A stretch of DNA of 64,000 nt from Amycolatopsis cihanbeyliensis (GTDB lineage Bacteria > Actinomycetota > Actinomycetes > Mycobacteriales > Pseudonocardiaceae). The stretch spans positions 5,924,001 through 5,988,000 of the forward strand of contig NZ_VFML01000001.1 in assembly GCF_006715045.1 (NCBI RefSeq). Reading direction: 5' to 3'. This document shows, piece after piece, positions 1 to 64,000 of this stretch. Position 1 is the first letter of the stretch. Every line of letters begins with the position of its first letter. The notes under the pieces were generated by a model that had not been told where the DNA came from, did no database searches, and saw nothing but the letters and a program-made list of their open reading frames with translations. The position numbers and the translations under genes are program-made.

Positions 1-1062
1 GCTCGCCGGGGTGTCCAGGCCGACGGCGTTGCCGACCCGGGAGTGCTTGGTGGGGTATGCCGAGAGCATCAGCGCGATCCGGCGCCGCTCGGGGGGCGTG
101 TGCCGCAACCGCGCGTGGGACAGCGCGATCCGGGCCACCCGGCCCGCGCGCTCGGCGTCCGCCGCGTAGCGGGGCAGGCCGTCGTGGTCCATCTCCTTGA
201 ACGAGAACGGCACGGTGATCAGCCGCCCGTCGAACTCGGGCACCGCCATCTGGTTGCCCGCGTCCAGCGGGGAGAGGCCCTCGTCGTTGTCCTGCCAGGT
301 TTCCCGGTCGCTGGTCAGGCAGAGTGCCTGCAGGATCGGGATGTCCAGCGCGGCCATCTCCGCGATGTCCCATGCCTCGTCATCCCCGCCCGCGCCGGCC
401 TGCGATGGCCGCGTACCACCGGCGGCGAGCACGGTGACCAGCAGGGCGTCGGCCTTGCGCAGCTCGTCCATCATCGCCGGCTCGCGGCTGCGCAGCGAGG
501 CGCAGTAGATCGGCAGCGGGCGCCCGCCCGCGCGTTCCACGGCGTCGGCGAGAACGTGCACGAACGCGGTGTTCCCGGAGAGGTGATGCGCCCGGTAGTA
601 CAGGATCGCGACCACGGGGCCCTCGGCCGGGGACTCGGGGCGGTCCAGCACCCCCCACGCCGGTTGCTCGATGGGCGGCTCGAAGTCGTCCCCGGTGAGC
701 AGCAGGGTGTCGGAGAGGAACCGGTGTAGCTGGGTGAGGTTCTCCGGCCCGCCCTGCGCGAGGTAGGCGTGCGCCTCGGTGGCGATGCCCGCGGGTACCG
801 AGGAGAGTTTCATCAGTTCCGCGTCCGGCGCCTGCTCGCCGCCGAGCACCACCACGTGCTTGCCGCTGGCCCGTACCTGGTCCAACCCCTCCTGCCAGGC
901 GCGCTCGGAGCCGAGGATGCGCACCACCACGATCCGCGCCTCGGCCAGCAGGTCAGGCAGCTCGGCGAGGTCGAGGCGGGCCGGGTTGGCCATCCGGTAG
1001 CCTGCCTCGCTCGCGCGGGCACTCAGCAGATCTGTGTCCGAAGTGGACAGCAACAGGATCAT
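1..1062 (-). CDS. cobN: Cobaltochelatase large subunit CobN (N-terminal part, runs off the window)
   Basis: ATP-dependent insertion of Co2+ into hydrogenobyrinic acid a,c-diamide is done by CobN together with AAA+ and VWA partner subunits. Only the first 354 codons are present; the gene continues past the left edge (the family is about 1,200 residues). Reading leftward from ATG at 1062 the protein begins MILLLSTSDTDLLSARASEA, the typical CobN amino-terminal fold. Later segments such as ILYYRAHHLSGNTAFV and SAYPTKHSRVGNAVGLDTP are highly characteristic of CobN/BchH proteins. A cobalamin riboswitch lies directly upstream, so expression is probably shut down by B12. The likely chelatase partner is encoded at 11609-13603. 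The SD-like GGGAGGAG lies about 14 nt upstream of the ATG. Confidence 0.95.
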   Translation of the reverse strand, partial: MILLLSTSDTDLLSARASEAGYRMANPARLDLAELPDLLAEARIVVVRILGSERAWQEGLDQVRASGKHVVVLGGEQAPDAELMKLSSVPAGIATEAHAYLAQGGPENLTQLHRFLSDTLLLTGDDFEPPIEQPAWGVLDRPESPAEGPVVAILYYRAHHLSGNTAFVHVLADAVERAGGRPLPIYCASLRSREPAMMDELRKADALLVTVLAAGGTRPSQAGAGGDDEAWDIAEMAALDIPILQALCLTSDRETWQDNDEGLSPLDAGNQMAVPEFDGRLITVPFSFKEMDHDGLPRYAADAERAGRVARIALSHARLRHTPPERRRIALMLSAYPTKHSRVGNAVGLDTPAS

Positions 1063-1104
1063 GGCGCGACGGTGCTCCTCCCGGGGGTGTCCTCGCCCCC
1101 GCTC

Positions 1105-1245
1105 GCGGGCTGGCGTCGGCCGGAGTTCCTGGCTCCCGGGTGAGCGCCCGGTCACAGTCGCGGGACGGCCCCGGATTCCCACCGGGTTCCTCCACTGCCG
1201 ACGCGCTGGTCAGTGTTCACTCTCCGGTCACGGCGGTACCGGAGT
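1105..1245 (-). promoter_or_regulatory. Cobalamin riboswitch upstream of cobN
   Basis: Read on the minus strand, the conserved core elements appear in the right order: GAGGAACCCGGTGGGAATCC, then GTCCCGCGACTGTGACCGG, then the B12 box GGGAGCCAGGAACTCCGGCC. These match the core of adenosylcobalamin riboswitches. The box ends about 50 nt before the cobN ATG, and the cobN ribosome-binding site lies just downstream, so control could act on translation or on termination. The outer limits of the element are approximate because P1 pairing was judged by eye. Confidence 0.9.
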
Positions 1246-1288
1246 CAAGGTGAGGCTACCGGCATGCCTACCGGCTCCCCTTACAGTG

Positions 1289-2479
1289 ATGAGCATGGTC
1301 ATCCCTGCCCGCGCCCGCACCGACGCCTGCCCTGGCGTGCTGGCCACGCACGATGCGGCCGACGGGGCGCTGGTGCGGGTGCGGTTGCCCGGTGGCGCCA
1401 TCGGTGCCGCCCAGCTGCGCGCGCTCGCCGGTATCGCCGAGGAGCTCGGCGATGGTGCGGCGCATCTCACATCCAGGGCGAACGTGCAGCTACGCGGGCT
1501 GCCGAGGGACGAGCCCGCGCTCGCGCGGCGGCTGGCGGCGGCTGGCCTGCTGCCCGCGCCGGAGCACGAGCGGGTACGCAACTACCTCGCCTCACCGGCC
1601 AGCGGCCACTTCGGTGGCCTGCTGGACGTGCGGGAACACGTCCGTGCGCTGGACCGGGCGGTCCGCGAGCGGCCCGCGCTGGCCGGGCTGCCGGGGCGGT
1701 TCCTGTTCGCCGTGGACGACGGGCGCGGCGACGTGGCCGGCGAGGGCGCCGACCTGTGCTGGCGGGCGGTGGACGCAGGCACCGGGGCCCTGCTGCTGGA
1801 TGGCACCGACACCGGATTACGGATCCCGGCCGCCCGCGTGGTGGAGACGCTGGTCACCGGGGCGGAAGCCTTTCTCGCCGTGCGGGGACGGGGCGAGGCG
1901 GCGGCCTGGCGGGTCGGCGAACTGCCGGACGGGGGCGCGGGAGTGGTCGCGGCCGTGGCGGGGTTCGGCGAGCGCCGCCGGCCGGTCAGCCTGCCGACCC
2001 GGCCGGGACCGGCACCCGGCCGGTACGCCCGGGACGGCGGCGGGTACGCGACCTGCGTGGCTCCGGTGTTCGGGAGGTTGCCCGCCCCGGTGCTGCGGCT
2101 GCTGGCCGAGCTGGTGCCGGAGGCGGTGGTGACCCCGTGGCGAACCCTGCTGCTGCCGGGCTGCGCGGACGACGAGCCGCTCGCCATGGCGGGGCTGGTG
2201 GTGGCCGCGGAGGATCCCGTGGCCGGGATCAGCGCCTGCATCGGGCGGCCGGGCTGCGCGAAGTCCCGCGCCGACGTCCGGGCCGACGCGCGGGCCGTGC
2301 TCCCGGTGCTGCCGCCCGGGACCCGGGCCCACTTCGCCGGGTGCGAACGGCGGTGCGGGCGACCCCGTGGCGACCATGTGGATGTGCTCGCGGACGGGGG
2401 CGGCTACCGGGTGGACGGGGCTTGGGTGCCGGTTGCCGGACTTGCGGATTCGTTGGGAGACAGGGAAGGGACAGCGTGA
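1289..2479 (+). CDS. cobG: Precorrin-3B synthase CobG
   Basis: CobG is the O2-using monooxygenase that converts precorrin-3A to precorrin-3B, the step defining the aerobic cobalamin route. The 396-residue protein has the nitrite/sulfite reductase half-domain layout. The cysteine pattern for a 4Fe-4S centre is present as C317-x5-C323 (CIGRPGC) and C352-x3-C356 (GCERRCGRP). The start is chosen among closely spaced codons: ATG 1289 gives MSMVIP; ATG 1295 lies 7 nt after a TACAGT -10-like box (1282-1287) and would give a leaderless transcript. The stop overlaps cobH by 4 nt (GTGA), so translation is probably coupled. It diverges from cobN across a roughly 230-bp intergenic region. Confidence 0.9.
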
Positions 2480-3099
2480 TCGACTACATCCGGGATGGGG
2501 CGGAGATCTACCGCCACTCCTTTGCCACCATCCGCGACGAGGCCGACCTCGGCATCCTGCCCGACGACCTCGCGGTGGTCGCGGTGCGGATGATCCACTC
2601 CTGCGGGATGGTCGACCTGGTCGAGGACATGCGCTACTCGCTGGAGGTGGTGGAGGCGGGCCGGGCCGCGCTGGAAGCGGGTGCGCCGATCCTCTGCGAC
2701 GCCGAGATGATCGCCAGCGGGATCACCCGCAAGCGCTTGCCCGCGGCCAACGAGGTGGTGTGCACGCTGTCCGAGCCGAGCGTGCCCGGCCTCGCCGAGC
2801 GGATGGGCACCACCCGCTCGGCCGCCGCGCTCGAGCTGTGGCGGGACCGGCTCGCCGGTGCGGTGGTCGCGATCGGCAACGCGCCGACCGCGCTGTTCCG
2901 CCTGCTCGAGCTGATCGAGGAGGGTGCCGGGGTACCCGCCGCGATCATCGGCGTGCCGGTGGGGTTCGTCGGCGCGGCCGAGTCCAAGGCCGAACTGGCG
3001 CACCGCGCACCCGCCCCGTACCTGGTGGTCGAGGGGCGCCGCGGGGGCAGCGCGCTGGCGGTGGCCGCGGTGAACGCGATCGCTACGGAGGTGGAGTGA
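2476..3099 (+). CDS. cobH: Precorrin-8X methylmutase CobH
   Basis: Moves a methyl group from C-11 to C-12 of precorrin-8x, giving hydrogenobyrinic acid. The 207-residue length is normal for CobH/CbiC. Recognisable family segments include [14 protein letters not shown] with the putative proton-transfer His, [34 protein letters not shown] and [11 protein letters not shown]. It starts at GTG 2476, overlapping the cobG stop codon by four bases, and its own TGA shares one base with the ATG of cobIJ. All three genes therefore form one tightly coupled rightward unit. Confidence 0.95.
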
Positions 3100-4733
3100 T
3101 GGGCGGCGGGCAGACCGGCACCCTGTGGGGTGTCGGCCTCGGTCCCGGCGATCCCGAACTGCTCACGGTCAAGGCCGCGCGGTTGATCGAGGCCGCGGAC
3201 GTGATCGCCTATCACAGCGCGCGGCACAAGCGCAGCATCGCGCGCTCGGTGGCCGAGCCGTACCTGCGCGCGGGGCAGATGGAGGAGGCGCTGGTCTATC
3301 CGGTCACCACCGAGACCACCGACCACCCCGGCGGCTACGAGGGCGCGATCGCCGAGTTCTACGAGCTGAGCGCGAAACGGCTCGCCGAGCACCTGGACGC
3401 GGGCCGGGACGTGGTGCTGCTGTGCGAGGGTGACCCGTTCTTCTACGGCTCCTACATGTACATGCACGAGCGGCTTGCCGACCGCTACCGTGCCCAGGTC
3501 GTGCCCGGGGTGACCTCGGTGAGCGCGGCCTCCGCGGTACTCGGCAGGCCACTGGTGCAGCGGGACGAGGTGCTCACCCTGCTGCCGGGCACGCTGCCCG
3601 CGCCGGAGCTGGCGCGCAGGCTGGCCGACACCGACGCCGCCGCCGTGCTCAAGCTCGGCCGCACCTTCGACTCGGTGCACCAGGCGCTCACCGAGGCGGG
3701 CAGGCTGGACGATGCCTACTACGTGGAACGGGCCACCTGGCAGGCCCAGCGGGTGGAGCCGCTCGCCGAGGTCGACCCGGCGAGCACGCCGTACTTCTCG
3801 CTCGCCGTGGTGCCCAGCCCGGCGTACGCCGCCAGGACCGCGGGCAACCCGGCGACGGCCGGGCGGCCGGGGGAGCCCCGGGAACCCACCGGAGCCGGCG
3901 GCGAGGTCGTGGTGGTCGGGCTCGGGCCCGCGGGTCCGAGCTGGCTCACCCCGGAGGCCGAGCAGGCCCTCGCCGCGGCCGACCACCTCGTCGGCTACGG
4001 CCCGTACCTGGCCAAGGTGCCGCAGCGGGCAGGCCAGCGCAGGCATGCCTCCGGCAACCGGGTGGAGGCCGAGCGCGCGCTCGAGGCACTGGAGCTGGCC
4101 CGCGGCGGTGCCGGGGTCGCGGTGGTGTCCTCCGGCGACCCCGGGGTGTTCGCGATGGCCTCCGCGGTGCTGGAGCAGGCCGAGGACGAGCGGTGGAGCG
4201 GCGTCGGGGTCCGCGTGCTGCCCGGGGTGACCGCCGCGCAGGCCGCGGCCTCCCGCGTCGGCGCGCCGCTCGGGCACGACTACTGCGTGCTCTCGCTGTC
4301 CGACCGGCTCAAGCCGTGGGAGGTCATCGAGCGCAGGCTGGACGCGGTGGGCGCGGCCGACCTGGCGCTGGCCATCTACAACCCGGCCTCGCGCAGCCGC
4401 ACCACCCAGCTCGCCGCCGCGGTGGATGTGCTGCTGCGGCATCGCTCGGCGGAGACCCCGGTGGTGGTGGCCAGGGACGTCGGCGGGCCGGAGGAGTCCG
4501 TGCGGGTACACACCCTCGGCACCCTCGATCCGTCCGAAGTGGACATGCGTTGCCTGCTGATCGTCGGCTCCTCCCGCACCCGCGTGCGGGCGCGGGAGGG
4601 CGGCGGCAGCACGGTGTGGACCCCGCGCTCCTACGACCCGGATCCGGTCAGCGGGTCGGCGCGGTCCCGTCCGGCTGGCTCGGCCCCGGGCCCGGGGACC
4701 ACCAGCCCGGCCGGACCCGCTGGCTCCTGGTGA
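3099..4733 (+). CDS. cobIJ: Bifunctional precorrin-2 C20 / precorrin-3B C17 methyltransferase CobIJ
   Basis: One 544-residue polypeptide joins two SAM-dependent tetrapyrrole methylases, the same fusion as in mycobacteria. Residues about 1-245 are CobI: GVGLGPGDPELLTVKA at the amino end, LLCEGDPFFYGSYMYM and VVPGVTSVSAASAVLGRPL. A Pro/Gly-rich linker (about 246-265) leads to CobJ from about residue 268: VVVGLGPAGPSWLTPEA, VVSSGDPGVFAMAS, VLPGVTAAQAAASRVGAPLG and AIYNPASRSR. The last about 30 residues are low-complexity Ser/Pro/Gly and have no family counterpart I recognise. They are encoded by DNA that overlaps the end of the convergent emb gene (4648-4733). Start ATG 3099 overlaps the cobH stop by one base. 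Confidence 0.93.
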   Translation: MGGGQTGTLWGVGLGPGDPELLTVKAARLIEAADVIAYHSARHKRSIARSVAEPYLRAGQMEEALVYPVTTETTDHPGGYEGAIAEFYELSAKRLAEHLDAGRDVVLLCEGDPFFYGSYMYMHERLADRYRAQVVPGVTSVSAASAVLGRPLVQRDEVLTLLPGTLPAPELARRLADTDAAAVLKLGRTFDSVHQALTEAGRLDDAYYVERATWQAQRVEPLAEVDPASTPYFSLAVVPSPAYAARTAGNPATAGRPGEPREPTGAGGEVVVVGLGPAGPSWLTPEAEQALAAADHLVGYGPYLAKVPQRAGQRRHASGNRVEAERALEALELARGGAGVAVVSSGDPGVFAMASAVLEQAEDERWSGVGVRVLPGVTAAQAAASRVGAPLGHDYCVLSLSDRLKPWEVIERRLDAVGAADLALAIYNPASRSRTTQLAAAVDVLLRHRSAETPVVVARDVGGPEESVRVHTLGTLDPSEVDMRCLLIVGSSRTRVRAREGGGSTVWTPRSYDPDPVSGSARSRPAGSAPGPGTTSPAGPAGSW

Positions 4734-7700
4734 CCACCGGCTCCCGGGTGTCCTTCGCGTACGGCTCCACGGACAGCAGCCGGCCCCAGGTCCGCTCGGG
4801 TTCGTCGGCCAGGAAGCTCGGCACCTCGGGCTGGTCGGCGACCTCCTCCAGCCAGCCGTTCGGCCCGCCGCCCTTGCTGCTGGCCCAGTCGGCCTCGGGC
4901 GCGAGGTCGGCCGCGGTCAGCCGGTACTCGGGCACCTCGGCGATCCCGTCGTGCGAGGCGGCCGGGATCAGGCACGGGTAGACGAAGGATGTCGGCCAGT
5001 CCATGTAGACCGGTTCGTCGCCGACCTTGTCGGTGAGGGTGGTGAAGGTCGGGACCCGCGGCGCGGTCACCGCGACCCAGCCGTCCTCGGTGAAGTCGTC
5101 GTCCGCGGCCACGATCCGCGCCGCCGTCGCCCCCGGCGGGGCCTCGTCCAGGTTCAGCCGGACATCGCCCCAGCCGCCGACCCCGCCGCCCGTGCCGAGC
5201 ACCTCCTTGTTCCCGACCACCCGGATACCCTCCGGGGTCGGCCTGCCGAACTCGACCCGCACGCTGGTCGCCTTGCCCGGCGCCGCCGCCACAGCCATCA
5301 CCAGCTGCCCACCGGCGGGCCGCTCGGCCAGGTCGTACCACTCGGTGCGCAACTGGCCGGTCGGGGTGGTGCGCTCGTCGTAGCTGCTCCACATCGGAAC
5401 GGTGCCGGTGGTGAACCCGTGCGGTGGCTCGGCGATCGGGTCGTCGGTCAACGCGGCCCTGGTGTGGAAGCCGGTCTGCGTGGCGCCGTTGCCCTCGTCG
5501 TTGTCCGGCAGGTCGCCCGGTTCGGCGGATTCGTCTCCGGCGGGCTCGTCCTCCACGGTGGCCTGCTGCCCGGCGGGCAGCGGGGCCAGCATGCTGGAGA
5601 TCGGGTCCCGCTCCACCATCACGTGGTCCGCGAGGTTGCAGCTCTTCCCGAACAAATGCTCCACATTGGCCTCGCCGAGGCTGTAACTGTGGTGTTGCCC
5701 GGTGATCGCGGCGATCATGCTGGCGAACCCCGCCGCGGCCACCAGGCCGCAGACGACCACAAGGGACAGTGAGCCGAATCGCAGCGCGCGGCCCCTGCCT
5801 TCCGGCAGCGGTGGTGGCAGGCCGGGACGCTGGGCGCGGATGTTCTCGATGAAGGCGACCACGGCCACGGCAGCCGCGCCGATCAGCAGGATGGTGGAAA
5901 GGCCGAGCCCGCCGATCATGGGGGCCCGGTCGGCCCAGGGCACGCCGAAGTCGGAGACGAACCAGTAGGCGTTCGGCCCGGTCAGCGCCAGCGCGGCGAC
6001 CACGAGTAACCCGGAGACGAACGCGGCCCGGTTGCGCCGGGACCGCAGCACGGTGGTGCTGACGGCCAGTGCCGTGAGGGCCGCCATGGCCGCGCCCACC
6101 GCCGCGAAGGCGCCGAAGTGATGTGTCCACTTGGTCGGGGTGAGCGCCAGTAGCAGGAAGAACAGCGCCACCGTGGCGATCAGCCTGCGGCTGGGTCCGA
6201 GCGCGGCGCCCGGGATGCGGCCCCTGCGCAGCAACACCACCAGGCAGGTACCCGTGCACAGGATCAGCAGCAGCACCGGGAACCGGCGCGCGGCCGAACC
6301 GTCCGCTGTGGAGCTGAACAGCAACTCGTAGCGGAACAGTTCCTCGAACCAGGACAGGCTGGGTCCCACCAGGCTGCGCAGCCGGGTGGCTTCGGTGACC
6401 GTGGCGAAGGTCTGGTCGGCGAACACCACCACCAGCACCAGCATCCCGGAACCGAGGATCGGCGAGAGCACCGGCACCCAGCTGCTCGCCTTCGCGCGCT
6501 GGCGCAGTAGCTGGAACAGCGGGCGCGCGGCCACGATGAACGGCGCCACGGCGAGCAACCCGGTCGGTGTGGCCGCCAGGGTGAACGCGGCCGCCAGCAG
6601 GCCGAGGCACAGCGGGAGCAACCTGCGCGTGACCAGTGCCCGCTCCACCGCGCACAGCGCGAGCAACGAGCCGACCGCGGCCACCGGCTCCGGGCGCACA
6701 CCGTTGTTGTAGGGCATCCACCAGACCAGGAACACCGCCGCGGCGGCCCAGGCCGCCGCGCCGCTGACCCGGACCTCCTTGCCCAACCGGGGCATCACCT
6801 CGCGGCTGATCAGCAACCAGCTGACCACGCCGAGCAGGAAGGAGGGCAGCCGGATCCACGGCGGCACCGTGCTGACGTTCGTCATCAGCTCGTAGACGTG
6901 GTAGAACCAGCCGAACGGGGCCTCGGCCACGCCGAACCATCGGTGATAGTTGGTCAGGTAGCCGACCTCGTCGGCCACCCGCGACATGGTCAGGATATAG
7001 CCGTCGTCCGAGGTGACCGGCCCGATGAACACCCAGACGCCGAGCGCGGCGATCACCGTGACGTCCCGCGCGGTCAGGTGCCACCAGCCGATCGGCGCCC
7101 ATCGCGGTGCCCTGCGGGCCACCCCGCTGTCCAGCCGGTTCACCGCGATCAGGCAACCGAGCAGGGCCAGCACCCCGAGCACCCCGATGACGATCTTCAG
7201 CGTGGTGGGCGAGGACTGGTACCGGGTGTCCGGGGTGATCGACACGTCCAGACCCGCGGTGGGGTCAGCGCCCGAGTCGATGTCGGAGTAGATGCCGACC
7301 ACCCGCGGTCGGACGTCCCCGTCCTCGTCGTGGATCGGCGTGCCAGCCACGCTCACCGTCGTCCTCGTGGCGTCCGAGGCGACGTCGACCTGGCAGCCCT
7401 GCGGTGGCAGCGGTTGCCGGGCGATCTGCTCCCCGCGGTTGGACGCGACCAGCAGGTTGTTGTCGATTCGCAGTTGCATACCCGCGCCCTCGTCGGTGCG
7501 GGCATCGGGCACGGTGGAGAACAGCAGCGCGTCACCCGGCGTGCGCGCGTCCAGCGAGCGCACCGTCTCGCACGGGATGGTCACCCGCATGTCCTGCGCC
7601 CAGTAGCCGGTCAGCGGGGCGTTGACCGGGCGGGTGTCGGTGCCTGCGGGCCAGCTGATCCGCGCCGTGTCCTGCACCACCGGCAGGAAGGGGAAAGCCA

Positions 7701-7845
7701 GCGCGCAGGCGGCGGAGACGAGGCCGAGTACGACGGCCAGCCGACGCCACCGGCGGGTGCGTGGCGGCACCATGTCCGCTCTCGCGGTCGCCGGGGTGGG
7801 CGACTCGTCGAGAACCTCGGAGTTGGAGAACATGGCTGGCCGCAT
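4648..7845 (-). CDS. Emb-family arabinosyltransferase
   Basis: Membrane GT-C enzyme that adds arabinofuranose from decaprenyl-phosphoryl-arabinose to arabinogalactan or lipoarabinomannan outside the membrane. The length (about 1,065 residues) fits EmbA/B/C. An amino-terminal TM (VVLGLVSAACALAFPFLPVV) is followed by a periplasmic region, then the catalytic loop PVTSDDGYILTMSR (acidic pair near residues 280-281) with RWFG and PFGWFY. A run of TM helices and the family motif LTPTKWTHHFGAFAAVG follow, then a large soluble carboxy-terminal domain. Which of EmbA, B or C it equals cannot be decided by eye. ATG 7845 is preferred because TAGCGT lies 8 nt upstream (leaderless pattern); TTG 7854 and ATG 7833 are alternatives. 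It overlaps cobIJ tail to tail by 86 bp. Confidence 0.9.
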   Translation of the reverse strand: MRPAMFSNSEVLDESPTPATARADMVPPRTRRWRRLAVVLGLVSAACALAFPFLPVVQDTARISWPAGTDTRPVNAPLTGYWAQDMRVTIPCETVRSLDARTPGDALLFSTVPDARTDEGAGMQLRIDNNLLVASNRGEQIARQPLPPQGCQVDVASDATRTTVSVAGTPIHDEDGDVRPRVVGIYSDIDSGADPTAGLDVSITPDTRYQSSPTTLKIVIGVLGVLALLGCLIAVNRLDSGVARRAPRWAPIGWWHLTARDVTVIAALGVWVFIGPVTSDDGYILTMSRVADEVGYLTNYHRWFGVAEAPFGWFYHVYELMTNVSTVPPWIRLPSFLLGVVSWLLISREVMPRLGKEVRVSGAAAWAAAAVFLVWWMPYNNGVRPEPVAAVGSLLALCAVERALVTRRLLPLCLGLLAAAFTLAATPTGLLAVAPFIVAARPLFQLLRQRAKASSWVPVLSPILGSGMLVLVVVFADQTFATVTEATRLRSLVGPSLSWFEELFRYELLFSSTADGSAARRFPVLLLILCTGTCLVVLLRRGRIPGAALGPSRRLIATVALFFLLLALTPTKWTHHFGAFAAVGAAMAALTALAVSTTVLRSRRNRAAFVSGLLVVAALALTGPNAYWFVSDFGVPWADRAPMIGGLGLSTILLIGAAAVAVVAFIENIRAQRPGLPPPLPEGRGRALRFGSLSLVVVCGLVAAAGFASMIAAITGQHHSYSLGEANVEHLFGKSCNLADHVMVERDPISSMLAPLPAGQQATVEDEPAGDESAEPGDLPDNDEGNGATQTGFHTRAALTDDPIAEPPHGFTTGTVPMWSSYDERTTPTGQLRTEWYDLAERPAGGQLVMAVAAAPGKATSVRVEFGRPTPEGIRVVGNKEVLGTGGGVGGWGDVRLNLDEAPPGATAARIVAADDDFTEDGWVAVTAPRVPTFTTLTDKVGDEPVYMDWPTSFVYPCLIPAASHDGIAEVPEYRLTAADLAPEADWASSKGGGPNGWLEEVADQPEVPSFLADEPERTWGRLLSVEPYAKDTREPVVTRSQRVRPGWWSPGPGPSQPDGTAPTR

Positions 7846-7904
7846 CGGGGGCAACGCTAGCCAACAGCCAGTACGGACTTGTGTCGGGCTCCCGACCCGA
7901 CCGG

Positions 7905-8537
7905 TTAGCGGGCAAACCTTTCCCTGTGGACGGCCGCTCGCAACGGCCGCCTGCGCCGCCAGTCGTGTCGCTCGAGGTCAGGAACGGACGCCAGCTCCGT
8001 TACCGGACCGAGGCACAGCCAGGCCACCGGCCGCACCCCGTCCGGGATGCCGAGCAACTCGGCGAGGAAGGGCTCCCGGTAGAAGCTGACCCAACCGACG
8101 CCGAGACCTTCCGCGGTCGCCGACAGCCACAGGTTCTGGATCGCCAGGCAGACCGAGTACAGGCCGGCGTCGGCGATCGCGTGCCTGCCGAGCACGTCCG
8201 GAGCGCCACGCCGGGGGTCGTAGGTGACCACCACCCCCATGCTGGACTCGCGGATCCCCTCGATCTTGATCCGGGAGAACCGCTCGGCCCGCTCGCCGGT
8301 GAGGGAGTCCGCGAACACCTGGCGCTCGGCCCGCACATGCTCGGCGAAGGACTGCCGGGTCCCGGGATCGGTGACCAGCACGAAATCCCACGGCTGGGTG
8401 AGCCCGACGCTGGGTGCGGCGTGCGCGGCCTCCAGCACCCGCTCCAGCACCTCCTCGTCCAGCGGCTCCCCGGTGAACTCCGCGCGTACATCCCGGCGCC
8501 GCCGCACCACCTCGTAGAACGCTTCCAATCCCGTCAT
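7905..8537 (-). CDS. bluB: 5,6-Dimethylbenzimidazole synthase BluB
   Basis: BluB is a flavin-destroying nitroreductase-fold enzyme that makes 5,6-dimethylbenzimidazole, the lower ligand of cobalamin, from FMNH2 and O2. The 210-residue protein shows RRRRDVRAEFTG near the start, AAHAAPSVGLTQPWDF, the segment with RQVFADSLTGERAERFSRIKIEGI, and TAEGLGVGWVSFYREPF, all typical of BluB rather than general nitroreductases. ATG 8537 is chosen because it overlaps the cobK stop as ATGA; a GTG 12 nt upstream is possible. Last cobalamin gene of the leftward arm, followed after about 60 bp by emb. Confidence 0.92.
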   Translation of the reverse strand: MTGLEAFYEVVRRRRDVRAEFTGEPLDEEVLERVLEAAHAAPSVGLTQPWDFVLVTDPGTRQSFAEHVRAERQVFADSLTGERAERFSRIKIEGIRESSMGVVVTYDPRRGAPDVLGRHAIADAGLYSVCLAIQNLWLSATAEGLGVGWVSFYREPFLAELLGIPDGVRPVAWLCLGPVTELASVPDLERHDWRRRRPLRAAVHRERFAR

Positions 8538-9271
8538 CCCAGTACCCACTCCAGTGCCGCTCGAACGTCCCGCACGGTCCGTACCTCCTGCCGCGCCGGT
8601 CTACGGACGATCACGACCGGGAGGCCGAGATCCGCCGCGGCGGTGAGTTTCGCCGAGGTCAGCGACCCACCGCTGTCTTTGGTGACCAGTACCTCGATCC
8701 GGTGCGCGCGCATCAGCGCGGTCTCCCCGGCCACGGTGTAGGGGCCGCGGTCGAGCAGCACCTCGCACGCGGGTGGCAACGGTGGCGCGGGCGGGTCCAC
8801 GCACCGCGCCAGGAACCACAGGTCGTCGTGCCCGGCGAAGGCGGCGAGTCCCTGCCTGCCGGTGGTGAGGAACACCCTGCCGCCCAGCCCCGGCAACGCG
8901 GCGGACGCGGCGTCCAGCGAGTCCACCCAGTGCCTGCTCCCGCCCGGTGACTCCGGCCAGCCCGGCCGTTCCAGGCGCAGCAGGGGGACCCCGGCCGCGC
9001 GGGTGCCGTCCAGCGCCGAGGCGCTGATCCGTTCGGCGAACGGATGTGTGGCGTCCACCACGGCATCCACCGCGTGTTCGGTCAGCCAGCGGGCAAGGCC
9101 CTCCGGGCCGCCGAACCCGCCGACACGCACCTCGCCCTCGGGCAGCCGCGGTCGCGCCACCCGCCCGGCCAGCGAGGATGTCACCGCCACCCCGCACCCC
9201 ACCAGCGCGGCGGCCAGCTCCCGCGCCTCGGCGGTGCCGCCGAGAACCAGCACCCTCGGACGCTGCCTCAT
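8534..9271 (-). CDS. cobK: Precorrin-6A reductase CobK
   Basis: NADPH-dependent reduction of precorrin-6A to precorrin-6B. The 245-residue protein starts with a dinucleotide-binding stretch (RVLVLGGTAEARELA). It contains VDAVVDATHPFAERIS, GRVFLTTGRQGLAAF, LLDRGPYTVAGE and VTKDSGGSLTSAKLTAA, all hallmarks of CobK/CbiJ. ATG 9271 overlaps the cobM stop (ATGA) and its own stop overlaps bluB the same way. Confidence 0.95.
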   Translation of the reverse strand: MRQRPRVLVLGGTAEARELAAALVGCGVAVTSSLAGRVARPRLPEGEVRVGGFGGPEGLARWLTEHAVDAVVDATHPFAERISASALDGTRAAGVPLLRLERPGWPESPGGSRHWVDSLDAASAALPGLGGRVFLTTGRQGLAAFAGHDDLWFLARCVDPPAPPLPPACEVLLDRGPYTVAGETALMRAHRIEVLVTKDSGGSLTSAKLTAAADLGLPVVIVRRPARQEVRTVRDVRAALEWVLG

Positions 9272-10029
9272 ACCGGCCCCGGCTGGTCGCGGCGCTCCCG
9301 GCCCGCCGAGTACAGGAAGCTGTCCGGGAAGTTCTCCGCCGCGAGCACCTTGCCGACGAACACCGTCGCCGCGCGGGTGATGCCCGCGTCCCGCACCTGC
9401 TGCGCGATCTCGTCGAGCCGGCCGCGCAGCACCCGCTGGGCCGGCTGGCTGGCCTGCGCCACCACGGCCACCGGGCAGTCCGCACCGTAGTGCGGCAGCA
9501 ACTCCTCGACCACCTGCTCGATCCGGTTGATCGCCAGGTGCAGGGCGAGGGTGGTGCCGCTGGCGGCGAGGGTGGCCAGGTCCTCGCCCTCGGGCATCGC
9601 GGTGGACCGGGCCTGCACCCTGGTCAGGATCAGGCTCTGTGCCACGGTCGGCACGGTCAGCTCCCGGTTGAGCACCGCCGCGGCGGCCGCGAACGCGGGC
9701 ACCCCGGGGGTCACCTCGTACGGCACGCCCGCCGCATCCAGGCGACGCATCTGCTCGGCCACCGCGCTGTACACGGCCGGATCCCCGGAGCACAGCCTGA
9801 CCACGTCCTGGCCACGGGCATGCGCGCCGGTGAGCTCGTCGAGGATCGCCTCCAGGGTCAGCCGGGCGGTGTCCACCAGCCGCGCGCCCTCCGGGCAGTT
9901 CGCGAGCAGGTCGGTGGGGGTCAGGCTGCCGGGGTAGAGGCAGACCGGGCAGCGGGCCAGCAGGTCGCGCCCGCGCACGGTGATCAGGTCGGCGGCGCCG
10001 GGGCCCGCGCCGATGAAATGGACGGTCAT
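9268..10029 (-). CDS. cobM: Precorrin-4 C11-methyltransferase CobM
   Basis: SAM-dependent methylation at C-11 of precorrin-4. The 253-residue protein opens with VHFIGAGPGAADLITVRG and contains VCLYPGSL, VRLCSGDPAVYSA, YEVTPGVPAFAAAAA and TVAQSLILTRVQARSTAMPE, the CobM/CbiF signature regions. The ATG at 10029 overlaps the cobL stop as ATGA; the stop overlaps cobK in the same way. A much longer upstream extension of this frame is antisense to cobL and is not coding. Confidence 0.96.
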   Translation of the reverse strand: MTVHFIGAGPGAADLITVRGRDLLARCPVCLYPGSLTPTDLLANCPEGARLVDTARLTLEAILDELTGAHARGQDVVRLCSGDPAVYSAVAEQMRRLDAAGVPYEVTPGVPAFAAAAAVLNRELTVPTVAQSLILTRVQARSTAMPEGEDLATLAASGTTLALHLAINRIEQVVEELLPHYGADCPVAVVAQASQPAQRVLRGRLDEIAQQVRDAGITRAATVFVGKVLAAENFPDSFLYSAGRERRDQPGPV

Positions 10030-11234
10030 GGTTTGCCTACGCTCCACTGGGTCACGGCACGCGCCGGGGTCCAGCCGGTGAGGCCGCCCAGTGGCGCCGC
10101 CTGCTCGATCGAGATCCGGACCAGCTCCCCGCCGTGCTCGGCGTACGCGGCGGCCAGCGCCTGCTCGGCCTGCAGGGTCACGCCGTTGGCGACCAGCCGC
10201 CCGCCCGGCCGCAGCCCCGCCCAGCAGGCGTCCAGCAGACCCGGCACGCCGAGGCCGCCGCCGAGGAACACCGCGTCCGGGGCGGCCAGCCCGGCCAGTG
10301 CCGCCGGTGCGGCGCCGGTGACCACCCGCAGGTCCGGCACGCCGAGCTCGCGAGCGTTGCGGCCGATCCGTTCGGCCCGCGCGGGGTCGCGCTCCACGGC
10401 GATCGCCCGGTTCGCCGGGTGCGCCCGGCACCATTCGATCGCGATGCCGCCCGCGCCCGCGCCCACGTCCCACAGCAACTCGCCGGGCCGGGGGGCGAGC
10501 CGGGCCAGGCTGCTCGCCCGCAGGTCGCGCTTGGTGAACTGCCCGTCGTGTTCGAAGACCTCGTCCGGCAGCCCGGCCAGCGTGCCCAGCAGCGGGGTGC
10601 CCGGCTGTGCCGCGCATTCCACCGCGACCAGGTTCAGCGCCGCGCCCTCCGCCCGCTCCCAGTCGTGCGCGATGCCGGTGACCGCGCGCTCGCCCGCGCC
10701 GCCGAGCTCCTCCAGCACGGTGAGCGAGCTCGGTCCGTAGCCGCGCTCGGTGAGCAGCTCGGCCACCTCGGCCGGGGTGGCCGAGCCCTCGCTGAGCACC
10801 AGCACCCGCCTGCCCGGCGCCAGCACCCTGGCCAGCCGATGCACCGCGCGCCCCACCACGCTGACCACCTCGGTCTCCTCGGCCGACCAGCCGAGCCTGG
10901 CCCTGGCCAGCGCCACCGAGGACACCCCGGGCAGGATGCGCAGCCGGTCCGCGCCGAGCCTGCGGGCCAGCGTGCCGCCGATCCCGGACAGCATCGGGTC
11001 GCCGCTGGCGAGTACGCAGACCCGGCGGCCCGCGTGCGCGGCGAGGGTGGCGTCCAGGTTCGGCAGCAACGGGCTCGGCCAGCGCACCTTCTCCGCTCCG
11101 CGGTCCGGGACCAGCTCGAGCTGCCGGGCGCCGCCGAGCAGCACCTCGGCGGCGTCGATCGCGGCCCGGGACGGCTCGGGCAGCCCGGCCCACCCGTCGG
11201 CCCCGATCCCGACCACTGTGACTTTCTCGACCAC
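10026..11234 (-). CDS. cobL: Precorrin-6B C5,15-methyltransferase (decarboxylating) CobL
   Basis: Methylates C-5 and C-15 and decarboxylates the C-12 acetate of precorrin-6B. About 402 residues, matching the fused CobE/CbiE-CbiT form. Residues about 1-200 are the CbiE methylase (VTVVGIGADGWAGL, VLASGDPMLSGIGGTLAR, ILPGVSSVALARARLGW). About 200-402 are the CbiT Rossmann methylase (GQFTKRDLRASSLARLAP, LLWDVGAGAGGIAIEW, AVERDPARAERIGRNA). The start is set at GTG 11234, since CobL proteins begin right at this VVGIGADG segment; upstream in-frame codons exist but extend into palindromic non-coding-like DNA. First gene of the leftward cobL-cobM-cobK-bluB arm. I see no riboswitch on this strand. Confidence 0.93.
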   Translation of the reverse strand: MVEKVTVVGIGADGWAGLPEPSRAAIDAAEVLLGGARQLELVPDRGAEKVRWPSPLLPNLDATLAAHAGRRVCVLASGDPMLSGIGGTLARRLGADRLRILPGVSSVALARARLGWSAEETEVVSVVGRAVHRLARVLAPGRRVLVLSEGSATPAEVAELLTERGYGPSSLTVLEELGGAGERAVTGIAHDWERAEGAALNLVAVECAAQPGTPLLGTLAGLPDEVFEHDGQFTKRDLRASSLARLAPRPGELLWDVGAGAGGIAIEWCRAHPANRAIAVERDPARAERIGRNARELGVPDLRVVTGAAPAALAGLAAPDAVFLGGGLGVPGLLDACWAGLRPGGRLVANGVTLQAEQALAAAYAEHGGELVRISIEQAAPLGGLTGWTPARAVTQWSVGKP

Positions 11235-11260
11235 CTGCCGGTTTCCCCTCGGCTCTGCGC

Positions 11261-11278
11261 GCGACGCGATCGCGTCGC
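11261..11278. promoter_or_regulatory. 18-bp perfect palindrome upstream of cobL
   Basis: GCGACGCGATCGCGTCGC is self-complementary over all 18 bases and sits 26 bp before the cobL start. It could be an operator for a dimeric regulator, or a hairpin in the cobL leader. The function is inferred only from position and symmetry. Confidence 0.4.
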
Positions 11279-11414
11279 CGGGGCTTGACTTGGTCACGCA
11301 CCTTCCCTTTCCGCTGGTCGGAAGCCCCGCCGCCACGATCGCGGGCCTTCGGCCGGGGCGCGCCCGGGTGGGCACCGTGCTGCCGCGGCAGCGTCCGTGA
11401 GGAGGCTGTGCTGA

Positions 11415-11545
11415 CGGAACCGTATGCGATGATGCCCCGGACGGTCGCCGAGGAACCCGGTGCGAATCCGGGGCGGTCCCGCCACTGTGACCGGTCCCAC
11501 CGCGGGCCGGGAGCCAGAGCTTCGGGCGGCCGTCTCGTGCTGGGC
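11415..11545 (+). promoter_or_regulatory. Cobalamin riboswitch upstream of the chelatase-cobO-cobB-cobC arm
   Basis: The plus strand carries the conserved core in order: GAGGAACCCGGTGCGAATCC (11450-11469), GTCCCGCCACTGTGACCGG just after, and the B12-box-like GGGAGCCAGAGCTTCGGGC (about 11510-11528). The downstream start codon (GTG 11609) and its AAAGGA ribosome-binding site follow within 65 nt, which suits translational control by adenosylcobalamin. The boundaries are approximate. Confidence 0.9.
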
Positions 11546-11608
11546 TGACCCGGCGCGGGCCGGTCCGGTGTGGGCGTGGACACCCACTCGTGGCAAAGGA
11601 GTTGATAC

Positions 11609-13603
11609 GTGCGGCCGTACCCGTTCACCGCTGTCGTCGGGATGCAGGATCTGCGTCTCGCCCTCGTGTTGTCGGCCATCTCACCCGCGATCGGCGGGGT
11701 GCTGGTGCGTGGGGAGAAGGGCACCGCGAAGTCGACCATGGTCCGTGCGCTGGCCGGGCTGCTGCCGAGCGTGGACGTGGTGGAGAACTGCCGCTTCTCC
11801 TGCGATCCCGCCGCCCCCGACCCGCGTTGCCCGGACGGCCCGCACCAGCAGGGTGAGCCAGCGCACCGGCGTCCCGCGCGGCTGGTCGAGCTCCCGGTCG
11901 GCGCGGCCGAGGACCGGGTGGTCGGCTCGCTGAACCTGGAGCGCGCGCTGTCCGAGGGGGTCACCGACTACCAGCCCGGGCTGCTGGCAGGCGCGCACCG
12001 TGGCCTGCTCTACGTGGACGAGGTCAACCTGCTGCACGACCACCTGGTGGACACCTTGCTGGACGCCGCCGCGATGGGGCGTGCCACGGTCGAGCGGGAG
12101 GGCGTCTCGGTCTCGCATGCCGCCCGGTTCGTGCTGATCGGCACGATGAACCCGGAAGAGGGTGAGCTGCGGCCGCAGCTACTCGACCGGTTCGGCCTGA
12201 CCGTGGAGGTGACCTCCAGCCGCGAGCCCGAGCAGCGGGTGGAGGTGGTCCGGCGCCGGCTCGCCTACGAGTCCGACCCGGAGGGTTTCGCCGAGGGCTA
12301 CACCGAGTCCGATGCCGTGCTTGCCGCGGATATCGCCGCGGCGCAACGGTTGCTGGGTTCGGTACGGCTGACCGATGAGGCACTGCTGCAGATCGCCGAG
12401 GTATGCGCCTCCTTCGAGGTGGACGGGATGCGCGCGGACATCGTGACCGCGCGGACCGCCGCCGCGCATGCCGCGTGGTGCGGAAGGGACACGGTGTCCA
12501 CGGAGGACATTCGAGCCGCGGCCAGGCTGGCCCTGCCGCACCGTCGCCGGCGCAACCCCTTCGACGCGCCCGGGATCGACGAGCAGCAACTCGACCAGGC
12601 GTTGCAGGACGCGCAGCCGCCCGAGGACCCGGACCCGGGGCCGGAGGACGACGGGCCGGGACCCGGTTCGGGCGGCGAGGCGCCCGCGGGGGACCAGCCG
12701 GGCGACGCGGGCGGTGACTCCGGTGACTCCGGCGACTCCGGCGGCCCACCCGATGGCGGTGGTGACCAGGGCGGCCAGCGCACGGTGGGGGCCGGCAGCC
12801 CGTACCGGGCCCGGCTGCTGACCGTCCAGGGCACCGGGGCGGGCGCGCAGGGGCGCCGCTCCCGTGCGGTCACCGAGGCCGGCCGCACGGTCGGGGTGCG
12901 TCCGCAGGGCGTGCGTGCGGGCGGGCCGCACCTGCTCGCCACGGTGCGCGCGGCGGCGCCGCACCAGCGTGCCCGCGGCCGCTCCGGCCCCGGCCTCACG
13001 CTGCGCCCGCGGGACCTGCGCTACGCGGTACGCGAGGGCAAGGAGGGCAACCTCGTGTTGTTCTGCGTGGACGCCTCCGGCTCGATGGGCGCCAAGTCGC
13101 GGATGCGCGAGGTGAAGTCCGCCGTGCTCTCCCTGCTGCTGGACGCCTACCAGCGCAGGGACAAGGTCGGGCTGGTCACCTTCCGGGGCACCGACGGCGA
13201 GCTGGCGCTGCCGCCGACGATCAGCGTGGAGGCGGCGGCGGCCCGGCTGGAGACCCTGCCCACCGGCGGCCGTACCCCGCTGGCCGAGGGCCTGCTGCGG
13301 TCCGCCGAGGTGCTGCGCATCGAAGCCATCCGGGACCCGCGGCGCAGGCCGTTGCTGGTGCTGGTCACCGACGGGCGGGCGACCAGCGGCGGCGACGCCG
13401 TCGGCCGGGCGCAGGCCGCCGCCGGGCTGCTCGCGGGCAGCGGCGTGAGCGCCGTGGTGGTCGACTGCGAGTCCGGTCGGATGCGCCTCGGCCTGGCCGC
13501 CGAGCTGGCCTCCCGGCTCGGTGCGGAACACCTCCCGCTCGGCGAGGTCGGCGCCGACTCGCTGGCGGGCGAGGTGCGGATGCGGACCGGGAGGGCCGCC
13601 TGA
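11609..13603 (+). CDS. Fused ChlI/ChlD-type (AAA+ plus VWA) chelatase subunit, probable CobN partner
   Basis: Fused motor protein of a class I metal chelatase, 664 residues. Residues about 1-320 are the AAA+ domain with Walker A GEKGTAKST (35-43), the Walker B-like LLYVDEVNLL and a sensor region at GTMNPEEGELRPQLLDRFGL. A Pro/Gly/Asp-rich linker (about 330-395) follows, then a VWA domain with the MIDAS motif DASGS (488-492). Actinobacteria with CobN but without separate CobS/CobT use this type of protein for cobalt insertion, so I infer it works with CobN; a magnesium chelatase role is unlikely as no BchH is seen. GTG 11609 has AAAGGA 8 nt upstream. Its stop shares a base with the cobO start. 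Confidence 0.85.
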   Translation: MRPYPFTAVVGMQDLRLALVLSAISPAIGGVLVRGEKGTAKSTMVRALAGLLPSVDVVENCRFSCDPAAPDPRCPDGPHQQGEPAHRRPARLVELPVGAAEDRVVGSLNLERALSEGVTDYQPGLLAGAHRGLLYVDEVNLLHDHLVDTLLDAAAMGRATVEREGVSVSHAARFVLIGTMNPEEGELRPQLLDRFGLTVEVTSSREPEQRVEVVRRRLAYESDPEGFAEGYTESDAVLAADIAAAQRLLGSVRLTDEALLQIAEVCASFEVDGMRADIVTARTAAAHAAWCGRDTVSTEDIRAAARLALPHRRRRNPFDAPGIDEQQLDQALQDAQPPEDPDPGPEDDGPGPGSGGEAPAGDQPGDAGGDSGDSGDSGGPPDGGGDQGGQRTVGAGSPYRARLLTVQGTGAGAQGRRSRAVTEAGRTVGVRPQGVRAGGPHLLATVRAAAPHQRARGRSGPGLTLRPRDLRYAVREGKEGNLVLFCVDASGSMGAKSRMREVKSAVLSLLLDAYQRRDKVGLVTFRGTDGELALPPTISVEAAAARLETLPTGGRTPLAEGLLRSAEVLRIEAIRDPRRRPLLVLVTDGRATSGGDAVGRAQAAAGLLAGSGVSAVVVDCESGRMRLGLAAELASRLGAEHLPLGEVGADSLAGEVRMRTGRAA

Positions 13604-14217
13604 TGCCGAAGGGAAAGCCGGAGGTCGTCCCGGACGACGGCCTGACTACCAGGCAACGGCGCAACCGCCCGCTGCTGGCGGTGCACACCGGCACGATGAA
13701 AGGCAAGTCCACCGCGGCCTTCGGGATGGCGCTGCGGGCCTGGAACCAGGGCTGGTCGATCGGGGTGTTCCAGTTCGTCAAGTCCGCGAAGTGGCGGATC
13801 GGCGAGCAGGCCGCCTTCCAGGCGCTCGGCGAGCTGCACGCGTCCACCGGGCAGGGCGGCCCGGTGGAGTGGCACAAGATGGGTGAGGGCTGGAGCTGGT
13901 CCCGGAAGAAGGGGACCGAGGAGGATCACGCCGCGAGCGCGCGCGAGGGCTGGGCGGAGATCCGGCGCAGGCTCGCCGAGCAGGCGCACGACTTCTACGT
14001 GCTCGACGAGTTCACCTACCCGCTGCACTGGGGCTGGCTGGACGTGGCCGAGGTGGCCGCCGCCCTGCGCGAGCGTCCCGGCCGGCAGCACGTGGTGATC
14101 ACCGGCCGGAACGCCCCCGCCGAGCTGCTGGACGCCGCCGACCTGGTGACCGAGATGACCAAGGTCAAGCACCCCATGGACACCGGCCAAAAAGGCCAGC
14201 GAGGTATCGAGTGGTGA
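13603..14217 (+). CDS. cobO: Cob(I)yrinic acid a,c-diamide adenosyltransferase CobO
   Basis: Transfers the 5'-deoxyadenosyl group from ATP to the reduced cobalt of the corrinoid. The 204-residue length and the P-loop TGTMKGKSTAAFG, followed by WNQGWSIGVFQFVKSAKW and the DFYVLDEFTYPLHWGWL segment, are diagnostic of the CobA/CobO family. The carboxy end (VKHPMDTGQKGQRGIEW) is also typical. The ATG overlaps the previous stop by one base, and cobB starts 4 nt after the cobO stop. Confidence 0.96.
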   Translation: MPKGKPEVVPDDGLTTRQRRNRPLLAVHTGTMKGKSTAAFGMALRAWNQGWSIGVFQFVKSAKWRIGEQAAFQALGELHASTGQGGPVEWHKMGEGWSWSRKKGTEEDHAASAREGWAEIRRRLAEQAHDFYVLDEFTYPLHWGWLDVAEVAAALRERPGRQHVVITGRNAPAELLDAADLVTEMTKVKHPMDTGQKGQRGIEW

Positions 14218-14221
14218 CCGG

Positions 14222-15583
14222 GTGGGGGTTGCGGTGAGTGGGGGAGTGCCGCGGATCGTGATCGCCGCGCCGGCCTCCGGGCACGGCAAGACCACCGTGG
14301 CCGCCGGGCTGATGGCGGCGTTGCGTTCCCGCGGGCTCACGGTCTCCGGGCACAAGGTCGGCCCGGACTTCATCGACCCCAGCTACCACGCGCTGGCCAC
14401 CGGGCTGCCCGCGCGCAACCTCGACCCGTTCCTCCAGGGCGAGGACCGGGTGGTCCCCCTGCTGCTGCACGGTGCCCGCTCGGCGGATCTCGCCGTGATC
14501 GAGGGCGTGATGGGGATGTTCGACGGCGCGCTCGGCACCGAGGGCTACGCCTCCACCGCGCACCTGGCGCGGCTGGTGGACGCGCCGGTGGTGCTGGTCG
14601 TGGACGCGGGCGCGGCCAGCCGCAGCGTGGCCGCGGTGGTACACGGCTTCGCGCACTACGACCCCGGGGTGAAGCTGGCCGGGGTGATCCTGAACAAGCT
14701 CGGCTCGCAGCGGCACGAGGACGAGATCAGGGAGGCGCTGCGGCCCACCGGGATCCCGGTGCTGGGGGCGCTGCGCCGCACCGAGCACATCCACGCGCCG
14801 AGCAGGCACCTCGGCCTGGTCCCGGTGGCCGAGCGGGTGGACGAGGCACGGCGGTTCCTGCCCCGCCTGGCCTCCTGGATCGCCGAGGGTGTCGACCTGG
14901 CCGCGGTGGAACGGGTGGCACGGGCGGCCTCGCCGCTGACCGGAACGGCATGGGACCCGGCCGCCGAGGTCACGCGCGGCGGCCGTGGCGCGGTGGTGGC
15001 CGCGGCCGCGGGCCAGGCCTTCACCTTCCGCTACACCGAGACCGTGGAGCTGCTCGCCGCCGCGGGGGTCGAGGTGGTGGACGTCGACCCGCTGCACGCG
15101 GAGACCCTTCCCGCGGGGTGCGCCGGGCTGTACTTCGGCGGCGGCTTCCCCGAGGTGCACGCGGACGAGCTCGCGGCGAACGCCCCGCTGCGGCAGGCCG
15201 TCGCCGCGGCCGTGCGGCGGGGCATGCCGATGGTCGCCGAATGCGCAGGCCTGCTCTACCTGTGCCGCGAGCTGGACGGCCTGCCCATGGTGGGCGCGCT
15301 GGAGGCCACCGCGCGGATGACCGAGCGCGGCGCGCTGGGATACCGGCGGGCCACGGCGGCAGCGGACAACCTGGTGGCCGCGGGCGGGCAGCGGGTCACC
15401 GGGCACGAGTTCCACCGCACCGAGCTCGTTCCCGGCAGCGGTGCGCCGCCGGCGTGGCACTGGGAGGGGCGGCAGGAGGGCTTCGCCTCCCCGAGCCTGC
15501 ACGCCTCCTACCTGCATGTGCACTGGGCCGGGTATCCCGAGCTCGCGCAGCGCTTCGCCACGAAGGTCCATGATGGACTGTGA
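14222..15583 (+). CDS. cobB: Hydrogenobyrinic acid a,c-diamide synthase CobB
   Basis: ATP- and glutamine-dependent amidation of carboxylates a and c. The 453-residue protein has an amino-terminal dethiobiotin-synthetase-like domain with the P-loop ASGHGKTTVAAG and GHKVGPDFIDPSYH. The carboxy-terminal class I glutaminase domain has nucleophile C341 in VAECAGLLYL and the His in SLHASYLHVHW. In the aerobic pathway this comes before cobalt insertion, consistent with CobN in the cluster. GTG 14222 is used; GTG 14234 is an equally reasonable start. Confidence 0.94.
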   Translation: MGVAVSGGVPRIVIAAPASGHGKTTVAAGLMAALRSRGLTVSGHKVGPDFIDPSYHALATGLPARNLDPFLQGEDRVVPLLLHGARSADLAVIEGVMGMFDGALGTEGYASTAHLARLVDAPVVLVVDAGAASRSVAAVVHGFAHYDPGVKLAGVILNKLGSQRHEDEIREALRPTGIPVLGALRRTEHIHAPSRHLGLVPVAERVDEARRFLPRLASWIAEGVDLAAVERVARAASPLTGTAWDPAAEVTRGGRGAVVAAAAGQAFTFRYTETVELLAAAGVEVVDVDPLHAETLPAGCAGLYFGGGFPEVHADELAANAPLRQAVAAAVRRGMPMVAECAGLLYLCRELDGLPMVGALEATARMTERGALGYRRATAAADNLVAAGGQRVTGHEFHRTELVPGSGAPPAWHWEGRQEGFASPSLHASYLHVHWAGYPELAQRFATKVHDGL

Positions 15584-16592
15584 TCTGTGGCATCACGGGG
15601 ATCGGGACCTCGCGGAGGGCCTCGTCGATCTCGCGGTGAACGTGCGGCTGCCGGCCCCGCCGGACTGGCTGCGCCGCGAACTGGCGGCCGGACTCACCGG
15701 GTTGGCCGCCTACCCGGACACCACGGAGGCCACCAAGGCGATCGCCGCGCGTCACGGCCGGGCGCCCGAGGACGTGCTGCCGACGGCGGGGGCCGCCGAG
15801 GCGTTCACGCTGCTGGGCGCGGCGTCACGGCCCCGGTACGCGGCCGTCGTGCACCCGCAGTTCACCGAACCCGAGGCCGCCCTGCGCGCCGCCGGGCACC
15901 CGGTCCACCGGGTGCGCCTGCCCCGCACCGGCGGTTTCCGGCTGATGCCCGCGGCCGTACCGGACGAGGCCGACCTCGTCTTCATCGGCAACCCCACGAA
16001 CCCGACCTCGGTGCTGCATCCGGCCGAGGCGGTACGGGCGCTGTGCCGGCCCGGCCGGCTGGTGGTGGTCGACGAGGCGTTCCTGGACGCGGTGCCCGGG
16101 GAGCCGGAGACGCTCGCGACCGAACGGCTGCCCGGCGTCGTCGTGCTGCGCAGCCTGACCAAGACCTGGGGCCTCGCCGGGCTGCGCGCCGGGTACCTGC
16201 TCGCCGAACCGGAGGTGGTCGCCCGCCTGCGTGCCGTGCAACCGCCGTGGTCGGTGTCCAGCCTGGCGGCCGTGGCGATGGTGGCGTGCAGCGGGCCGGG
16301 CGCGGTGGCCGAGGCCGAGGCGCTCGCCGTGGCGGTGGAGCGGGATCGGGAGGCGCTGCTGGCCGGGCTGGCGGAGCTGGGGGTCACCGTGGCGGGCCGC
16401 CCGCGGGCGCCGTTCGTGCTGATCCGGGTACCCGGCGGCGAGCGCGTCCGGCTGGCGCTGCGGCGTGCCGGCTACGCGGTGCGCCGCGGCGACACCTTCC
16501 CCGGCCTCGGCCCCGACTGGTTACGCCTCGCGGTCCGCGACCCCGTCACCACCCGCGCCTTCCTCACCGCCTTCGGTGACTGCCTGGCGTAG
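15570..16592 (+). CDS. cobC: CobC-type threonine-phosphate decarboxylase (PLP aminotransferase fold)
   Basis: A class I/II aminotransferase-fold protein of 340 residues, found with cobalamin genes, where it supplies (R)-1-amino-2-propanol phosphate for the nucleotide loop. The PLP lysine is K198 in SLTKTWGLAGLRAGY; FIGNPTNPTSVL and VVDEAFLD are the other cofactor-binding segments. Histidinol-phosphate aminotransferase is the main alternative for this fold, but the MMDCDLWHHGDRD-type start and the position overlapping the end of cobB by 14 nt favour CobC. Last gene of the riboswitch-controlled arm. Confidence 0.85.
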   Translation: MMDCDLWHHGDRDLAEGLVDLAVNVRLPAPPDWLRRELAAGLTGLAAYPDTTEATKAIAARHGRAPEDVLPTAGAAEAFTLLGAASRPRYAAVVHPQFTEPEAALRAAGHPVHRVRLPRTGGFRLMPAAVPDEADLVFIGNPTNPTSVLHPAEAVRALCRPGRLVVVDEAFLDAVPGEPETLATERLPGVVVLRSLTKTWGLAGLRAGYLLAEPEVVARLRAVQPPWSVSSLAAVAMVACSGPGAVAEAEALAVAVERDREALLAGLAELGVTVAGRPRAPFVLIRVPGGERVRLALRRAGYAVRRGDTFPGLGPDWLRLAVRDPVTTRAFLTAFGDCLA

Positions 16593-16598
16593 TGGCGG

Positions 16599-17378
16599 TC
16601 AGGGGAAGGGGAGCGGGTCGGCGTCGCGTTCGGCCAGCAGGTTGGTCATCAGGTCGATCTCGTTGCCCTGGGACTCGAGCATGCTGCGGGTGAGCGCCCG
16701 CACCGCGGGCAGGTCCGTGTTGTCCAGGGTGTACTGGGCCATCTCGGTGCCGCCCTCGTGGTGGCGCAGCATCAGTTGGAGGAAGTAGACGTCCAGTTCC
16801 TCGCCGGACAGCGAGCGCATCTTCGCCAGCTCGGCGTTGGTGGCCATGCCCGGCATCGGCGGTTCACCGCCGGTGGTGCTCGCGGGGTCGGCCTCGTGGC
16901 CGCCGGTGTCCTGCCGGCCACCGGCCCCGCCATGCTCACCGTGCATACCGTGCCGCGGCATCCAGGTCATGTGCTCGCCCAGTGGCTGCTCGGGCTGGCC
17001 CCACAGCATCAGCCAGCCCTTCATCCGGCCGATCTGTTCCAGCTGGGTGCTGCCGATGTCGAAGGCGAGCTGCCGGATGCGCTCGTCGGTGCTGTGGTCG
17101 CGTACCCAGTTCGACATCGTCACGGCCTGGATGTGGTGCACCGACATGTCCTGCGCGAAGCCGACCTCGACCGAGCCGGACGCGGGCGGCGCGGCCTGCT
17201 CCTCGCCGGTGGACCGGCCGATCAGCAGGCCGATCGTCGCGCCGACCAGCAACACGGCAAGCGCGGCCGCCCCGAAGATCACGGCCTTCGACCAGGTGGC
17301 CTGTGCCGGTTCGGGGGTACCTTCCGGCTGCTCGGCGGGCTCGGCCGCGCCCGTGGACCCGGTGGGTTCGGTGGCCAT
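16599..17378 (-). CDS. Membrane-anchored DUF305 protein
   Basis: 259 residues: a Pro/Glu-rich cytoplasmic tail, one TM helix (about 33-55, AVIFGAAALAVLLVGATIGLL), then an extracytoplasmic DUF305 domain. The domain shows the two characteristic His motifs, AQDMSVHHIQAVTMS and LMLRHHEGGTEMAQ. Between them is a His/Met/Gly-rich stretch (about 140-180) with MPRHGMHGEHGG and MPGM, which suggests metal binding. DUF305 proteins are often linked to copper or other metal handling, but the function here is not established. It starts 3 nt after the stop of the DUF3105 gene, so the two form an operon, convergent with cobC (6 bp apart). Confidence 0.85.
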   Translation of the reverse strand: MATEPTGSTGAAEPAEQPEGTPEPAQATWSKAVIFGAAALAVLLVGATIGLLIGRSTGEEQAAPPASGSVEVGFAQDMSVHHIQAVTMSNWVRDHSTDERIRQLAFDIGSTQLEQIGRMKGWLMLWGQPEQPLGEHMTWMPRHGMHGEHGGAGGRQDTGGHEADPASTTGGEPPMPGMATNAELAKMRSLSGEELDVYFLQLMLRHHEGGTEMAQYTLDNTDLPAVRALTRSMLESQGNEIDLMTNLLAERDADPLPFP

Positions 17379-17381
17379 GCC

Positions 17382-18227
17382 TCAGCCCTCCGAAGGCTGG
17401 GTCGGGGCCTGTCCCTGGCCGGGATTACCGCCCATGTCCTCCGGGGTCGCCCCCTCGGAACCCTGGTAGTCCATCGGTTTGGCGTCCGGGCCCGGCGGCT
17501 CCGCGTTGAACGGCGGCGGGTTGTCCGCGTCGAACTGGCCCGGCCCGAGCGCGTCGCAGGAGGCGCCGATCTCCGGGTAGGTGTTCTGGTTCAGCCGAAG
17601 CGCGGTGATGAACTGCTCGATCCGCTCGTCGTCCACGCTGTCCAGCTTCAACTGGTGGCCCCAGGATTGCAGGGAGACCGGCTGGTCGAGGCCGGGGTAG
17701 GGGGACAGCATCATGTAGGGCTTGCCCTCGACCCGCAGCTCGAGCTTGTCCAGTGCCTCACCGCTGACCTGGTCCGGGTTGTAGGCGATCCACACCGCGC
17801 CGTGCTCGAGGGAGTGCACCATGTTCTCGGTACGCACCGCGTTCGGGTAGACGATTCCGGTGCAGGCGGCCCAGAAGCCGTCGTGCGGTCCGCCGAACGG
17901 CGGGTTCTGGTCGTAGGCCACCCGCTCGGTCGGCAGGATGTGCCTGCTGCCCTCGTACTGCTCGAGCTTGATGCCGGGAATGTCGGTGGACGGGTCCGGG
18001 TTCTCCGCGGACGGGGTGAACGCCGCGGCCGCCTCCTCCCGGTCGGCCTGCGCCCGCTTGTCCGCGGACTCGACCCAGTAGTACGTGAACACGCTGCCCG
18101 CCAGCAGGACGATCGCGATGACCGCGATGATCGTGCCCCACGGGGTGTGTTTCTTCGCGACCACCGAACCGCGGGCCGCCTTGACGGGCTGCTTCTTCGC
18201 GTTGCCCTTCTTCTTGCCGCTTGCCAT
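17382..18227 (-). CDS. Membrane-anchored DUF3105 protein
   Basis: 281 residues. A Lys-rich amino end is followed by one TM helix (about 30-52, GTIIAVIAIVLLAGSVFTYYW) and an extracytoplasmic DUF3105 domain. Recognisable features are YDQNPPFGGPHDGFWAACTGIVY, VHSLEHGAVWIAYNPD and MLSPYPGL, with conserved His and Cys residues. The last about 45 residues are Pro/Gly/Glu-rich. No biochemical role is known for the family. First gene of a two-gene unit with the DUF305 protein; divergent from argS. Confidence 0.85.
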   Translation of the reverse strand: MASGKKKGNAKKQPVKAARGSVVAKKHTPWGTIIAVIAIVLLAGSVFTYYWVESADKRAQADREEAAAAFTPSAENPDPSTDIPGIKLEQYEGSRHILPTERVAYDQNPPFGGPHDGFWAACTGIVYPNAVRTENMVHSLEHGAVWIAYNPDQVSGEALDKLELRVEGKPYMMLSPYPGLDQPVSLQSWGHQLKLDSVDDERIEQFITALRLNQNTYPEIGASCDALGPGQFDADNPPPFNAEPPGPDAKPMDYQGSEGATPEDMGGNPGQGQAPTQPSEG

Positions 18228-18348
18228 GACTCCCGCGTTTCGTCGAGTGGAGATCCTGCGCCAGTTTAGGGGTCGCGTGTCGGATCGTTGTCAATCAGTC
18301 GCCAATGACCAGGTACGCCCGGGCGGTCGGCGCCGTGACCCCGGAACA

Positions 18349-18361
18349 TAGAATCCCGGAG
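18349..18361 (+). promoter_or_regulatory. -10 box TAGAAT placing the argS transcript start at its GTG (leaderless)
   Basis: TAGAAT (18349-18354) fits TANNNT and ends 6 nt before the argS GTG at 18361, so transcription would begin at or next to the start codon. No SD-like sequence precedes the GTG and no clear -35 is visible. Confidence 0.5.
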
Positions 18362-20016
18362 TGACTCCCGCCGCCCTCGCTGACCTGGTACGGACATCCG
18401 CCGTGACGGTACTGGCCGCACGTGGTCTCGACCACACCGTGCTGCCGGACACCGTGACGATCGAGCGTCCGCGCAATCCCGAGCACGGAGACTACGCGAC
18501 CAACCTGGCGCTGCAGGTAGCGAAGAAAGTAGGGCTCGCCCCGCGCGAGCTGGCCGAGGCGCTGGCGGCGAGCCTCGCCGAGGTCGAGGGGGTCGCGGGA
18601 GCCGAGGTCGCGGGCCCCGGCTTCCTCAACCTGCGGCTGGCCGCCGACGCGCAGGGCGAGCTCGTCCGCCAGGTGCTCGCCGCGGGCGAGCGTTACGGCA
18701 CCGGGGACGCGCTGACCGGCCGGGAGATCAACCTGGAGTTCGTCTCGGCCAACCCGACCGGGCCGGTCCACCTCGGCGGTACTCGCTGGGCAGCGGTCGG
18801 TGACGCGCTCGGCCGCGTCCTCGCCGCCCAGGGCGCCGAGGTGACCAGGGAGTACTACTTCAACGACGCCGGGGCGCAGATCGACCGGTTCGTCGACTCG
18901 CTGATCGCCGCGGCCAAGGGGGAGCCCGCACCGGAGGACGGCTACGCCGGTACCTACATCAGCGATATCGCGGCCGAGATCATCCGCACCGAGCCGAGCG
19001 CGCTCTCGCTGCCGGAGAGCGAGCGGCACGAGGTGTTCCGCCGGCTCGGCATCGAGCGGATGTTCGACGAGATCAAGAAGAGCCTGCACGAGTTCGGCAC
19101 CGACTTCGACGTGTACTTCCAGGAGGACTCGCTGCACGCCTCCGGCGCGGTCGAGCGGGAGGTCGAGCAGCTCAAGGAGTCCGGCAGCCTCTACCTCGCG
19201 GACGGTGCCTGGTGGCTGCGTAGCACCGAGCACGGGGATGACAAGGACCGGGTGGTGATCAAGACCGACGGCGCTCCGGCCTACATCGCCGGCGATATCG
19301 CCTACCTGCGGAACAAGCGCGACCGCGGCTTCGACCTGTGCATCTACATGCTCGGCGCGGACCATCACGGGTACATCGCCAGGCTGAAGGCCGCCGCGGC
19401 CGCGATCGGGGACGACCCGGAGGTGGTCGAGGTCCTGATCGGGCAGATGGTGAACCTGGTCAGCGAGGGCAAGCCGGTGCGGATGAGCAAGCGGGCCGGC
19501 ACCGTGATCACGATCGAGGACCTGGTCGAGGCGGTCGGCGTGGACGCCGCGCGGTACGAGCTGACCCGCTACTCCGTGGACTCCACCCTGGACGTCGACC
19601 TCGACCTGCTGCGCAAGCACACCAACGAGAACCCGGTGTTCTACGTGCAGTACGCGCATGCGCGGCTCGCCTCGCTACAGCGCAACGCCACGGAACTCGG
19701 GCTGTCCTCCTCCGCGGACGCGGACTTCAGCCTGCTCACCCACCCGCGGGAGGGTGACCTCATCCGCACGATCGGGGAGTTCCCCACCGTGCTGCGCAGG
19801 GCGGCCGAGCTGCGTGAACCGCACCGGGTCGCCCGTTACCTCGAAACGCTCGCGTCGGCATACCACAAGTTCTACGACGTGGCGCGCGTCCTGCCTCAGG
19901 GCGACGAGGAGGCAACCCCGCTGACCTACGCCCGGCTCACGCTGTGCGAGGCCGCGAGGCAGGTGCTGGCCAACGGTCTCGCGCTGCTCGGCGTCTCGGC
20001 CCCGGAACGGATGTAA
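18361..20016 (+). CDS. argS: Arginyl-tRNA synthetase
   Basis: Charges tRNA-Arg in the cytoplasm. 551 residues with the class I signature sites: the HIGH equivalent in [20 protein letters not shown] and the KMSKS equivalent as RMSKRAG (MSKR at 375-378). An amino-terminal additional domain (about 1-110) and the DALR anticodon-binding domain at the carboxy end (from about residue 430, [17 protein letters not shown]) complete the enzyme. GTG start, probably leaderless. lysA follows after 3 nt, the usual actinobacterial argS-lysA-hom-thrC-thrB order. Confidence 0.97.
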
Positions 20017-20019
20017 CAG

Positions 20020-21459
20020 ATGTGCGCTCACCCCGCGGGGCCTCGGCATGCCGAGGTGTTCCCGCACGCCGACCGAGCCGGTTTCCCGCCGTCCACTGTG
20101 GACGAACTGGACCGGCTGTATCCCAAGGTGTGGCCCCGCAACGCGTTTCGTGCCCCGGACGGGGTGGTGCGGATAGCGGGCGTCGACGTTCGCGAACTGG
20201 CGACCACGTACGGGACGCCGCTCTTCGTCGTGGACGAGGCCGACTTCAAGTCGCGGTGCGCCGAGTACGCCGAGGCTTTCGACGATCCCACCCTGGTGCA
20301 CTACGCGGCCAAGGCCTTCCTGTGCACCGAGGTCGCCAGGTGGATCAGGGGCCAGGGGCTCAGCCTGGACGTGTGCAGCGGAGGGGAACTGGCGATCGCC
20401 CAGCGCGCCGAGTTCCCGCCGGAACGAATCACCTTCCATGGCAACAACAAGTCCGTCGCGGAGCTGGAGGCCGCGGTCGAGGCCGGGGTGGGCACCGTGG
20501 TGCTCGACTCCTTCTTCGAGATCGCCAGGCTGGCCGAGGTCGCCGCGCGGCAGGGCATCGTCCAGCCGGTGTTGATCAGGGTGACGGTGGGGGTGGAGGC
20601 GCACACCCACGAGTTCATCGCCACCGCGCACGAGGACCAGAAGTTCGGCTTCTCGCTGGCCGCCGGGGCCGCGGCGGAGGCCGTCCGCAGGGTGCTGAAC
20701 GCGCCCTCGCTGCGGCTGATCGGGCTGCACAGCCACATCGGCTCGCAGATCTTCGACCCGGACGGCTTCGAGGTGGCCGCGCGCAGGGTGATCGGGCTGA
20801 TCGCCGAGCTCGGCAAGGAACACGGCAGCGAGCTGGTCGAACAGCTGTCCCTTGTGGATCTCGGCGGCGGGTTCGGCATCGCCTACACCGAGCGGGACAA
20901 CCCGCCCCCGCCCGCGCAGCTGGTCACCCAGATCAGGGAGATGGTGCGCAAGGAGTGCGAGTTCGCCGGGCTGCCGGTGCCCCGGATCGCGGGGGAGCCG
21001 GGAAGGGCGATCGCCGGACCGGGAACGGTGACACTCTACGAGATCGGCACGGTCAAGGACGTCGCGCTCGGCGACGACGAGTTCCGCCGGTACGTCAGCG
21101 TGGACGGCGGGATGAGTGACAACCTGCGCACCGCGCTGTACGACGCGGCCTACGACTCCAGGCTGGTCTCCCGCTCCGCGGGCGACGGGCAGCCGGAGCA
21201 GGCCTCCGCCGTGCTGTCTCGCGTGGTGGGAAAACACTGTGAGTCCGGCGACATCGTGGTCCGCGACTGCTGGCTTCCGGACACCCTGGCACCCGGCGAC
21301 CTGCTCGCCGTCGCGGCCACCGGGGCGTACTGCTACTCGATGGCCAGCAACTACAACCGGCAGCCGCGCCCGGCGGTCGTCGCCGTCCGCAACGGCGGCC
21401 ACCGCCTGCTGTTGCGCCGGGAGACCAACGAGGATCTGCTGCGCCTGGAGGTTTCGTGA
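20020..21459 (+). CDS. lysA: Diaminopimelate decarboxylase
   Basis: Last step of lysine synthesis: meso-diaminopimelate to lysine, PLP-dependent. 479 residues with a fold type III barrel: Schiff-base lysine K98 in [35 protein letters not shown] (phosphate binding) and the carboxy-terminal active-site segment DCWLPDTL followed by [12 protein letters not shown]. It starts 3 nt after argS and its TGA overlaps the hom GTG. Confidence 0.97.
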
Positions 21460-22772
21460 GCACGCACGGCACCGAAGCACCGCGACCGATCAGGATCGCC
21501 CTGCTCGGTTGCGGCACGGTCGGAGGTGAGGTCGTCCGGCTGCTCACCGAGCAGGCGGGCGAACTCGCCGCGCGGGTCGGCGCGCCGCTCGAGCTGGCCG
21601 GAATCGCCGTCCGCAGGCCGGACAAGCATCCCGAGCTGCCGCCGCAGCTCCTCACCCCGGACCCCGCGAAGCTCATCGAGTCCGACGCGGACGTCGTTGT
21701 CGAGCTCATCGGCGGGATCGAACCGGTACGTGACTGGCTGCTTGCCGCCCTGCACAAGGGAAAGTCCGTAGTGACCGCGAACAAGGCACTGCTCGCGGAA
21801 TGCTCGGGTGAGCTGTCCGAGGCAGCCGACTCCTCCGGTGCGGACCTGTACTTCGAGGCGGCCGTCGCGGGCGCGATCCCGCTGCTGCGCCCGCTGCGTG
21901 AGTCCCTCGCGGGGGACCGGATCACCAGGGTCATGGGGATCGTCAACGGCACCACCAACTACATCCTGTCCGCGATGGACTCCACGGGCGCGGGCTACGC
22001 CGAGACCCTGGACGAGGCGAGCAGGCTCGGTTACGCCGAAGCAGACCCGACCGCGGACGTCGACGGCTACGACGCCGCGTCCAAGGCCGCGATCCTCGCC
22101 TCACTGGCCTTCCACAGCAGGGTCACCGTCGCCGATGTGCACCGCGAGGGCATCGCCGGGGTGAGCTCATCGGACATCCTCGCCGCGCAGAAGATCGGGC
22201 GAGTGGTCAAGCTGCTGGCGATCTGCGAGCGGGTCACCGCGGAGGAAGGGGCCGAGTCGGTCTCCGCGCGTGTGCATCCGGTGATGATCCCGCGTGCACA
22301 CCAGCTCGCCGGCGTCGGCGGGGCCTTCAACGCGGTGTACGTCGAGGCCGACGCCGCGGGTGAGCTGATGTTCTACGGTCAGGGCGCGGGCGGCGCGCCG
22401 ACGGCCAGCGCCGTGCTCGGCGACCTGGTCACGGTGGCTCGCAACCGCGTGCTCGCCGGGCGTGGCCCGCGCGAGTCGGCCCATGCGGCGCTCCCGATCC
22501 GGCCGATGGGGCAGACCCCGACCCGGTATCACATCAGCCTCGACGTCGCCGACCGTGCGGGTGTGCTGGCCCAGGTGGCGCAGGTCTTCGCCGTGCACGA
22601 CGTCAGTATCGCCGCGGTGCGCCAGCGGGACCGGCTTTCCACCGCGAGTCTGGTCATCGTGACCCACTCGGCGCCGGACTCCGCGCTTCAGTCTACTGTG
22701 GATGAGATCAGCAGGCTGGATGTCGTGCGCGAGGTGGTCAGCGTGATGCGGGTGGAGGGTGAGGACTCGTGA
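21456..22772 (+). CDS. hom: Homoserine dehydrogenase
   Basis: Reduces aspartate semialdehyde to homoserine. 438 residues: an amino-terminal NAD(P) Rossmann fold ([17 protein letters not shown]), the catalytic region with VNGTTNYIL and [18 protein letters not shown], and a carboxy-terminal ACT domain (about 350-435, [20 protein letters not shown]), which in this family mediates threonine feedback. GTG start overlapping the lysA stop; the stop overlaps thrC by 4 nt. Confidence 0.97.
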
Positions 22773-23836
22773 CGGACCGCAAGGCCGGCTCGCCGGGCAT
22801 CATCGCGACCTACCCCGAGCGGATCCCGATCCCGGAAGGGGCGAAGATCGTCACGCTCGGCGAGGGCAACACGCCGCTGCTGCACGCGGGGCACCTTTCC
22901 GGGGTCACCGGGTGCGAGGTCTACCTGAAAGTGGAGGGCGCCAACCCCACCGGTTCGTTCAAGGACAGGGGGATGACCGTCGCGATCACCCATGCGCTGG
23001 CGAGCGGGCTGCAAGCGGTGGTCTGCGCGTCCACCGGCAACACCTCGGCCTCGGCGTCGGCCTACGCGGCACGTGCCGGGCTGGTCAGCGCGGTGCTGGT
23101 ACCGCAGGGCAAGATCGCGCTGGGCAAGATGGCGCAGGCGGTGCTGCACGGGGCGCGCATCCTGCAGGTGGACGGCAACTTCGACGACTGCCTCGAACTC
23201 GCCCGCAAGACCGCGGCCGACTACCCGGTGACCCTGGTCAACTCGGTGAACCCGGTACGCCTGATCGGCCAGAAGACCGCGGCCTGGGAGATCTGCGATG
23301 TGCTCGGGCGGGCACCGGACATCCACTGCCTCCCGGTCGGCAACGCCGGGAACATCACCGCTTACTGGGCGGGTTACGCCGAGTACGCCGCGGACGGGAT
23401 GGTCGAGGCCACCCCGCGGATGTTCGGCTTCCAGGCGGCAGGCGCGGCGCCGCTGGTGCATGGCGAGCCGGTGCCCGCACCGGAGACCGTGGCCACCGCG
23501 ATCCGGGTGGGCAGCCCGGCGTCCTGGGATCCCGCCGTGCGGGCGCGTAACGCCAGCGGCGGGATCTTCGAGGCGGTGACCGATCAGGACATCCTCGCGG
23601 CGTACCGGCTGCTGGCCGCGCGCGAGGGCGTGTTCGTGGAACCGGCGTCCGCGACCAGCGTCGCCGGCCTGCTGGCCACCGCCGCGGACGGCCGCGTGCC
23701 GCCGGGTTCGACCGTGGTCTGCACGGTGACCGGACACGGCCTCAAGGACCCCGGCACCGCCCTGGAGGGCAATGTGGAGGTGGAGCCGCTGGCCGTCGAC
23801 CCGCGCGCCGTGGCGTCCGCATTGGAGCTGTCATGA
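22769..23836 (+). CDS. thrC: Threonine synthase
   Basis: Converts O-phosphohomoserine to threonine using PLP. 355 residues, the short fold type II form. The PLP lysine is K65 in [11 protein letters not shown], with [18 protein letters not shown] binding the cofactor phosphate region and [11 protein letters not shown] and [12 protein letters not shown] further on. Starts at GTG 22769 inside the hom stop region, so translation is coupled. Confidence 0.97.
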
Positions 23837-23878
23837 CACCCCTTGGGTCAACCCGCGGCCGTCACGGTGACCGTAGAG

Positions 23879-23922
23879 CGCGCCCTCGGCCGGAGGCCCC
23901 GCTGTCGGGGCGGCGGGGCGCG
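23879..23922 (+). terminator. Nested hairpin between thrC and thrB
   Basis: An outer stem CGCGCCC (23879-23885) pairs with GGGCGCG (23916-23922), and an inner stem GCCCCG/CGGGGC (23896-23901/23906-23911) closes on a 4-nt loop. There is no U-tract. It could be a U-less actinobacterial terminator or an attenuating structure within the 169-bp thrC-thrB gap. Confidence 0.4.
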
Positions 23923-24005
23923 TGTCCTGGTGGCCATGCGCTGGGTCGTGCGGGGCGTCCCGTCGACACGATCGCGGACGCGCGCGGGGCCGCGGAGGAG
24001 CGAGC

Positions 24006-24902
24006 ATGACCGGCTCCGGCTTCCGGATCACCGTCCCGGCTTCCAGCGCGAACCTCGGACCGGGCTTCGACACCTTCGGCATGGCGCTCGCCCTGCACGA
24101 CGTGGTCGAGGTGCGGGTAAGGGAGTCCGGCCTCGAAGTGGAGGTCGGTGACGCGGGCGCGGGCGATATCGGCGCGGTCCCGACCGATGAAGGTCACCTC
24201 GTGGTGCGCGCGCTGCGCCGGGCCTGCGCGCACCTCGGCGTGGAGGTGCCCGGCTTGCGGCTGCGGTGCCACAACGCGATCCCGCACGCGCGTGGCCTCG
24301 GTTCCTCCGCGGCGGCCGTGGTCGCCGGCATCGCGGCCGGGTTCGCGCTGGCCGGCAGGGAGGCGGCGAGCGAGCAGGACACCGTACTGAAGCTCGCGGC
24401 CGAGTTCGAGGGACACGTCGACAACGCCGCCGCCAGCCTGCTCGGCGGGCTGGTGCTCGCGTGGTGCGAGGGGGAGCGGTTCCACGCGCGGCGGCTCGAC
24501 CCGCACCCGGGTGTGCGACCCGTGCTCGCGGTGCCCGCGCAGCGGTCGTCCACCGACGAGACGAGGGGGCTGTTGCCCGCCGAGGTCCCGCATGCCGACG
24601 CCGCGTTCACCGCGGGCAGGGCGGCGCTGCTAGTGCACGCCCTGACCGCCGCGCCCGAGCTGCTGCTGCCCGCCACCCAGGACAGGTTGCACCAGGGATA
24701 CCGGGCCGCCGCATACCCCGGCACCGCCCGGCTGGTCGACACGCTGCGTGAGCACGGCCTCGCCGCCATGGTGTCCGGTGCGGGGCCCGCCGTGCTGGCC
24801 CTCACCGTGGACGGAACAATTCCTCCCGGCGTCGACGTTACGGGTTTCGTGGTCACCGAGTTGGCGGTCGACCTGGTCGGCGTGCAGGTTGTCGCCGCCT
24901 GA
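24006..24902 (+). CDS. thrB: Homoserine kinase
   Basis: Phosphorylates homoserine, giving the thrC substrate. 298 residues, GHMP kinase family: [18 protein letters not shown] at the amino end, the ATP-binding motif [20 protein letters not shown], and the carboxy-terminal motif [14 protein letters not shown] 24006 is preceded by GGAGGAGCG. The 84-nt upstream in-frame extension is compositionally unlike coding sequence and is rejected. The 169-bp gap to thrC contrasts with the overlaps elsewhere in the operon. Confidence 0.96.
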
Positions 24903-24930
24903 CAGAACGTCCGAGCGCCGCTGGGAACCG

Positions 24931-24993
24931 CGGGCGGGGCGTACGACCCGCGGAGGTGACGGTCGTGACGGACTCCGAGCCTCGCCCCGCCCG
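24931..24993 (+). terminator. Long hairpin after thrB
   Basis: A perfect 10-bp inverted repeat, CGGGCGGGGC (24931-24940) and GCCCCGCCCG (24984-24993), encloses a second 6-bp stem ACGACC/GGTCGT (24943-24948/24961-24966). It begins 28 nt after the thrB stop. No T-run follows, so this is a possible U-less terminator. Confidence 0.4.
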
Positions 24994-25452
24994 TCTACCA
25001 CCACCCAGATGGTGGCGCTCCGCGCCGCTGCGCTGCTGACACCGGTCGTGCCGCGCGTTTCCAGACAAGCGCTGACACGCGCGGCGCCAACTGGGGGGTG
25101 GTTGTTGCACCACGTCGCAGGGCCGTCTACCCTCGGGGGCGTTCGTTCACCGTGCGCATTCCGCACCCGATGCCGATGCCGGGAACAACTCCCGGATCGC
25201 ATCTTCCGTCCAGCCGGCACCCCTTGGCACGGGGCCGGTGCTGACGTAGGCGGGTCTCGGTATCCGCGGTGACCGATTTCACGGGTTCCACCTGGAGCCC
25301 GTACCTCCCGTGCTGGCGGCTTCGCCGCTGTGACTGGCACGTCTCAGCCTGGGCACGCCCGCACCGGGAACAAAAGGCCGTTTCGCAATTCGGACGCGGG
25401 CGGCAGTCCGCTGACTCACCATGGAGGCGTGGGTCGGTAAGGAAGGACTTGT
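24994..25452 (+). other. rho upstream region with long leader
   Basis: 459 bp without a convincing gene. It holds a good promoter (25105-25133), from which the rho mRNA would have a leader of about 310 nt. Within the leader are a small perfect hairpin (GCGGC-TTC-GCCGC, 25316-25328) and an 80-codon GTG-started reading frame (25269-25511). That frame runs past the rho start in another frame and could be a leader ORF, but has no family support. Long leaders are known for rho genes and usually serve autoregulation. Confidence 0.5.
25105..25133 (+). promoter_or_regulatory. rho: Probable rho promoter TTGCAC-N17-TACCCT
   Basis: TTGCAC (25105-25110) and TACCCT (25128-25133) are separated by exactly 17 nt, matching the primary actinobacterial sigma factor consensus. 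It lies about 320 bp before rho and after the thrB hairpin. Confidence 0.55.
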
Positions 25453-27570
25453 GTGAGCAACACCGATCTTTTGAGCGGCGAAGTGGACCCCCAGACGGCA
25501 GCCCAGAATGAGAAGGCAGGCGCCGAGGACTCCGGGGAGCAGGCGCCGCAGGCGAACGGCACCGCCGCGCCGAAGCGCCGTCCCGGTGGTCTGTCCGGTA
25601 TGGTCATCGCTGACCTGCGGGCACTCGCCACCGAGCTGGGCGTGAGTGACACGACCGGCATGCGCAAGGGGGATCTGATCGCCGCGATTCGTGAGCGGCA
25701 AGGCAAGAGCAAGCGTCGCGGCAACGGCGGAGACACCCTGCCTCTCGACGGCATCGACACCGACTCGGAACAGCCGAGCGCGGACGACCCGAAGCCCGAC
25801 ACCAAGACGGAGGCCAAGACGGAGGCCAAGACGGAGACCAAGGGCAAGGCCGAGCAGAAGGCGCGCCCCGACGAGGGCGACGCCGCTCAGCCCGAGGTCA
25901 CGGCGACCAAGGCCGCCGAGCCGACCGAGACCGGCGGCGGGGCCAAGGAGCCCAAGGACGCCAAGGAGCCCGTCAAGGAGTCCGTCAAGGAGTCCAAGGA
26001 GGCGCAGCAGCTCGCGAAGCAGGCCGAGCAGGGTGGTCCGGCGGACCAGGCCCCTTCCGGTGGCCAGCAGGGCGAGGAAGGCGGCCGTTCGCGGCGTCGC
26101 CGGGGCGGTTCCGGCCGGTCGGGCGGCGGCAGTGGCGAGTCCGGTGGTGGCCAGGACAGCGGTGACCAGCGCGGTGACCAGCGCGGTGACCAGCGTGGCG
26201 ACCAGCGCGGTGATCAGCGTGGCGACCAGCGTGGTGACCAGCGCAAGCAGAACGACCGCCAGAACAACAACCAGCGCAACCAGGGCCAGCAGGGCCAGCA
26301 GGGCAACCGTGGTGGCCAGGACGACGACGATGACGGGGGCGGCCGCAGGGGTCGTCGGTTCCGGGACCGCCGTCGCCGTGGTGGCCGTGGCGACGGCGGC
26401 GGCAGCCCGGACACCGAGATCCGCGAGGACGACGTCCTGCTCCCCGTCGCGGGCATCCTGGACGTGCTGGAGAACTACGCTTTCGTCCGCACGTCGGGCT
26501 ACCTGGCGGGGCCGAACGACGTGTACGTCTCGCTCTCCCTGGTGCGCAAGTACAGCCTGCGCCGCGGGGACGCGATCACCGGTGTGGTGCGCCAGCCGCG
26601 GGAGGGCGAGCAGCAGCGGCAGAAGTTCAATCCGCTGGTGCGGGTGGACAGCATCAACGGCCTCGAACCGGACCAGGCGAAGAAGCGCCCCGAGTTCACC
26701 AAGCTGACCCCGCTGTACCCGAACGAGCGGCTGCGGCTGGAGACCACGCCGAACAAGCTGTCCACCAGGGTGATCGACCTGGTGATGCCGGTCGGCAAGG
26801 GCCAGCGGGCGTTGATCGTGTCGCCGCCGAAGGCCGGTAAGACGACGATCCTGCAGGACATCGCCAACGCGATCACCACGAACAACCCCGAATGCCACCT
26901 GATGGTCGTGCTCGTCGACGAGCGGCCGGAAGAGGTCACCGACATGGAGCGGTCGGTGAACGGGGAGGTCATCGCGGCCACCTTCGACCGCCCGCCAGCC
27001 GACCACACGGCGCTGGCCGAGCTCTCCATCGAGCGGGCCAAGCGGCTGGTGGAGATGGGGTACGACGTCGTCGTGCTGCTGGACTCGGTGACCAGGCTCG
27101 GCCGCGCCTACAACCTGGCGGCCCCGGCGTCCGGCCGGATCCTCTCCGGTGGTGTGGACTCCACGGCGCTGTACCCGCCGAAGCGGTTCCTCGGCGCGGC
27201 CCGCAACATCGAGAACGGTGGTTCGCTGACCATCTTCGCCACCGCGCTGGTGGAGACCGGTTCCACCGGTGACTCGGTGATCTTCGAGGAGTTCAAGGGC
27301 ACCACCAACGCCGAGCTGAAGCTGGACCGCAAGATCGCCGACAAGCGAACCTTCCCCGCGGTGGACGTGAACCCGTCCAGCACCCGCAAGGAGGAGCTGC
27401 TGCTGCCGCCGGACGAGCTCGCGGTCACGCACAAGCTGCACAGGGTGCTGCACGCGTTGGACTCCCAGCAGGCCATCGACCTGCTGCTGGACCGGCTGCG
27501 CAAGACGAAGACCAACATCGAGTTCCTGATGCAGGTCTCCAAGACGGCCCCCGGCCAGGACGACGACTGA
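25453..27570 (+). CDS. rho: Transcription termination factor Rho with large inserted N-terminal region
   Basis: Hexameric RNA-dependent ATPase/translocase that terminates transcription. 705 residues against about 420 in E. coli. Residues about 1-35 are a leader; about 45-75 are the Rho_N domain (LSGMVIADLRALATELGV). About 80-320 is an Arg/Gly/Gln/Lys-rich disordered insert containing seven tandem GDQR units (from residue 237). Then comes the OB-fold RNA-binding domain (VAGILDVLENYAFVRTSGYL) and the ATPase with Walker A PPKAGKTT (K463), plus VLVDERPEEVTDMER and VVVLLDSVTRLGRAYN. GTG start with AAGGAAGG 12-5 nt upstream. Inserted basic regions of this kind are known in actinobacterial Rho and add RNA affinity. 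Confidence 0.97.
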   Translation: MSNTDLLSGEVDPQTAAQNEKAGAEDSGEQAPQANGTAAPKRRPGGLSGMVIADLRALATELGVSDTTGMRKGDLIAAIRERQGKSKRRGNGGDTLPLDGIDTDSEQPSADDPKPDTKTEAKTEAKTETKGKAEQKARPDEGDAAQPEVTATKAAEPTETGGGAKEPKDAKEPVKESVKESKEAQQLAKQAEQGGPADQAPSGGQQGEEGGRSRRRRGGSGRSGGGSGESGGGQDSGDQRGDQRGDQRGDQRGDQRGDQRGDQRKQNDRQNNNQRNQGQQGQQGNRGGQDDDDDGGGRRGRRFRDRRRRGGRGDGGGSPDTEIREDDVLLPVAGILDVLENYAFVRTSGYLAGPNDVYVSLSLVRKYSLRRGDAITGVVRQPREGEQQRQKFNPLVRVDSINGLEPDQAKKRPEFTKLTPLYPNERLRLETTPNKLSTRVIDLVMPVGKGQRALIVSPPKAGKTTILQDIANAITTNNPECHLMVVLVDERPEEVTDMERSVNGEVIAATFDRPPADHTALAELSIERAKRLVEMGYDVVVLLDSVTRLGRAYNLAAPASGRILSGGVDSTALYPPKRFLGAARNIENGGSLTIFATALVETGSTGDSVIFEEFKGTTNAELKLDRKIADKRTFPAVDVNPSSTRKEELLLPPDELAVTHKLHRVLHALDSQQAIDLLLDRLRKTKTNIEFLMQVSKTAPGQDDD

Positions 27571-27603
27571 TCAACCCGACTGATCAACCCGACTGATCGA
27601 TCC
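27565..27603 (+). repeat. Three tandem copies of a 13-bp unit across the rho stop codon
   Basis: GACTGATCAACCC occurs at 27565 and 27578 and, with two changes, as GACTGATCGATCC at 27591. The first copy includes the rho TGA, and each later copy has TGA again. No role is evident. Confidence 0.8.
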
Positions 27604-27730
27604 GTGAGCAGGGAACAAGGCGGGGAGTGGGCGCGTTGTAGGGTCTGGCAGAATCATCCGCTGAAGTCCGGCACCGGTTCACCCCGCTGACATCCCGCGG
27701 GGACCCGGCGGCCACCCGAGAGAGGACACC

Positions 27731-27958
27731 ATGAAGAGCGGTATTCACCCCGAATACAAAATCACGAACGTGCACTGCGGTTGTGGCAACAGCTTCACCA
27801 CCCGCAGCACCAAGGACACCGGCGATATCCACGTCGAAATCTGCTCGAAGTGCCACCCGTTCTACACCGGCAAGCAGAAGATTCTGGACACCGGTGGCCG
27901 GGTCGCCCGGTTCGAGGCCCGCTACGGCAAGCGGCCGAAGAAGGCAGGCGGCAAGTAG
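27731..27958 (+). CDS. rpmE: Ribosomal protein bL31 (zinc-binding form)
   Basis: 75 residues. [20 protein letters not shown] at the start and [15 protein letters not shown] later contain the four Cys of the zinc ribbon, so this is the C+ type that can be replaced by a C- paralog under zinc limitation. The ribosome-binding site GAGAGAGGA precedes the ATG. It has its own strong terminator. Confidence 0.97.
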
Positions 27959-27967
27959 CTTTCGTGA

Positions 27968-28005
27968 CGGCGCCCACTCCCGGTCGGGGGGTGGGCGCCG
28001 TTTCT
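27968..28005 (+). terminator. Intrinsic terminator after rpmE
   Basis: A perfect 10-bp stem CGGCGCCCAC (27968-27977) / GTGGGCGCCG (27991-28000) with a 13-nt loop is followed by TTTCT. It lies 10 nt after the rpmE stop and before prfA. Confidence 0.9.
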
Positions 28006-28050
28006 GTGTCGTAGCTGTGTCCATGGCGGTTCTGGTGAAATGAGGTCAGC

Positions 28051-29121
28051 GTGGAATCGGACTCTTTGCGGAGTTTGCTCGACGAGCACGCCGAGTTGGA
28101 GCAGCAGCTCGCGGAACCGTCGGTGCACGCCGACCAGGACCGCGCCCGCAAGCTGGGCAGGCGGTATGCCGAGCTGACGCCGGTGGTCAAGGCGGTCGCC
28201 GAGCTGGAGGCGGCCCGGGCCGACCTGGCAGCGGCCAGGGAGCTCGGGAGCGAGGACTCGGCCTTCGCCGCCGAGGCGCAGGAGCTGGCCGAGCAGGTCC
28301 CGGTACTGGAGGCGAGGCTGACCGAGCTGCTGCTGCCGAGGGACCCCCACGACAGCTCCGACGTGCTGATGGAGGTCAAGTCGGGGGAGGGCGGCGAGGA
28401 GTCGGCGCTGTTCGCCGGCGACCTGCTGCGCATGTACCTGCGTTACGCCGAACAGATGAACTGGAAGGTCGAGGTACTCGGTTCGACCGAGTCCGACCTC
28501 GGCGGCTACAAGGACGTGACGATCTCGATCAAGGGCCGGGACGCCACAGCGGCCGGGGTGTGGGCGCGGATGAAGTTCGAGGGTGGGGTGCACCGGGTGC
28601 AGCGGGTACCGGCGACCGAGTCGCAGGGCCGGATCCACACCTCGGCCGTCGGGGTGCTGATCTACCCCGAGCCCGAGGAGGTCGAGGTGGAGGTGGACCC
28701 GAACGACCTGCGTATCGACGTGTTCCGGTCCTCGGGCCCCGGCGGGCAGAGTGTGAACACCACCGACTCGGCGGTGCGGGTCACCCACCTGCCCACCGGG
28801 ATCGTGGTGTCCTGCCAGAACGAGAAGTCGCAGATCCAGAACCGGGCACGGGCGATCCAGGTACTGCAGGCCCGGTTGCAGGCCATGGCCGAGGAGGAGG
28901 CCGCGGCCAAGCAGGCCGACACCCGCCGCTCCCAGGTCCGCACCGTGGACCGCTCCGAGCGGGTACGCACGTACAACTTCCCGGAGAACCGCATCTCCGA
29001 TCACCGGGTCAACTACAAGGCGTACAACCTGGACCAGGTGCTGGACGGCGAGCTCGACGCGGTGCTGGACGCGCTGGCCGCGGCCGAGCGGGAGGAACGC
29101 CTCGCCGAGCAGACTGTCTGA
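28051..29121 (+). CDS. prfA: Peptide chain release factor 1
   Basis: Releases peptides at UAA and UAG. 356 residues. The codon-recognition PAT tripeptide is in [19 protein letters not shown], and the peptidyl-tRNA hydrolysis motif GGQ is at 231-233 in [15 protein letters not shown]. That Gln is the substrate of PrmC, encoded at 31796. A coiled amino-terminal domain (about 1-110) is present. GTG start. Normally prmC follows directly; here two leftward glycosyltransferase genes intervene. Confidence 0.97.
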
Positions 29122-29132
29122 GAGCCTGGTCC

Positions 29133-30464
29133 TCAGCCCGCCCACTGGCCGGAGATGAACGAGGCGAACAGCATCGCCTGCAGCAGCCCGCCCGCGTACA
29201 GCGTGACGTAGGCCACCGGCCGGAGCGCCTGGCTACGCTGCGCGAGCGTGGCCAGCGCGAGGTACAGCGTCAGGCAGGGCAGCACGTACCGGTGCACCGA
29301 GACCACGTTGCTGTTCAAGGTGAACATCACGATGGAGACCAGGCCGAACACCGCGAGCGGCACCGGTGCCGTGCGGTCCGCGCGCTGCGCGAGTGGCAGG
29401 GCTTCGGCCGCGGGGCCGCGCGGCCGCCGGTCTCGCAGTACGCAGCCGATCAGGTAACAGGACGCGGCCAGCACCAGCGCCAGGCCGATCATCGGCAGCA
29501 CGTGGCTGACCAGCCGCCAGTTGGTCATCTCGTCCAGCCCGAGCAGTGCGCGGCCGGTCAGCTCGGCCTCCTCGGCGATGGTGGCCAGGAAGTTCGGGTT
29601 GAATACGTGGTAGCTCCACGAGTCCGGAGCCGTGTAGGCATGGAACATGCCCAGCGCATCCCCGGTCACCATACCCAGGTACGTCATGTACCCGGCCAAC
29701 CCGGCGAGGGCGGCAGGGAACCACATCAGGTTGACCGAAAGCAGGCCACGCCGACTCCACCCGCTTGACCGCCAGAACTCCAGGAAGCACAGGCCGACGA
29801 ACAGCACGCCGGTGATCCGGCTTGCCGTGATCGCCATCAGGCACAGGCCCATCCAGGTCCAGTCGCGGCGCAGCGCGAACAGGTAGGCCCAGAAGCCGAT
29901 CGCGCAGAACAGCGCCTCGCTGTAGAAGGCGTGCAGGAAGAACGCGGCGGGCGCGCCGAGGAACCCCGCCACGGCCAGCCATGGGCCGCTGCCCTCGCCG
30001 AGGTGGTACCGGACGATCTTCAGCAGGGCCACCACCGCGAGCCAGCTGGCCACCGTGTTGATCAGCATGCCAGCCGCCACCGTGCTCAGCTGGCCGAAGG
30101 TGATGGCCTGCACCAACCACACCGCGAACGGGAACAGCGGGTAGAACGCCGCGACACGCACGTCGTCGCTGTACTCGCCGTCCAGGATCCGCCCGTAGTG
30201 CACGCTGTCCCAGCGGAAGGTGTGTGTGAGCAGGCCTGCCTCCGAGCCCACGCCGGAGCCGGGAACGCCCCGCTCGGTGGGCAGCGTCGGTCCGAACAGC
30301 AGGGCGGCCGCCGTGAGCGCGAGATGCCAGAGCAGGACGACGAGCAGGGCCGCGCCGAAGTCGCCTGAGAGGAACGTGCGCCACCGGGAGGGTGGCGCGT
30401 CCGAGTCGCCGCGCACGGCCGGTATCGGCGCGGTCTTGTCCTCGGTCGCGGTGCCGCTGGTCAT
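29133..30464 (-). CDS. GT-C membrane mannosyltransferase-like protein (PIG-V/Gpi18 type)
   Basis: 443 residues with about 10-12 TM helices. The first extracytoplasmic loop contains FRWDSVHYGRILDGEY, the RWD-x-HY signature of the PIG-V/Gpi18 family, in which the Asp is the likely catalytic residue and the donor is polyprenyl-phosphate-mannose. Other family-like segments are AAFYPLFPFAVWLV, FYSEALFCAIGFWAYLFA and SNVVSVHRYVLPCLTLYLAL. The acceptor is unknown; an envelope glycan, lipoglycan or protein is possible. It lies 115 bp downstream of a GtrB-like gene on the same strand and ends 11 bp from the end of prfA. Confidence 0.8.
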   Translation of the reverse strand: MTSGTATEDKTAPIPAVRGDSDAPPSRWRTFLSGDFGAALLVVLLWHLALTAAALLFGPTLPTERGVPGSGVGSEAGLLTHTFRWDSVHYGRILDGEYSDDVRVAAFYPLFPFAVWLVQAITFGQLSTVAAGMLINTVASWLAVVALLKIVRYHLGEGSGPWLAVAGFLGAPAAFFLHAFYSEALFCAIGFWAYLFALRRDWTWMGLCLMAITASRITGVLFVGLCFLEFWRSSGWSRRGLLSVNLMWFPAALAGLAGYMTYLGMVTGDALGMFHAYTAPDSWSYHVFNPNFLATIAEEAELTGRALLGLDEMTNWRLVSHVLPMIGLALVLAASCYLIGCVLRDRRPRGPAAEALPLAQRADRTAPVPLAVFGLVSIVMFTLNSNVVSVHRYVLPCLTLYLALATLAQRSQALRPVAYVTLYAGGLLQAMLFASFISGQWAG

Positions 30465-30579
30465 GTCGAGGCTCCTCGCCGGAATACCACGGTGCTGTAC
30501 AGGACGTAAGAAAGCGGCGCCTGTAGGCGTGGATCGCCCTCCTCGGCGCGGAAAGTGAAATTGCGGTTCAAGCCGAAGC

Positions 30580-31578
30580 TCAACGGCATACCGGTGCTCG
30601 TGGAGACGCCCCGGCTCCGAGGCCGGTCCGGACCGAGGCCACCGTATAGAGCGGCCTGTTCTGTACCTGTGCGTAGGTTCGCCCGATGTAGCTACCGAGT
30701 ACCCCGATCATGATGAGCTGGATACCGCCGAGGAAGAATGTGGCGACCATGATGAACGCCCAGCCGGGTACGGCCGTCTCCGGGGCGAACAGCTTGACGC
30801 CCAGCACGTAGAGGATGCCCGCGAAGCTCAGCAGAGAAATGGTGTAACCGATCCGACTGATCAGCCGTAACGGCGCCACCGAGAAACCGAGAATGCCGTC
30901 GGCTGCGAAGCGGAGCATCTTGCGCAATGGGTAGCCGCTGCTGCCAGCCTGACGTTTTTCCCTGTCGAAGGGAACCGGGATCTGTCGGAAACCGATGTAG
31001 CTCACCAGCCCGCGCAGGAAACGATCGCGTTCCCGGTACTTCCGCAGCTCGTCGACCACCTTCCGGTCGAGCAACCGGAAATCCCCCGTGTTCTTCGGGA
31101 TATCGATGGCCGCCAGCTTGCCCAGCAGCCAGTAGAAACCGGCCGCGGTCGCCTTCTTGAACGCCGAGTCCTGCCGGGACCTGCGCTGGGCGTACACCAC
31201 GTGGTACCCCTGTTCCCACTTCGCCAGCAGGTCGAGCGCGACCCGCGGCGGGTCCTGCAGGTCGCTGTCCATGACGACGGCGGCATCGGCGTCGACCAGA
31301 TCCAGGCCGGCGGTGACCGCCAGCTGGTGCCCGAAGTTGCGGGAGAGCTCGACCACGGTGACTCGGTCGTCGGAGTCGGCGAGCGCGTTCAACCGGGCGA
31401 GCGACTCGTCCTTGCTGCCGTCATCCACGTAGATGAACCGGAAGTGGTACCGATCCGAGACGGCCGAGGTGACTTCGTCCACCGTCCGGTGCAGCCGGTC
31501 GATGTTGCCCGCCTCGTCGAAGATCGGAAGGACGAACGCGACGGTACGTCTACCGGTGTCGTCCCGTTGCCCAGCCAC
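30580..31578 (-). CDS. GtrB/DPM-like polyprenyl-phosphate glycosyltransferase (GT2)
   Basis: 332 residues. The cytoplasmic GT2 domain (about 1-230) shows VLPIFDEAGNID, the nucleotide-sugar site YVDDGSKDES and the metal site MDSDLQDPP, followed by NTGDFRLLDRKV and GSSGYPLRKM. Two TM helices follow (about 235-258 and 270-298). Such enzymes transfer glucose or mannose from a nucleotide sugar to undecaprenyl/decaprenyl phosphate, giving a donor for GT-C enzymes such as its downstream neighbour. GTG start at 31578. The sugar cannot be told from the sequence. Confidence 0.85.
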   Translation of the reverse strand: MAGQRDDTGRRTVAFVLPIFDEAGNIDRLHRTVDEVTSAVSDRYHFRFIYVDDGSKDESLARLNALADSDDRVTVVELSRNFGHQLAVTAGLDLVDADAAVVMDSDLQDPPRVALDLLAKWEQGYHVVYAQRRSRQDSAFKKATAAGFYWLLGKLAAIDIPKNTGDFRLLDRKVVDELRKYRERDRFLRGLVSYIGFRQIPVPFDREKRQAGSSGYPLRKMLRFAADGILGFSVAPLRLISRIGYTISLLSFAGILYVLGVKLFAPETAVPGWAFIMVATFFLGGIQLIMIGVLGSYIGRTYAQVQNRPLYTVASVRTGLGAGASPRAPVCR

Positions 31579-31795
31579 CAGTCCACCCCTCGAAACATGG
31601 GTTGATTGTCGTCCCTCAGTGCTGATCGACAGAGATCACACAGCGTTACAGTTTCCCCGATGTCGGTGAGCATCGTAGCGTTTGCGCTAACTCGAACGGG
31701 TGACGACCCTGATGGGATCGGCCGGCTGAGCTACCTGACCGGGTAGAAGCGTGGCGGACTGGCCATCGACCTGCCGGACACGTGAAGATGGCCAG

Positions 31796-32659
31796 GTGAA
31801 GCGACAGCCGTTGCGCCTGGCGATCCTCGAGGCGGCCAGGATCCTGACCGACGCCGGGGTGGCCTCCCCCCGCGCCGATGCCGAGTTGATCGCCGCGCAC
31901 GTACTCGGCGTGGAACGCGGGCGGCTGCCACTGGTACCCCTGGTCGACGCGGCCGTGGTGGACGCCATCGGGCAGCTGGTGACGCAGCGGGCCAAGCGCA
32001 TCCCGCTGCAGCACCTGATCGGGTGGGCCGCGCTCGGCGGCATCACCGTGGACGTCGGGCCCGGCGTGTTCGTGCCGCGCCCGGAGACCGAGCTGCTCCT
32101 GGAGTGGGGCCTCGGTGTGCTGAAGGGGCGCGAGTATCCGGTGGTGGTCGACCTCTGCACCGGATCGGGGGCACTGGCCCTGGCCGTCGCGCGGGCGCGG
32201 CCGGATGCCGTGGTCTACGCGGTGGACATCGACCGGAACGCGCTGGCCTGGGCCCGGCACAACGCGGAGGCCAGGGCGGCCGCGGGGGACACCCCGATCC
32301 GGCTGTACTCCGGGGACGTCGCCGACGGCACGATGTTCGCCGAGCTGGACGGACTGGTGGACCTGGTGCTGTGCAACCCGCCCTATGTCCCGGAGGGCAC
32401 CCACGTGCCGCCGGAGGTCGCCGAGTACGACCCTCCGCCCGCGGTGTTCGCCCCGGAGAGCGGGCTGGCCGTCATCCGGCACGTGGTCGCCGCCTCGGCC
32501 CGGCTGTTGCGACCCGGCGGCGGGCTGGCGATCGAGCACGACGACACCCATGCGCAGGCGGTACCGGCGCTGCTGCGCGCCCGGAGAGTACTCACCGAGG
32601 TGGCCGGCCACGCCGATCTTGCCGGGCGCCCACGGTTCGCGACGGCCCGCCGAGGCTGA
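31796..32659 (+). CDS. prmC: Peptide chain release factor N5-glutamine methyltransferase
   Basis: Methylates the Gln of the GGQ motif in release factors. 287 residues: an amino-terminal helical domain (with LIGWAALGGITVDVGPGVFVPRPETELLLEW), the SAM-binding motif VVDLCTGSGALALAVA and the catalytic NPPY (194-197). GTG 31796 is chosen over upstream codons because the protein then begins at the usual family position (KRQPLRLAILEAARILTDAGV). It is followed by an 80-bp mini-ORF repeat and then the Sua5-family gene. Confidence 0.94.
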   Translation: MKRQPLRLAILEAARILTDAGVASPRADAELIAAHVLGVERGRLPLVPLVDAAVVDAIGQLVTQRAKRIPLQHLIGWAALGGITVDVGPGVFVPRPETELLLEWGLGVLKGREYPVVVDLCTGSGALALAVARARPDAVVYAVDIDRNALAWARHNAEARAAAGDTPIRLYSGDVADGTMFAELDGLVDLVLCNPPYVPEGTHVPPEVAEYDPPPAVFAPESGLAVIRHVVAASARLLRPGGGLAIEHDDTHAQAVPALLRARRVLTEVAGHADLAGRPRFATARRG

Positions 32660-32688
32660 CCGCGTCGCGCTCGTTACGCTCAGCTCCT

Positions 32689-32772
32689 ATGAGTCGCGAG
32701 GGCGACGCCGAGCGAGCATCGCAGGTCCGGCCTGCGGGCCGAGGAACGCAGCGAGAAGGAGCCGAGCTGTGA
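32689..32772 (+). repeat. Mini-ORF repeat, copy 1 (27 codons, between prmC and sua5)
   Basis: An 84-nt open frame starts with ATG and ends in TGA that overlaps the GTG of the next gene (GTGA, 32769-32772). Near its 3' end, GAAGGAGCC supplies an AAGGAG ribosome-binding site at the right distance from that GTG. It is about 95% identical at the DNA level to the two copies at 59066-59229; the changes are Arg for Ser at codon 3 and Thr for Ala at codon 20, plus the last codon. The encoded peptide includes GDAERASQVRPAGRG and is very Arg/Glu-rich. The middle contains the stem CGCAGG-TCCGG-CCTGCG and, competing with it, CGGCC-TGCG-GGCCG. Confidence 0.85.
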
Positions 32773-33419
32773 GCGCCGTGTACGACTGTAACGATCGGGA
32801 GAGCAGGACCGAGGGCCTTGCGGCCGCGGCGGGTGCCGTGCGCTCCAGCCGGCTCGTGGTGCTGCCGACCGACACCGTGTACGGCATCGGCGCCGACGCG
32901 TTCGACGCCGGCGCGGTGCAGTCCTTGCTGCGGGCCAAGAACCGGGGTCCGGACATGCCGGTCGGCGTGCTGGTCGGTTCGTGGTCCACAGTGGACGGAC
33001 TTACGCTCGGTGTCCCCCTGCAGGCACGCGCGTTGATCGAGGCGTTCTGGCCGGGCGACCTCTCCATCGTGCTGCCGCACGCGCCGAGCCTGAACTGGAA
33101 CCTCGGCACCACGCGGGGCACCGTGATGGTGCGCATGCCGCTGCATCCGGTCGCGCTGGAACTGCTGCGCGAGGTCGGGCCGATGGCGGTCTCCAGCGCC
33201 AACGTCTCCGGAAGGCCGCCGGCGAGCACCGCGGAGCAGGCCAGGGACCAGCTCGGCGAGTCGGTCGCGGTGTACCTGGACGGTGGCCCCAGCGGGGACC
33301 CGGTGCCCTCCACCATCGTCGACCTGACCGGCGACGCGCCGCTGCTGCTGCGCGAGGGCGCGGTCAGCGAGGCGGAGGTGTCCGAGGTGCTCGGCATGCC
33401 GGTGAACGGCGAGGAGTAA
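32769..33419 (+). CDS. Threonylcarbamoyl-AMP synthase (Sua5/YrdC/TsaC family)
   Basis: Makes threonylcarbamoyl-AMP for the t6A37 modification of ANN-decoding tRNAs. 216 residues, so the short TsaC-like form without a Sua5 carboxy domain. Key regions: LVVLPTDTVYGIGADAF, the KxR motif in LLRAKNRGPDMPVGVLV, RMPLHPVALELL and SSANVSGRPP. GTG 32769 overlaps the stop of the upstream mini-ORF, and the mini-ORF carries the AAGGAG that serves this start. wecA follows after 18 nt. Confidence 0.93.
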   Translation: MSAVYDCNDRESRTEGLAAAAGAVRSSRLVVLPTDTVYGIGADAFDAGAVQSLLRAKNRGPDMPVGVLVGSWSTVDGLTLGVPLQARALIEAFWPGDLSIVLPHAPSLNWNLGTTRGTVMVRMPLHPVALELLREVGPMAVSSANVSGRPPASTAEQARDQLGESVAVYLDGGPSGDPVPSTIVDLTGDAPLLLREGAVSEAEVSEVLGMPVNGEE

Positions 33420-33437
33420 CCCGAGATTGCGAGCGTC

Positions 33438-34601
33438 GTGACTCCGACCGTCAGCGCAGGGCTCCCGATCCGGGAGTACATCCTGGTCGCCCTGATCTCG
33501 GCCGCGGTGACCTTCCTGCTCACCGGGTTGATCCGCCGGTTCGCCATCAAGGCGGGCGCCATCGCCACCCCGCGGGCCCGCGATGTGCACGTCATCCCGA
33601 TCCCCCGGATGGGCGGGTTGGCGATGTACCTCGGCGTACTCGGCGGGATGGCGCTGGCCCACCAGCTACCCGCACTGCGCCGCGCCTTCGAGTATTCCTT
33701 CGACCCCGTCGGGGTGCTGCTGGGCGGGGGCGTGATCGTGCTGATCGGCGCGCTCGACGACCGCTTCGAGTTGGACGCGTGGACCAAGCTCGCCGGTCAG
33801 GTCATGTGCGCCGGGATTCTGGTGATCTTCGGGGTGCAGTGGAACACCTTCTGGGTGCCGTGGGGCGGCGACGAGGAGGTGCTCGGCTCGGTCCTGCAAC
33901 TGGACAACAACCAGGGCGGCCTGCTCGCCGTGCTGCTCGTGGTCGTGATGGTCAACGCGATGAACTTCGTGGACGGGCTGGACGGCCTCGCGGGCGGGCT
34001 CGGCTTCATCGCCGCCGCCGCGACCTGCGCCTTCTCGCTCGGGCTGCTCGCCACCTCCGGGGGCGACGTCAGCAGCTACCCGCCCGCGCTGATCGCGGCC
34101 ACCCTCGCCGGGGCCTGCCTGGGCTTCCTTCCGCACAACTTCCAGCCGGCCAAGATCTTCATGGGCGACTCCGGTTCGATGATGATCGGGTTGATGTTGG
34201 CCGCGGCCAGCACCTCGGCCTCCGGCAAGATCAACTACCTCACCTTCAGCCCCTCCGACACGCTGGCACTGATGTCCCCGCTGCTGGTCGTGGCCGCGGT
34301 GCTGTTCCTGCCGCTGCTGGACCTGATGCTGGCGGTGATCCGCCGGACCCGCAGGGGGGAGAGCCCGTTCGCCGCGGACAAGATGCACCTGCACCACCGG
34401 CTGCTGGAGATCGGCCACTCCCAGCGGCGCGCGGTACTGCTGATCTACCTGTGGGCGGGCCTGCTGGCCTTCGGCGCGGTCTCGGTGACCCTCTTCGACA
34501 GCACCATCATGTTCTGGCTGGTGGCGGCGGGCCTCCTGCTGGCCGCCCTCGTCTCGGCCATCCCTAGACTGAAGTCGAGGAACCAACAGGGAGTGCCGTA
34601 G
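33438..34601 (+). CDS. wecA: Undecaprenyl/decaprenyl-phosphate GlcNAc-1-phosphate transferase
   Basis: Starts lipid-linked glycan synthesis by moving GlcNAc-1-P onto polyprenyl phosphate; in arabinogalactan-containing actinobacteria it initiates the linker unit. 387 residues, about 11 TM helices. Conserved cytoplasmic motifs: RDVHVIPIPRMGG, the Mg-binding GALDDR, NAMNFVDGLDGLAGG, FMGDSGSMM and the HLHHRLLEIGHS loop. GTG start; its TAG shares a base with the start of the next gene. Confidence 0.93.
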   Translation: MTPTVSAGLPIREYILVALISAAVTFLLTGLIRRFAIKAGAIATPRARDVHVIPIPRMGGLAMYLGVLGGMALAHQLPALRRAFEYSFDPVGVLLGGGVIVLIGALDDRFELDAWTKLAGQVMCAGILVIFGVQWNTFWVPWGGDEEVLGSVLQLDNNQGGLLAVLLVVVMVNAMNFVDGLDGLAGGLGFIAAAATCAFSLGLLATSGGDVSSYPPALIAATLAGACLGFLPHNFQPAKIFMGDSGSMMIGLMLAAASTSASGKINYLTFSPSDTLALMSPLLVVAAVLFLPLLDLMLAVIRRTRRGESPFAADKMHLHHRLLEIGHSQRRAVLLIYLWAGLLAFGAVSVTLFDSTIMFWLVAAGLLLAALVSAIPRLKSRNQQGVP

Positions 34602-35047
34602 TGACCGAGAACGCGCAGACCGAGACCAACCCGCATGCCGCGAGCGTGCTCAAGCTGGCCAGTGCCATGCTGCGGTACGCGCTGTGGCCTTCGGTGGCGA
34701 CCGCCGCGGCGGCCGTGCTGGTCAGCACCCTGCTGACCGGGACGGACGGGTTGTTCAGCTCGCTGATCGGGGTCGGTGTGGCGCTCGTCTCATCCCTGGC
34801 GACGCTGGCCCTCATGCGCAAGACCGCCGCGATGAACCCGATGATGGTGATGGCCGTGGCGATGGGCGGGCTGGTCGGCAAGTTGCTGGTGCTGCTGGGC
34901 ATCGCGGCCGCGCTGGGTTCGCTGAGCTGGCTGCACCGGGAGGCTCTCGCGCTGTCGATGCTCGCCGTCGTGCTGGTCTGGGCGGGTGCGGAGGCGATGG
35001 CGTTCCGCAAGACCAAGATCCCGACGATCATCCCGGACAACCGCTAA
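34601..35047 (+). CDS. AtpI-like small membrane protein preceding the ATP synthase genes
   Basis: 148 residues with four TM helices (about 27-47, 53-70, 82-103, 110-130). The placement directly before atpB and the four-helix layout match the ATP synthase I protein, proposed to help c-ring assembly or Mg2+ supply. Similarity at residue level is too weak to be sure. GTG start overlaps the last base of the wecA stop, so it is expressed with wecA. A 273-bp gap to atpB may hold the atp promoter. Confidence 0.65.
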   Translation: MTENAQTETNPHAASVLKLASAMLRYALWPSVATAAAAVLVSTLLTGTDGLFSSLIGVGVALVSSLATLALMRKTAAMNPMMVMAVAMGGLVGKLLVLLGIAAALGSLSWLHREALALSMLAVVLVWAGAEAMAFRKTKIPTIIPDNR

Positions 35048-35320
35048 GGAGTACGCCCGTACGGTGCCCGCGCCGGGGGCTGGTATGGTCCGCCACGAGG
35101 AAGCGGCTGCCCTCCGTCTCGGGGTGCTTTCCGGCAAAACCACCTGCGCCGACCTGGTGAGCTACCCCGTATCCACCCGCGCCAGGGTGGAGCCCCGAGA
35201 GCCTACGCAGAGTTGGCATCCGCTTCCCGGTGCCCGATCCCGATCGGGTACGTTAAGTCCAGATCGTGACGATTCCCCCGGCGGAGTGAACGCCGGCCGG
35301 GAGAACCGGAAGGAGCCCAG

Positions 35321-36103
35321 TTGGGCGCGCTGGTACTAGCCGAAGGTGGCGAGTTCGTCCCTCCGGGTGTTGAGACCCTTTTCCCGCCTGCGATCGCGCT
35401 CGGCGTCACCAAGCCGATGGTGCTGCTGGTCCTGGCGTTGGTGATCGTGTCCGCGTTCTTCATGCTTGGTTCGCGCAACCTCAAGCTCGTGCCCGGGAAG
35501 GTCCAGTTCGCGGCCGAGTCGCTGTACGACCTCGCCCGGAACAACATCGCGCGCGACCAGATCGGCTCGAAGGACTTTCGCCCGTTCGTCCCACTGATCC
35601 TGGCGTTGTTCAGCTTCATTCTGGTGAACAATCTGTTCGGGATCATCCCGCTCGTGCAGTTCCCGACGTTCGCGCACTTCGGCTTCCCACTCGCGCTCTC
35701 GCTGCTGGTCGTTTACCCGGTTTATCACTACGTGGGCTTCCGGCGGCACGGTTTCGGCGGCTACCTGAAGCACCAGTTGATGCCGCCCGGCGCGCCCGGG
35801 TTCGTTATGCCACTGCTGATCGTGCTCGAATTCGTCCAGAAATTCGTCTTCAACCCGATCACGCTGGCCATCCGGGTTTTCGCGGCGATGTTCGCAGGCC
35901 ATCTGCTGCTGGCGCTGTTCGCGGTGGCAGGGGAGTACCTGGTGGTGGAGGCGGGCGTGGCACTCAAACCGGTCGGTGTGGTGTCGTTCCTGTTCGGCTT
36001 GGTGCTGTTTTTCGTGGAAGCCCTGATCCAGGTGGTGCAGGCCTACGTGTTCGCCGTGCTCTCCGCAGGCTACATCGGTATGGCGCTGGCCGAGGACCAC
36101 TGA
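35321..36103 (+). CDS. atpB: ATP synthase subunit a
   Basis: Membrane stator subunit forming the proton half-channels. 260 residues, about 6 TM helices. The essential Arg is R185 in LAIRVFAAMFAGHLLL; LEFVQKFVFNPITL and AYVFAVLSAGYIGMAL are other conserved segments. It starts at TTG 35321, supported by GGAAGGAG ending 6 nt upstream. First gene of atpBEFHAGDC. Confidence 0.96.
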   Translation: MGALVLAEGGEFVPPGVETLFPPAIALGVTKPMVLLVLALVIVSAFFMLGSRNLKLVPGKVQFAAESLYDLARNNIARDQIGSKDFRPFVPLILALFSFILVNNLFGIIPLVQFPTFAHFGFPLALSLLVVYPVYHYVGFRRHGFGGYLKHQLMPPGAPGFVMPLLIVLEFVQKFVFNPITLAIRVFAAMFAGHLLLALFAVAGEYLVVEAGVALKPVGVVSFLFGLVLFFVEALIQVVQAYVFAVLSAGYIGMALAEDH

Positions 36104-36161
36104 CCCAACAAACAAAGCCCCGATCCGTGCCACGCACGGACCGAGTGAAAGGGAAACGCAA

Positions 36162-36407
36162 GTGAGCAACATTGTTCTCGCGCAGGACGCTGTGAACCTC
36201 AACCAGGGTCTGGCCGCGATCGGCTACGGCCTGGCCGCGATCGGCCCCGGTATCGGTGTGGGTCTGGTGTGGGCCGCCGTCATCAACGGCACCGCGCGGC
36301 AGCCGGAGGCCCAGGGCAAGCTGATGGGTATCGGCTGGACCACCTTCGCGCTGAGCGAGGTGCTCGCCCTGCTCGGCTTCATCGTGTACTTCATCGCTTC
36401 TGCCTGA
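36162..36407 (+). CDS. atpE: ATP synthase subunit c
   Basis: Proteolipid of the rotor ring. 81 residues forming a two-helix hairpin, with the polar loop at NGTARQPEAQGKL and the proton-carrying E66 in FALSEVLALLGFIVYF. Glycine-rich helix 1 (AAIGPGIGVGLVWAAVI). GTG start with GAAAGGGAAA upstream. This is the subunit targeted by diarylquinolines in mycobacteria. Confidence 0.97.
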   Translation: MSNIVLAQDAVNLNQGLAAIGYGLAAIGPGIGVGLVWAAVINGTARQPEAQGKLMGIGWTTFALSEVLALLGFIVYFIASA

Positions 36408-36433
36408 GCCGACCGCACGGCCCCTAGGGAGTC

Positions 36434-36994
36434 ATGGTGCTGAATACACAGATGGTGTTGGCCGCCGAGGAAATCAACCCGGTCATTCCACACGTCTCCG
36501 AGATCATTCTCGGGCTGGTCGGATTCCTTATCCTGCTGTGGCTGCTCAAGAAGTACGCGGTACCGCGCTTCGAGAAGCTCTACGAGGAGCGCACGGCGAA
36601 GATCGAGGGCGGGATCGAGAAGGCCGAGAAGGCACAGGCCGACGCCGAGCGAGCGCTGGAGCAGTACAAGGCGCAGCTGGCCGAGGCCCGGACCGAGGCC
36701 GCCAAGATCCGGGACGACGCCCGGGTGGAGGCCGAGCAGATCAAGGAAGAGCTGCGGTCCGAAGCGCAGGAAGAGGCCAGGCGGATCGTCTCGCAGGGCG
36801 AGGCGCAGCTGCAGGCGCAGAAGGCGCAGATCATGGCCGAGCTGCGGGCCGAGCTCGGGCGCAACTCGGTCGAGCTGGCCAGCCGGATCATCGGTGAGTC
36901 CCTCGAGGACGAGGCCAGGCGCCGGGGCACGATCGACCGGTTCCTCAGCGAGCTCGAGACCAGTGGCAACGGTGCGGCCGGGGCAAGGACGTAG
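36434..36994 (+). CDS. atpF: ATP synthase subunit b
   Basis: Peripheral stalk. 186 residues: one TM helix (about 25-42, EIILGLVGFLILLWLLKKYA) then a long charged coiled coil (about 50-165). A short periplasmic start precedes the helix. It is a stand-alone b, without the mycobacterial b-delta fusion. Confidence 0.95.
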   Translation: MVLNTQMVLAAEEINPVIPHVSEIILGLVGFLILLWLLKKYAVPRFEKLYEERTAKIEGGIEKAEKAQADAERALEQYKAQLAEARTEAAKIRDDARVEAEQIKEELRSEAQEEARRIVSQGEAQLQAQKAQIMAELRAELGRNSVELASRIIGESLEDEARRRGTIDRFLSELETSGNGAAGART

Positions 36995-36997
36995 AAG

Positions 36998-37819
36998 ATG
37001 ACGCTGCATGCTGCTAGCCGGGAGGCACTGGCCGCCGCCGAGAACCGCCTGGAGGAGGTGCTGGCCGACGCCGGCGCGGATCCCTCCGCCCTCGGCGAGG
37101 AGCTGCTGTCCGTGGTCGGCCTGCTGACCAGGGAGATCGGGCTGCGCAGGGCCGTCGGCGACGGTTCATCCGAACCCACGGCCCGCACGCGGCTGGTCCG
37201 GTCCGTGCTCGAGGGCAAGGTCTCCGAGCCGACCCTGACGGTGCTGGACGCCGCGGTCGGTGCCCGGTGGTCCAGCCCGCGCGAGCTGGTCGACGGGGTG
37301 GAGTCCCTCGGCCGCTCCGCGCTGCTCACCAGTGCCGAACGAGCGGGCAGCCTGGCCACGGTGGAGGACCAGCTCTTCCGTGTTGCCCGTATCGTGGCGA
37401 GTGAGCCAGAACTGGACAGGGCGCTGGCCGACCGCACGGCACCCGCCGAAGCTCGCCGCGGGCTGGTGCGGAACCTGTTCGACGGCAAGGTGGATCAGGT
37501 CGCTGTGATCATGGTCGAGCAGCTGGTGTCCCGGCTGCGTGGCCACGGTATCGGGCGCGGGCTCGACCACCTGGTGCGGCTGGCCGCGCAGCGCCGGGAG
37601 CGGTCGGTGGCACATGTGACGGCCGCGAGCGAGTTGTCCGAGGAGCAGCAGGACCGGTTGGCCGAGCGGCTGCGGCAGATCTACGGCCGGCCGATGGCCC
37701 TGCACGTCGAACGCGACCCGAGCGTCGGCGGTGGTCTGCTGATCAGGGTCGGTGACGAGGTCATCGACGGTACGTCGGCGGGCCGCATCGCGGCGCTGCG
37801 CCGTCAGCTCGCCGGCTGA
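36998..37819 (+). CDS. atpH: ATP synthase subunit delta (OSCP-like)
   Basis: Joins the peripheral stalk to F1. 273 residues, long compared with about 177 in E. coli but normal for actinobacteria. The amino part (about 1-150) has an additional helical region; the carboxy part holds VAHVTAASELSEEQQDRLAERL and DPSVGGGLLIRVGDEVIDGT, typical of the family. It starts 3 nt after atpF. Confidence 0.94.
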   Translation: MTLHAASREALAAAENRLEEVLADAGADPSALGEELLSVVGLLTREIGLRRAVGDGSSEPTARTRLVRSVLEGKVSEPTLTVLDAAVGARWSSPRELVDGVESLGRSALLTSAERAGSLATVEDQLFRVARIVASEPELDRALADRTAPAEARRGLVRNLFDGKVDQVAVIMVEQLVSRLRGHGIGRGLDHLVRLAAQRRERSVAHVTAASELSEEQQDRLAERLRQIYGRPMALHVERDPSVGGGLLIRVGDEVIDGTSAGRIAALRRQLAG

Positions 37820-37870
37820 GGGCACACACTTTCAGACACTGGCAGAAGAGAAGCGAGAGCGGGAACGACA

Positions 37871-39514
37871 ATGGCGGAGCTGACGATCTCCTCGGATGAG
37901 ATCGCCAACGCGATCGAGAACTACGTCTCGAGTTACTCCCCGGACGTGAGCCGGGAAGAGGTCGGCACGGTCATCGACACGGGTGACGGTGTCGCCCACG
38001 TCGAGGGGCTGCCCTCGACGATGGCCAACGAGTTGCTGGAGTTCCCCGGCGGCGTCCTCGGCGTGGCACTGAACCTGGAGCCGCGCCAGATCGGTGTCGT
38101 CATCCTCGGTGACTACGAGACGATCGAGGAAGGCCAGGAGGTCAAGCGCACCGGCCGGATCCTCTCGGTCCCGGTCGGCGAGAACTTCCTCGGCCGGACC
38201 ATCAACCCGCTGGGCCAGCCGCTGGACGGCCTCGGCGACATCGAGTCCTCCGGCAACCGCGCGCTCGAGTTGCAGGCCGCCTCGGTGGTGCAGCGCCAGC
38301 CGGTGAGCGAGCCGCTGCAGACCGGAATCACGGCGATCGACGCGATGACCCCGATCGGCCGTGGCCAGCGTCAGCTGATCATCGGTGACCGCAAGACCGG
38401 GAAGACCACGGTCTGCGTGGACACGATCATCAACCAGAAGCGCAACTGGGAGTCCGGCGACCCGAGCCAGCAGGTGCGGTGCATCTACGTCGCGATCGGT
38501 CAGAAGGGCACCACGATCGCCGGGGTGCGCAAGACCCTGGAGGACGCGGGCGCGCTGGAGTACACCACCATCGTGGCAGCCCCGGCTTCCGACTCCGCGG
38601 GCTTCAAGTGGCTGGCCCCGTTCTCCGGTGCCGCGCTCGGCCAGCAGTGGATGTACGAGGGCAAGCACGTCCTGATCGTCTTCGACGACCTCACCAAGCA
38701 GGCCGAGGCCTACCGCGCGCTCTCGCTGCTGCTGCGCCGCCCGCCGGGCCGCGAGGCGTTCCCCGGCGACGTCTTCTACTTGCACTCCCGCCTGCTGGAG
38801 CGTTGCGCCAAGCTGAACGACGAGCTGGGTGCCGGTTCGATGACCGGGTTGCCGATCATCGAGACCAAGGCCAACGACATCTCGGCCTACATCCCGACCA
38901 ACGTGATCTCGATCACCGACGGGCAGTGCTTCTTCCAGTCCGACCTGTTCAACTCCGGCCAGCGGCCCGCGGTGGACGTCACCACCTCGGTCTCCCGGGT
39001 CGGTGGTGACGCGCAGATCAAGGCGATGAAGACCGTCGCCGGTTCACTGCGGATCGACCTCTCCCAGTACCAGGAGCTGCAGGCCTTCGCCGCCTTCGCC
39101 TCCGACCTGGACCCGACATCGAAGGCGCAGCTCGACCGCGGTGGCCGGCTGTACGAGATGCTCAAGCAGCCGCAGAACTCGCCGATCGCGGTGGAGAACC
39201 AGGTCATCTCGGTGTGGCTCGGCACCAACGGGCACTTCGACGACGTGCCGACCGAGGACGTCGCCCGGTTCAACAACGAGCTGATGGACAACCTGCGGCA
39301 CCGGCACGACGACCTGCTGACCGAGATCCGCGAGAAGCGGAAGTGGACCGAGGAGATCGCCGAGCGGGTCGCCGCGGCCACCAACGAGTTCAAGAAGGGC
39401 TTCACCACCTCCGAGGGCAAGCCGCTGGTGAACGAGGCCGATGCCGATGCCATGGACGCCGACAAGGTCGGGCAGGAGACCGTGAAGGTCAACAAGCCCG
39501 CGCCGAAGAAGTGA
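37871..39514 (+). CDS. atpA: ATP synthase subunit alpha
   Basis: Non-catalytic nucleotide-binding F1 subunit, 547 residues. Walker [10 protein letters not shown] (K178) and [14 protein letters not shown], including the Arg finger region, are clear. The last about 35 residues form an acidic/Lys-rich extension (from [14 protein letters not shown] on) that E. coli lacks and mycobacteria have, where it restrains ATP hydrolysis. Confidence 0.98.
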
Positions 39515-39525
39515 CCGGATAAGCC

Positions 39526-40473
39526 ATGGCCCAACTTCGCGAACTCCGGCAGAAGGTCAAGTCGACCAAGGCGATCGGCAAGATCACCAAAGCCCAGGAG
39601 CTGATCGCCACCTCGCGCATCGGCAAGGCGCAGGCGCGGGTGGAGGCTGCCCGGCCCTACGCGGACGAGATCACCAAGGTGCTCTCCGCGCTGGCCACCG
39701 CGGCGTCCACGCTGGACGATCCGTTGCTGACCGCGCGGGAGAACCCGACCAGGGCCGCCGTGCTGGTGGTCACCAGCGACGGCGGCCAGTGCGGTGGGTA
39801 CAACACCAACGTGCACCGGACCACCGAGGAGCTGCTGTCCTTGCTGCGGGAGCAGGGCAAGGAGCCGGTGCTCTACGTGGCAGGCAGCAAGGGGCTCGGG
39901 TACTACCGGTTCCGCGGGCGTGAGATCCAGCAGTACTGGACGGGTTTCTCCCAGCGACCGCACTACACCGACGCCGCGGAGATGGGCTCCGCCCTGGTGC
40001 GGGCCTTCCTCGCCGGTGCGGACGACGAGGGCGGCGGCCCGGGTGCGGACGGCGTGCTCGGCGTGGACGAGCTGCACATCGTCTACACCGAGTTCCGGTC
40101 CATGCTCACCCAGACCCCGGTGGCCAAGCGGATCGCCCCGCTGGAGATCGAGTACGCGGAGGACTCAGCCGAGGCCGCGGACGCTGCGGGCCTCGCTTCC
40201 TCCTACGAGTTCGAGCCGAACGCGGAGAAGCTGCTCGGCGAGCTGCTGCCGAAGTACATCAACACGCGGATCTTCTCGGCGCTGCTGGAAGCGGCGGCCT
40301 CCGAGCTGGCCGCGCGGCGGACCGCCATGAAGGCGGCCTCGGACAATGCAGGAGAGCTGGTGGAGACCTACACGCGGCTGGCGAACCAGGCGCGCCAGGC
40401 CCAGATCACCCAGGAGATCAGCGAAATCGTCGGCGGTGCTAACGCGCTTGCCGCTGTAGGAAGTGATGACTGA
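39526..40473 (+). CDS. atpG: ATP synthase subunit gamma
   Basis: Central rotor shaft, 315 residues. Amino- and carboxy-terminal helices ([42 protein letters not shown]) form the coiled coil. Residues about 165-178 ([15 protein letters not shown]) form a Gly/Asp-rich loop at the site of the extra gamma loop described for mycobacteria. Confidence 0.97.
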
Positions 40474-41910
<1,437 letters not shown>

Positions 41911-42036
41911 GTCACTTCCGAGCGGCGGGGCTGGTGTCCACAGTGGACTCCGGCTCCGTCGTTCGAATAGTGGAGCCCGGTACCTGCGGTTCAGCCGTTA
42001 CACTGGGTGCAGGCACCCGATGTGAAGGAGAGCTAC

Positions 42037-42402
42037 GTGGCTGAGATGTCCGTGGAGGTTGTCGCGGTCGAGCGTCGCCTCTGGTCGGGTAGGGCCACCT
42101 TCGTGGTGGCGCAGACCACCGAGGGTGAGATCGGCATCATGCCGAGCCACGAACCGGTGCTCGGCCAGCTGGTCGAGGGCGGGGTCGTACGGGTGACCAC
42201 CACCGACGGTGAGACGGTGTCCGCCGCCGTACACGGCGGGTTCCTCTCGGTGACCGCGGACGGGGTGAGCATCCTGGCCGAGAGTGCGGAGCTGGCCGAG
42301 GAGATCGACATCGCCGCCGCGCGGGCCGCGTTGACCGTGGAGGACGAGGCCGAGCGCGCCAGAGCGAGCGGGCGCCTACGCGCCGCCGGACAGTCGGCCT
42401 GA
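42037..42402 (+). CDS. atpC: ATP synthase subunit epsilon
   Basis: Rotor subunit of 121 residues. The beta-sandwich is clear ([28 protein letters not shown]). The helical carboxy end is short and ends in an Arg/Ala-rich tail. GTG 42037 is chosen because GAAGGAG lies 7 nt upstream; the earlier ATG at 42007 has no such site. It is 126 bp after atpD, where a GTCCACAGTGGAC palindrome lies. Confidence 0.95.
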
Positions 42403-42426
42403 TCGAGCGACGAGCGGGAGCCGGCC

Positions 42427-42861
42427 GTGGGTATCACACTGATGGTCATCGGACTCCTGCTCGTGCTGCTCACGCTCACCGGCTGGTATCTGCTGCGGTG
42501 GGTCCGGATGCGCAAGGTCGGCGGGGTGAGTGTGGCGCTGCGCTGGCGACCGGACCGGGCCCGCTCCGGCTGGCATCTCGGGATCGGCCGGTATCGCGGT
42601 GAGGAGTTCGTCTGGCATCGGGTGTGGAGCCTGCGAACCGGGCCGGACCGGGTGTTCCACCGGGACCACCTGGAGATCGCCGACCGCAGGGACCCGATCG
42701 GCACCGAGTCCTACGCCGTTCCCGCGGGCTCGACGGTCCTGCGCTGCGAGTCGGACCGGCAGGAGCCCATCGAGATCGCGATGGGCCCCGGTGCCCTGAC
42801 CGGCTTCCTCTCCTGGCTCGAATCCGCCCCGCCCGGCCGCCGCGTCCCCCGCGCCAGCTGA
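42427..42861 (+). CDS. DUF2550 membrane protein
   Basis: 144 residues: one TM helix at the amino end (about 3-25, ITLMVIGLLLVLLTLTGWYLL) then a basic, Trp-rich cytoplasmic domain (RRWRPDRARSGWHLGIGRY-like region; EFVWHRVWSLRTGPDRVFHR). DUF2550 genes regularly follow atpC in actinobacteria; function unknown. GTG start 24 nt after atpC. Confidence 0.88.
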   Translation: MGITLMVIGLLLVLLTLTGWYLLRWVRMRKVGGVSVALRWRPDRARSGWHLGIGRYRGEEFVWHRVWSLRTGPDRVFHRDHLEIADRRDPIGTESYAVPAGSTVLRCESDRQEPIEIAMGPGALTGFLSWLESAPPGRRVPRAS

Positions 42862-42864
42862 AGC

Positions 42865-42947
42865 GCCCTGAACGTGGCTATGGGGACGTCAGATGTCTCA
42901 ATAGTGCCGTTCGCGACGTCTGACGTCAGGAAAGCCACGTTCAGGGC
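42865..42947. repeat. 83-bp near-perfect inverted repeat between convergent genes
   Basis: Outer arms GCCCTGAACGTGGCT (42865-42879) and AGCCACGTTCAGGGC (42933-42947) are perfectly complementary. After 5-nt spacers, inner arms GACGTCAGA (42885-42893) and TCTGACGTC (42919-42927) pair as well, leaving a 25-nt loop. It starts 3 nt after the DUF2550 stop and ends 21 nt before the end of the convergent GH26-like gene. It can act as a bidirectional terminator, but its size and symmetry look more like a dispersed palindromic element. Confidence 0.9.
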
Positions 42948-42967
42948 CCGGCCCGCGGGTGGGTGGG

Positions 42968-43846
42968 TCAGCCGGCGCAGAAGTCGCGCCAGGCGGCCTT
43001 GCCCGCGTGGTCGCGCAGGCGGTAGTCGGAATGCCCGTGCGCGGTGAAGTCCAGGTCGAAGTACTGCACCCAGAGCGCGCCCCGGTCGGTGAGGTAGCCG
43101 CTGATCTCCCGTAGCCACTCGGCCCGGCCACGGCCGCCGTCCCCGGTCGCCAGCGCGCTACCGGTCTCCGCGACGGCGAACGGCTTGCCTGCCTGCCTGC
43201 TCACCGTGACCACATCGCCGAAGATCTGCTCGGCGGAGCGGTACTTCCTGGTGACCCCGGTGATCTGGTTGTAGGCGTCCCAGGCGAGTACCTCGATGTA
43301 GCGGTCGCCGGGGTAGAAGTCCCGCCAGTTCCGGCCCGAGTCCGGATCCACCGTCCAGTTCATCAGGATCAACGTCGGGTGCAGCCGGGGGTTGCCGGCC
43401 TCGGCGGCCAGCGCGTGCAGGTGCCGCCAGGCGGCCCGGTACTCCGAGGCGGTGAACTCACCCTTGTTCAGGACGTTGTCCTCCGGTTCGTGGAAGTAGC
43501 TCCAGTAGACGTCCACGTCCTGGGGTGCCCGCGCGAACCAGGTGCGGAAGTGCTCGTCATGCCTGCCCGCCGTCACGCTCGCCGGATCGGCCTTGAAGGA
43601 GACCGTGAGCGTCCGGTCGCCGGCGTCCAGCTTGCCCGGCCAGTGCCGCGGCAGGCCGGGGTAGAAGACCCGGACCGACTCGAGGCCGTAGTAGCCGTCG
43701 ACCCGTTCGAAGGCCTCCTGGTACGTCTCGCCCGCGGATTCGATGGCGAAGGCGGCTCCGCACAGGGGCGTGGCGGGTGCCGCCGCGGCGGGTGCCGTGA
43801 TGGTGCTCGCGAGGGCGGTGAGGGCCGCGACCGTGTACCCCAGCAT
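42968..43846 (-). CDS. Secreted GH26-like glycoside hydrolase-fold protein
   Basis: 292 residues with a short Sec signal peptide (about 1-23, LTALASTITAPAAAA). The mature part looks like a TIM-barrel hydrolase. E120 in VYWSYFHEPED is placed like the general acid, and E227 in PFAVAETGSA like the nucleophile, as in GH26 mannanase-type enzymes. Two Cys near the ends (LCGAAF and the final DFCAG) could form a disulfide. The substrate is unknown; an envelope or plant mannan is possible. Family placement is by motif only. It diverges from murA over an AT-richer 138-bp region. Confidence 0.65.
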   Translation of the reverse strand: MLGYTVAALTALASTITAPAAAAPATPLCGAAFAIESAGETYQEAFERVDGYYGLESVRVFYPGLPRHWPGKLDAGDRTLTVSFKADPASVTAGRHDEHFRTWFARAPQDVDVYWSYFHEPEDNVLNKGEFTASEYRAAWRHLHALAAEAGNPRLHPTLILMNWTVDPDSGRNWRDFYPGDRYIEVLAWDAYNQITGVTRKYRSAEQIFGDVVTVSRQAGKPFAVAETGSALATGDGGRGRAEWLREISGYLTDRGALWVQYFDLDFTAHGHSDYRLRDHAGKAAWRDFCAG

Positions 43847-43984
43847 ATGTTGTTCTCCCTCAATCCTGATTGATAGTTCGTAAATGAATAACAGAGCCGG
43901 ACGGCCGCGTCCAGGGCGTGTTTCGCGCCCGGTTCGGCGCCCTGCTCATCAGGTAGCTGCGCGTGGCAGGCATGATTGGCGCTC

Positions 43985-45259
43985 ATGAGTGAGCACTTCG
44001 ACGTGCATGGTGGCGCGCGGCTGGTCGGTGAGGTCGAGGTCGTCGGGGCCAAGAACAGCGTGCTCAAGCTGATGGCGGCGGCCCTGCTCGCCGAGGGCAC
44101 CACGACCATCACCAACTGCCCGCAGATCCTGGACGTCCCGCTGATGGCCGACGTGCTGCGGAGCGTCGGTTGCGAGGTCGCCATCGCGGGGGACACGGTG
44201 ACCATCACCACGCCGTCCGAGCTCTCGCACCACGCCGACTCCTCCGCGATGGGCAAGCTGCGGGCCTCGGTGTGCGTGCTGGGTCCCCTGGTGGGCAGGC
44301 TGAAGCGGGCCGTGGTGGCACTGCCTGGCGGGGACGCGATCGGGTCGCGACCGCTGGACATGCACCAGAACGGGCTGCGCAAGCTCGGGGCCACCAGCAC
44401 GATCGAGCACGGCTGCGTGGTCGCCAAGGCGGACGGGCTGCACGGCGCGCAGATCTGGCTGGACTTCCCCAGCGTCGGTGCCACCGAGAACATCCTGATG
44501 GCGGCCGTGCTCGCCGAGGGGACCACGGTGATCGACAACGCCGCCCGCGAGCCGGAGATCTCCGATATCTGCACGATGCTCATCGAGATGGGCGCCAAGA
44601 TCGAGGGCGCGGGCACGTCCACCCTGACCGTGCACGGCGTGGACCGGCTGAACCCGACCGAACACCAGGTGATCGGGGACCGGATCGTCGGCGCCACCTG
44701 GGCCTTCGCCGCGGCGATGACCAGGGGAGACCTGACCGTGCGCGGGGTCAACCCGCATCACCTCGACCTGGTGCTGGAGAAGCTGCGGCTCGCCGGCGCC
44801 GAGGTGGAGGCATTCGACGGCGAGGGCTTCCGGGTGGTGCAGGCCGACCGCCCGGTGTCGGTGGACTTCGTGACCCTGCCCTACCCCGGTTTCGCCACCG
44901 ATCTGCAACCGTTCGCGGTCGCCCTCTCCGCGGTCTCCGACGGCACCTCGATGATCACCGAGAACGTATACGAGGCCCGGTTCCGGTTCATCGAGGAGAT
45001 GGTCCGGCTCGGCGCGGACGCCCGCACGGACGGGCACCACGCGGTGGTCCGCGGGGTCGCGGCGCTGTCCAGCGCGCCGGTGTGGGCCTCGGACATCCGG
45101 GCCGGTGCCGGCCTGGTACTCGCCGGCCTGTGCGCGGACGGGATCACCGAGGTCTGGGACGTGTTCCACATCGACCGCGGCTACCCGTACTTCGTGGAGA
45201 ACCTGAACCGCCTCGGGGCCCGGATCGACCGGGTGACCACCGAGCCGGAACGGTCCTGA
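43985..45259 (+). CDS. murA: UDP-N-acetylglucosamine 1-carboxyvinyltransferase (fosfomycin-insensitive type)
   Basis: First committed step of peptidoglycan synthesis: transfer of enolpyruvyl from PEP to UDP-GlcNAc. About 424 residues, with [19 protein letters not shown] at the start, [14 protein letters not shown] and [15 protein letters not shown]. The residue usually Cys (C115 in E. coli) is D117 here, as in M. tuberculosis, which makes the enzyme insensitive to fosfomycin. ATG 43985 gives the standard [13 protein letters not shown] start; CATGAT 8 nt upstream may be a -10 for a near-leaderless mRNA. Unlike in mycobacteria, no rRNA operon follows. Confidence 0.96.
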
Positions 45260-45347
45260 CTCCGTGGAACACGGCCACGACCCCGCTGGTTGATCGTGTT
45301 GGGCGCCCGAGCCGTGGCGTGCCGGTCAACCAGAAACGGGGTAGCGG

Positions 45348-45785
45348 ATGTCCTTGACCATGAGCAGTGCCGACCGGATGGCCTTCCTTGCCGAGGTGCG
45401 GGTCGGCCTGATCGCCATCACCAGGCCGGAACGGGCGCCGCTGGCGGTGCCGATCTGGTACGACTACGAGCCTGGCGGGGACGTCCTGGTGATGATGGGG
45501 ATCGGCTCGCTCAAGGACCGGTTGCTGCGCGAGGCCGGGCGGTTCAGCCTGTGCGTGCAGCAGGGTGAGGTGCCGTACAAGTACGTGACCGCCGAGGGGC
45601 CGGTGGTGGCCTTCGAGGAAGGGCCATCCTTCGAGCGGACGGCCGCGATCGCGGCTCGATACCTGCCGAGGGAGCAGGCCGAGCGGTTCGTCTCGCAGAT
45701 CCCTTCGGAGGGTCAGGTGATCGTCCGGATGCGGCCGGAGAAGTGGCTCAGCACCGACTACTCCGGTGTGGACCTGGGTGGCTAG
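45348..45785 (+). CDS. Pyridoxamine 5'-phosphate oxidase-fold flavin/F420-binding protein
   Basis: 145 residues, split-barrel fold. Typical features are an amino-terminal LAEVRVGLIAITRPERAPLAVPIWYDYEPGG-type beta segment, LKDRLLREAGRFSLCVQQ and YKYVTAEGPVVAFEEG. The carboxy end has the substrate-side segment RMRPEKWLSTDYSG. Members bind FMN or F420; the substrate is not predictable. ATG 45360 is an alternative start. Convergent with the LysE gene. Confidence 0.75.
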   Translation: MSLTMSSADRMAFLAEVRVGLIAITRPERAPLAVPIWYDYEPGGDVLVMMGIGSLKDRLLREAGRFSLCVQQGEVPYKYVTAEGPVVAFEEGPSFERTAAIAARYLPREQAERFVSQIPSEGQVIVRMRPEKWLSTDYSGVDLGG

Positions 45786-45794
45786 ACATCACAG

Positions 45795-46418
45795 CTAGGA
45801 CTCCGCGGCGAGCGCGGTGCCGAAGCCGATCAGCGCGGTACCGGTGACCGCATCGAGGCTGCGCCGCACCCGGGTGCGGCGCAGCCAGGTGCGTACCCGG
45901 TGCACGAAGAACATCAACAGCAGCAGCCACAGGCCACCGAGCACGCTCACGGTGTAGGCGAGCAGCAGGGCGTCCAGGGTGCCGGTGCTGACCGGGTCGA
46001 GGAACTGGGGGAGCACCGAGAGGTAGAGCGCGAGCACCTTCGGGTTGGTGACATTCGAAAAGAACCCCTCGCGCCAGCGCCGGAATCCGGAGGAGCGCGA
46101 GCCCGCCGCGCTTGCCGTTCCGTAGTCGCCGCGCCATGCCGAGCGCAGCGCCTGGACGCCCAGGTAGCAGAGGTAGACCACGCCGGCCCAGCGCAGCGTG
46201 GTGAACACCGGCTGGGAGTGCACGATCAGGGTGCCGAGCCCCAGCGCCACGGCGGTGCCCTGCGTCAGGTTGCCCATCGTGATCCCGCAGACCGCGAGCA
46301 AGCCGCCACGCGCGCCACCGGCCAGCGCGTTCTTCAGCGTCACCATGGTGTCCGGGCCCGGCGCCAGTACGACCAGTACGACGAAGACCAGATAGCTGCT
46401 GTAGGCACCCCATGTCAC
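45795..46418 (-). CDS. LysE/RhtB-family amino acid exporter
   Basis: 207 residues, about six TM helices. The family signature is at the amino end (VVLAPGPDTMVTLKNALAGG, with GGARGGLLAVCGI following), and VTNPKVLALYLSVLPQF sits in the middle. It probably exports an amino acid or related small molecule. GTG 46418 start; divergent from the mutase gene. Confidence 0.88.
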   Translation of the reverse strand: MTWGAYSSYLVFVVLVVLAPGPDTMVTLKNALAGGARGGLLAVCGITMGNLTQGTAVALGLGTLIVHSQPVFTTLRWAGVVYLCYLGVQALRSAWRGDYGTASAAGSRSSGFRRWREGFFSNVTNPKVLALYLSVLPQFLDPVSTGTLDALLLAYTVSVLGGLWLLLLMFFVHRVRTWLRRTRVRRSLDAVTGTALIGFGTALAAES

Positions 46419-46544
46419 GGTCTCTCACGCTAGCGGGTGTACCGCCGGTCGGGTGAGCGATCTCCCCGGCCGGGTGTCCGATTCCACTCCGCGCCGGATG
46501 TTACTGACGAGTATGATGGGTGGGTCGTCGATCGGGAGGTTGCC

Positions 46545-48569
46545 GTGCCCTATCCAGCGGACCGTGAACGCGATCGCCCGTGGGTCATGCGTACCTACGC
46601 GGGTCACTCCTCGGCGGCAGCCTCCAACGAGCTGTACCGGCGGAACCTCGCCAAGGGCCAGACCGGGCTCTCGGTGGCCTTCGACCTGCCGACCCAGACC
46701 GGATACGACCCCGACCACAAGCTGGCCAAGGGGGAGGTCGGCAAGGTGGGCGTGCCGATCTCGCACATCGGCGACATGCGCAGGCTGTTCGACGGCATCC
46801 CGCTGGCCGAGGCGAACACCTCGATGACGATCAACGCGCCGGCCATGTGGCTGCTCGCGCTCTACGTGACCGTCGCCAGGGAGCAGGCCGAGGCGGACGG
46901 CCGGGACGTGGACGAGGTGCTGGCCGAGCTCACCGGCACCACGCAGAACGACATCATCAAGGAGTACCTCTCCCGCGGGACCTACATCTTCCCGCCGGGG
47001 CCCAGCCTGCGGCTGATCTCCGACATGATCGCCTGGACGGTGCACCACGTTCCGAAGTGGAACCCGATCAACATCTGCAGCTACCACCTGCAGGAGGCGG
47101 GCGCGACGCCGACACAGGAGGTGGCCTACGCCCTGTGCACCGCGATCGCCGTGCTGGACGCGGTGCGCGACTCCGGGCAGGTCGCCGCCGAGGACATGGC
47201 TCGGGTGGTCGCGCGGATCTCCTTCTTCGTCAACGCCGGCGTGCGGTTCGTCGAGGAGATGTGCAAGATGCGCGCCTTCGCGGCGCTGTGGGACGAGATC
47301 ACCCGCGACCGCTACGGCGTCACCGAGCCGAAGGCGCGGCGGCTGCGCTACGGCGTCCAGGTCAACTCGCTCGGCCTGACCGAGGCACAGCCGGAGAACA
47401 ACGTGCAGCGGATCGTGCTGGAGATGCTGGCCGTCTCGCTGTCACGGGACGCGCGGGCGCGGGCGATCCAGCTGCCGGCCTGGAACGAGGCACTCGGCCT
47501 GCCCCGGCCGTGGGACCAGCAGTGGGCGCTGCGTATGCAGCAGGTGCTCGCCTATGAGACGGACCTGCTGGAGTACGAGGACCTTTTCGCGGGCTCGCGG
47601 GTGGTGGAGGCCAAGGTCGCCGAGATCATGGCGGGCGCGCGCGAGGAGATCGACCGGGTGCAGGAGCTCGGGGGCGCGGTGGCCGCGGTGGAGAGTGGCT
47701 ACATGAAGTCCCAGCTGGTCGCCTCGCTCGCGGAGTACCGGCGCGGGGTCGAGTCGGGCGATCGGGTGCTGGTCGGGGTGAACCGGTTCGACACCACCGA
47801 GCCGAGTCCCCTCCAGACGGAGGGCGTGGACGCGATCGAAACCGTCGATCCGGTCGTGGAGAAGCAGGCCGTCGCCGCGGTGGAACGGTGGCGGGAGCAG
47901 CGGGACGACGCCGCGGTGGAGCGCTCCCTGGCGGAGCTGCGCGCTGCGGCGGGGACCTCGGCGAACCTCTTCGAGGCCACCCTCGCCTGCGCCGCGGCCG
48001 GGGTCACCACGGGGGAGTGGGCCGGTGCCCTGCGCGAGACCTTCGGCGAGTACCGGGCGCCCACCGGAGTGTCGGCCGCCTCGATCTCCGGCGAGGGCGC
48101 CGCCGAGGTGGAGCGGGTGCGCGCGCGGGTCGAGGCGACCGGGGCCGAGCTGGGCGAGAAGCTGCGCATGCTGGTCGGCAAGCCGGGGCTGGACGGGCAT
48201 TCCAACGGCGCCGAGCAGGTGGCCGTGCGGGCACGGGACACCGGGTTCGAGGTGATCTACCAGGGCATCCGGCTGACCCCGGAGCAGATCGTGGCCGCGG
48301 CCGTGCAGGAGGGCGTGCACGTGGTGGGGCTTTCGGTGCTGTCCGGCTCGCATCTCGAGGTGGTGCCCGAGGTGGTGGACGGCCTGCACGCGGCCGGTGC
48401 CGGTGACATACCGGTGATCGTCGGCGGCATCATTCCGGCCGACGACGCGACGTTGCTCGTGGATCGGGGTATCGCCCGGGTGTTCACCCCCAAGGACTAC
48501 GAACTCACCGAGATCATGGACGAAATCGTCAATGTGGTACGGGAGTCCCAAGGTCTGCCCGTCGCGTAA
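46545..48569 (+). CDS. ecm: Ethylmalonyl-CoA mutase (MeaA/Ecm), B12-dependent
   Basis: Adenosylcobalamin-dependent rearrangement of (2R)-ethylmalonyl-CoA to methylsuccinyl-CoA in the ethylmalonyl-CoA pathway. 674 residues as one chain. The TIM barrel starts with WVMRTYAGHSSAAASNELYR and KGQTGLSVAFDLPTQTGYD. The B12 domain carries D-x-H-x-x-G as DGHSNG (550-555) with LSVLSGSHLEV and VGGIIPADD. Ecm-like rather than methylmalonyl-CoA mutase features: single-chain layout, short amino end, LPRPWDQQWALRMQQVLAYE and PGLDGHSNGAEQ. GTG 46545 has GGGAGG 5 nt upstream and gives the usual length. TATGAT at 46512-46517 may be the -10. The usual partner ccr is not in the window. Confidence 0.88.
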   Translation: MPYPADRERDRPWVMRTYAGHSSAAASNELYRRNLAKGQTGLSVAFDLPTQTGYDPDHKLAKGEVGKVGVPISHIGDMRRLFDGIPLAEANTSMTINAPAMWLLALYVTVAREQAEADGRDVDEVLAELTGTTQNDIIKEYLSRGTYIFPPGPSLRLISDMIAWTVHHVPKWNPINICSYHLQEAGATPTQEVAYALCTAIAVLDAVRDSGQVAAEDMARVVARISFFVNAGVRFVEEMCKMRAFAALWDEITRDRYGVTEPKARRLRYGVQVNSLGLTEAQPENNVQRIVLEMLAVSLSRDARARAIQLPAWNEALGLPRPWDQQWALRMQQVLAYETDLLEYEDLFAGSRVVEAKVAEIMAGAREEIDRVQELGGAVAAVESGYMKSQLVASLAEYRRGVESGDRVLVGVNRFDTTEPSPLQTEGVDAIETVDPVVEKQAVAAVERWREQRDDAAVERSLAELRAAAGTSANLFEATLACAAAGVTTGEWAGALRETFGEYRAPTGVSAASISGEGAAEVERVRARVEATGAELGEKLRMLVGKPGLDGHSNGAEQVAVRARDTGFEVIYQGIRLTPEQIVAAAVQEGVHVVGLSVLSGSHLEVVPEVVDGLHAAGAGDIPVIVGGIIPADDATLLVDRGIARVFTPKDYELTEIMDEIVNVVRESQGLPVA

Positions 48570-48630
48570 TTGTAACATTCGATTCGATCATGCTGAACCT
48601 GCTGGTCAGCTCCCCGATGCCGACTGTAGG

Positions 48631-48643
48631 GTCCATAATGGAC
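48631..48643. promoter_or_regulatory. Palindrome GTCCATAATGGAC upstream of the ehu promoter
   Basis: A 13-bp odd palindrome (6-bp arms around a central A) ends 13 nt before the -35 box of the ehu promoter. This position suits an activator or repressor of the transporter operon. The regulator is not identified. Confidence 0.5.
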
Positions 48644-48656
48644 ATTAAAGGCCCTT

Positions 48657-48685
48657 TTGACCCTTTCAGGTGAACTGCCTAGGGT
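48657..48685 (+). promoter_or_regulatory. Promoter TTGACC-N17-TAGGGT for the ehu operon
   Basis: TTGACC (48657-48662) and TAGGGT (48680-48685) with a 17-nt spacer closely match the main sigma consensus. The leader to the ehuB GTG is about 65 nt. Confidence 0.75.
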
Positions 48686-48757
48686 CGTCGCATCGAGATC
48701 CCTCCCAAGCTGCTTACCTGGCTCGGGAGTCGATTGAGCAGGCAGGAGTCAATACGC

Positions 48758-49681
48758 GTGAGTGATGCAGATGTGTCCCGCCGCCGATTCCTCCGTGGCA
48801 GCGCTGGGGGTGCCCTTGCCGTCGCGTTGGGCGGTGGACTCGTAACGAGTGGATGCACCTCGGTCAACATAGCCGCGAGAGGTGACGGCGGGCAGTTGCT
48901 CGACCGATTGCGGGACCGCGGGGTGGTCCGCATGGGGTTCGCCAACGAGCGCCCGTTCGGCTACATCAACCACGGGGGCGAGCTGACCGGTCAGGCGCCC
49001 TCGGTCGGCAAGGCCGTGTTCCGCAAGCTCGGTATCGACGAATTCGAACCGAAGCTCGCCGACTTCGGCTCCCTGATCCCCGGGCTCAAGGCCGGGCTGT
49101 TCGACGTGATCGCCGCGGGCATGTACATCACCCCGCCCCGATGCGCCGAGATCGAGTTCAGCAATCCGGACTACAACGCCCCGGAGGCACTGTTGCTGCC
49201 CGCGGGCAATCCGCTCGGGCTGACCGACCTGAGGAGCGTCCGGGACCATCAGAGTGCCCGGATCGGGGTGCTGACCGGTTCGGTGGAGGAGCGTTATGCG
49301 CTGGCACTCGGTATTCCGCGCGATCGGGTCGTGGTCTTCCCCGACCAGGCATCCGGGATCGACGGGGTGCTCGCCAACCGGTCCGACTCCCTGATGCTCA
49401 CCCGCCTCTCGCTGAATGCCGCGCTCGAGGAGCGGCCGGGCGCGGCCCTGGAGATCAGCGAGACGTTCTTCGTGGTGATCGACGGGGTGCAACAGAACGG
49501 CGCGGGCGGTTTCGGTTTCCGCAAGGGCGAGACCGATATCGTGGATGCCTTCAACCGGGAGCTGGCCGCGATGAAGGCGCAGGGCGAGGTACTGGAGATC
49601 GTCCAGCCGTTCGGCTTCTCCAAGAACGAGATGACCGAGTTGACCGCCCAGGAGCTGTGCGCGGCTCCGGAAGTCGTCTGA
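48758..49681 (+). CDS. ehuB: Ectoine/hydroxyectoine ABC transporter substrate-binding lipoprotein EhuB-like
   Basis: 307 residues, SBP family 3. The amino end is a Tat lipoprotein signal: SRRRFLRG (twin Arg) and lipobox TSGC with C33 as lipidation site. The mature part has VRMGFANERPFGYINHGG, GKAVFRKLGIDEFEPKLADFGSLIPGLKAGLFDVIAAGMYITPPR-type sequence and VFPDQASGIDG, typical of the EhuB subfamily rather than general glutamate binders. GTG 48758 has AGGAG 9 nt upstream; the TTG at 48734 precedes this site and is rejected. Other amino acids remain possible ligands. Confidence 0.82.
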   Translation: MSDADVSRRRFLRGSAGGALAVALGGGLVTSGCTSVNIAARGDGGQLLDRLRDRGVVRMGFANERPFGYINHGGELTGQAPSVGKAVFRKLGIDEFEPKLADFGSLIPGLKAGLFDVIAAGMYITPPRCAEIEFSNPDYNAPEALLLPAGNPLGLTDLRSVRDHQSARIGVLTGSVEERYALALGIPRDRVVVFPDQASGIDGVLANRSDSLMLTRLSLNAALEERPGAALEISETFFVVIDGVQQNGAGGFGFRKGETDIVDAFNRELAAMKAQGEVLEIVQPFGFSKNEMTELTAQELCAAPEVV

Positions 49682-49692
49682 GGGGTGAGCTG

Positions 49693-50400
49693 ATGTCATC
49701 CGGATTCGTCGGATACCTCTGGGACGGCCTGCTGATCACCCTGCAGCTGACCGTCTACGGTGCCGCGCTCGGGCTGGTCTTCGCGTTCGCCGCGGGCCTG
49801 GCCAGGCTGAGCGGGAACAAGGTGCTGCGCGGGATCGCCTTCCTCTACACCGAGATCTTCCGCGGTTTCCCCGCGCTGATCCTGCTGTTCTGGCTGATCT
49901 TCGTGATCCCGGCCTTCGGGTTCCAGTTCGACCCGTTGTTCGCGGGCACCCTCGCGCTGGCGTTGAACATCGGCGCCTACGCGGCCGAGGTGGTGCGCGG
50001 TGCCGTGCAATCGGTCCCCAAAGGACAGACCGAAGCGGCGATCGCGCTGAACTTCACCCCCGCGCAGCGGATGCGCAAGGTGATCCTGCCGCAGGCCATC
50101 GTGGCGATGATCCCGCCGTTCTCGAACAACCTGATCGAGTTGCTGAAGGCCACCGCGCTGGTATCGATCGTCTATCTCTCCGACCTGACTTTCGCCGGCC
50201 AGCTCATCCGGGCTTCGACCGGGGAGACCACGACGGTGTTCCTCGGGCTGCTCGTCGGGTACGGGGTGATCGCACTGATCTTCACCGCGCTGATGCGCTG
50301 GCTGGAACGGATCGCCGCACGCAAGCTCGGTAGGCAGGTACCGCCGGGAGCCATCGGCCGCATATTCAACCGCCGGTCCGCCGAGCCGCAGGGGGTGTGA
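49693..50400 (+). CDS. ehuC: Ectoine/hydroxyectoine ABC transporter permease EhuC-like
   Basis: 235 residues, His/Glu-type permease with about five TM helices. TEIFRGFPALILLFWL near the amino third and the EAA loop EAAIALNFTPAQRMRKVILPQA, which contacts the ATPase, are clear. The 11-nt gap after ehuB and 3-nt gap to ehuD indicate one operon. Confidence 0.83.
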   Translation: MSSGFVGYLWDGLLITLQLTVYGAALGLVFAFAAGLARLSGNKVLRGIAFLYTEIFRGFPALILLFWLIFVIPAFGFQFDPLFAGTLALALNIGAYAAEVVRGAVQSVPKGQTEAAIALNFTPAQRMRKVILPQAIVAMIPPFSNNLIELLKATALVSIVYLSDLTFAGQLIRASTGETTTVFLGLLVGYGVIALIFTALMRWLERIAARKLGRQVPPGAIGRIFNRRSAEPQGV

Positions 50401-50403
50401 CGC

Positions 50404-51063
50404 ATGGATTTCCAGTGGAACCTCGTCTGGGACTCGGTTCCCACACTGCTCGACGGCCTGGTGACCGCGTTGATCGCGACCGTGCTGGGTTACGCGGTCG
50501 CGCTGGTGCTCGGCCTGGTGTTCGCCCTGCTGCGGCGTAGCGACTCGGCCTGGATCCGGTGGCCGATCGGTGTCCTGATCGAGTTCATCCGGTCCACCCC
50601 GCTGCTGGTGCAGCTGTTCTTCCTGTTCTACGTGCTGCCCCTCATCGGCGTCAGCGCTCCCGCCTTGCTGACCGGTGTGGTGGGGCTCGGGCTGCACTAC
50701 GCGACCTACACCTCCGAGGTCTACCGCTCGGGTATCGACAACGTGCCGGCGGGCCAGTGGGAGGCGTCGACCGCGCTGAACCTTTCCACCCGGCGGACCT
50801 GGACGAGCGTGATCCTGCCGCAGGCGATCCCGCGGGTCATCCCGGCGCTCGGCAACTACGTGATCGCGATGTTCAAGGACACCCCGCTGCTGGCCGCCAT
50901 CACCGTGCTGGAGATGCTCGGGCTGGCGAGGAGCATCGGGGCGGACACCTTCCGCTATGCCGAACCCATCACCGCGGCCGGGTTGCTGTACCTGATCGTG
51001 GCCTTGGTGATGGCCTGGGGCGCACGCGTCGTGGAGCGCAAGTTCGGCACGGTGCGCGGCTAG
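50404..51063 (+). CDS. ehuD: Ectoine/hydroxyectoine ABC transporter permease EhuD-like
   Basis: 219 residues, second permease of the His/Glu type. It contains IEFIRSTPLLVQLFFLFYVLP and the EAA loop EASTALNLSTRRTWTSVILPQA. Together with EhuC it forms the heterodimeric channel. Confidence 0.83.
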   Translation: MDFQWNLVWDSVPTLLDGLVTALIATVLGYAVALVLGLVFALLRRSDSAWIRWPIGVLIEFIRSTPLLVQLFFLFYVLPLIGVSAPALLTGVVGLGLHYATYTSEVYRSGIDNVPAGQWEASTALNLSTRRTWTSVILPQAIPRVIPALGNYVIAMFKDTPLLAAITVLEMLGLARSIGADTFRYAEPITAAGLLYLIVALVMAWGARVVERKFGTVRG

Positions 51064-51102
51064 CCTGCGCTTCCCACCAACCCGCATGAGAGGAACTCAG
51101 AG

Positions 51103-51915
51103 ATGAGCGAGGCAACCGAGGCATCATCCGGCGCCGCCAAGAACGACCAGTTCATCGTCTTCGACAAGATCCGCAAGCAGTTCGGCAGCAACGTGGTGCT
51201 GGACGACCTCTCGTTCTCGGTCGGCTCCGGCGAGCGGGTCACCCTGATCGGGCCCAGTGGTTCCGGCAAGACTACGATCCTGCGGCTGCTGATGACGCTG
51301 GAGCGGCCGAACAGCGGCACCATCAACGTGGACGGTGAGTACCTGTTCCACGAGCAGCGCAACGGGAAGCTGGTCCCGGCCGGCGAGGCGCACATCCGCA
51401 AGGTCCGGCGCCGGATCACCATGGTGTTCCAGCATTTCAACCTGTTCCCGAACATGCGCGTGCTGCGCAACGTCACCGAGGCGCCGATCCACGTGCTCGG
51501 GCAGTCGCGGGAGGAGGCCGAGACCCGCGGCAAGGAGCTGCTGGAGATGGTCGGGCTCGGCGACAAGCTGAACGCCTACCCCTCCCAGCTCTCCGGCGGG
51601 CAGCAACAGCGGGTCGGCATCGCCAGGGCGCTGGCCGTGGACCCGGACGTGTTGCTGATGGACGAGGTGACCTCCGCGCTGGACCCGGAGATCGCGGCCG
51701 AGGTGCTGGACGTGCTGCGGGACATCGCGCGCAACACCGACGTCAGCATGCTGCTGGTCACGCACGCGATGAAGTTCGCGCGGGACGTGTCGAACCGGGT
51801 GCTGATGTTCTGCGACGGGGGCATCATCGAGGACGGGGCACCGGAGCGGATCTTCAACGAGCCGGAGCACGACCGCACCCGCAGCTTCCTGCGTTCGGTC
51901 ATCGACGAGACGTGA
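51103..51915 (+). CDS. ehuA: Ectoine/hydroxyectoine ABC transporter ATPase EhuA-like
   Basis: 270 residues. Walker A GPSGSGKTT, Q-loop VFQHFNLFPNM, signature LSGGQQQR, Walker B LLMDEVTSALDPE and the switch His in LLVTHAMKFA are complete. The insertion YLFHEQRNGKLVPAGEAHI between Walker A and Q-loop is typical of the EhuA/HisP-like group. Gene order B-C-D-A matches known ehu operons; no ectoine catabolism genes are adjacent. Confidence 0.87.
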   Translation: MSEATEASSGAAKNDQFIVFDKIRKQFGSNVVLDDLSFSVGSGERVTLIGPSGSGKTTILRLLMTLERPNSGTINVDGEYLFHEQRNGKLVPAGEAHIRKVRRRITMVFQHFNLFPNMRVLRNVTEAPIHVLGQSREEAETRGKELLEMVGLGDKLNAYPSQLSGGQQQRVGIARALAVDPDVLLMDEVTSALDPEIAAEVLDVLRDIARNTDVSMLLVTHAMKFARDVSNRVLMFCDGGIIEDGAPERIFNEPEHDRTRSFLRSVIDET

Positions 51916-51946
51916 TTCGGCGGCGGTGCCGTACTACCGTCGAGGT

Positions 51947-52720
51947 ATGGGCGAGTACGAGCACCTGCTGCTGACACGGGACGGCGACACCGTCACCATC
52001 ACGATGAACCGGCCGGGGCGGCGTAACTCGCTGTCCGGTGAGCACCTCGGCGAGCTGCTCGCCGCGTTCCGGGAGGTCGCCGAGACCGACGCCACCGGTG
52101 TCGTGCTCGCCGGTGCCGGGCCGGTGTTCTCCGCCGGGCACGACTTCGCCGATGTGGCCGCGCGGGACCTGATGGAGGTGCGCGAGCTGCTGCGGCTGTG
52201 CACCGAGCTGATGCGGACGGTCCAGTCGGTGCCACAGGTGGTACTGGCGCGGGTGCACGGGCTGGCCACGGCGGCCGGCTGCCAGCTGGTGGCCTCCTGC
52301 GATCTCGCGGTGGCCGGCGAGTCGGCCGGCTTCGCGCTGCCCGGGGGTAAGGGCGGCTGGTTCTGCCACACACCGGCCGTGCCGGTGGCCAGGTCGGTCG
52401 GGCGGAAGCGGCTGATGGAGCTGGCGCTGACCGGCGACGCGATCGACGCGGTCACCGCGCTGGACTGGGGGCTGGTGAACCGGGTCGTCCCGGACGGCGA
52501 GCTCGACCAGGCCGTCGCCGACCTGCTGGCGCGCGCCACCCGGGGCAGCAGGGCAGGCAAGGCGCTCGGCAAGCAGACCCTGTACGCCCAGCTCGACCGC
52601 CCCGAGTCGGATGCCTACGACATCGCGCTCGAGGTGATGGCCTCGGCCTCGCAACTCCCCGGCGCACGCGAGGGCATGGCCGCCTTCCTGGAGAAGCGCA
52701 CTCCCTCCTGGCCGGATTAG
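51947..52720 (+). CDS. ECHDC3-like enoyl-CoA hydratase/isomerase-family protein lacking catalytic glutamates
   Basis: 257 residues, crotonase fold. Oxyanion-hole segments FSAGHDFADV and ATAAGCQLVASCDLAVA are present. In hydratases the second segment has Glu where Q113 occurs here, and the second catalytic Glu is replaced within FALPGGKGGWF. The segments GCQLVASCDLAVA and GGWFCHTPAVPVARSV resemble the mitochondrial ECHDC3 group. Enoyl-CoA hydration is therefore doubtful and the substrate is unknown. ATG 51947 follows TACCGT by 6 nt (leaderless pattern). It ends 4 bp inside the convergent Nudix gene. Confidence 0.75.
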   Translation: MGEYEHLLLTRDGDTVTITMNRPGRRNSLSGEHLGELLAAFREVAETDATGVVLAGAGPVFSAGHDFADVAARDLMEVRELLRLCTELMRTVQSVPQVVLARVHGLATAAGCQLVASCDLAVAGESAGFALPGGKGGWFCHTPAVPVARSVGRKRLMELALTGDAIDAVTALDWGLVNRVVPDGELDQAVADLLARATRGSRAGKALGKQTLYAQLDRPESDAYDIALEVMASASQLPGAREGMAAFLEKRTPSWPD

Positions 52721-53259
52721 CGCTCGTCGTGGTGTAGCAGCAGGAGGAAGTAGGCTGCCATGGACTGGGAGTCGGTGATCTCGCCCTTCCGTGCCATCGC
52801 CTCGAACTCGGCGCGTTCGAACCAGGCCATGCGCATGTCCTGTTCCTCGTGCTCCCGCTCCGGCTCGCCTTCCCGCAGGTCGGTCGCCAGGAACGCGTGA
52901 CCGACCTGGCTGCTGAACCCGGGCGCGACATCCAGCCGGCCGAGATCGATGATGGAACCGGCGCGCAGCCCGGTCTCCTCGCGCAGCTCCCGCGCGGCCA
53001 GTTCGGGTGCAGGGACGTCGGCGAGTTCGGGTGCGGTCCCCTGCGGGAACTCCCACCGGCGCTCGCCGAGCGGGTAGCGAAACTGCTCGACCATGCACAG
53101 CCGGTCCCCGTCCAGGGGAATGACCAGCGCGTAGGTCGGCTTATCGACAATGGAGTAGATTCCGGAGGAGCCGTCCGGTCGGCGAATGTCGTCCTCGCGC
53201 AGTGTCATCCAGTTGTTGCGGTAGACCTCGCGTGAGCCGATGCGTTCGATGCCATGCAC
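52717..53259 (-). CDS. Nudix hydrolase, ADP-ribose pyrophosphatase-like
   Basis: 180 residues. The Nudix box is present around [16 protein letters not shown], with [12 protein letters not shown] before it and [13 protein letters not shown] upstream, the pattern of ADP-sugar pyrophosphatases. The substrate is inferred as ADP-ribose or a similar NDP-sugar. GTG 53259 start is chosen, giving [17 protein letters not shown] at the amino end; longer starts are possible. Tail-to-tail with the ECHDC3-like gene. Confidence 0.82.
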
Positions 53260-53367
53260 GCCGCCAGTATGTCGTTCGTGGAGATCACGGTGGCACGCGC
53301 GGGAGGCAAGCACCCGCCGTCCGACCCTTCGCGCCGGCCGGCACGCGCGTCGCCTAGTCTCACGAGC

Positions 53368-54027
53368 GTGCGTTTAGTAATCGCCCGATGCCAGGTCGAC
53401 TACGCCGGCAGGCTCACGGCCCATTTGCCGATGGCAACCAGGCTCCTTCTGGTGAAGGCCGACGGCTCGGTGTCGGTGCACTCCGACGACCGGGCCTACA
53501 AGCCGCTGAACTGGATGAGCCCACCGTGCTGGCTGATCGAGGACGGCAACCTGTGGATCGTGGAGAACAAGTCCGGCGAGAAACTGGTGATCAGCATCGA
53601 CGAGGTGCTCGAGGACGTCTCGCACGAGCTGGGTGCCGAGCCCGGCCTGGTCAAGGACGGGGTCGAGGCGCACCTGCAGGAGTTGCTCGCCGAGCACATC
53701 CACACCCTCGGCGAGGGATACTCGTTGGTGCGTAGGGAGTACCCGACCGCCATCGGCCCGGTGGACATCATGGCGCGGGATGCCGAGGGTGTCTCGGTCG
53801 CCGTGGAGATCAAGCGGCGTGGCGAGATCGACGGGGTGGAGCAGCTGACCCGCTACCTCGAACTGCTCAACCGGGACCCGCTGCTGGCGCCCGTGGAGGG
53901 TGTCTTCGCGGCACAGCTGATCAAACCGCAGGCACGCACGCTGGCCGAGGACCGCGGGATCCGCTGCGTCACCCTGGACTACGACGCGCTGCGCGGCATC
54001 GAACCGGACGAGTTCCGCCTCTTCTGA
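53368..54027 (+). CDS. nucS: Endonuclease NucS (actinobacterial mismatch repair)
   Basis: Cuts both strands at G-T and G-G type mismatches, replacing MutS/MutL in actinobacteria. 219 residues: an amino-terminal DNA-binding/dimer domain ([21 protein letters not shown]) and a carboxy-terminal RecB-like nuclease with [33 protein letters not shown] Asp/Glu/Lys residues, then a final FRLF that resembles the sliding-clamp contact. GTG 53368 lies 7 nt after TAGTCT, a leaderless pattern. Confidence 0.95.
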
Positions 54028-54038
54028 GTACACGAACA

Positions 54039-54101
54039 GCCAACACCTGCACGCGCACGGCCAACGCGTGTGCGTGGGCGGCCAACACGCGTATGTGTAT
54101 G
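54039..54101 (+). repeat. Three diverged 21-bp direct repeats after nucS
   Basis: GCCAAC recurs at exactly 21-bp spacing (54039, 54060, 54081), each followed by a CA/GT-alternating stretch such as GCGTGTGCGTGGGCG. It starts 12 bp after the nucS stop. No protein or known site fits. Confidence 0.6.
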
Positions 54102-54277
54102 TGGGGAGCACACACGCCGAGCGGGTGATCTTCGGTCCTCCAGCGGGCACGCCATGTCAAGACCGGACAACATCGGGCCGGGTGCGTTCACGGGCGGTTA
54201 ATCATGCAGTAGTGTGCGCGGTCAGCTCGATTGTGGTGTTTGTTGTTGGATAATGTGCGACTCGGGAGGTGAGTCGG

Positions 54278-55978
54278 TTGCACGTGCTGGCTCAGGCTGA
54301 CCTGCGCCTCGATGCGAACGCGGTCGACTACTTGCTACTGGCGTTCTACTTCGTGTTGGTGCTCGGCATCGGTTACCTGGCCAGACGGCAGGTGTCCACC
54401 AGCCTGGACTTCTTCCTCTCCGGCCGGTCCCTGCCGGCCTGGGTCACCGGGTTGGCTTTCATCGCGGCCAACCTCGGGGCCATCGAGGTCATGGGGATGT
54501 CCGCGAACGGTGCGCAGTACGGCATGCCGACCGCGCACTACTTCTGGATCGGCGCCGTGCCCGCGATGCTGTTCCTCGGCATCGTGATGATGCCGTTCTA
54601 CTACGGCTCCAAGGTGCGCAGCGTTCCCGAGTTCATGCTGCGCCGGTTCGGCAAGCCTGCCCACCTCGTCAACGGCATCAGCTTCGCCTCGGCCCAGATC
54701 CTGATCGCGGGCGCGAACCTGTTCCTGCTGGCCAGTGTGGTGAACCTGTTGCTGGGCTGGCCGATCTGGGTGTCGGTGATCCTGGCCGCGGTGATCGTGC
54801 TCGCCTACACCGCGCTCGGCGGGTTGTCCGCGGCGATCTACAACGAGGTGCTGCAGTTCTTCGTGATCGTGGCCGCGCTGCTGCCGCTCACCATCGTCGG
54901 CCTGTACAAGGTCGGCGGCTGGGAAGGACTTGTGGACAAGGTGACCGCGGGCCCCGGCGGTGCCGAACAGCTCAGCTCCTGGACCGGCAACCAGCTCACC
55001 GGGTTCGGCAGCAACTTCCTCTCCGTGCTCGGCCTGGTCTTCGGCCTCGGGTTCGTGCTGTCCTTCGGCTACTGGACCACCAACTTCGTCGAGGTGCAGC
55101 GCGCCATGGCCTCCAAGAGCATGTCGGCGGCGCGGCGCACCCCGATCATCGGCGCTTTCCCGAAGATGCTGATGCCGTTCATCGTGATCATCCCCGGCAT
55201 GATCGCCGGTGTCACGGTCACCGAGCTGATGGGCGAGAACAAGGAGGCCCTGCTGGCCGGGGACGCGGCGGGCAGCGGCGCGGACTTCAACGACGCCCTG
55301 CTGCTGCTCATGCGGGACCTGCTGCCCAACGGCATGCTCGGCATCGCGCTCGCCGGCCTGCTCGCCTCCTTCATGGCCGGGATGGCGGCCAACCTCAGCT
55401 CGTTCAACACGGTGTTCACCTACGACATCTGGCAGGCCTACCTGAAGAAGGGCCGGCCGGACGGCTACTACCTGCGGATCGGGCGGGTCGTCACGGCCTG
55501 CGCGACCGTGCTGGCGATCGGGACCGCGTTCATCGCGTCCACCTACGCCAACCTGATGGACTACCTGCAGCAGCTGTTCTCGTTCTTCAACGCGCCGCTG
55601 TTCGCCACCTTCATCCTCGGTATGTTCTGGAAGCGGATGACGCCGACCGCCGGCTGGCTCGGCCTGGTCACCGGCACCGCCTCGGCGATCTCCGTGTTCA
55701 TCCTCGCCGAGACCGGGGTCTGGGACCTGCCGGGCCAGGGAGCGGCCTTCGTCGGTGCCGGGGCGGCCTTCGTGGTGGACATCGTGGTCAGCGTCGTGGT
55801 CTCGTACCTGACCGCGCCGAAGCCGGTGGCCCAGCTTGCCGGCCTGGTCTACTCGGAGACGCCGAAGGCCACCAGGACACACTCGACCACCGGTGACGAC
55901 GCGGGCTGGTACCGCAACCCCGGCCTGCTCGCGGGCATCGTGCTGGTCATCACCATCGTGCTGAACATCATCTTCTAG
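54278..55978 (+). CDS. Sodium:solute symporter family transporter (SSS, SglT-like)
   Basis: 566 residues with about 14 TM helices. SSS features: DFFLSGRSLPAWVTGLAFIAANLGAIEVMG at the start, VIVLAYTALGGLSAAIYNEVLQFF, FGYWTTNFVEVQRAMASKSM, and NLSSFNTVFTYDIWQAYL. It is close to sugar/galactose-type carriers; the substrate is not predictable. The GTG at 54269 lies inside the SD GGGAGG (54264-54269), so TTG 54278 (8 nt spacing) is preferred; GTG 54284 also possible. A GATAAT box at 54249-54254 may be the -10. It is followed after 12 nt by a small membrane partner. Confidence 0.88.
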   Translation: MHVLAQADLRLDANAVDYLLLAFYFVLVLGIGYLARRQVSTSLDFFLSGRSLPAWVTGLAFIAANLGAIEVMGMSANGAQYGMPTAHYFWIGAVPAMLFLGIVMMPFYYGSKVRSVPEFMLRRFGKPAHLVNGISFASAQILIAGANLFLLASVVNLLLGWPIWVSVILAAVIVLAYTALGGLSAAIYNEVLQFFVIVAALLPLTIVGLYKVGGWEGLVDKVTAGPGGAEQLSSWTGNQLTGFGSNFLSVLGLVFGLGFVLSFGYWTTNFVEVQRAMASKSMSAARRTPIIGAFPKMLMPFIVIIPGMIAGVTVTELMGENKEALLAGDAAGSGADFNDALLLLMRDLLPNGMLGIALAGLLASFMAGMAANLSSFNTVFTYDIWQAYLKKGRPDGYYLRIGRVVTACATVLAIGTAFIASTYANLMDYLQQLFSFFNAPLFATFILGMFWKRMTPTAGWLGLVTGTASAISVFILAETGVWDLPGQGAAFVGAGAAFVVDIVVSVVVSYLTAPKPVAQLAGLVYSETPKATRTHSTTGDDAGWYRNPGLLAGIVLVITIVLNIIF

Positions 55979-55990
55979 GGAGGGTGCGTC

Positions 55991-56308
55991 ATGGCGAACG
56001 AACCCAAGGCCCGCCGTGCCGGTGCCTTCGACGTTCGGATGGTCATCGCCCTGCTGATGGGCGTCTACGGAGCGGTGCTCACCGTGATGGGGCTCGGCGT
56101 CACCACCGAGGAGGAGATCGCCAAGTCCGCGGGCGTGAACATCAACCTCTGGGCCGGCATCGGCATGCTGCTCTTCGCGGCCTCGTTCGTGCTCTGGGTG
56201 AGGCTGCGCCCGCTGGTCGTCCCCGAGTCCACCGAGGACACCGAGGACACCGAGTCTGCCGAGTCCACCGGGGATGCCGAAAGGGACACCTCGCGCGGGA
56301 GCGAATGA
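55991..56308 (+). CDS. Small two-TM membrane protein next to the SSS transporter
   Basis: 105 residues: TM helices at about 17-37 (VIALLMGVYGAVLTVMGLGV) and 51-70 (LWAGIGMLLFAASFVLWV), then an acidic Thr/Glu/Asp/Ser-rich tail with repeated EDT units. I recognise no named domain. Its place 12 nt after the transporter, and similar small genes beside SSS carriers in actinobacteria, suggest an accessory subunit; that is inference. Confidence 0.7.
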   Translation: MANEPKARRAGAFDVRMVIALLMGVYGAVLTVMGLGVTTEEEIAKSAGVNINLWAGIGMLLFAASFVLWVRLRPLVVPESTEDTEDTESAESTGDAERDTSRGSE

Positions 56309-56355
56309 ACAGGTTGCGCGTACGCGACCGGACCGGTGCCGCTACCGTGCGGGGC

Positions 56356-57339
56356 GTGTTTTCTCGCGTTTCCACCCGGTCCGGTCGCGGCCTGCTGCCA
56401 CTCGGGGCCGTGCTCGCGGTACTGCTGGTCGGCTGCGGGCCGGACCTGGGCAAGGTCAATTTCCAGCGCACCACGGTGCCCGCGGAAGCGGGTGGTGGGC
56501 AGGGCCAGGTGCCGACCGGGCCGATCGACGATCCGGCGGTCACCGTGGCGGCCCTGCGCACCGTGGACCCGTGCGGCCTGCTGACCGCGGAGCTGCTCGG
56601 CAAACTCGGCACCGTCGGCCAGGCGAACGCCTCGGGCTGGGACCAGTGCAGCACCAGTATCCAGGACACCGGCGGTAAGACCGTCCGATTGTCCCTGCGG
56701 TTCGGCGACGCGCTCAGCGACACCCGCAGCGCCAACGGCAATGTCGAGGGCCTGCCGCAGGTCGAGAACAAACTGGACGACACCAGTTGCTTCGTCAGCG
56801 CCCAGACCTCCAAGGAGGACGGGCTGGCCATTACCGTGCAGGTCGACTACGCGGGTGGCGATCCGTGCGCGCCCGGCCGTACCGCGTTGCGGAACGTGGT
56901 CAAGGCCGTACACGAGGATCCGCCCCGGTTCGCCGAGGCCGAGGGATCACTGGTCGGGGTCGATCCCTGTGCCGGCGTCGAGGACGCCACGATCGCCGAG
57001 GTCGTACCGGGCGAGGTGCAGAAGCGCAACGTCAACCTGCACACCTGTGGCTGGTCCGCGTCCGGCCCCGAGGTGATGCTGGAGTTCCGGCTCGCCTACC
57101 CGCCGGACGACGGCACGGAGGTCGACCTCGGCGGTGGGGTGACCGGGTACCAGGACACGGTGGGTGCCGGTGCCCAGTGCGCCGTCACCTGGGTGCACCG
57201 ATCGGTGGAGAACGACCGGGCCGAGCTGGTCGAGCTGGAGTACCGCAACTACGCGGCGGAGGACGTGGAAGCCGAGAACTCCTGCGGTAAGGCGGTGGAG
57301 ACGGCCAAGAAGGTCGTCGGCGGCCTGCCCGGTGCCTGA
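56356..57339 (+). CDS. DUF3558-like secreted lipoprotein (copy 1)
   Basis: 327 residues. A lipoprotein signal (LPLGAVLAVLLVGCG) puts lipidation at C27. The mature part has two similar halves, each with a DPCG/DPCAG motif (VDPCGLLTAELLGKLG; VDPCAGVEDATIAEV) and paired Cys, the DUF3558 pattern. GTG 56356 lies 7 nt after TACCGT (leaderless pattern). An in-frame ATG at 56305 overlaps the upstream stop as ATGA and would add 17 residues. Same length as the lipoprotein at 59945. Function unknown; outer-surface or cell-wall location expected. Confidence 0.78.
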   Translation: MFSRVSTRSGRGLLPLGAVLAVLLVGCGPDLGKVNFQRTTVPAEAGGGQGQVPTGPIDDPAVTVAALRTVDPCGLLTAELLGKLGTVGQANASGWDQCSTSIQDTGGKTVRLSLRFGDALSDTRSANGNVEGLPQVENKLDDTSCFVSAQTSKEDGLAITVQVDYAGGDPCAPGRTALRNVVKAVHEDPPRFAEAEGSLVGVDPCAGVEDATIAEVVPGEVQKRNVNLHTCGWSASGPEVMLEFRLAYPPDDGTEVDLGGGVTGYQDTVGAGAQCAVTWVHRSVENDRAELVELEYRNYAAEDVEAENSCGKAVETAKKVVGGLPGA

Positions 57340-57350
57340 GCACCTTTCTT

Positions 57351-57375
57351 CCCGCCCGCGCGTGGCGCGAGCGGG
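57351..57375 (+). terminator. Hairpin between lipoprotein 1 and dhaK
   Basis: CCCGC (57351-57355) pairs with GCGGG (57371-57375), and after one mismatch CGCGC (57357-57361) pairs with GCGCG (57365-57369) around a 3-nt loop. There is no T-tract after it, but a CTTTCTT precedes it. It starts 12 nt after the lipoprotein stop, fitting a U-less terminator. Confidence 0.5.
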
Positions 57376-57423
57376 CCGTGGACGGTAGGAAGAGTCCGTC
57401 AGCTACCCGCGCTGGAGGGCCGA

Positions 57424-58425
57424 ATGAAGAAGATCATCAACGATCCGGCGGCGGTGGTCGCCGAATCGCTCGCCGGTCTCGCCGTTGCCCACGCCGACCT
57501 GTTACGGGTACAGCAGGATCCGGCTGTCGTGGTGCGGGCGGATGCCCCGGTGAACGGGCGGGTGGCGGTGGTGTCCGGTGGCGGCTCCGGGCACGAGCCC
57601 CTGCACGGCGGGTTCGTGGGGCCGGGCATGCTGCATGCCGCCGTACCCGGCCCGGTGTTCACCTCGCCGACTCCGGACGCCGTGCAGGCCGCGATCTCCG
57701 CGACCACCGGCGCCGCCGGTGCCCTGCTCCTGGTGAAGAACTACACCGGGGACGTGCTCAACTTCGAGACCGCGGCCGAGCTCGCCGCGGCCGAGGACCT
57801 CGACGTGCGCAGCGTGGTGATCGACGACGACGTCGCGGTGGCGGACTCCACCTTCACCGCGGGCAGGCGGGGAGTCGGCGGCACCGTGCTACTGGAGAAG
57901 ATCGTCGGCGCCGCGGCCGAGCGGGGTGACTCGCTCGATACGGTGGAGGCACTGGCGCGCAGGGTGGTCGGTCAGGCGCGCTCGATCGGGGTCGCACTCA
58001 CCGCGCCGGTGGTGCCGCACGTCGGCACGCCCAGTTTCGAGCTCGGGGAGAACGAGATCGAGTTCGGGATCGGGATCCACGGCGAACCCGGCCGGGAACG
58101 CATCCAGGCCGAGCCCGCGGACGCACTGGTGGACCGGATGCTGCGCGCGGTGCTGGAGGACCTGCCGTTCCAGCGCGGCGACGAGGTGTTGCTGTTCACC
58201 AACTCGATGGGCGGCACCCCGCCGATGGAGCTGTACCTCGCGCACGGCATTGCCGAGCGGCTGCTCGGGGAACAGGGGATCGTGGTGCGGCGCAGGCTGA
58301 TCGGTCCCTACATCACCAGCCTCGAGATGCAGGGGATCAGCCTTACCCTGCTGAAGCTGGACGACGAGCTGACCGAGCTGTGGGACGCGCCGGTGCGCAC
58401 GGCGGCCCTGCGCTGGGGGGTTTGA
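57424..58425 (+). CDS. dhaK: Dihydroxyacetone kinase subunit DhaK
   Basis: Binds dihydroxyacetone covalently through a His and presents it for phosphorylation. 333 residues: [19 protein letters not shown] (substrate site), [10 protein letters not shown], and the hemiaminal-forming H219 in [13 protein letters not shown] with GGAGG upstream. dhaL starts 2 nt after the stop. Confidence 0.95.
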
Positions 58426-58427
58426 CG

Positions 58428-59057
58428 ATGGGGTGCACCGCAAGCGATGTGGCCAGGGCACTACGCGCCGTCTCCGAAGTGGTCGCCGAGCATCGGGACG
58501 AACTGGTCGAACTGGACCGGGTGATCGGGGACGCCGACCACGGAGAGAACCTGCAACGCGGGTTCTCCGCGGTGGTGTCCACCCTGGACACGGCGGTTCC
58601 GGAGACGCCGGGCGCCGTGTTGAAGGTCGCCGCGACCACCCTCATCTCCAAGGTCGGCGGCGCCGCGGGGCCGTTGTACGGCACGGGCTTCCTGCGCGCC
58701 GCGACGACGCTCGCCGATCGGTCCGAACTGGACCCCGCGGGGGTGGCGGGCGCCCTGCGCGCCGGCCTCGAAGGGGTGCGGGCACGCGGCAAGGCCGAGC
58801 AGGGCGACGCCACCATGGTGGACGCGCTCATCCCGGCGGTGGAGGCCGCCGAGCGGGCGGCCGAAGCGGGTGACGGGATCGCCGAGGTGCTGTCCGCGGC
58901 CGCGGACGCCGCGGACAAGGGTGCCGAATCCACGGTGCCGCTGGTGGCGCGCAAGGGCCGTGCCTCCTACCTGGGAGAGCGCAGCGTGGGCCACCTCGAC
59001 CCCGGCGCCCGGTCCACCGCGCTGCTGCTGCGGGCACTGGCGGGGGCCGCCCGATGA
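58428..59057 (+). CDS. dhaL: Dihydroxyacetone kinase ADP-binding subunit DhaL
   Basis: Carries ADP as a bound coenzyme that is rephosphorylated by DhaM and phosphorylates DHA on DhaK. 209 residues with the metal/ADP site GDADHGENLQRGF, KVGGAAGPLYGTGF and GDATMVDAL. Its TGA overlaps an ATG (ATGA, 59054-59057) that opens the tandem mini-ORF repeats before dhaM. Confidence 0.94.
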   Translation: MGCTASDVARALRAVSEVVAEHRDELVELDRVIGDADHGENLQRGFSAVVSTLDTAVPETPGAVLKVAATTLISKVGGAAGPLYGTGFLRAATTLADRSELDPAGVAGALRAGLEGVRARGKAEQGDATMVDALIPAVEAAERAAEAGDGIAEVLSAAADAADKGAESTVPLVARKGRASYLGERSVGHLDPGARSTALLLRALAGAAR

Positions 59058-59065
59058 GCCGAGGT

Positions 59066-59149
59066 ATGAGTTCCGAGGGCGACGCCGAGCGAGCATCGCA
59101 GGTCCGGCCTGCGGGCCGAGGAGCGCAGCGAGAAGGAGCTGAGGTATGA
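59066..59149 (+). repeat. Mini-ORF repeat, copy 2 (27 codons, after dhaL)
   Basis: Same 80-bp unit as at 32689 and 59146. ATG 59066 opens 27 codons; an in-frame ATG at 59054 overlaps the dhaL stop and would add four residues. The TGA (59147-59149) overlaps the ATG of copy 3 as ATGA. AAGGAG lies just upstream of that ATG. Confidence 0.85.
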
Positions 59150-59229
59150 GTTCCGAGGGCGACGCCGAGCGAGCATCGCAGGTCCGGCCTGCGGGCCGAG
59201 GAGCGCAGCGAGAAGGAGCCGAGAAATGA
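59146..59229 (+). repeat. Mini-ORF repeat, copy 3 (27 codons, before dhaM)
   Basis: Tandem with copy 2 at exact 80-bp spacing and nearly identical. Its TGA (59227-59229) overlaps the dhaM ATG (59226), and its AAGGAG is the only ribosome-binding site for dhaM. The two short palindromes CGCAGG-TCCGG-CCTGCG and CGGCC-TGCG-GGCCG overlap and are mutually exclusive in RNA. Confidence 0.85.
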
Positions 59230-59906
59230 GCGTCGGCTTGGTGCTTGTCGCGCACAGCGCGAGACTGGCCGAGGGGCTCGCCGAGCTCGCCGGGCAGATG
59301 GCGCCGGACGTCACCGTGCTGCCGGCGGGCGGCTTGCCAGGGGGCGGCCTCGGCACGGACTACGACTCGGTGGTCGCCGCGGTGCAGCGGGCCGACTCCG
59401 GCGCGGGTGTCGTGCTGCTCTACGACCTCGGCAGTGCGCAGATGACCGCCGAACTCGCGGTGGAATCGCTGCCGGAGGAGGGCACGGCCGTGGTCGCCGA
59501 CGCACCCTTCGTCGAGGGCACGGTGGCCGCGGCGGTCGCCGCGCAGGGTGGTGCGGATCGTGACCGGGTACTGGAAGCCGCGGCCGCGGCCGGCGCGCCC
59601 GCCGATCTCGGCCCGGCCCCGGCCGAGCCGGACGACCGGGAAACCCGCCAGGTGGAGCTGACCCTGCGCAACGAGGTGGGGTTGCACGCCCGCCCGGCGG
59701 CGCTGCTGGCGCGGGGCGTTGCCGATCTGGACGCGCAGGTTCGGGTCCGGGCGGGCGGCGAGGAGGTGGACGCGCACAGCGTGCTCGCCCTGATGTCGCT
59801 CGGCGCCCGGCAGGGCGATCGGATCGAGGTACTCGCCGCCGGGCGGCAGGCACAGGAGGCGCTGGACCGCATCAGCTCCCTGGTGGAACGCGACTTCGAC
59901 GAATGA
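59226..59906 (+). CDS. dhaM: DhaM: PTS EIIA-mannose-like domain fused to HPr
   Basis: Phosphoryl donor of the PEP-dependent dihydroxyacetone kinase. 226 residues: EIIA-Man-like domain (about 1-120) with phosphorylated H10 in LVLVAHSARLAEG; Ala/Pro linker (about 120-138); HPr domain (about 140-226) with H154 in EVGLHARPAALLARG. No enzyme I domain is fused, so a separate EI is needed. Translation probably depends on the upstream mini-ORF repeat. Confidence 0.93.
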   Translation: MSVGLVLVAHSARLAEGLAELAGQMAPDVTVLPAGGLPGGGLGTDYDSVVAAVQRADSGAGVVLLYDLGSAQMTAELAVESLPEEGTAVVADAPFVEGTVAAAVAAQGGADRDRVLEAAAAAGAPADLGPAPAEPDDRETRQVELTLRNEVGLHARPAALLARGVADLDAQVRVRAGGEEVDAHSVLALMSLGARQGDRIEVLAAGRQAQEALDRISSLVERDFDE

Positions 59907-59944
59907 CCCGTGGCCGCCCGCCCGCACCGTTAGGGTGGCTGGCC

Positions 59945-60928
59945 ATGATGGCTCGAGGGGCGCGGCGGGCGGCCGCGGTGCTGGCGGTCGGTGTCCTCGT
60001 AGCGCTCGGCGGCTGCGCGGGCGAGGTTCCCGGCAGCGCCGTGCCCGACCCCGCCGAGCAGCCGCTGACCGTGGACTCCTTCGGCGACCTGCGTACGCTC
60101 GATCCCTGCGGGCTCGCCCAGCCCGCGGCGTTCGCCGCGCACGGGCAGGCCCGCCCGCTTTCCCGCCTTTCCTTCGACGAGTGCCTGGTTGCGGTCACCA
60201 TCGGGCAGGACAACGTGGAGGTCGAGTACGGGTTGCTGCGCCAGCTCTCCGCGCTGCCGGAGCAGGGCCGCGAGATCGGCACGCTGTCCCGCGGGATGCG
60301 GGTGGTGCAGACCGACTCCGATGAGCGTCGCTGCGAGCGGCACCTGGTGCTGGCCGATGACGTCGCGATCTCGGTGTTCGCGCAGCGGCAGGGAGCGGAC
60401 GCCGAGCTGAGCGCCGAGCAGATCTGCGCCGTCGCGAAGGCGGGGGTGGACGCGATCTTCGAGACCGTGCAGACCGGCAACGCCCCGCACTGGGAGCCGC
60501 CGCACAACTCGCTGGCCCGGCTGTCGGCGTGTTCGGCGTTGCCCACCGACGAGGTGCTCGGGCTGCTGGGACGTACCTCGAGGGAGGTCACCCTTTTCCC
60601 CGCCGAGCACCAGTGCATCTGGGGGTTGCCGGGTGGGGAGACGCCCAACGCGCAGCTCGACTTCGTGGTCAGCGCGGAGGAGACGTCGTCGGGCGACGCC
60701 TCCGTCGAGCAGATCGCGGGTCGTTCCACCACGGTCGATCCCACCGGGACCGACGAGCTGCGGGTGTGCACGATCAGCACCGAGCACATCGAGTTCGCCC
60801 AGGCGATCGAGGGAGAACGGGAGTACGCGGTGATCCGGACCCTGTTCCCGAGCGCGACGGGCACCGACCCGTGTGAGGTCGGCAGCAAGCTGGCCGAGAT
60901 GGCCTGGCCGACGCTGCCACCGCGGTGA
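59945..60928 (+). CDS. DUF3558-like secreted lipoprotein (copy 2)
   Basis: 327 residues, the same length as the lipoprotein at 56356. Signal peptide AAAVLAVGVLVALGGCAG with a clear lipobox (GGC). The mature region has LDPCGLAQPAAFAAHG near its start, and paired Cys in both halves, as in copy 1, but identity is low. ATG 59945 lies 8 nt after TAGGGT (leaderless pattern); ATG 59903 overlaps the dhaM stop as ATGA and is the alternative. Function unknown. Confidence 0.75.
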   Translation: MMARGARRAAAVLAVGVLVALGGCAGEVPGSAVPDPAEQPLTVDSFGDLRTLDPCGLAQPAAFAAHGQARPLSRLSFDECLVAVTIGQDNVEVEYGLLRQLSALPEQGREIGTLSRGMRVVQTDSDERRCERHLVLADDVAISVFAQRQGADAELSAEQICAVAKAGVDAIFETVQTGNAPHWEPPHNSLARLSACSALPTDEVLGLLGRTSREVTLFPAEHQCIWGLPGGETPNAQLDFVVSAEETSSGDASVEQIAGRSTTVDPTGTDELRVCTISTEHIEFAQAIEGEREYAVIRTLFPSATGTDPCEVGSKLAEMAWPTLPPR

Positions 60929-61046
60929 GCGTTTCCGGCGGCACCATTCGTCACTTGCTCGATTCCGTGCGCTGACCGATCGTGATCATGGCCTGGGCAT
61001 GGCACCATCAAGGAACGCTACTAGTCGGTAACTTGTGGAGGCGGCC

Positions 61047-62828
61047 GTGGGACGCGAGATCACGAAGGTCGGAGTCGTCGGGCTCGGCACGATGGGCTCC
61101 GGCATCGCGGAGGTGCTGGCCCGCAGCGGGCTCTCGGTGACCGCGATCGAGGTCGACGAGGGGTGCGCGGCACGCGGTCGCGGGCACGTCGAGAGCTCCA
61201 CCGAACGGGCGGTGCGCAAGGGCAAGCTGGCCGAGCGGGAGCGGGACGCGCTGCTCGACCGGATCCGGTACGGCACCTCGCTGCACGACCTCGCCGAGGT
61301 GGACCTCGTGGTGGAGGCGATCCCGGAGAGCCTCGAGCTCAAGGCCGAGGTGTTCGCGCAACTCGACAAGATCACCGGGCCGGAGACGGTACTGGCCTCC
61401 AACACCTCCGCACTGTCCATCACCGAGATCGGGGTGCACACCTCCCGCCCCGGCAAGGTGGTCGGGATGCACTTCTTCAACCCGGCCCCGGTGCTGCGGC
61501 TGATCGAGGTGGTGCGCACCGTGGTCACCGAACCGGAGGTGGTCACCGAGGTCACGGCCTTCGCGGAGAGGCTGGGCAAGACACCGGTGGTGATCGGGGA
61601 CCGGGCCGGGTTCATCGCCAACGCGCTGCTGTTCGGCTACCTCAACCACGCGGTGCGGATGTACGAGCAGCAGTACGCCACCCGGGAGGACCTGGACGCG
61701 GCGATGCGCCTCGGCTGCGGCTACCCGATGGGCCCGCTCGCCCTGCTCGACCTGATCGGGCTGGACACGGCCCACGAGATCCTGGAGACGATGTACCACC
61801 AGTCCCGGGACCGGTTGCACTCACCGGCGCCACTGCTCAAGCAGATGATCACCGCCGGGCTGCTCGGCCGGAAGGCCGGAAGGGGTTTCTACACCTACGA
61901 GGCGCCCGAGTCGCCGGTGGTGGTCGGCGACGAACGGCCCGCGGTGTCCGGTTCGGATGGTGCCGCCCGGCCGGTGGCCACGGTGGGCGTGGTCGGCACC
62001 GGCACGATGGCCACCGGCATCGTGGAGGTGTTCGCCCGGCGGGGTTATCCGGTGGTGCTGCGCGCCCGGAGCGCGGACAAGGCGGCGGCCGCGGTCGCGA
62101 AGGTGGGCAAGTCCCTCGACAAGGCGGTCGCCAAGGGCCGGATGACCGAGGAGGAGGCCGGGGCGGCACTGGACCGGATCACGCCGGCGGTCGAGTTCGC
62201 CGAGCTCGCCGGGGCCGACCTCGTGATCGAGGCCGTCGCCGAGGAGCTGGCGGTGAAGCGGGCGGTGTTCGCGGCACTGGACGGGGTGGTCAAGCCCGGC
62301 GCGGTACTGGCGACCACAACCTCCTCGCTGCCCGTGATCGAGTGCGCCGCGGCCACCACGCGCCCCGGCGAGGTGCTCGGCCTGCACTTCTTCAACCCCG
62401 CGCCGGTGATGAAGCTGGTGGAGGTGGTGAGCACGATCGCGACCGACCCGGACGTGCTGGCCACCGGGCGGGCCGTCTGCGCCGCGGTCGGCAAGCATCC
62501 GGTGCGTTGCGGCGATCGGGCCGGGTTCATCGTCAACGCCCTGCTGTTCCCGTATCTCAACGACGCGGTGAAGATGCTCGAGGCGCACTACGCGCGGGCC
62601 GAGGACATCGACACGGCGATGAAGGTCGGCTGCGGGTTGCCGATGGGCCCGTTCGAGCTGCTCGACGTGGTCGGCCTGGACGTGTCCCTGGCGATCCAGC
62701 GCACCCTGTACAACGAGTTCCGCGAGGCGGGGTTCGCGCCGGCTCCGCTGCTGGAGCACCTGGTGACCGCGGGCAGGCTCGGCCGCAAGACCGGCAAGGG
62801 CTTCCAGGACTACACCCAGCGCTCGTGA
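61047..62828 (+). CDS. Tandem-duplicated 3-hydroxyacyl-CoA dehydrogenase (3-hydroxybutyryl-CoA dehydrogenase type)
   Basis: 593 residues made of two complete HAD units. Unit 1 (about 1-285): VGVVGLGTMGSGIAEVLA, VVEAIPESLELKAEVF, SNTSALSITEI, VGMHFFNPAPVLRLIEVV. Unit 2 (about 305-593): VGVVGTGTMATGIVEVFA, VIEAVAEELAVKRAVF, GLHFFNPAPVMKLVEVV. Unit 2 has TTTSSLPV where unit 1 has SNTSALSI, so the catalytic Ser region differs slightly. It likely oxidises or reduces 3-hydroxybutyryl-CoA. GTG 61047 is chosen since GGAGG lies 5 nt upstream; GTG 61035 overlaps this site. Confidence 0.9.
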   Translation: MGREITKVGVVGLGTMGSGIAEVLARSGLSVTAIEVDEGCAARGRGHVESSTERAVRKGKLAERERDALLDRIRYGTSLHDLAEVDLVVEAIPESLELKAEVFAQLDKITGPETVLASNTSALSITEIGVHTSRPGKVVGMHFFNPAPVLRLIEVVRTVVTEPEVVTEVTAFAERLGKTPVVIGDRAGFIANALLFGYLNHAVRMYEQQYATREDLDAAMRLGCGYPMGPLALLDLIGLDTAHEILETMYHQSRDRLHSPAPLLKQMITAGLLGRKAGRGFYTYEAPESPVVVGDERPAVSGSDGAARPVATVGVVGTGTMATGIVEVFARRGYPVVLRARSADKAAAAVAKVGKSLDKAVAKGRMTEEEAGAALDRITPAVEFAELAGADLVIEAVAEELAVKRAVFAALDGVVKPGAVLATTTSSLPVIECAAATTRPGEVLGLHFFNPAPVMKLVEVVSTIATDPDVLATGRAVCAAVGKHPVRCGDRAGFIVNALLFPYLNDAVKMLEAHYARAEDIDTAMKVGCGLPMGPFELLDVVGLDVSLAIQRTLYNEFREAGFAPAPLLEHLVTAGRLGRKTGKGFQDYTQRS

Positions 62829-62831
62829 AAC

Positions 62832-63035
62832 CTAGTTGCAGCAGCCGCCACCGCAGCAGCCGCCGCCCGCCGGCGCGGGTGTCGGTGCGCCGCCGGTCAG
62901 CGGCACGGTGGTGAGCAGCTTGACCGTGTCCCGGTGACCGTCCGGGCAGGTGGCCGGCGCGCCGGACTCGCTCATCGGCCTGCTCAGCTCGAAGGTGCCG
63001 GTGCATTCCCGGCATCGGTAGGCGTAGGTCGGCAT
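62832..63035 (-). CDS. FmdB-like small zinc-ribbon protein with Cys-rich tail
   Basis: 67 residues. MPTYAYRCRECTGTFEL and ATCPDGH supply the two Cys pairs of the FmdB/CxxC_CxxC_SSSS regulatory zinc ribbon. The tail, Pro/Gly-rich and ending in GGGCCGGGCCN, adds four Cys. Function is unknown; FmdB domains are named after a putative regulator of formamidase. Convergent with the dehydrogenase gene (3 bp apart). Confidence 0.82.
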   Translation of the reverse strand: MPTYAYRCRECTGTFELSRPMSESGAPATCPDGHRDTVKLLTTVPLTGGAPTPAPAGGGCCGGGCCN

Positions 63036-63079
63036 GTGCCCATTATCGGGGATGCCGGACGGATGGGAAGCTGAGCGGC

Positions 63080-64000
63080 GTGGACACAGCGGATGAGCCC
63101 ATGCTGGACGAGCGGATACCGCACCTTGCCACCGTTGTCCCCGCCGCCCTTGCCGCCCTCGGCGTGGACGGTTGCACCGGCGGGCTCGGGTTTCCCGAGC
63201 TGACCGGCGCCTGCGTGCTGCTGGTGGACGGGCTCGGCTGGGAACTGCTGGAGGAGCACGCCGATGCCGCGCCGGTGCTGGCCGGGCTGCGGCGCGGGCC
63301 GTTGCGGGTCGGCTACCCCGCGACCACGGTGGCCGGGCTGTCCGCGATCGGCACCGGGGTGCCCTCGGGTGAGCACGGGATGGTCGGCTACTCCTTCGAG
63401 GTGCCCGGCGTCGGTGTGCTCAACGCGCTGCGCTGGTGCGGCCATCCCGGCGGGGAGGACCTGCGTGCGGCGGCGACCCCGGAGGAGGTGCAGCCGCTGC
63501 CCACCACCTTCGCCATGGCCGCTGCCGCCGGGCTGGCGGTGAGCGTGGTGTCCGCGGCCGAGTACAAGCACTCCGCGTTGACCAGGGCGGTGCTGCGCGG
63601 TGGCCGGTACGTCGGCGTGCACGCCCTCGGCGACCTTGCCGCGCGGGCGCTGGCCGCGATCGGGGAACCGGGCACCTTCTGCTACGCCTACCACAGTGAG
63701 CTGGACATGCTCGGCCACGTGTACGGCCCTGGTTCGGCCGCGTGGCGGATGCAGCTGCGCCAGGTCGACCGGCTGGTGGAGTCCCTCGTGGACGGTCTGC
63801 GGCCGGGCACGATGCTCGCGGTCGTCGCCGATCACGGCATGGTCGGGCTGGACGGCACCGCGGTGGACGCCGACGACACGCCCGAACTGCTCGCCGGGGT
63901 GCGCGCCCTCGGCGGTGAGGTCCGGGCGCGGCACGTGTACACCGAGGACGGCGCGGCCGGGGACGTGCTGGCCGCCTGGCGGGAGACGCTCGGCGCGCGG
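63080..64000 (+). CDS. Alkaline-phosphatase-superfamily phosphodiesterase/pyrophosphatase (runs off the right edge)
   Basis: The first 307 residues are present. LLVDGLGWELLEEH has the first metal-binding Asp, GYPATTVAGLSAIGTGVPSGEHG contains the nucleophile Thr (as in nucleotide pyrophosphatases), and YHSELDMLGH and VVADHGM provide further metal ligands. Substrate unknown. GTG 63080 is used; ATG 63101 is possible. No signal peptide is visible, so it is probably cytoplasmic. Confidence 0.85.
   Translation, partial: MDTADEPMLDERIPHLATVVPAALAALGVDGCTGGLGFPELTGACVLLVDGLGWELLEEHADAAPVLAGLRRGPLRVGYPATTVAGLSAIGTGVPSGEHGMVGYSFEVPGVGVLNALRWCGHPGGEDLRAAATPEEVQPLPTTFAMAAAAGLAVSVVSAAEYKHSALTRAVLRGGRYVGVHALGDLAARALAAIGEPGTFCYAYHSELDMLGHVYGPGSAAWRMQLRQVDRLVESLVDGLRPGTMLAVVADHGMVGLDGTAVDADDTPELLAGVRALGGEVRARHVYTEDGAAGDVLAAWRETLGAR

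Follow-up and report, generated by a model that had tools for sequence, protein, structure and literature searches.

A tandem pair of short, probably mobile MIRU-type repeats between dhaL and dhaM in Amycolatopsis cihanbeyliensis

The window analysed here, a stretch of 64,000 nucleotides from Amycolatopsis cihanbeyliensis, carries dhaK (57424..58425), dhaL (58428..59057) and dhaM (59226..59906) on the plus strand, and Pfam backs these names with a Dak1 domain in the first, a Dak2 domain in the second and EIIA-man plus HPr in the third, which encodes 226 amino acids. Between the dhaL stop TGA (59055-59057) and dhaM lies a single tandem array, placed by TRF at 59056-59230 with a period of 80, 2.2 copies and 95% matches, which contains two plus-strand repeat units of 80 bp (59066..59145 and 59146..59225). 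An earlier reading made from the letters of the DNA (hereafter the sequence-only reading) had described the region as a chain of ATGA overlaps leading from dhaL through two mini-ORFs to dhaM, and the chain was borne out: open frames at 59054-59149 (31 amino acids), 59146-59229 (27 amino acids) and 59226-59906 are joined by ATGA at 59054, 59146 and 59226, the last of these being the dhaM start. The AAGGAG that it had seen placed for each next start is likewise there, at 59133..59138 and 59213..59218, each 7 nt 5′ of an ATG, that of unit 2 and that of dhaM, respectively. The mini-ORFs had been taken as equal, with 27 codons each, which holds for the second; the first has 31 codons counted from 59054 and 27 counted from 59066, because a 12-nt leftover, ATGAGCCGAGGT (59054..59065), stands 5′ of unit 1. 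This leftover reads as a copy of the target, ATGAGC, that overlaps the end of a repeat unit (GAGCCGAGGT), which suggests that a third unit has probably been deleted and has left it as a scar; two other loci of the family, L018 and L003, have comparable leftovers of the 3′ end. A Pfam scan of the first mini-ORF gave no match. Elsewhere in the window, the core search and the profile found a second locus of the family, L014 (32689..32773, plus strand), a single unit ending at the GTGA with which the next long frame starts. With up to three mismatches allowed, the window contains three copies of the 46-nt core, compared with an expectation of 0.00 from 100 shuffles.

A BLAST search with the array in its own genome (7.4 Mb in two contigs) returned at least 47 matches up to E 10, of which many are weak, with 40 of 106 candidates scored; 35 units above 40 bits were taken, and 20 array loci with one to four full units of about 80 bp were examined. 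Where do these arrays sit? All 20 are followed within 70 nt, on the same strand, by the start of a frame 60 or more codons long, and this start is the array's own last ATGA or GTGA in 14 of them; a truncated extra unit stands between array and start at L002 and L022, and the fit is looser at L006, L013, L017 and L021. At or near the left end, an ATGA or GTGA terminates an upstream frame of 80 codons or more in 18 of the 20, the two without it being L014 and L025; the 'genes' in such counts are long open frames rather than annotations, and GC-rich DNA has many such frames. For scale, DTGA occupies 0.7% of window positions per strand. When the loci matched at E <= 1e-4 were screened for DTGA at both ends backed by open frames, 64 of 91 passed and 27 failed (in the own genome, L002, L013, L014, L017 and L025 among others); this set, like that of the 107-unit frame count given below, still includes L078, L079, L082 and L083, which together with L027-L030 and L260-L262 were left out of the evidence as weak matches with the appearance of chance hits or remnants. 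Alignment of 22 units showed that AGGAG in columns 69-73, a Shine-Dalgarno-like stretch before the 3′ NTGA, is invariant or nearly so.

Empty counterparts of the occupied sites are found in relatives. A search with dhaM matched 45 of 60 relatives, and 30 loci, the own locus and 29 others, were fetched. The dhaL/dhaM junctions of these relatives, which the sequence-only reading had proposed to compare, consist of a bare GTGA in 27 of 29 and of a bare ATGA in one (L048), each preceded by a frame of 209 codons or more. The remaining one, L034 of genome G011, has a different array at the same junction, in which three different 38-bp units (MTADxIxTAEAAK or VTAD...) are chained by NTGA; their common part resembles the end of dhaL, and 38, being 3x13-1, is also of the form 3n-1. 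The joined flanks of 14 own loci were also searched in three relatives. In G013, whose dhaM is the most similar to the own one (89% identity), a match runs straight across the joined flanks at 12 of the 14, while L007 and L012 are occupied; all 12 empty sites have a coupled NTGA within 25 nt, and in 10 it is exactly at the junction. Over the 32 fetched sites of the three relatives, a coupled NTGA lies within 25 nt in 30 and exactly at the junction in 24, and both sites lacking one belong to G011, one of them being the dhaL/dhaM site with the other array. Some G013 sites are not pristine: those of L020 and L003 have bases like the 3′ end of the element, and at those of L015 and L018 some bases are additional or displaced. 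At three G013 loci (L320, L321 and L322) the downstream frame opens with bases like the 5′ end of the element (e.g., ATGAACCGCGCAGGCGACG), as if a remnant of the element or a long duplication had turned into the N-terminus of a protein.

The ends of the copies carry a trace that may reflect insertion. Bases 5-9 agree between the left and right ends more often than in shuffles among the 64 clean-ended loci. For 40 loci judged by eye to be non-orthologous, with shuffling done within groups, positions 5-9 match at 119 of 200 bases against 92 after shuffling, a value reached in 0 of 5000 shuffles. Taken singly, position 5 matches in 29 of 40 (22 shuffled; fraction as high, 0.0014), position 6 in 29 (25; 0.013), position 7 in 20 (12; 0.0014) and position 8 in 18 (13; 0.044); in the same within-group shuffles neither position 9 (23 against 21) nor position 1 (23 against 24) is above chance on its own. 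The D of the right-hand DTGA is A in 37 of the 40 loci and that of the left-hand one in 24. The excess of agreement between the two ends in the bases after TGA suggests that a target of about 7 bp was duplicated. The element would thus enter a DTGA junction right after its D, duplicate roughly TGA plus 4 nt and itself supply the A on the right side of the junction; the signal is a statistical one with no single fixed length. ATGAGC at both outer ends of the dhaL/dhaM array, which had earlier been taken as a sign of a duplicated junction, agrees with this general matching of left and right ends in the family.

Such an insertion could keep the coupling layout intact, as the sequence-only reading had proposed, and the family agrees with this both in the bare coupled NTGA of 28 of 29 relatives and in its own frames: DTGA is found near the two ends in 71 of the 107 distinct units, and 66 of the 71 combine an open frame with 3n-1 spacing. 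Among single-unit loci the spacing between the end NTGAs is 3n-1 in 49 of 54, with periods of 80 (26 loci), 83 (12), 77 (8), 86 (2) and 74 (1), and the unit is also open in 47; five break the rule, with periods of 81, 79 and 87 (2, 2 and 1 loci), and seven are not open. The binomial value for 3n-1, 1.8e-18, overstates the case because the copies share ancestry, orthologous and tandem ones not being independent. Copies lying at random with respect to start and stop codons, or closed frames, were looked for as evidence against the coupling idea, and it was not refuted.

Is the encoded peptide what has been kept? The core GAGCATCGCAGG is read as ERASQ in the own genome, as EHRR in L066 and as SIAG in L063, and each of these frames is open as far as the last NTGA. 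Since one core is read in three frames across lineages, the DNA and its openness have been kept rather than the peptide; a conserved peptide is thereby ruled out, and the functional Arg-rich peptide once suggested for the mini-ORFs becomes unlikely. Stop trinucleotides number 50 on the sense strand of 99 distinct bodies (85 expected after shuffling) and 4 on the antisense strand, and since they are even rarer there, base composition must do part of the work. From the layout we infer that the mini-ORF carries ribosomes on rather than making a specific peptide. A ribosome ending dhaL would restart on each mini-ORF in turn and be delivered to dhaM, so that the insertion would be tolerated.

A role as RNA hairpins had also been envisaged, and it fared unevenly: a lone unit folds no better than its shuffles (z -0.43), but a 6-bp stem-loop, at 59101..59117 in unit 1 (59101-59106 pairing with 59112-59117; shifted by +80 in unit 2), covaries across the family. 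This stem is 86% paired over 24 sequences (no more than 54% in slid positions), and four of its pairs have changed on both sides; the support is favoured by the choice of the stem from those same 24 sequences. RNAalifold gives a longer stem (-3.38 kcal/mol), and Rfam gave no match up to E 1. With this null result and no excess folding, an RNA element is ruled out as the explanation, the 6-bp stem being the sole supported structure.

How far does the family extend? At E <= 0.01 the profile matches 37 times in the own genome, which has a further weak profile match at C1:4705300-4705365, and nine times in G013; in the rest of the genus, 12 of 16 genomes have no match and four have one weak match each. 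Family-wide, the tight model finds matches at E <= 0.001 in at least 24 of 297 genomes, with a few probable chance hits among them, and order-wide at least 84 of 397 genomes, in 23 of 85 genera and eight families (f1, f2, f4, f8, f9, f12, f13 and f16, of which at most one can be that of Mycobacterium), match a broader model at E <= 1e-4, the own genome being counted in both; no more than 15 or 11 candidates were scored in each genome under strict filters, and therefore weak copies may be missed. Copy number varies between orthologous sites: L007 has two units and its G013 orthologue L263 one, L002 has three full units and a truncated one against one in the G013 orthologue L272, and a single junction in genus g48 has one or two units across five genomes. 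Tandem copies would thus grow and shrink by recombination.

At least 118 stretches with MIRUs (mycobacterial interspersed repetitive units) were fetched with a query taken to be the MIRU core. A 2025 review, citing Supply et al. (1997), describes MIRUs as apparently mobile, inserting at start codons and carrying an ORF coupled at -4 nt, which is likely to limit their effect on genes (PMC12548453); the sequence-only reading, which knew of no described element with this design, was therefore wrong on novelty. Other sources give a size of 46-101 bp and 41 loci in M. tuberculosis H37Rv (PMC3914561), forms of 77 and 53 bp, both 3n-1, at senX3-regX3 (PMC4213456), and use in typing tuberculosis strains, with the function still listed as not well understood (PMC2734929). 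The query core was found in many more mycobacteria than is allowed by PMC4213456, where MIRU is said to be restricted to the M. tuberculosis complex plus M. leprae: the 80 named stretches listed are mostly from Mycobacterium, with two from Mycolicibacterium, one from Mycolicibacter and three from unnamed actinobacterial records. One of the stretches, L165, would on our own reading carry a single MIRU unit just 5′ of a regX3-like start.

Like the dhaL/dhaM family, MIRUs are short interspersed repeats, some in tandem with variable copy number, with 3n-1 spacing, NTGA ends and end matching. Among the matches listed, DTGA is at both ends in 84 of 118 MIRU clusters, and these 84 have a frame of at least 50 codons downstream in 73 cases and upstream in 52; of the single units listed, 48 of 65 are 3n-1 and 46 are also open, with a period of 53 in 45. 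Bases 5-7 agree at both ends in the MIRU matches listed, the shuffles here not being within groups. Two MIRU copies at non-DTGA sites, L167 and L197, still have flanks that are alike (CATGGC; GATTACCCG), hinting that target duplication may be independent of DTGA. The DTGA ends, open 3n-1 units and end matching mean that MIRU and the dhaL/dhaM family work alike. The 20 own arrays are scattered, multi-locus repeats within the size range of MIRU, their units appear from the layout to have an ORF coupled to its neighbours by NTGA at -4 nt, and orthologous sites that are occupied in one genome and empty in another, as 12 of the 14 are in G013, argue for mobility. Unlike MIRU, however, the family has a different body sequence and length (80 bp against 53/77), with likeness confined to the 3′ part with the Shine-Dalgarno sequence and ATGA, and position 1 matches at MIRU ends (0.70 against 0.57 in the matches listed) but not in the dhaL/dhaM family. 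When the element model R2 was run on 38 of the at least 118 MIRU loci, the best match had 13.6 bits (E 0.019), and 14 of 25 matches fell on MIRU, which covers 0.5% of the bases (both strands); conversely, the best match of a MIRU profile on element loci had E 1.2, with 6 of 16 matches on elements. A search for the MIRU core at up to two mismatches found no copy in the own genome, in G013, in four f8 genomes or in one f16 genome, against 14 and 8 in two Mycobacterium records. Homology in sequence is thus only hinted at, and the shared Shine-Dalgarno/ATGA end could be convergent. In the literature searched, no relevant description of the dhaL/dhaM family or of MIRU-like elements outside mycobacteria was found. 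At the level of anatomy and evolution, the family is distinct from MIRU in sequence and MIRU-type in kind, with the hand-over of ribosomes to dhaM a step that we infer. The observation of the sequence-only reading is therefore confirmed, and its interpretation, which missed MIRU, is supported in part.

We give a probability of about 0.85 to the reading that dhaL and dhaM are separated by two tandem copies of a mobile repeat, MIRU-type and non-autonomous, which would survive by preserving -4 translational coupling. Could the array instead be a purely local product, the native dhaL/dhaM junction having been duplicated in tandem without any mobile element? Something of the kind seems to occur at this very junction, as the 38-bp units of G011 resemble the end of dhaL, and local duplication may be true of that array; but the 80-bp unit is present at 20 examined places in its own genome and at other junctions in other genera, and the own-genome search (40 of 106 candidates scored) gave no match to the unit inside dhaL. 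The dispersed copies and the empty sites therefore lead us to reject duplication alone for the dhaL/dhaM array, where it is highly improbable. A palindromic repeat of the REP/BIME type, moved by a RAYT (Y1) transposase, would also be short and dispersed and have a covarying stem-loop. The family differs from such repeats in its sense orientation at coupled start and stop codons and its in-frame ORF, and the Y1 domain PF01797, the one family tested for a mobilising enzyme, was found in 0 of 23 genomes searched, element-rich ones included, against 5 of 14 controls, so that no such enzyme was found. The element ends, moreover, carry matched target bases, which Y1 enzymes are not known to produce; this origin is very unlikely. 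With MITEs the family shares small size, non-autonomy and an apparent target duplication, but it is tied to the reading frame, and inspection by eye revealed no clear terminal inverted repeat.

It is also conceivable that a benefit to the host keeps the element, its copy number tuning downstream output, a promoter being carried or the peptide acting. The variation in copy number between orthologous loci would suit this, as would the reports that the senX3-regX3 MIRU region of M. tuberculosis drives senX3-independent regX3 expression (PMC4213456) and that, of the 24 MIRU loci used for typing, 17 fall within or overlap 5′ UTRs of M. bovis (PMC4128351). Yet the element is patchy even within its genus, 12 of 14 sites are empty in the closest relative, the peptide frame changes between lineages and dhaL-dhaM pairs have been kept without the element in 28 of 29 fetched relatives, all of which makes a benefit of this sort improbable.

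Read as a MIRU-type mobile repeat, the dhaL/dhaM element provides a second, sequence-distinct family and hence a comparative handle on repeat insertion and operon tolerance, one that rests on the empty sites, the frame rule, the probable target duplication and the use of the core in three frames. DTGA coupling junctions are suggested to be safe harbours for 3n-1 insertions, with which the 38-bp array of G011 agrees. A wider proposal, which we hold tentatively and at somewhat below even odds, is that a class of non-autonomous repeats occurs across several families of the order, with MIRU as a branch or a close parallel; its members would duplicate about TGA plus 4 nt at DTGA pairs and be moved by an unknown transposase, and their ORF would be selected only for handing ribosomes on, hence the three-frame core.

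Two further groups of loci were noticed in the searches. A related element lies, in several genera, at the 3′ end of what is apparently one orthologous gene, ending IIAK(A/V)TGE, whose stop is inside the element (L100, L101, L107, L108, L119, L124 and L259); this insertion is apparently old and vertically kept. A more distant version (CGACGACTGTCGAGCATCGACCG and similar), in some cases tandem and with the left DTGA absent, is found at L075, L077, L080, L117, L125 and L126.
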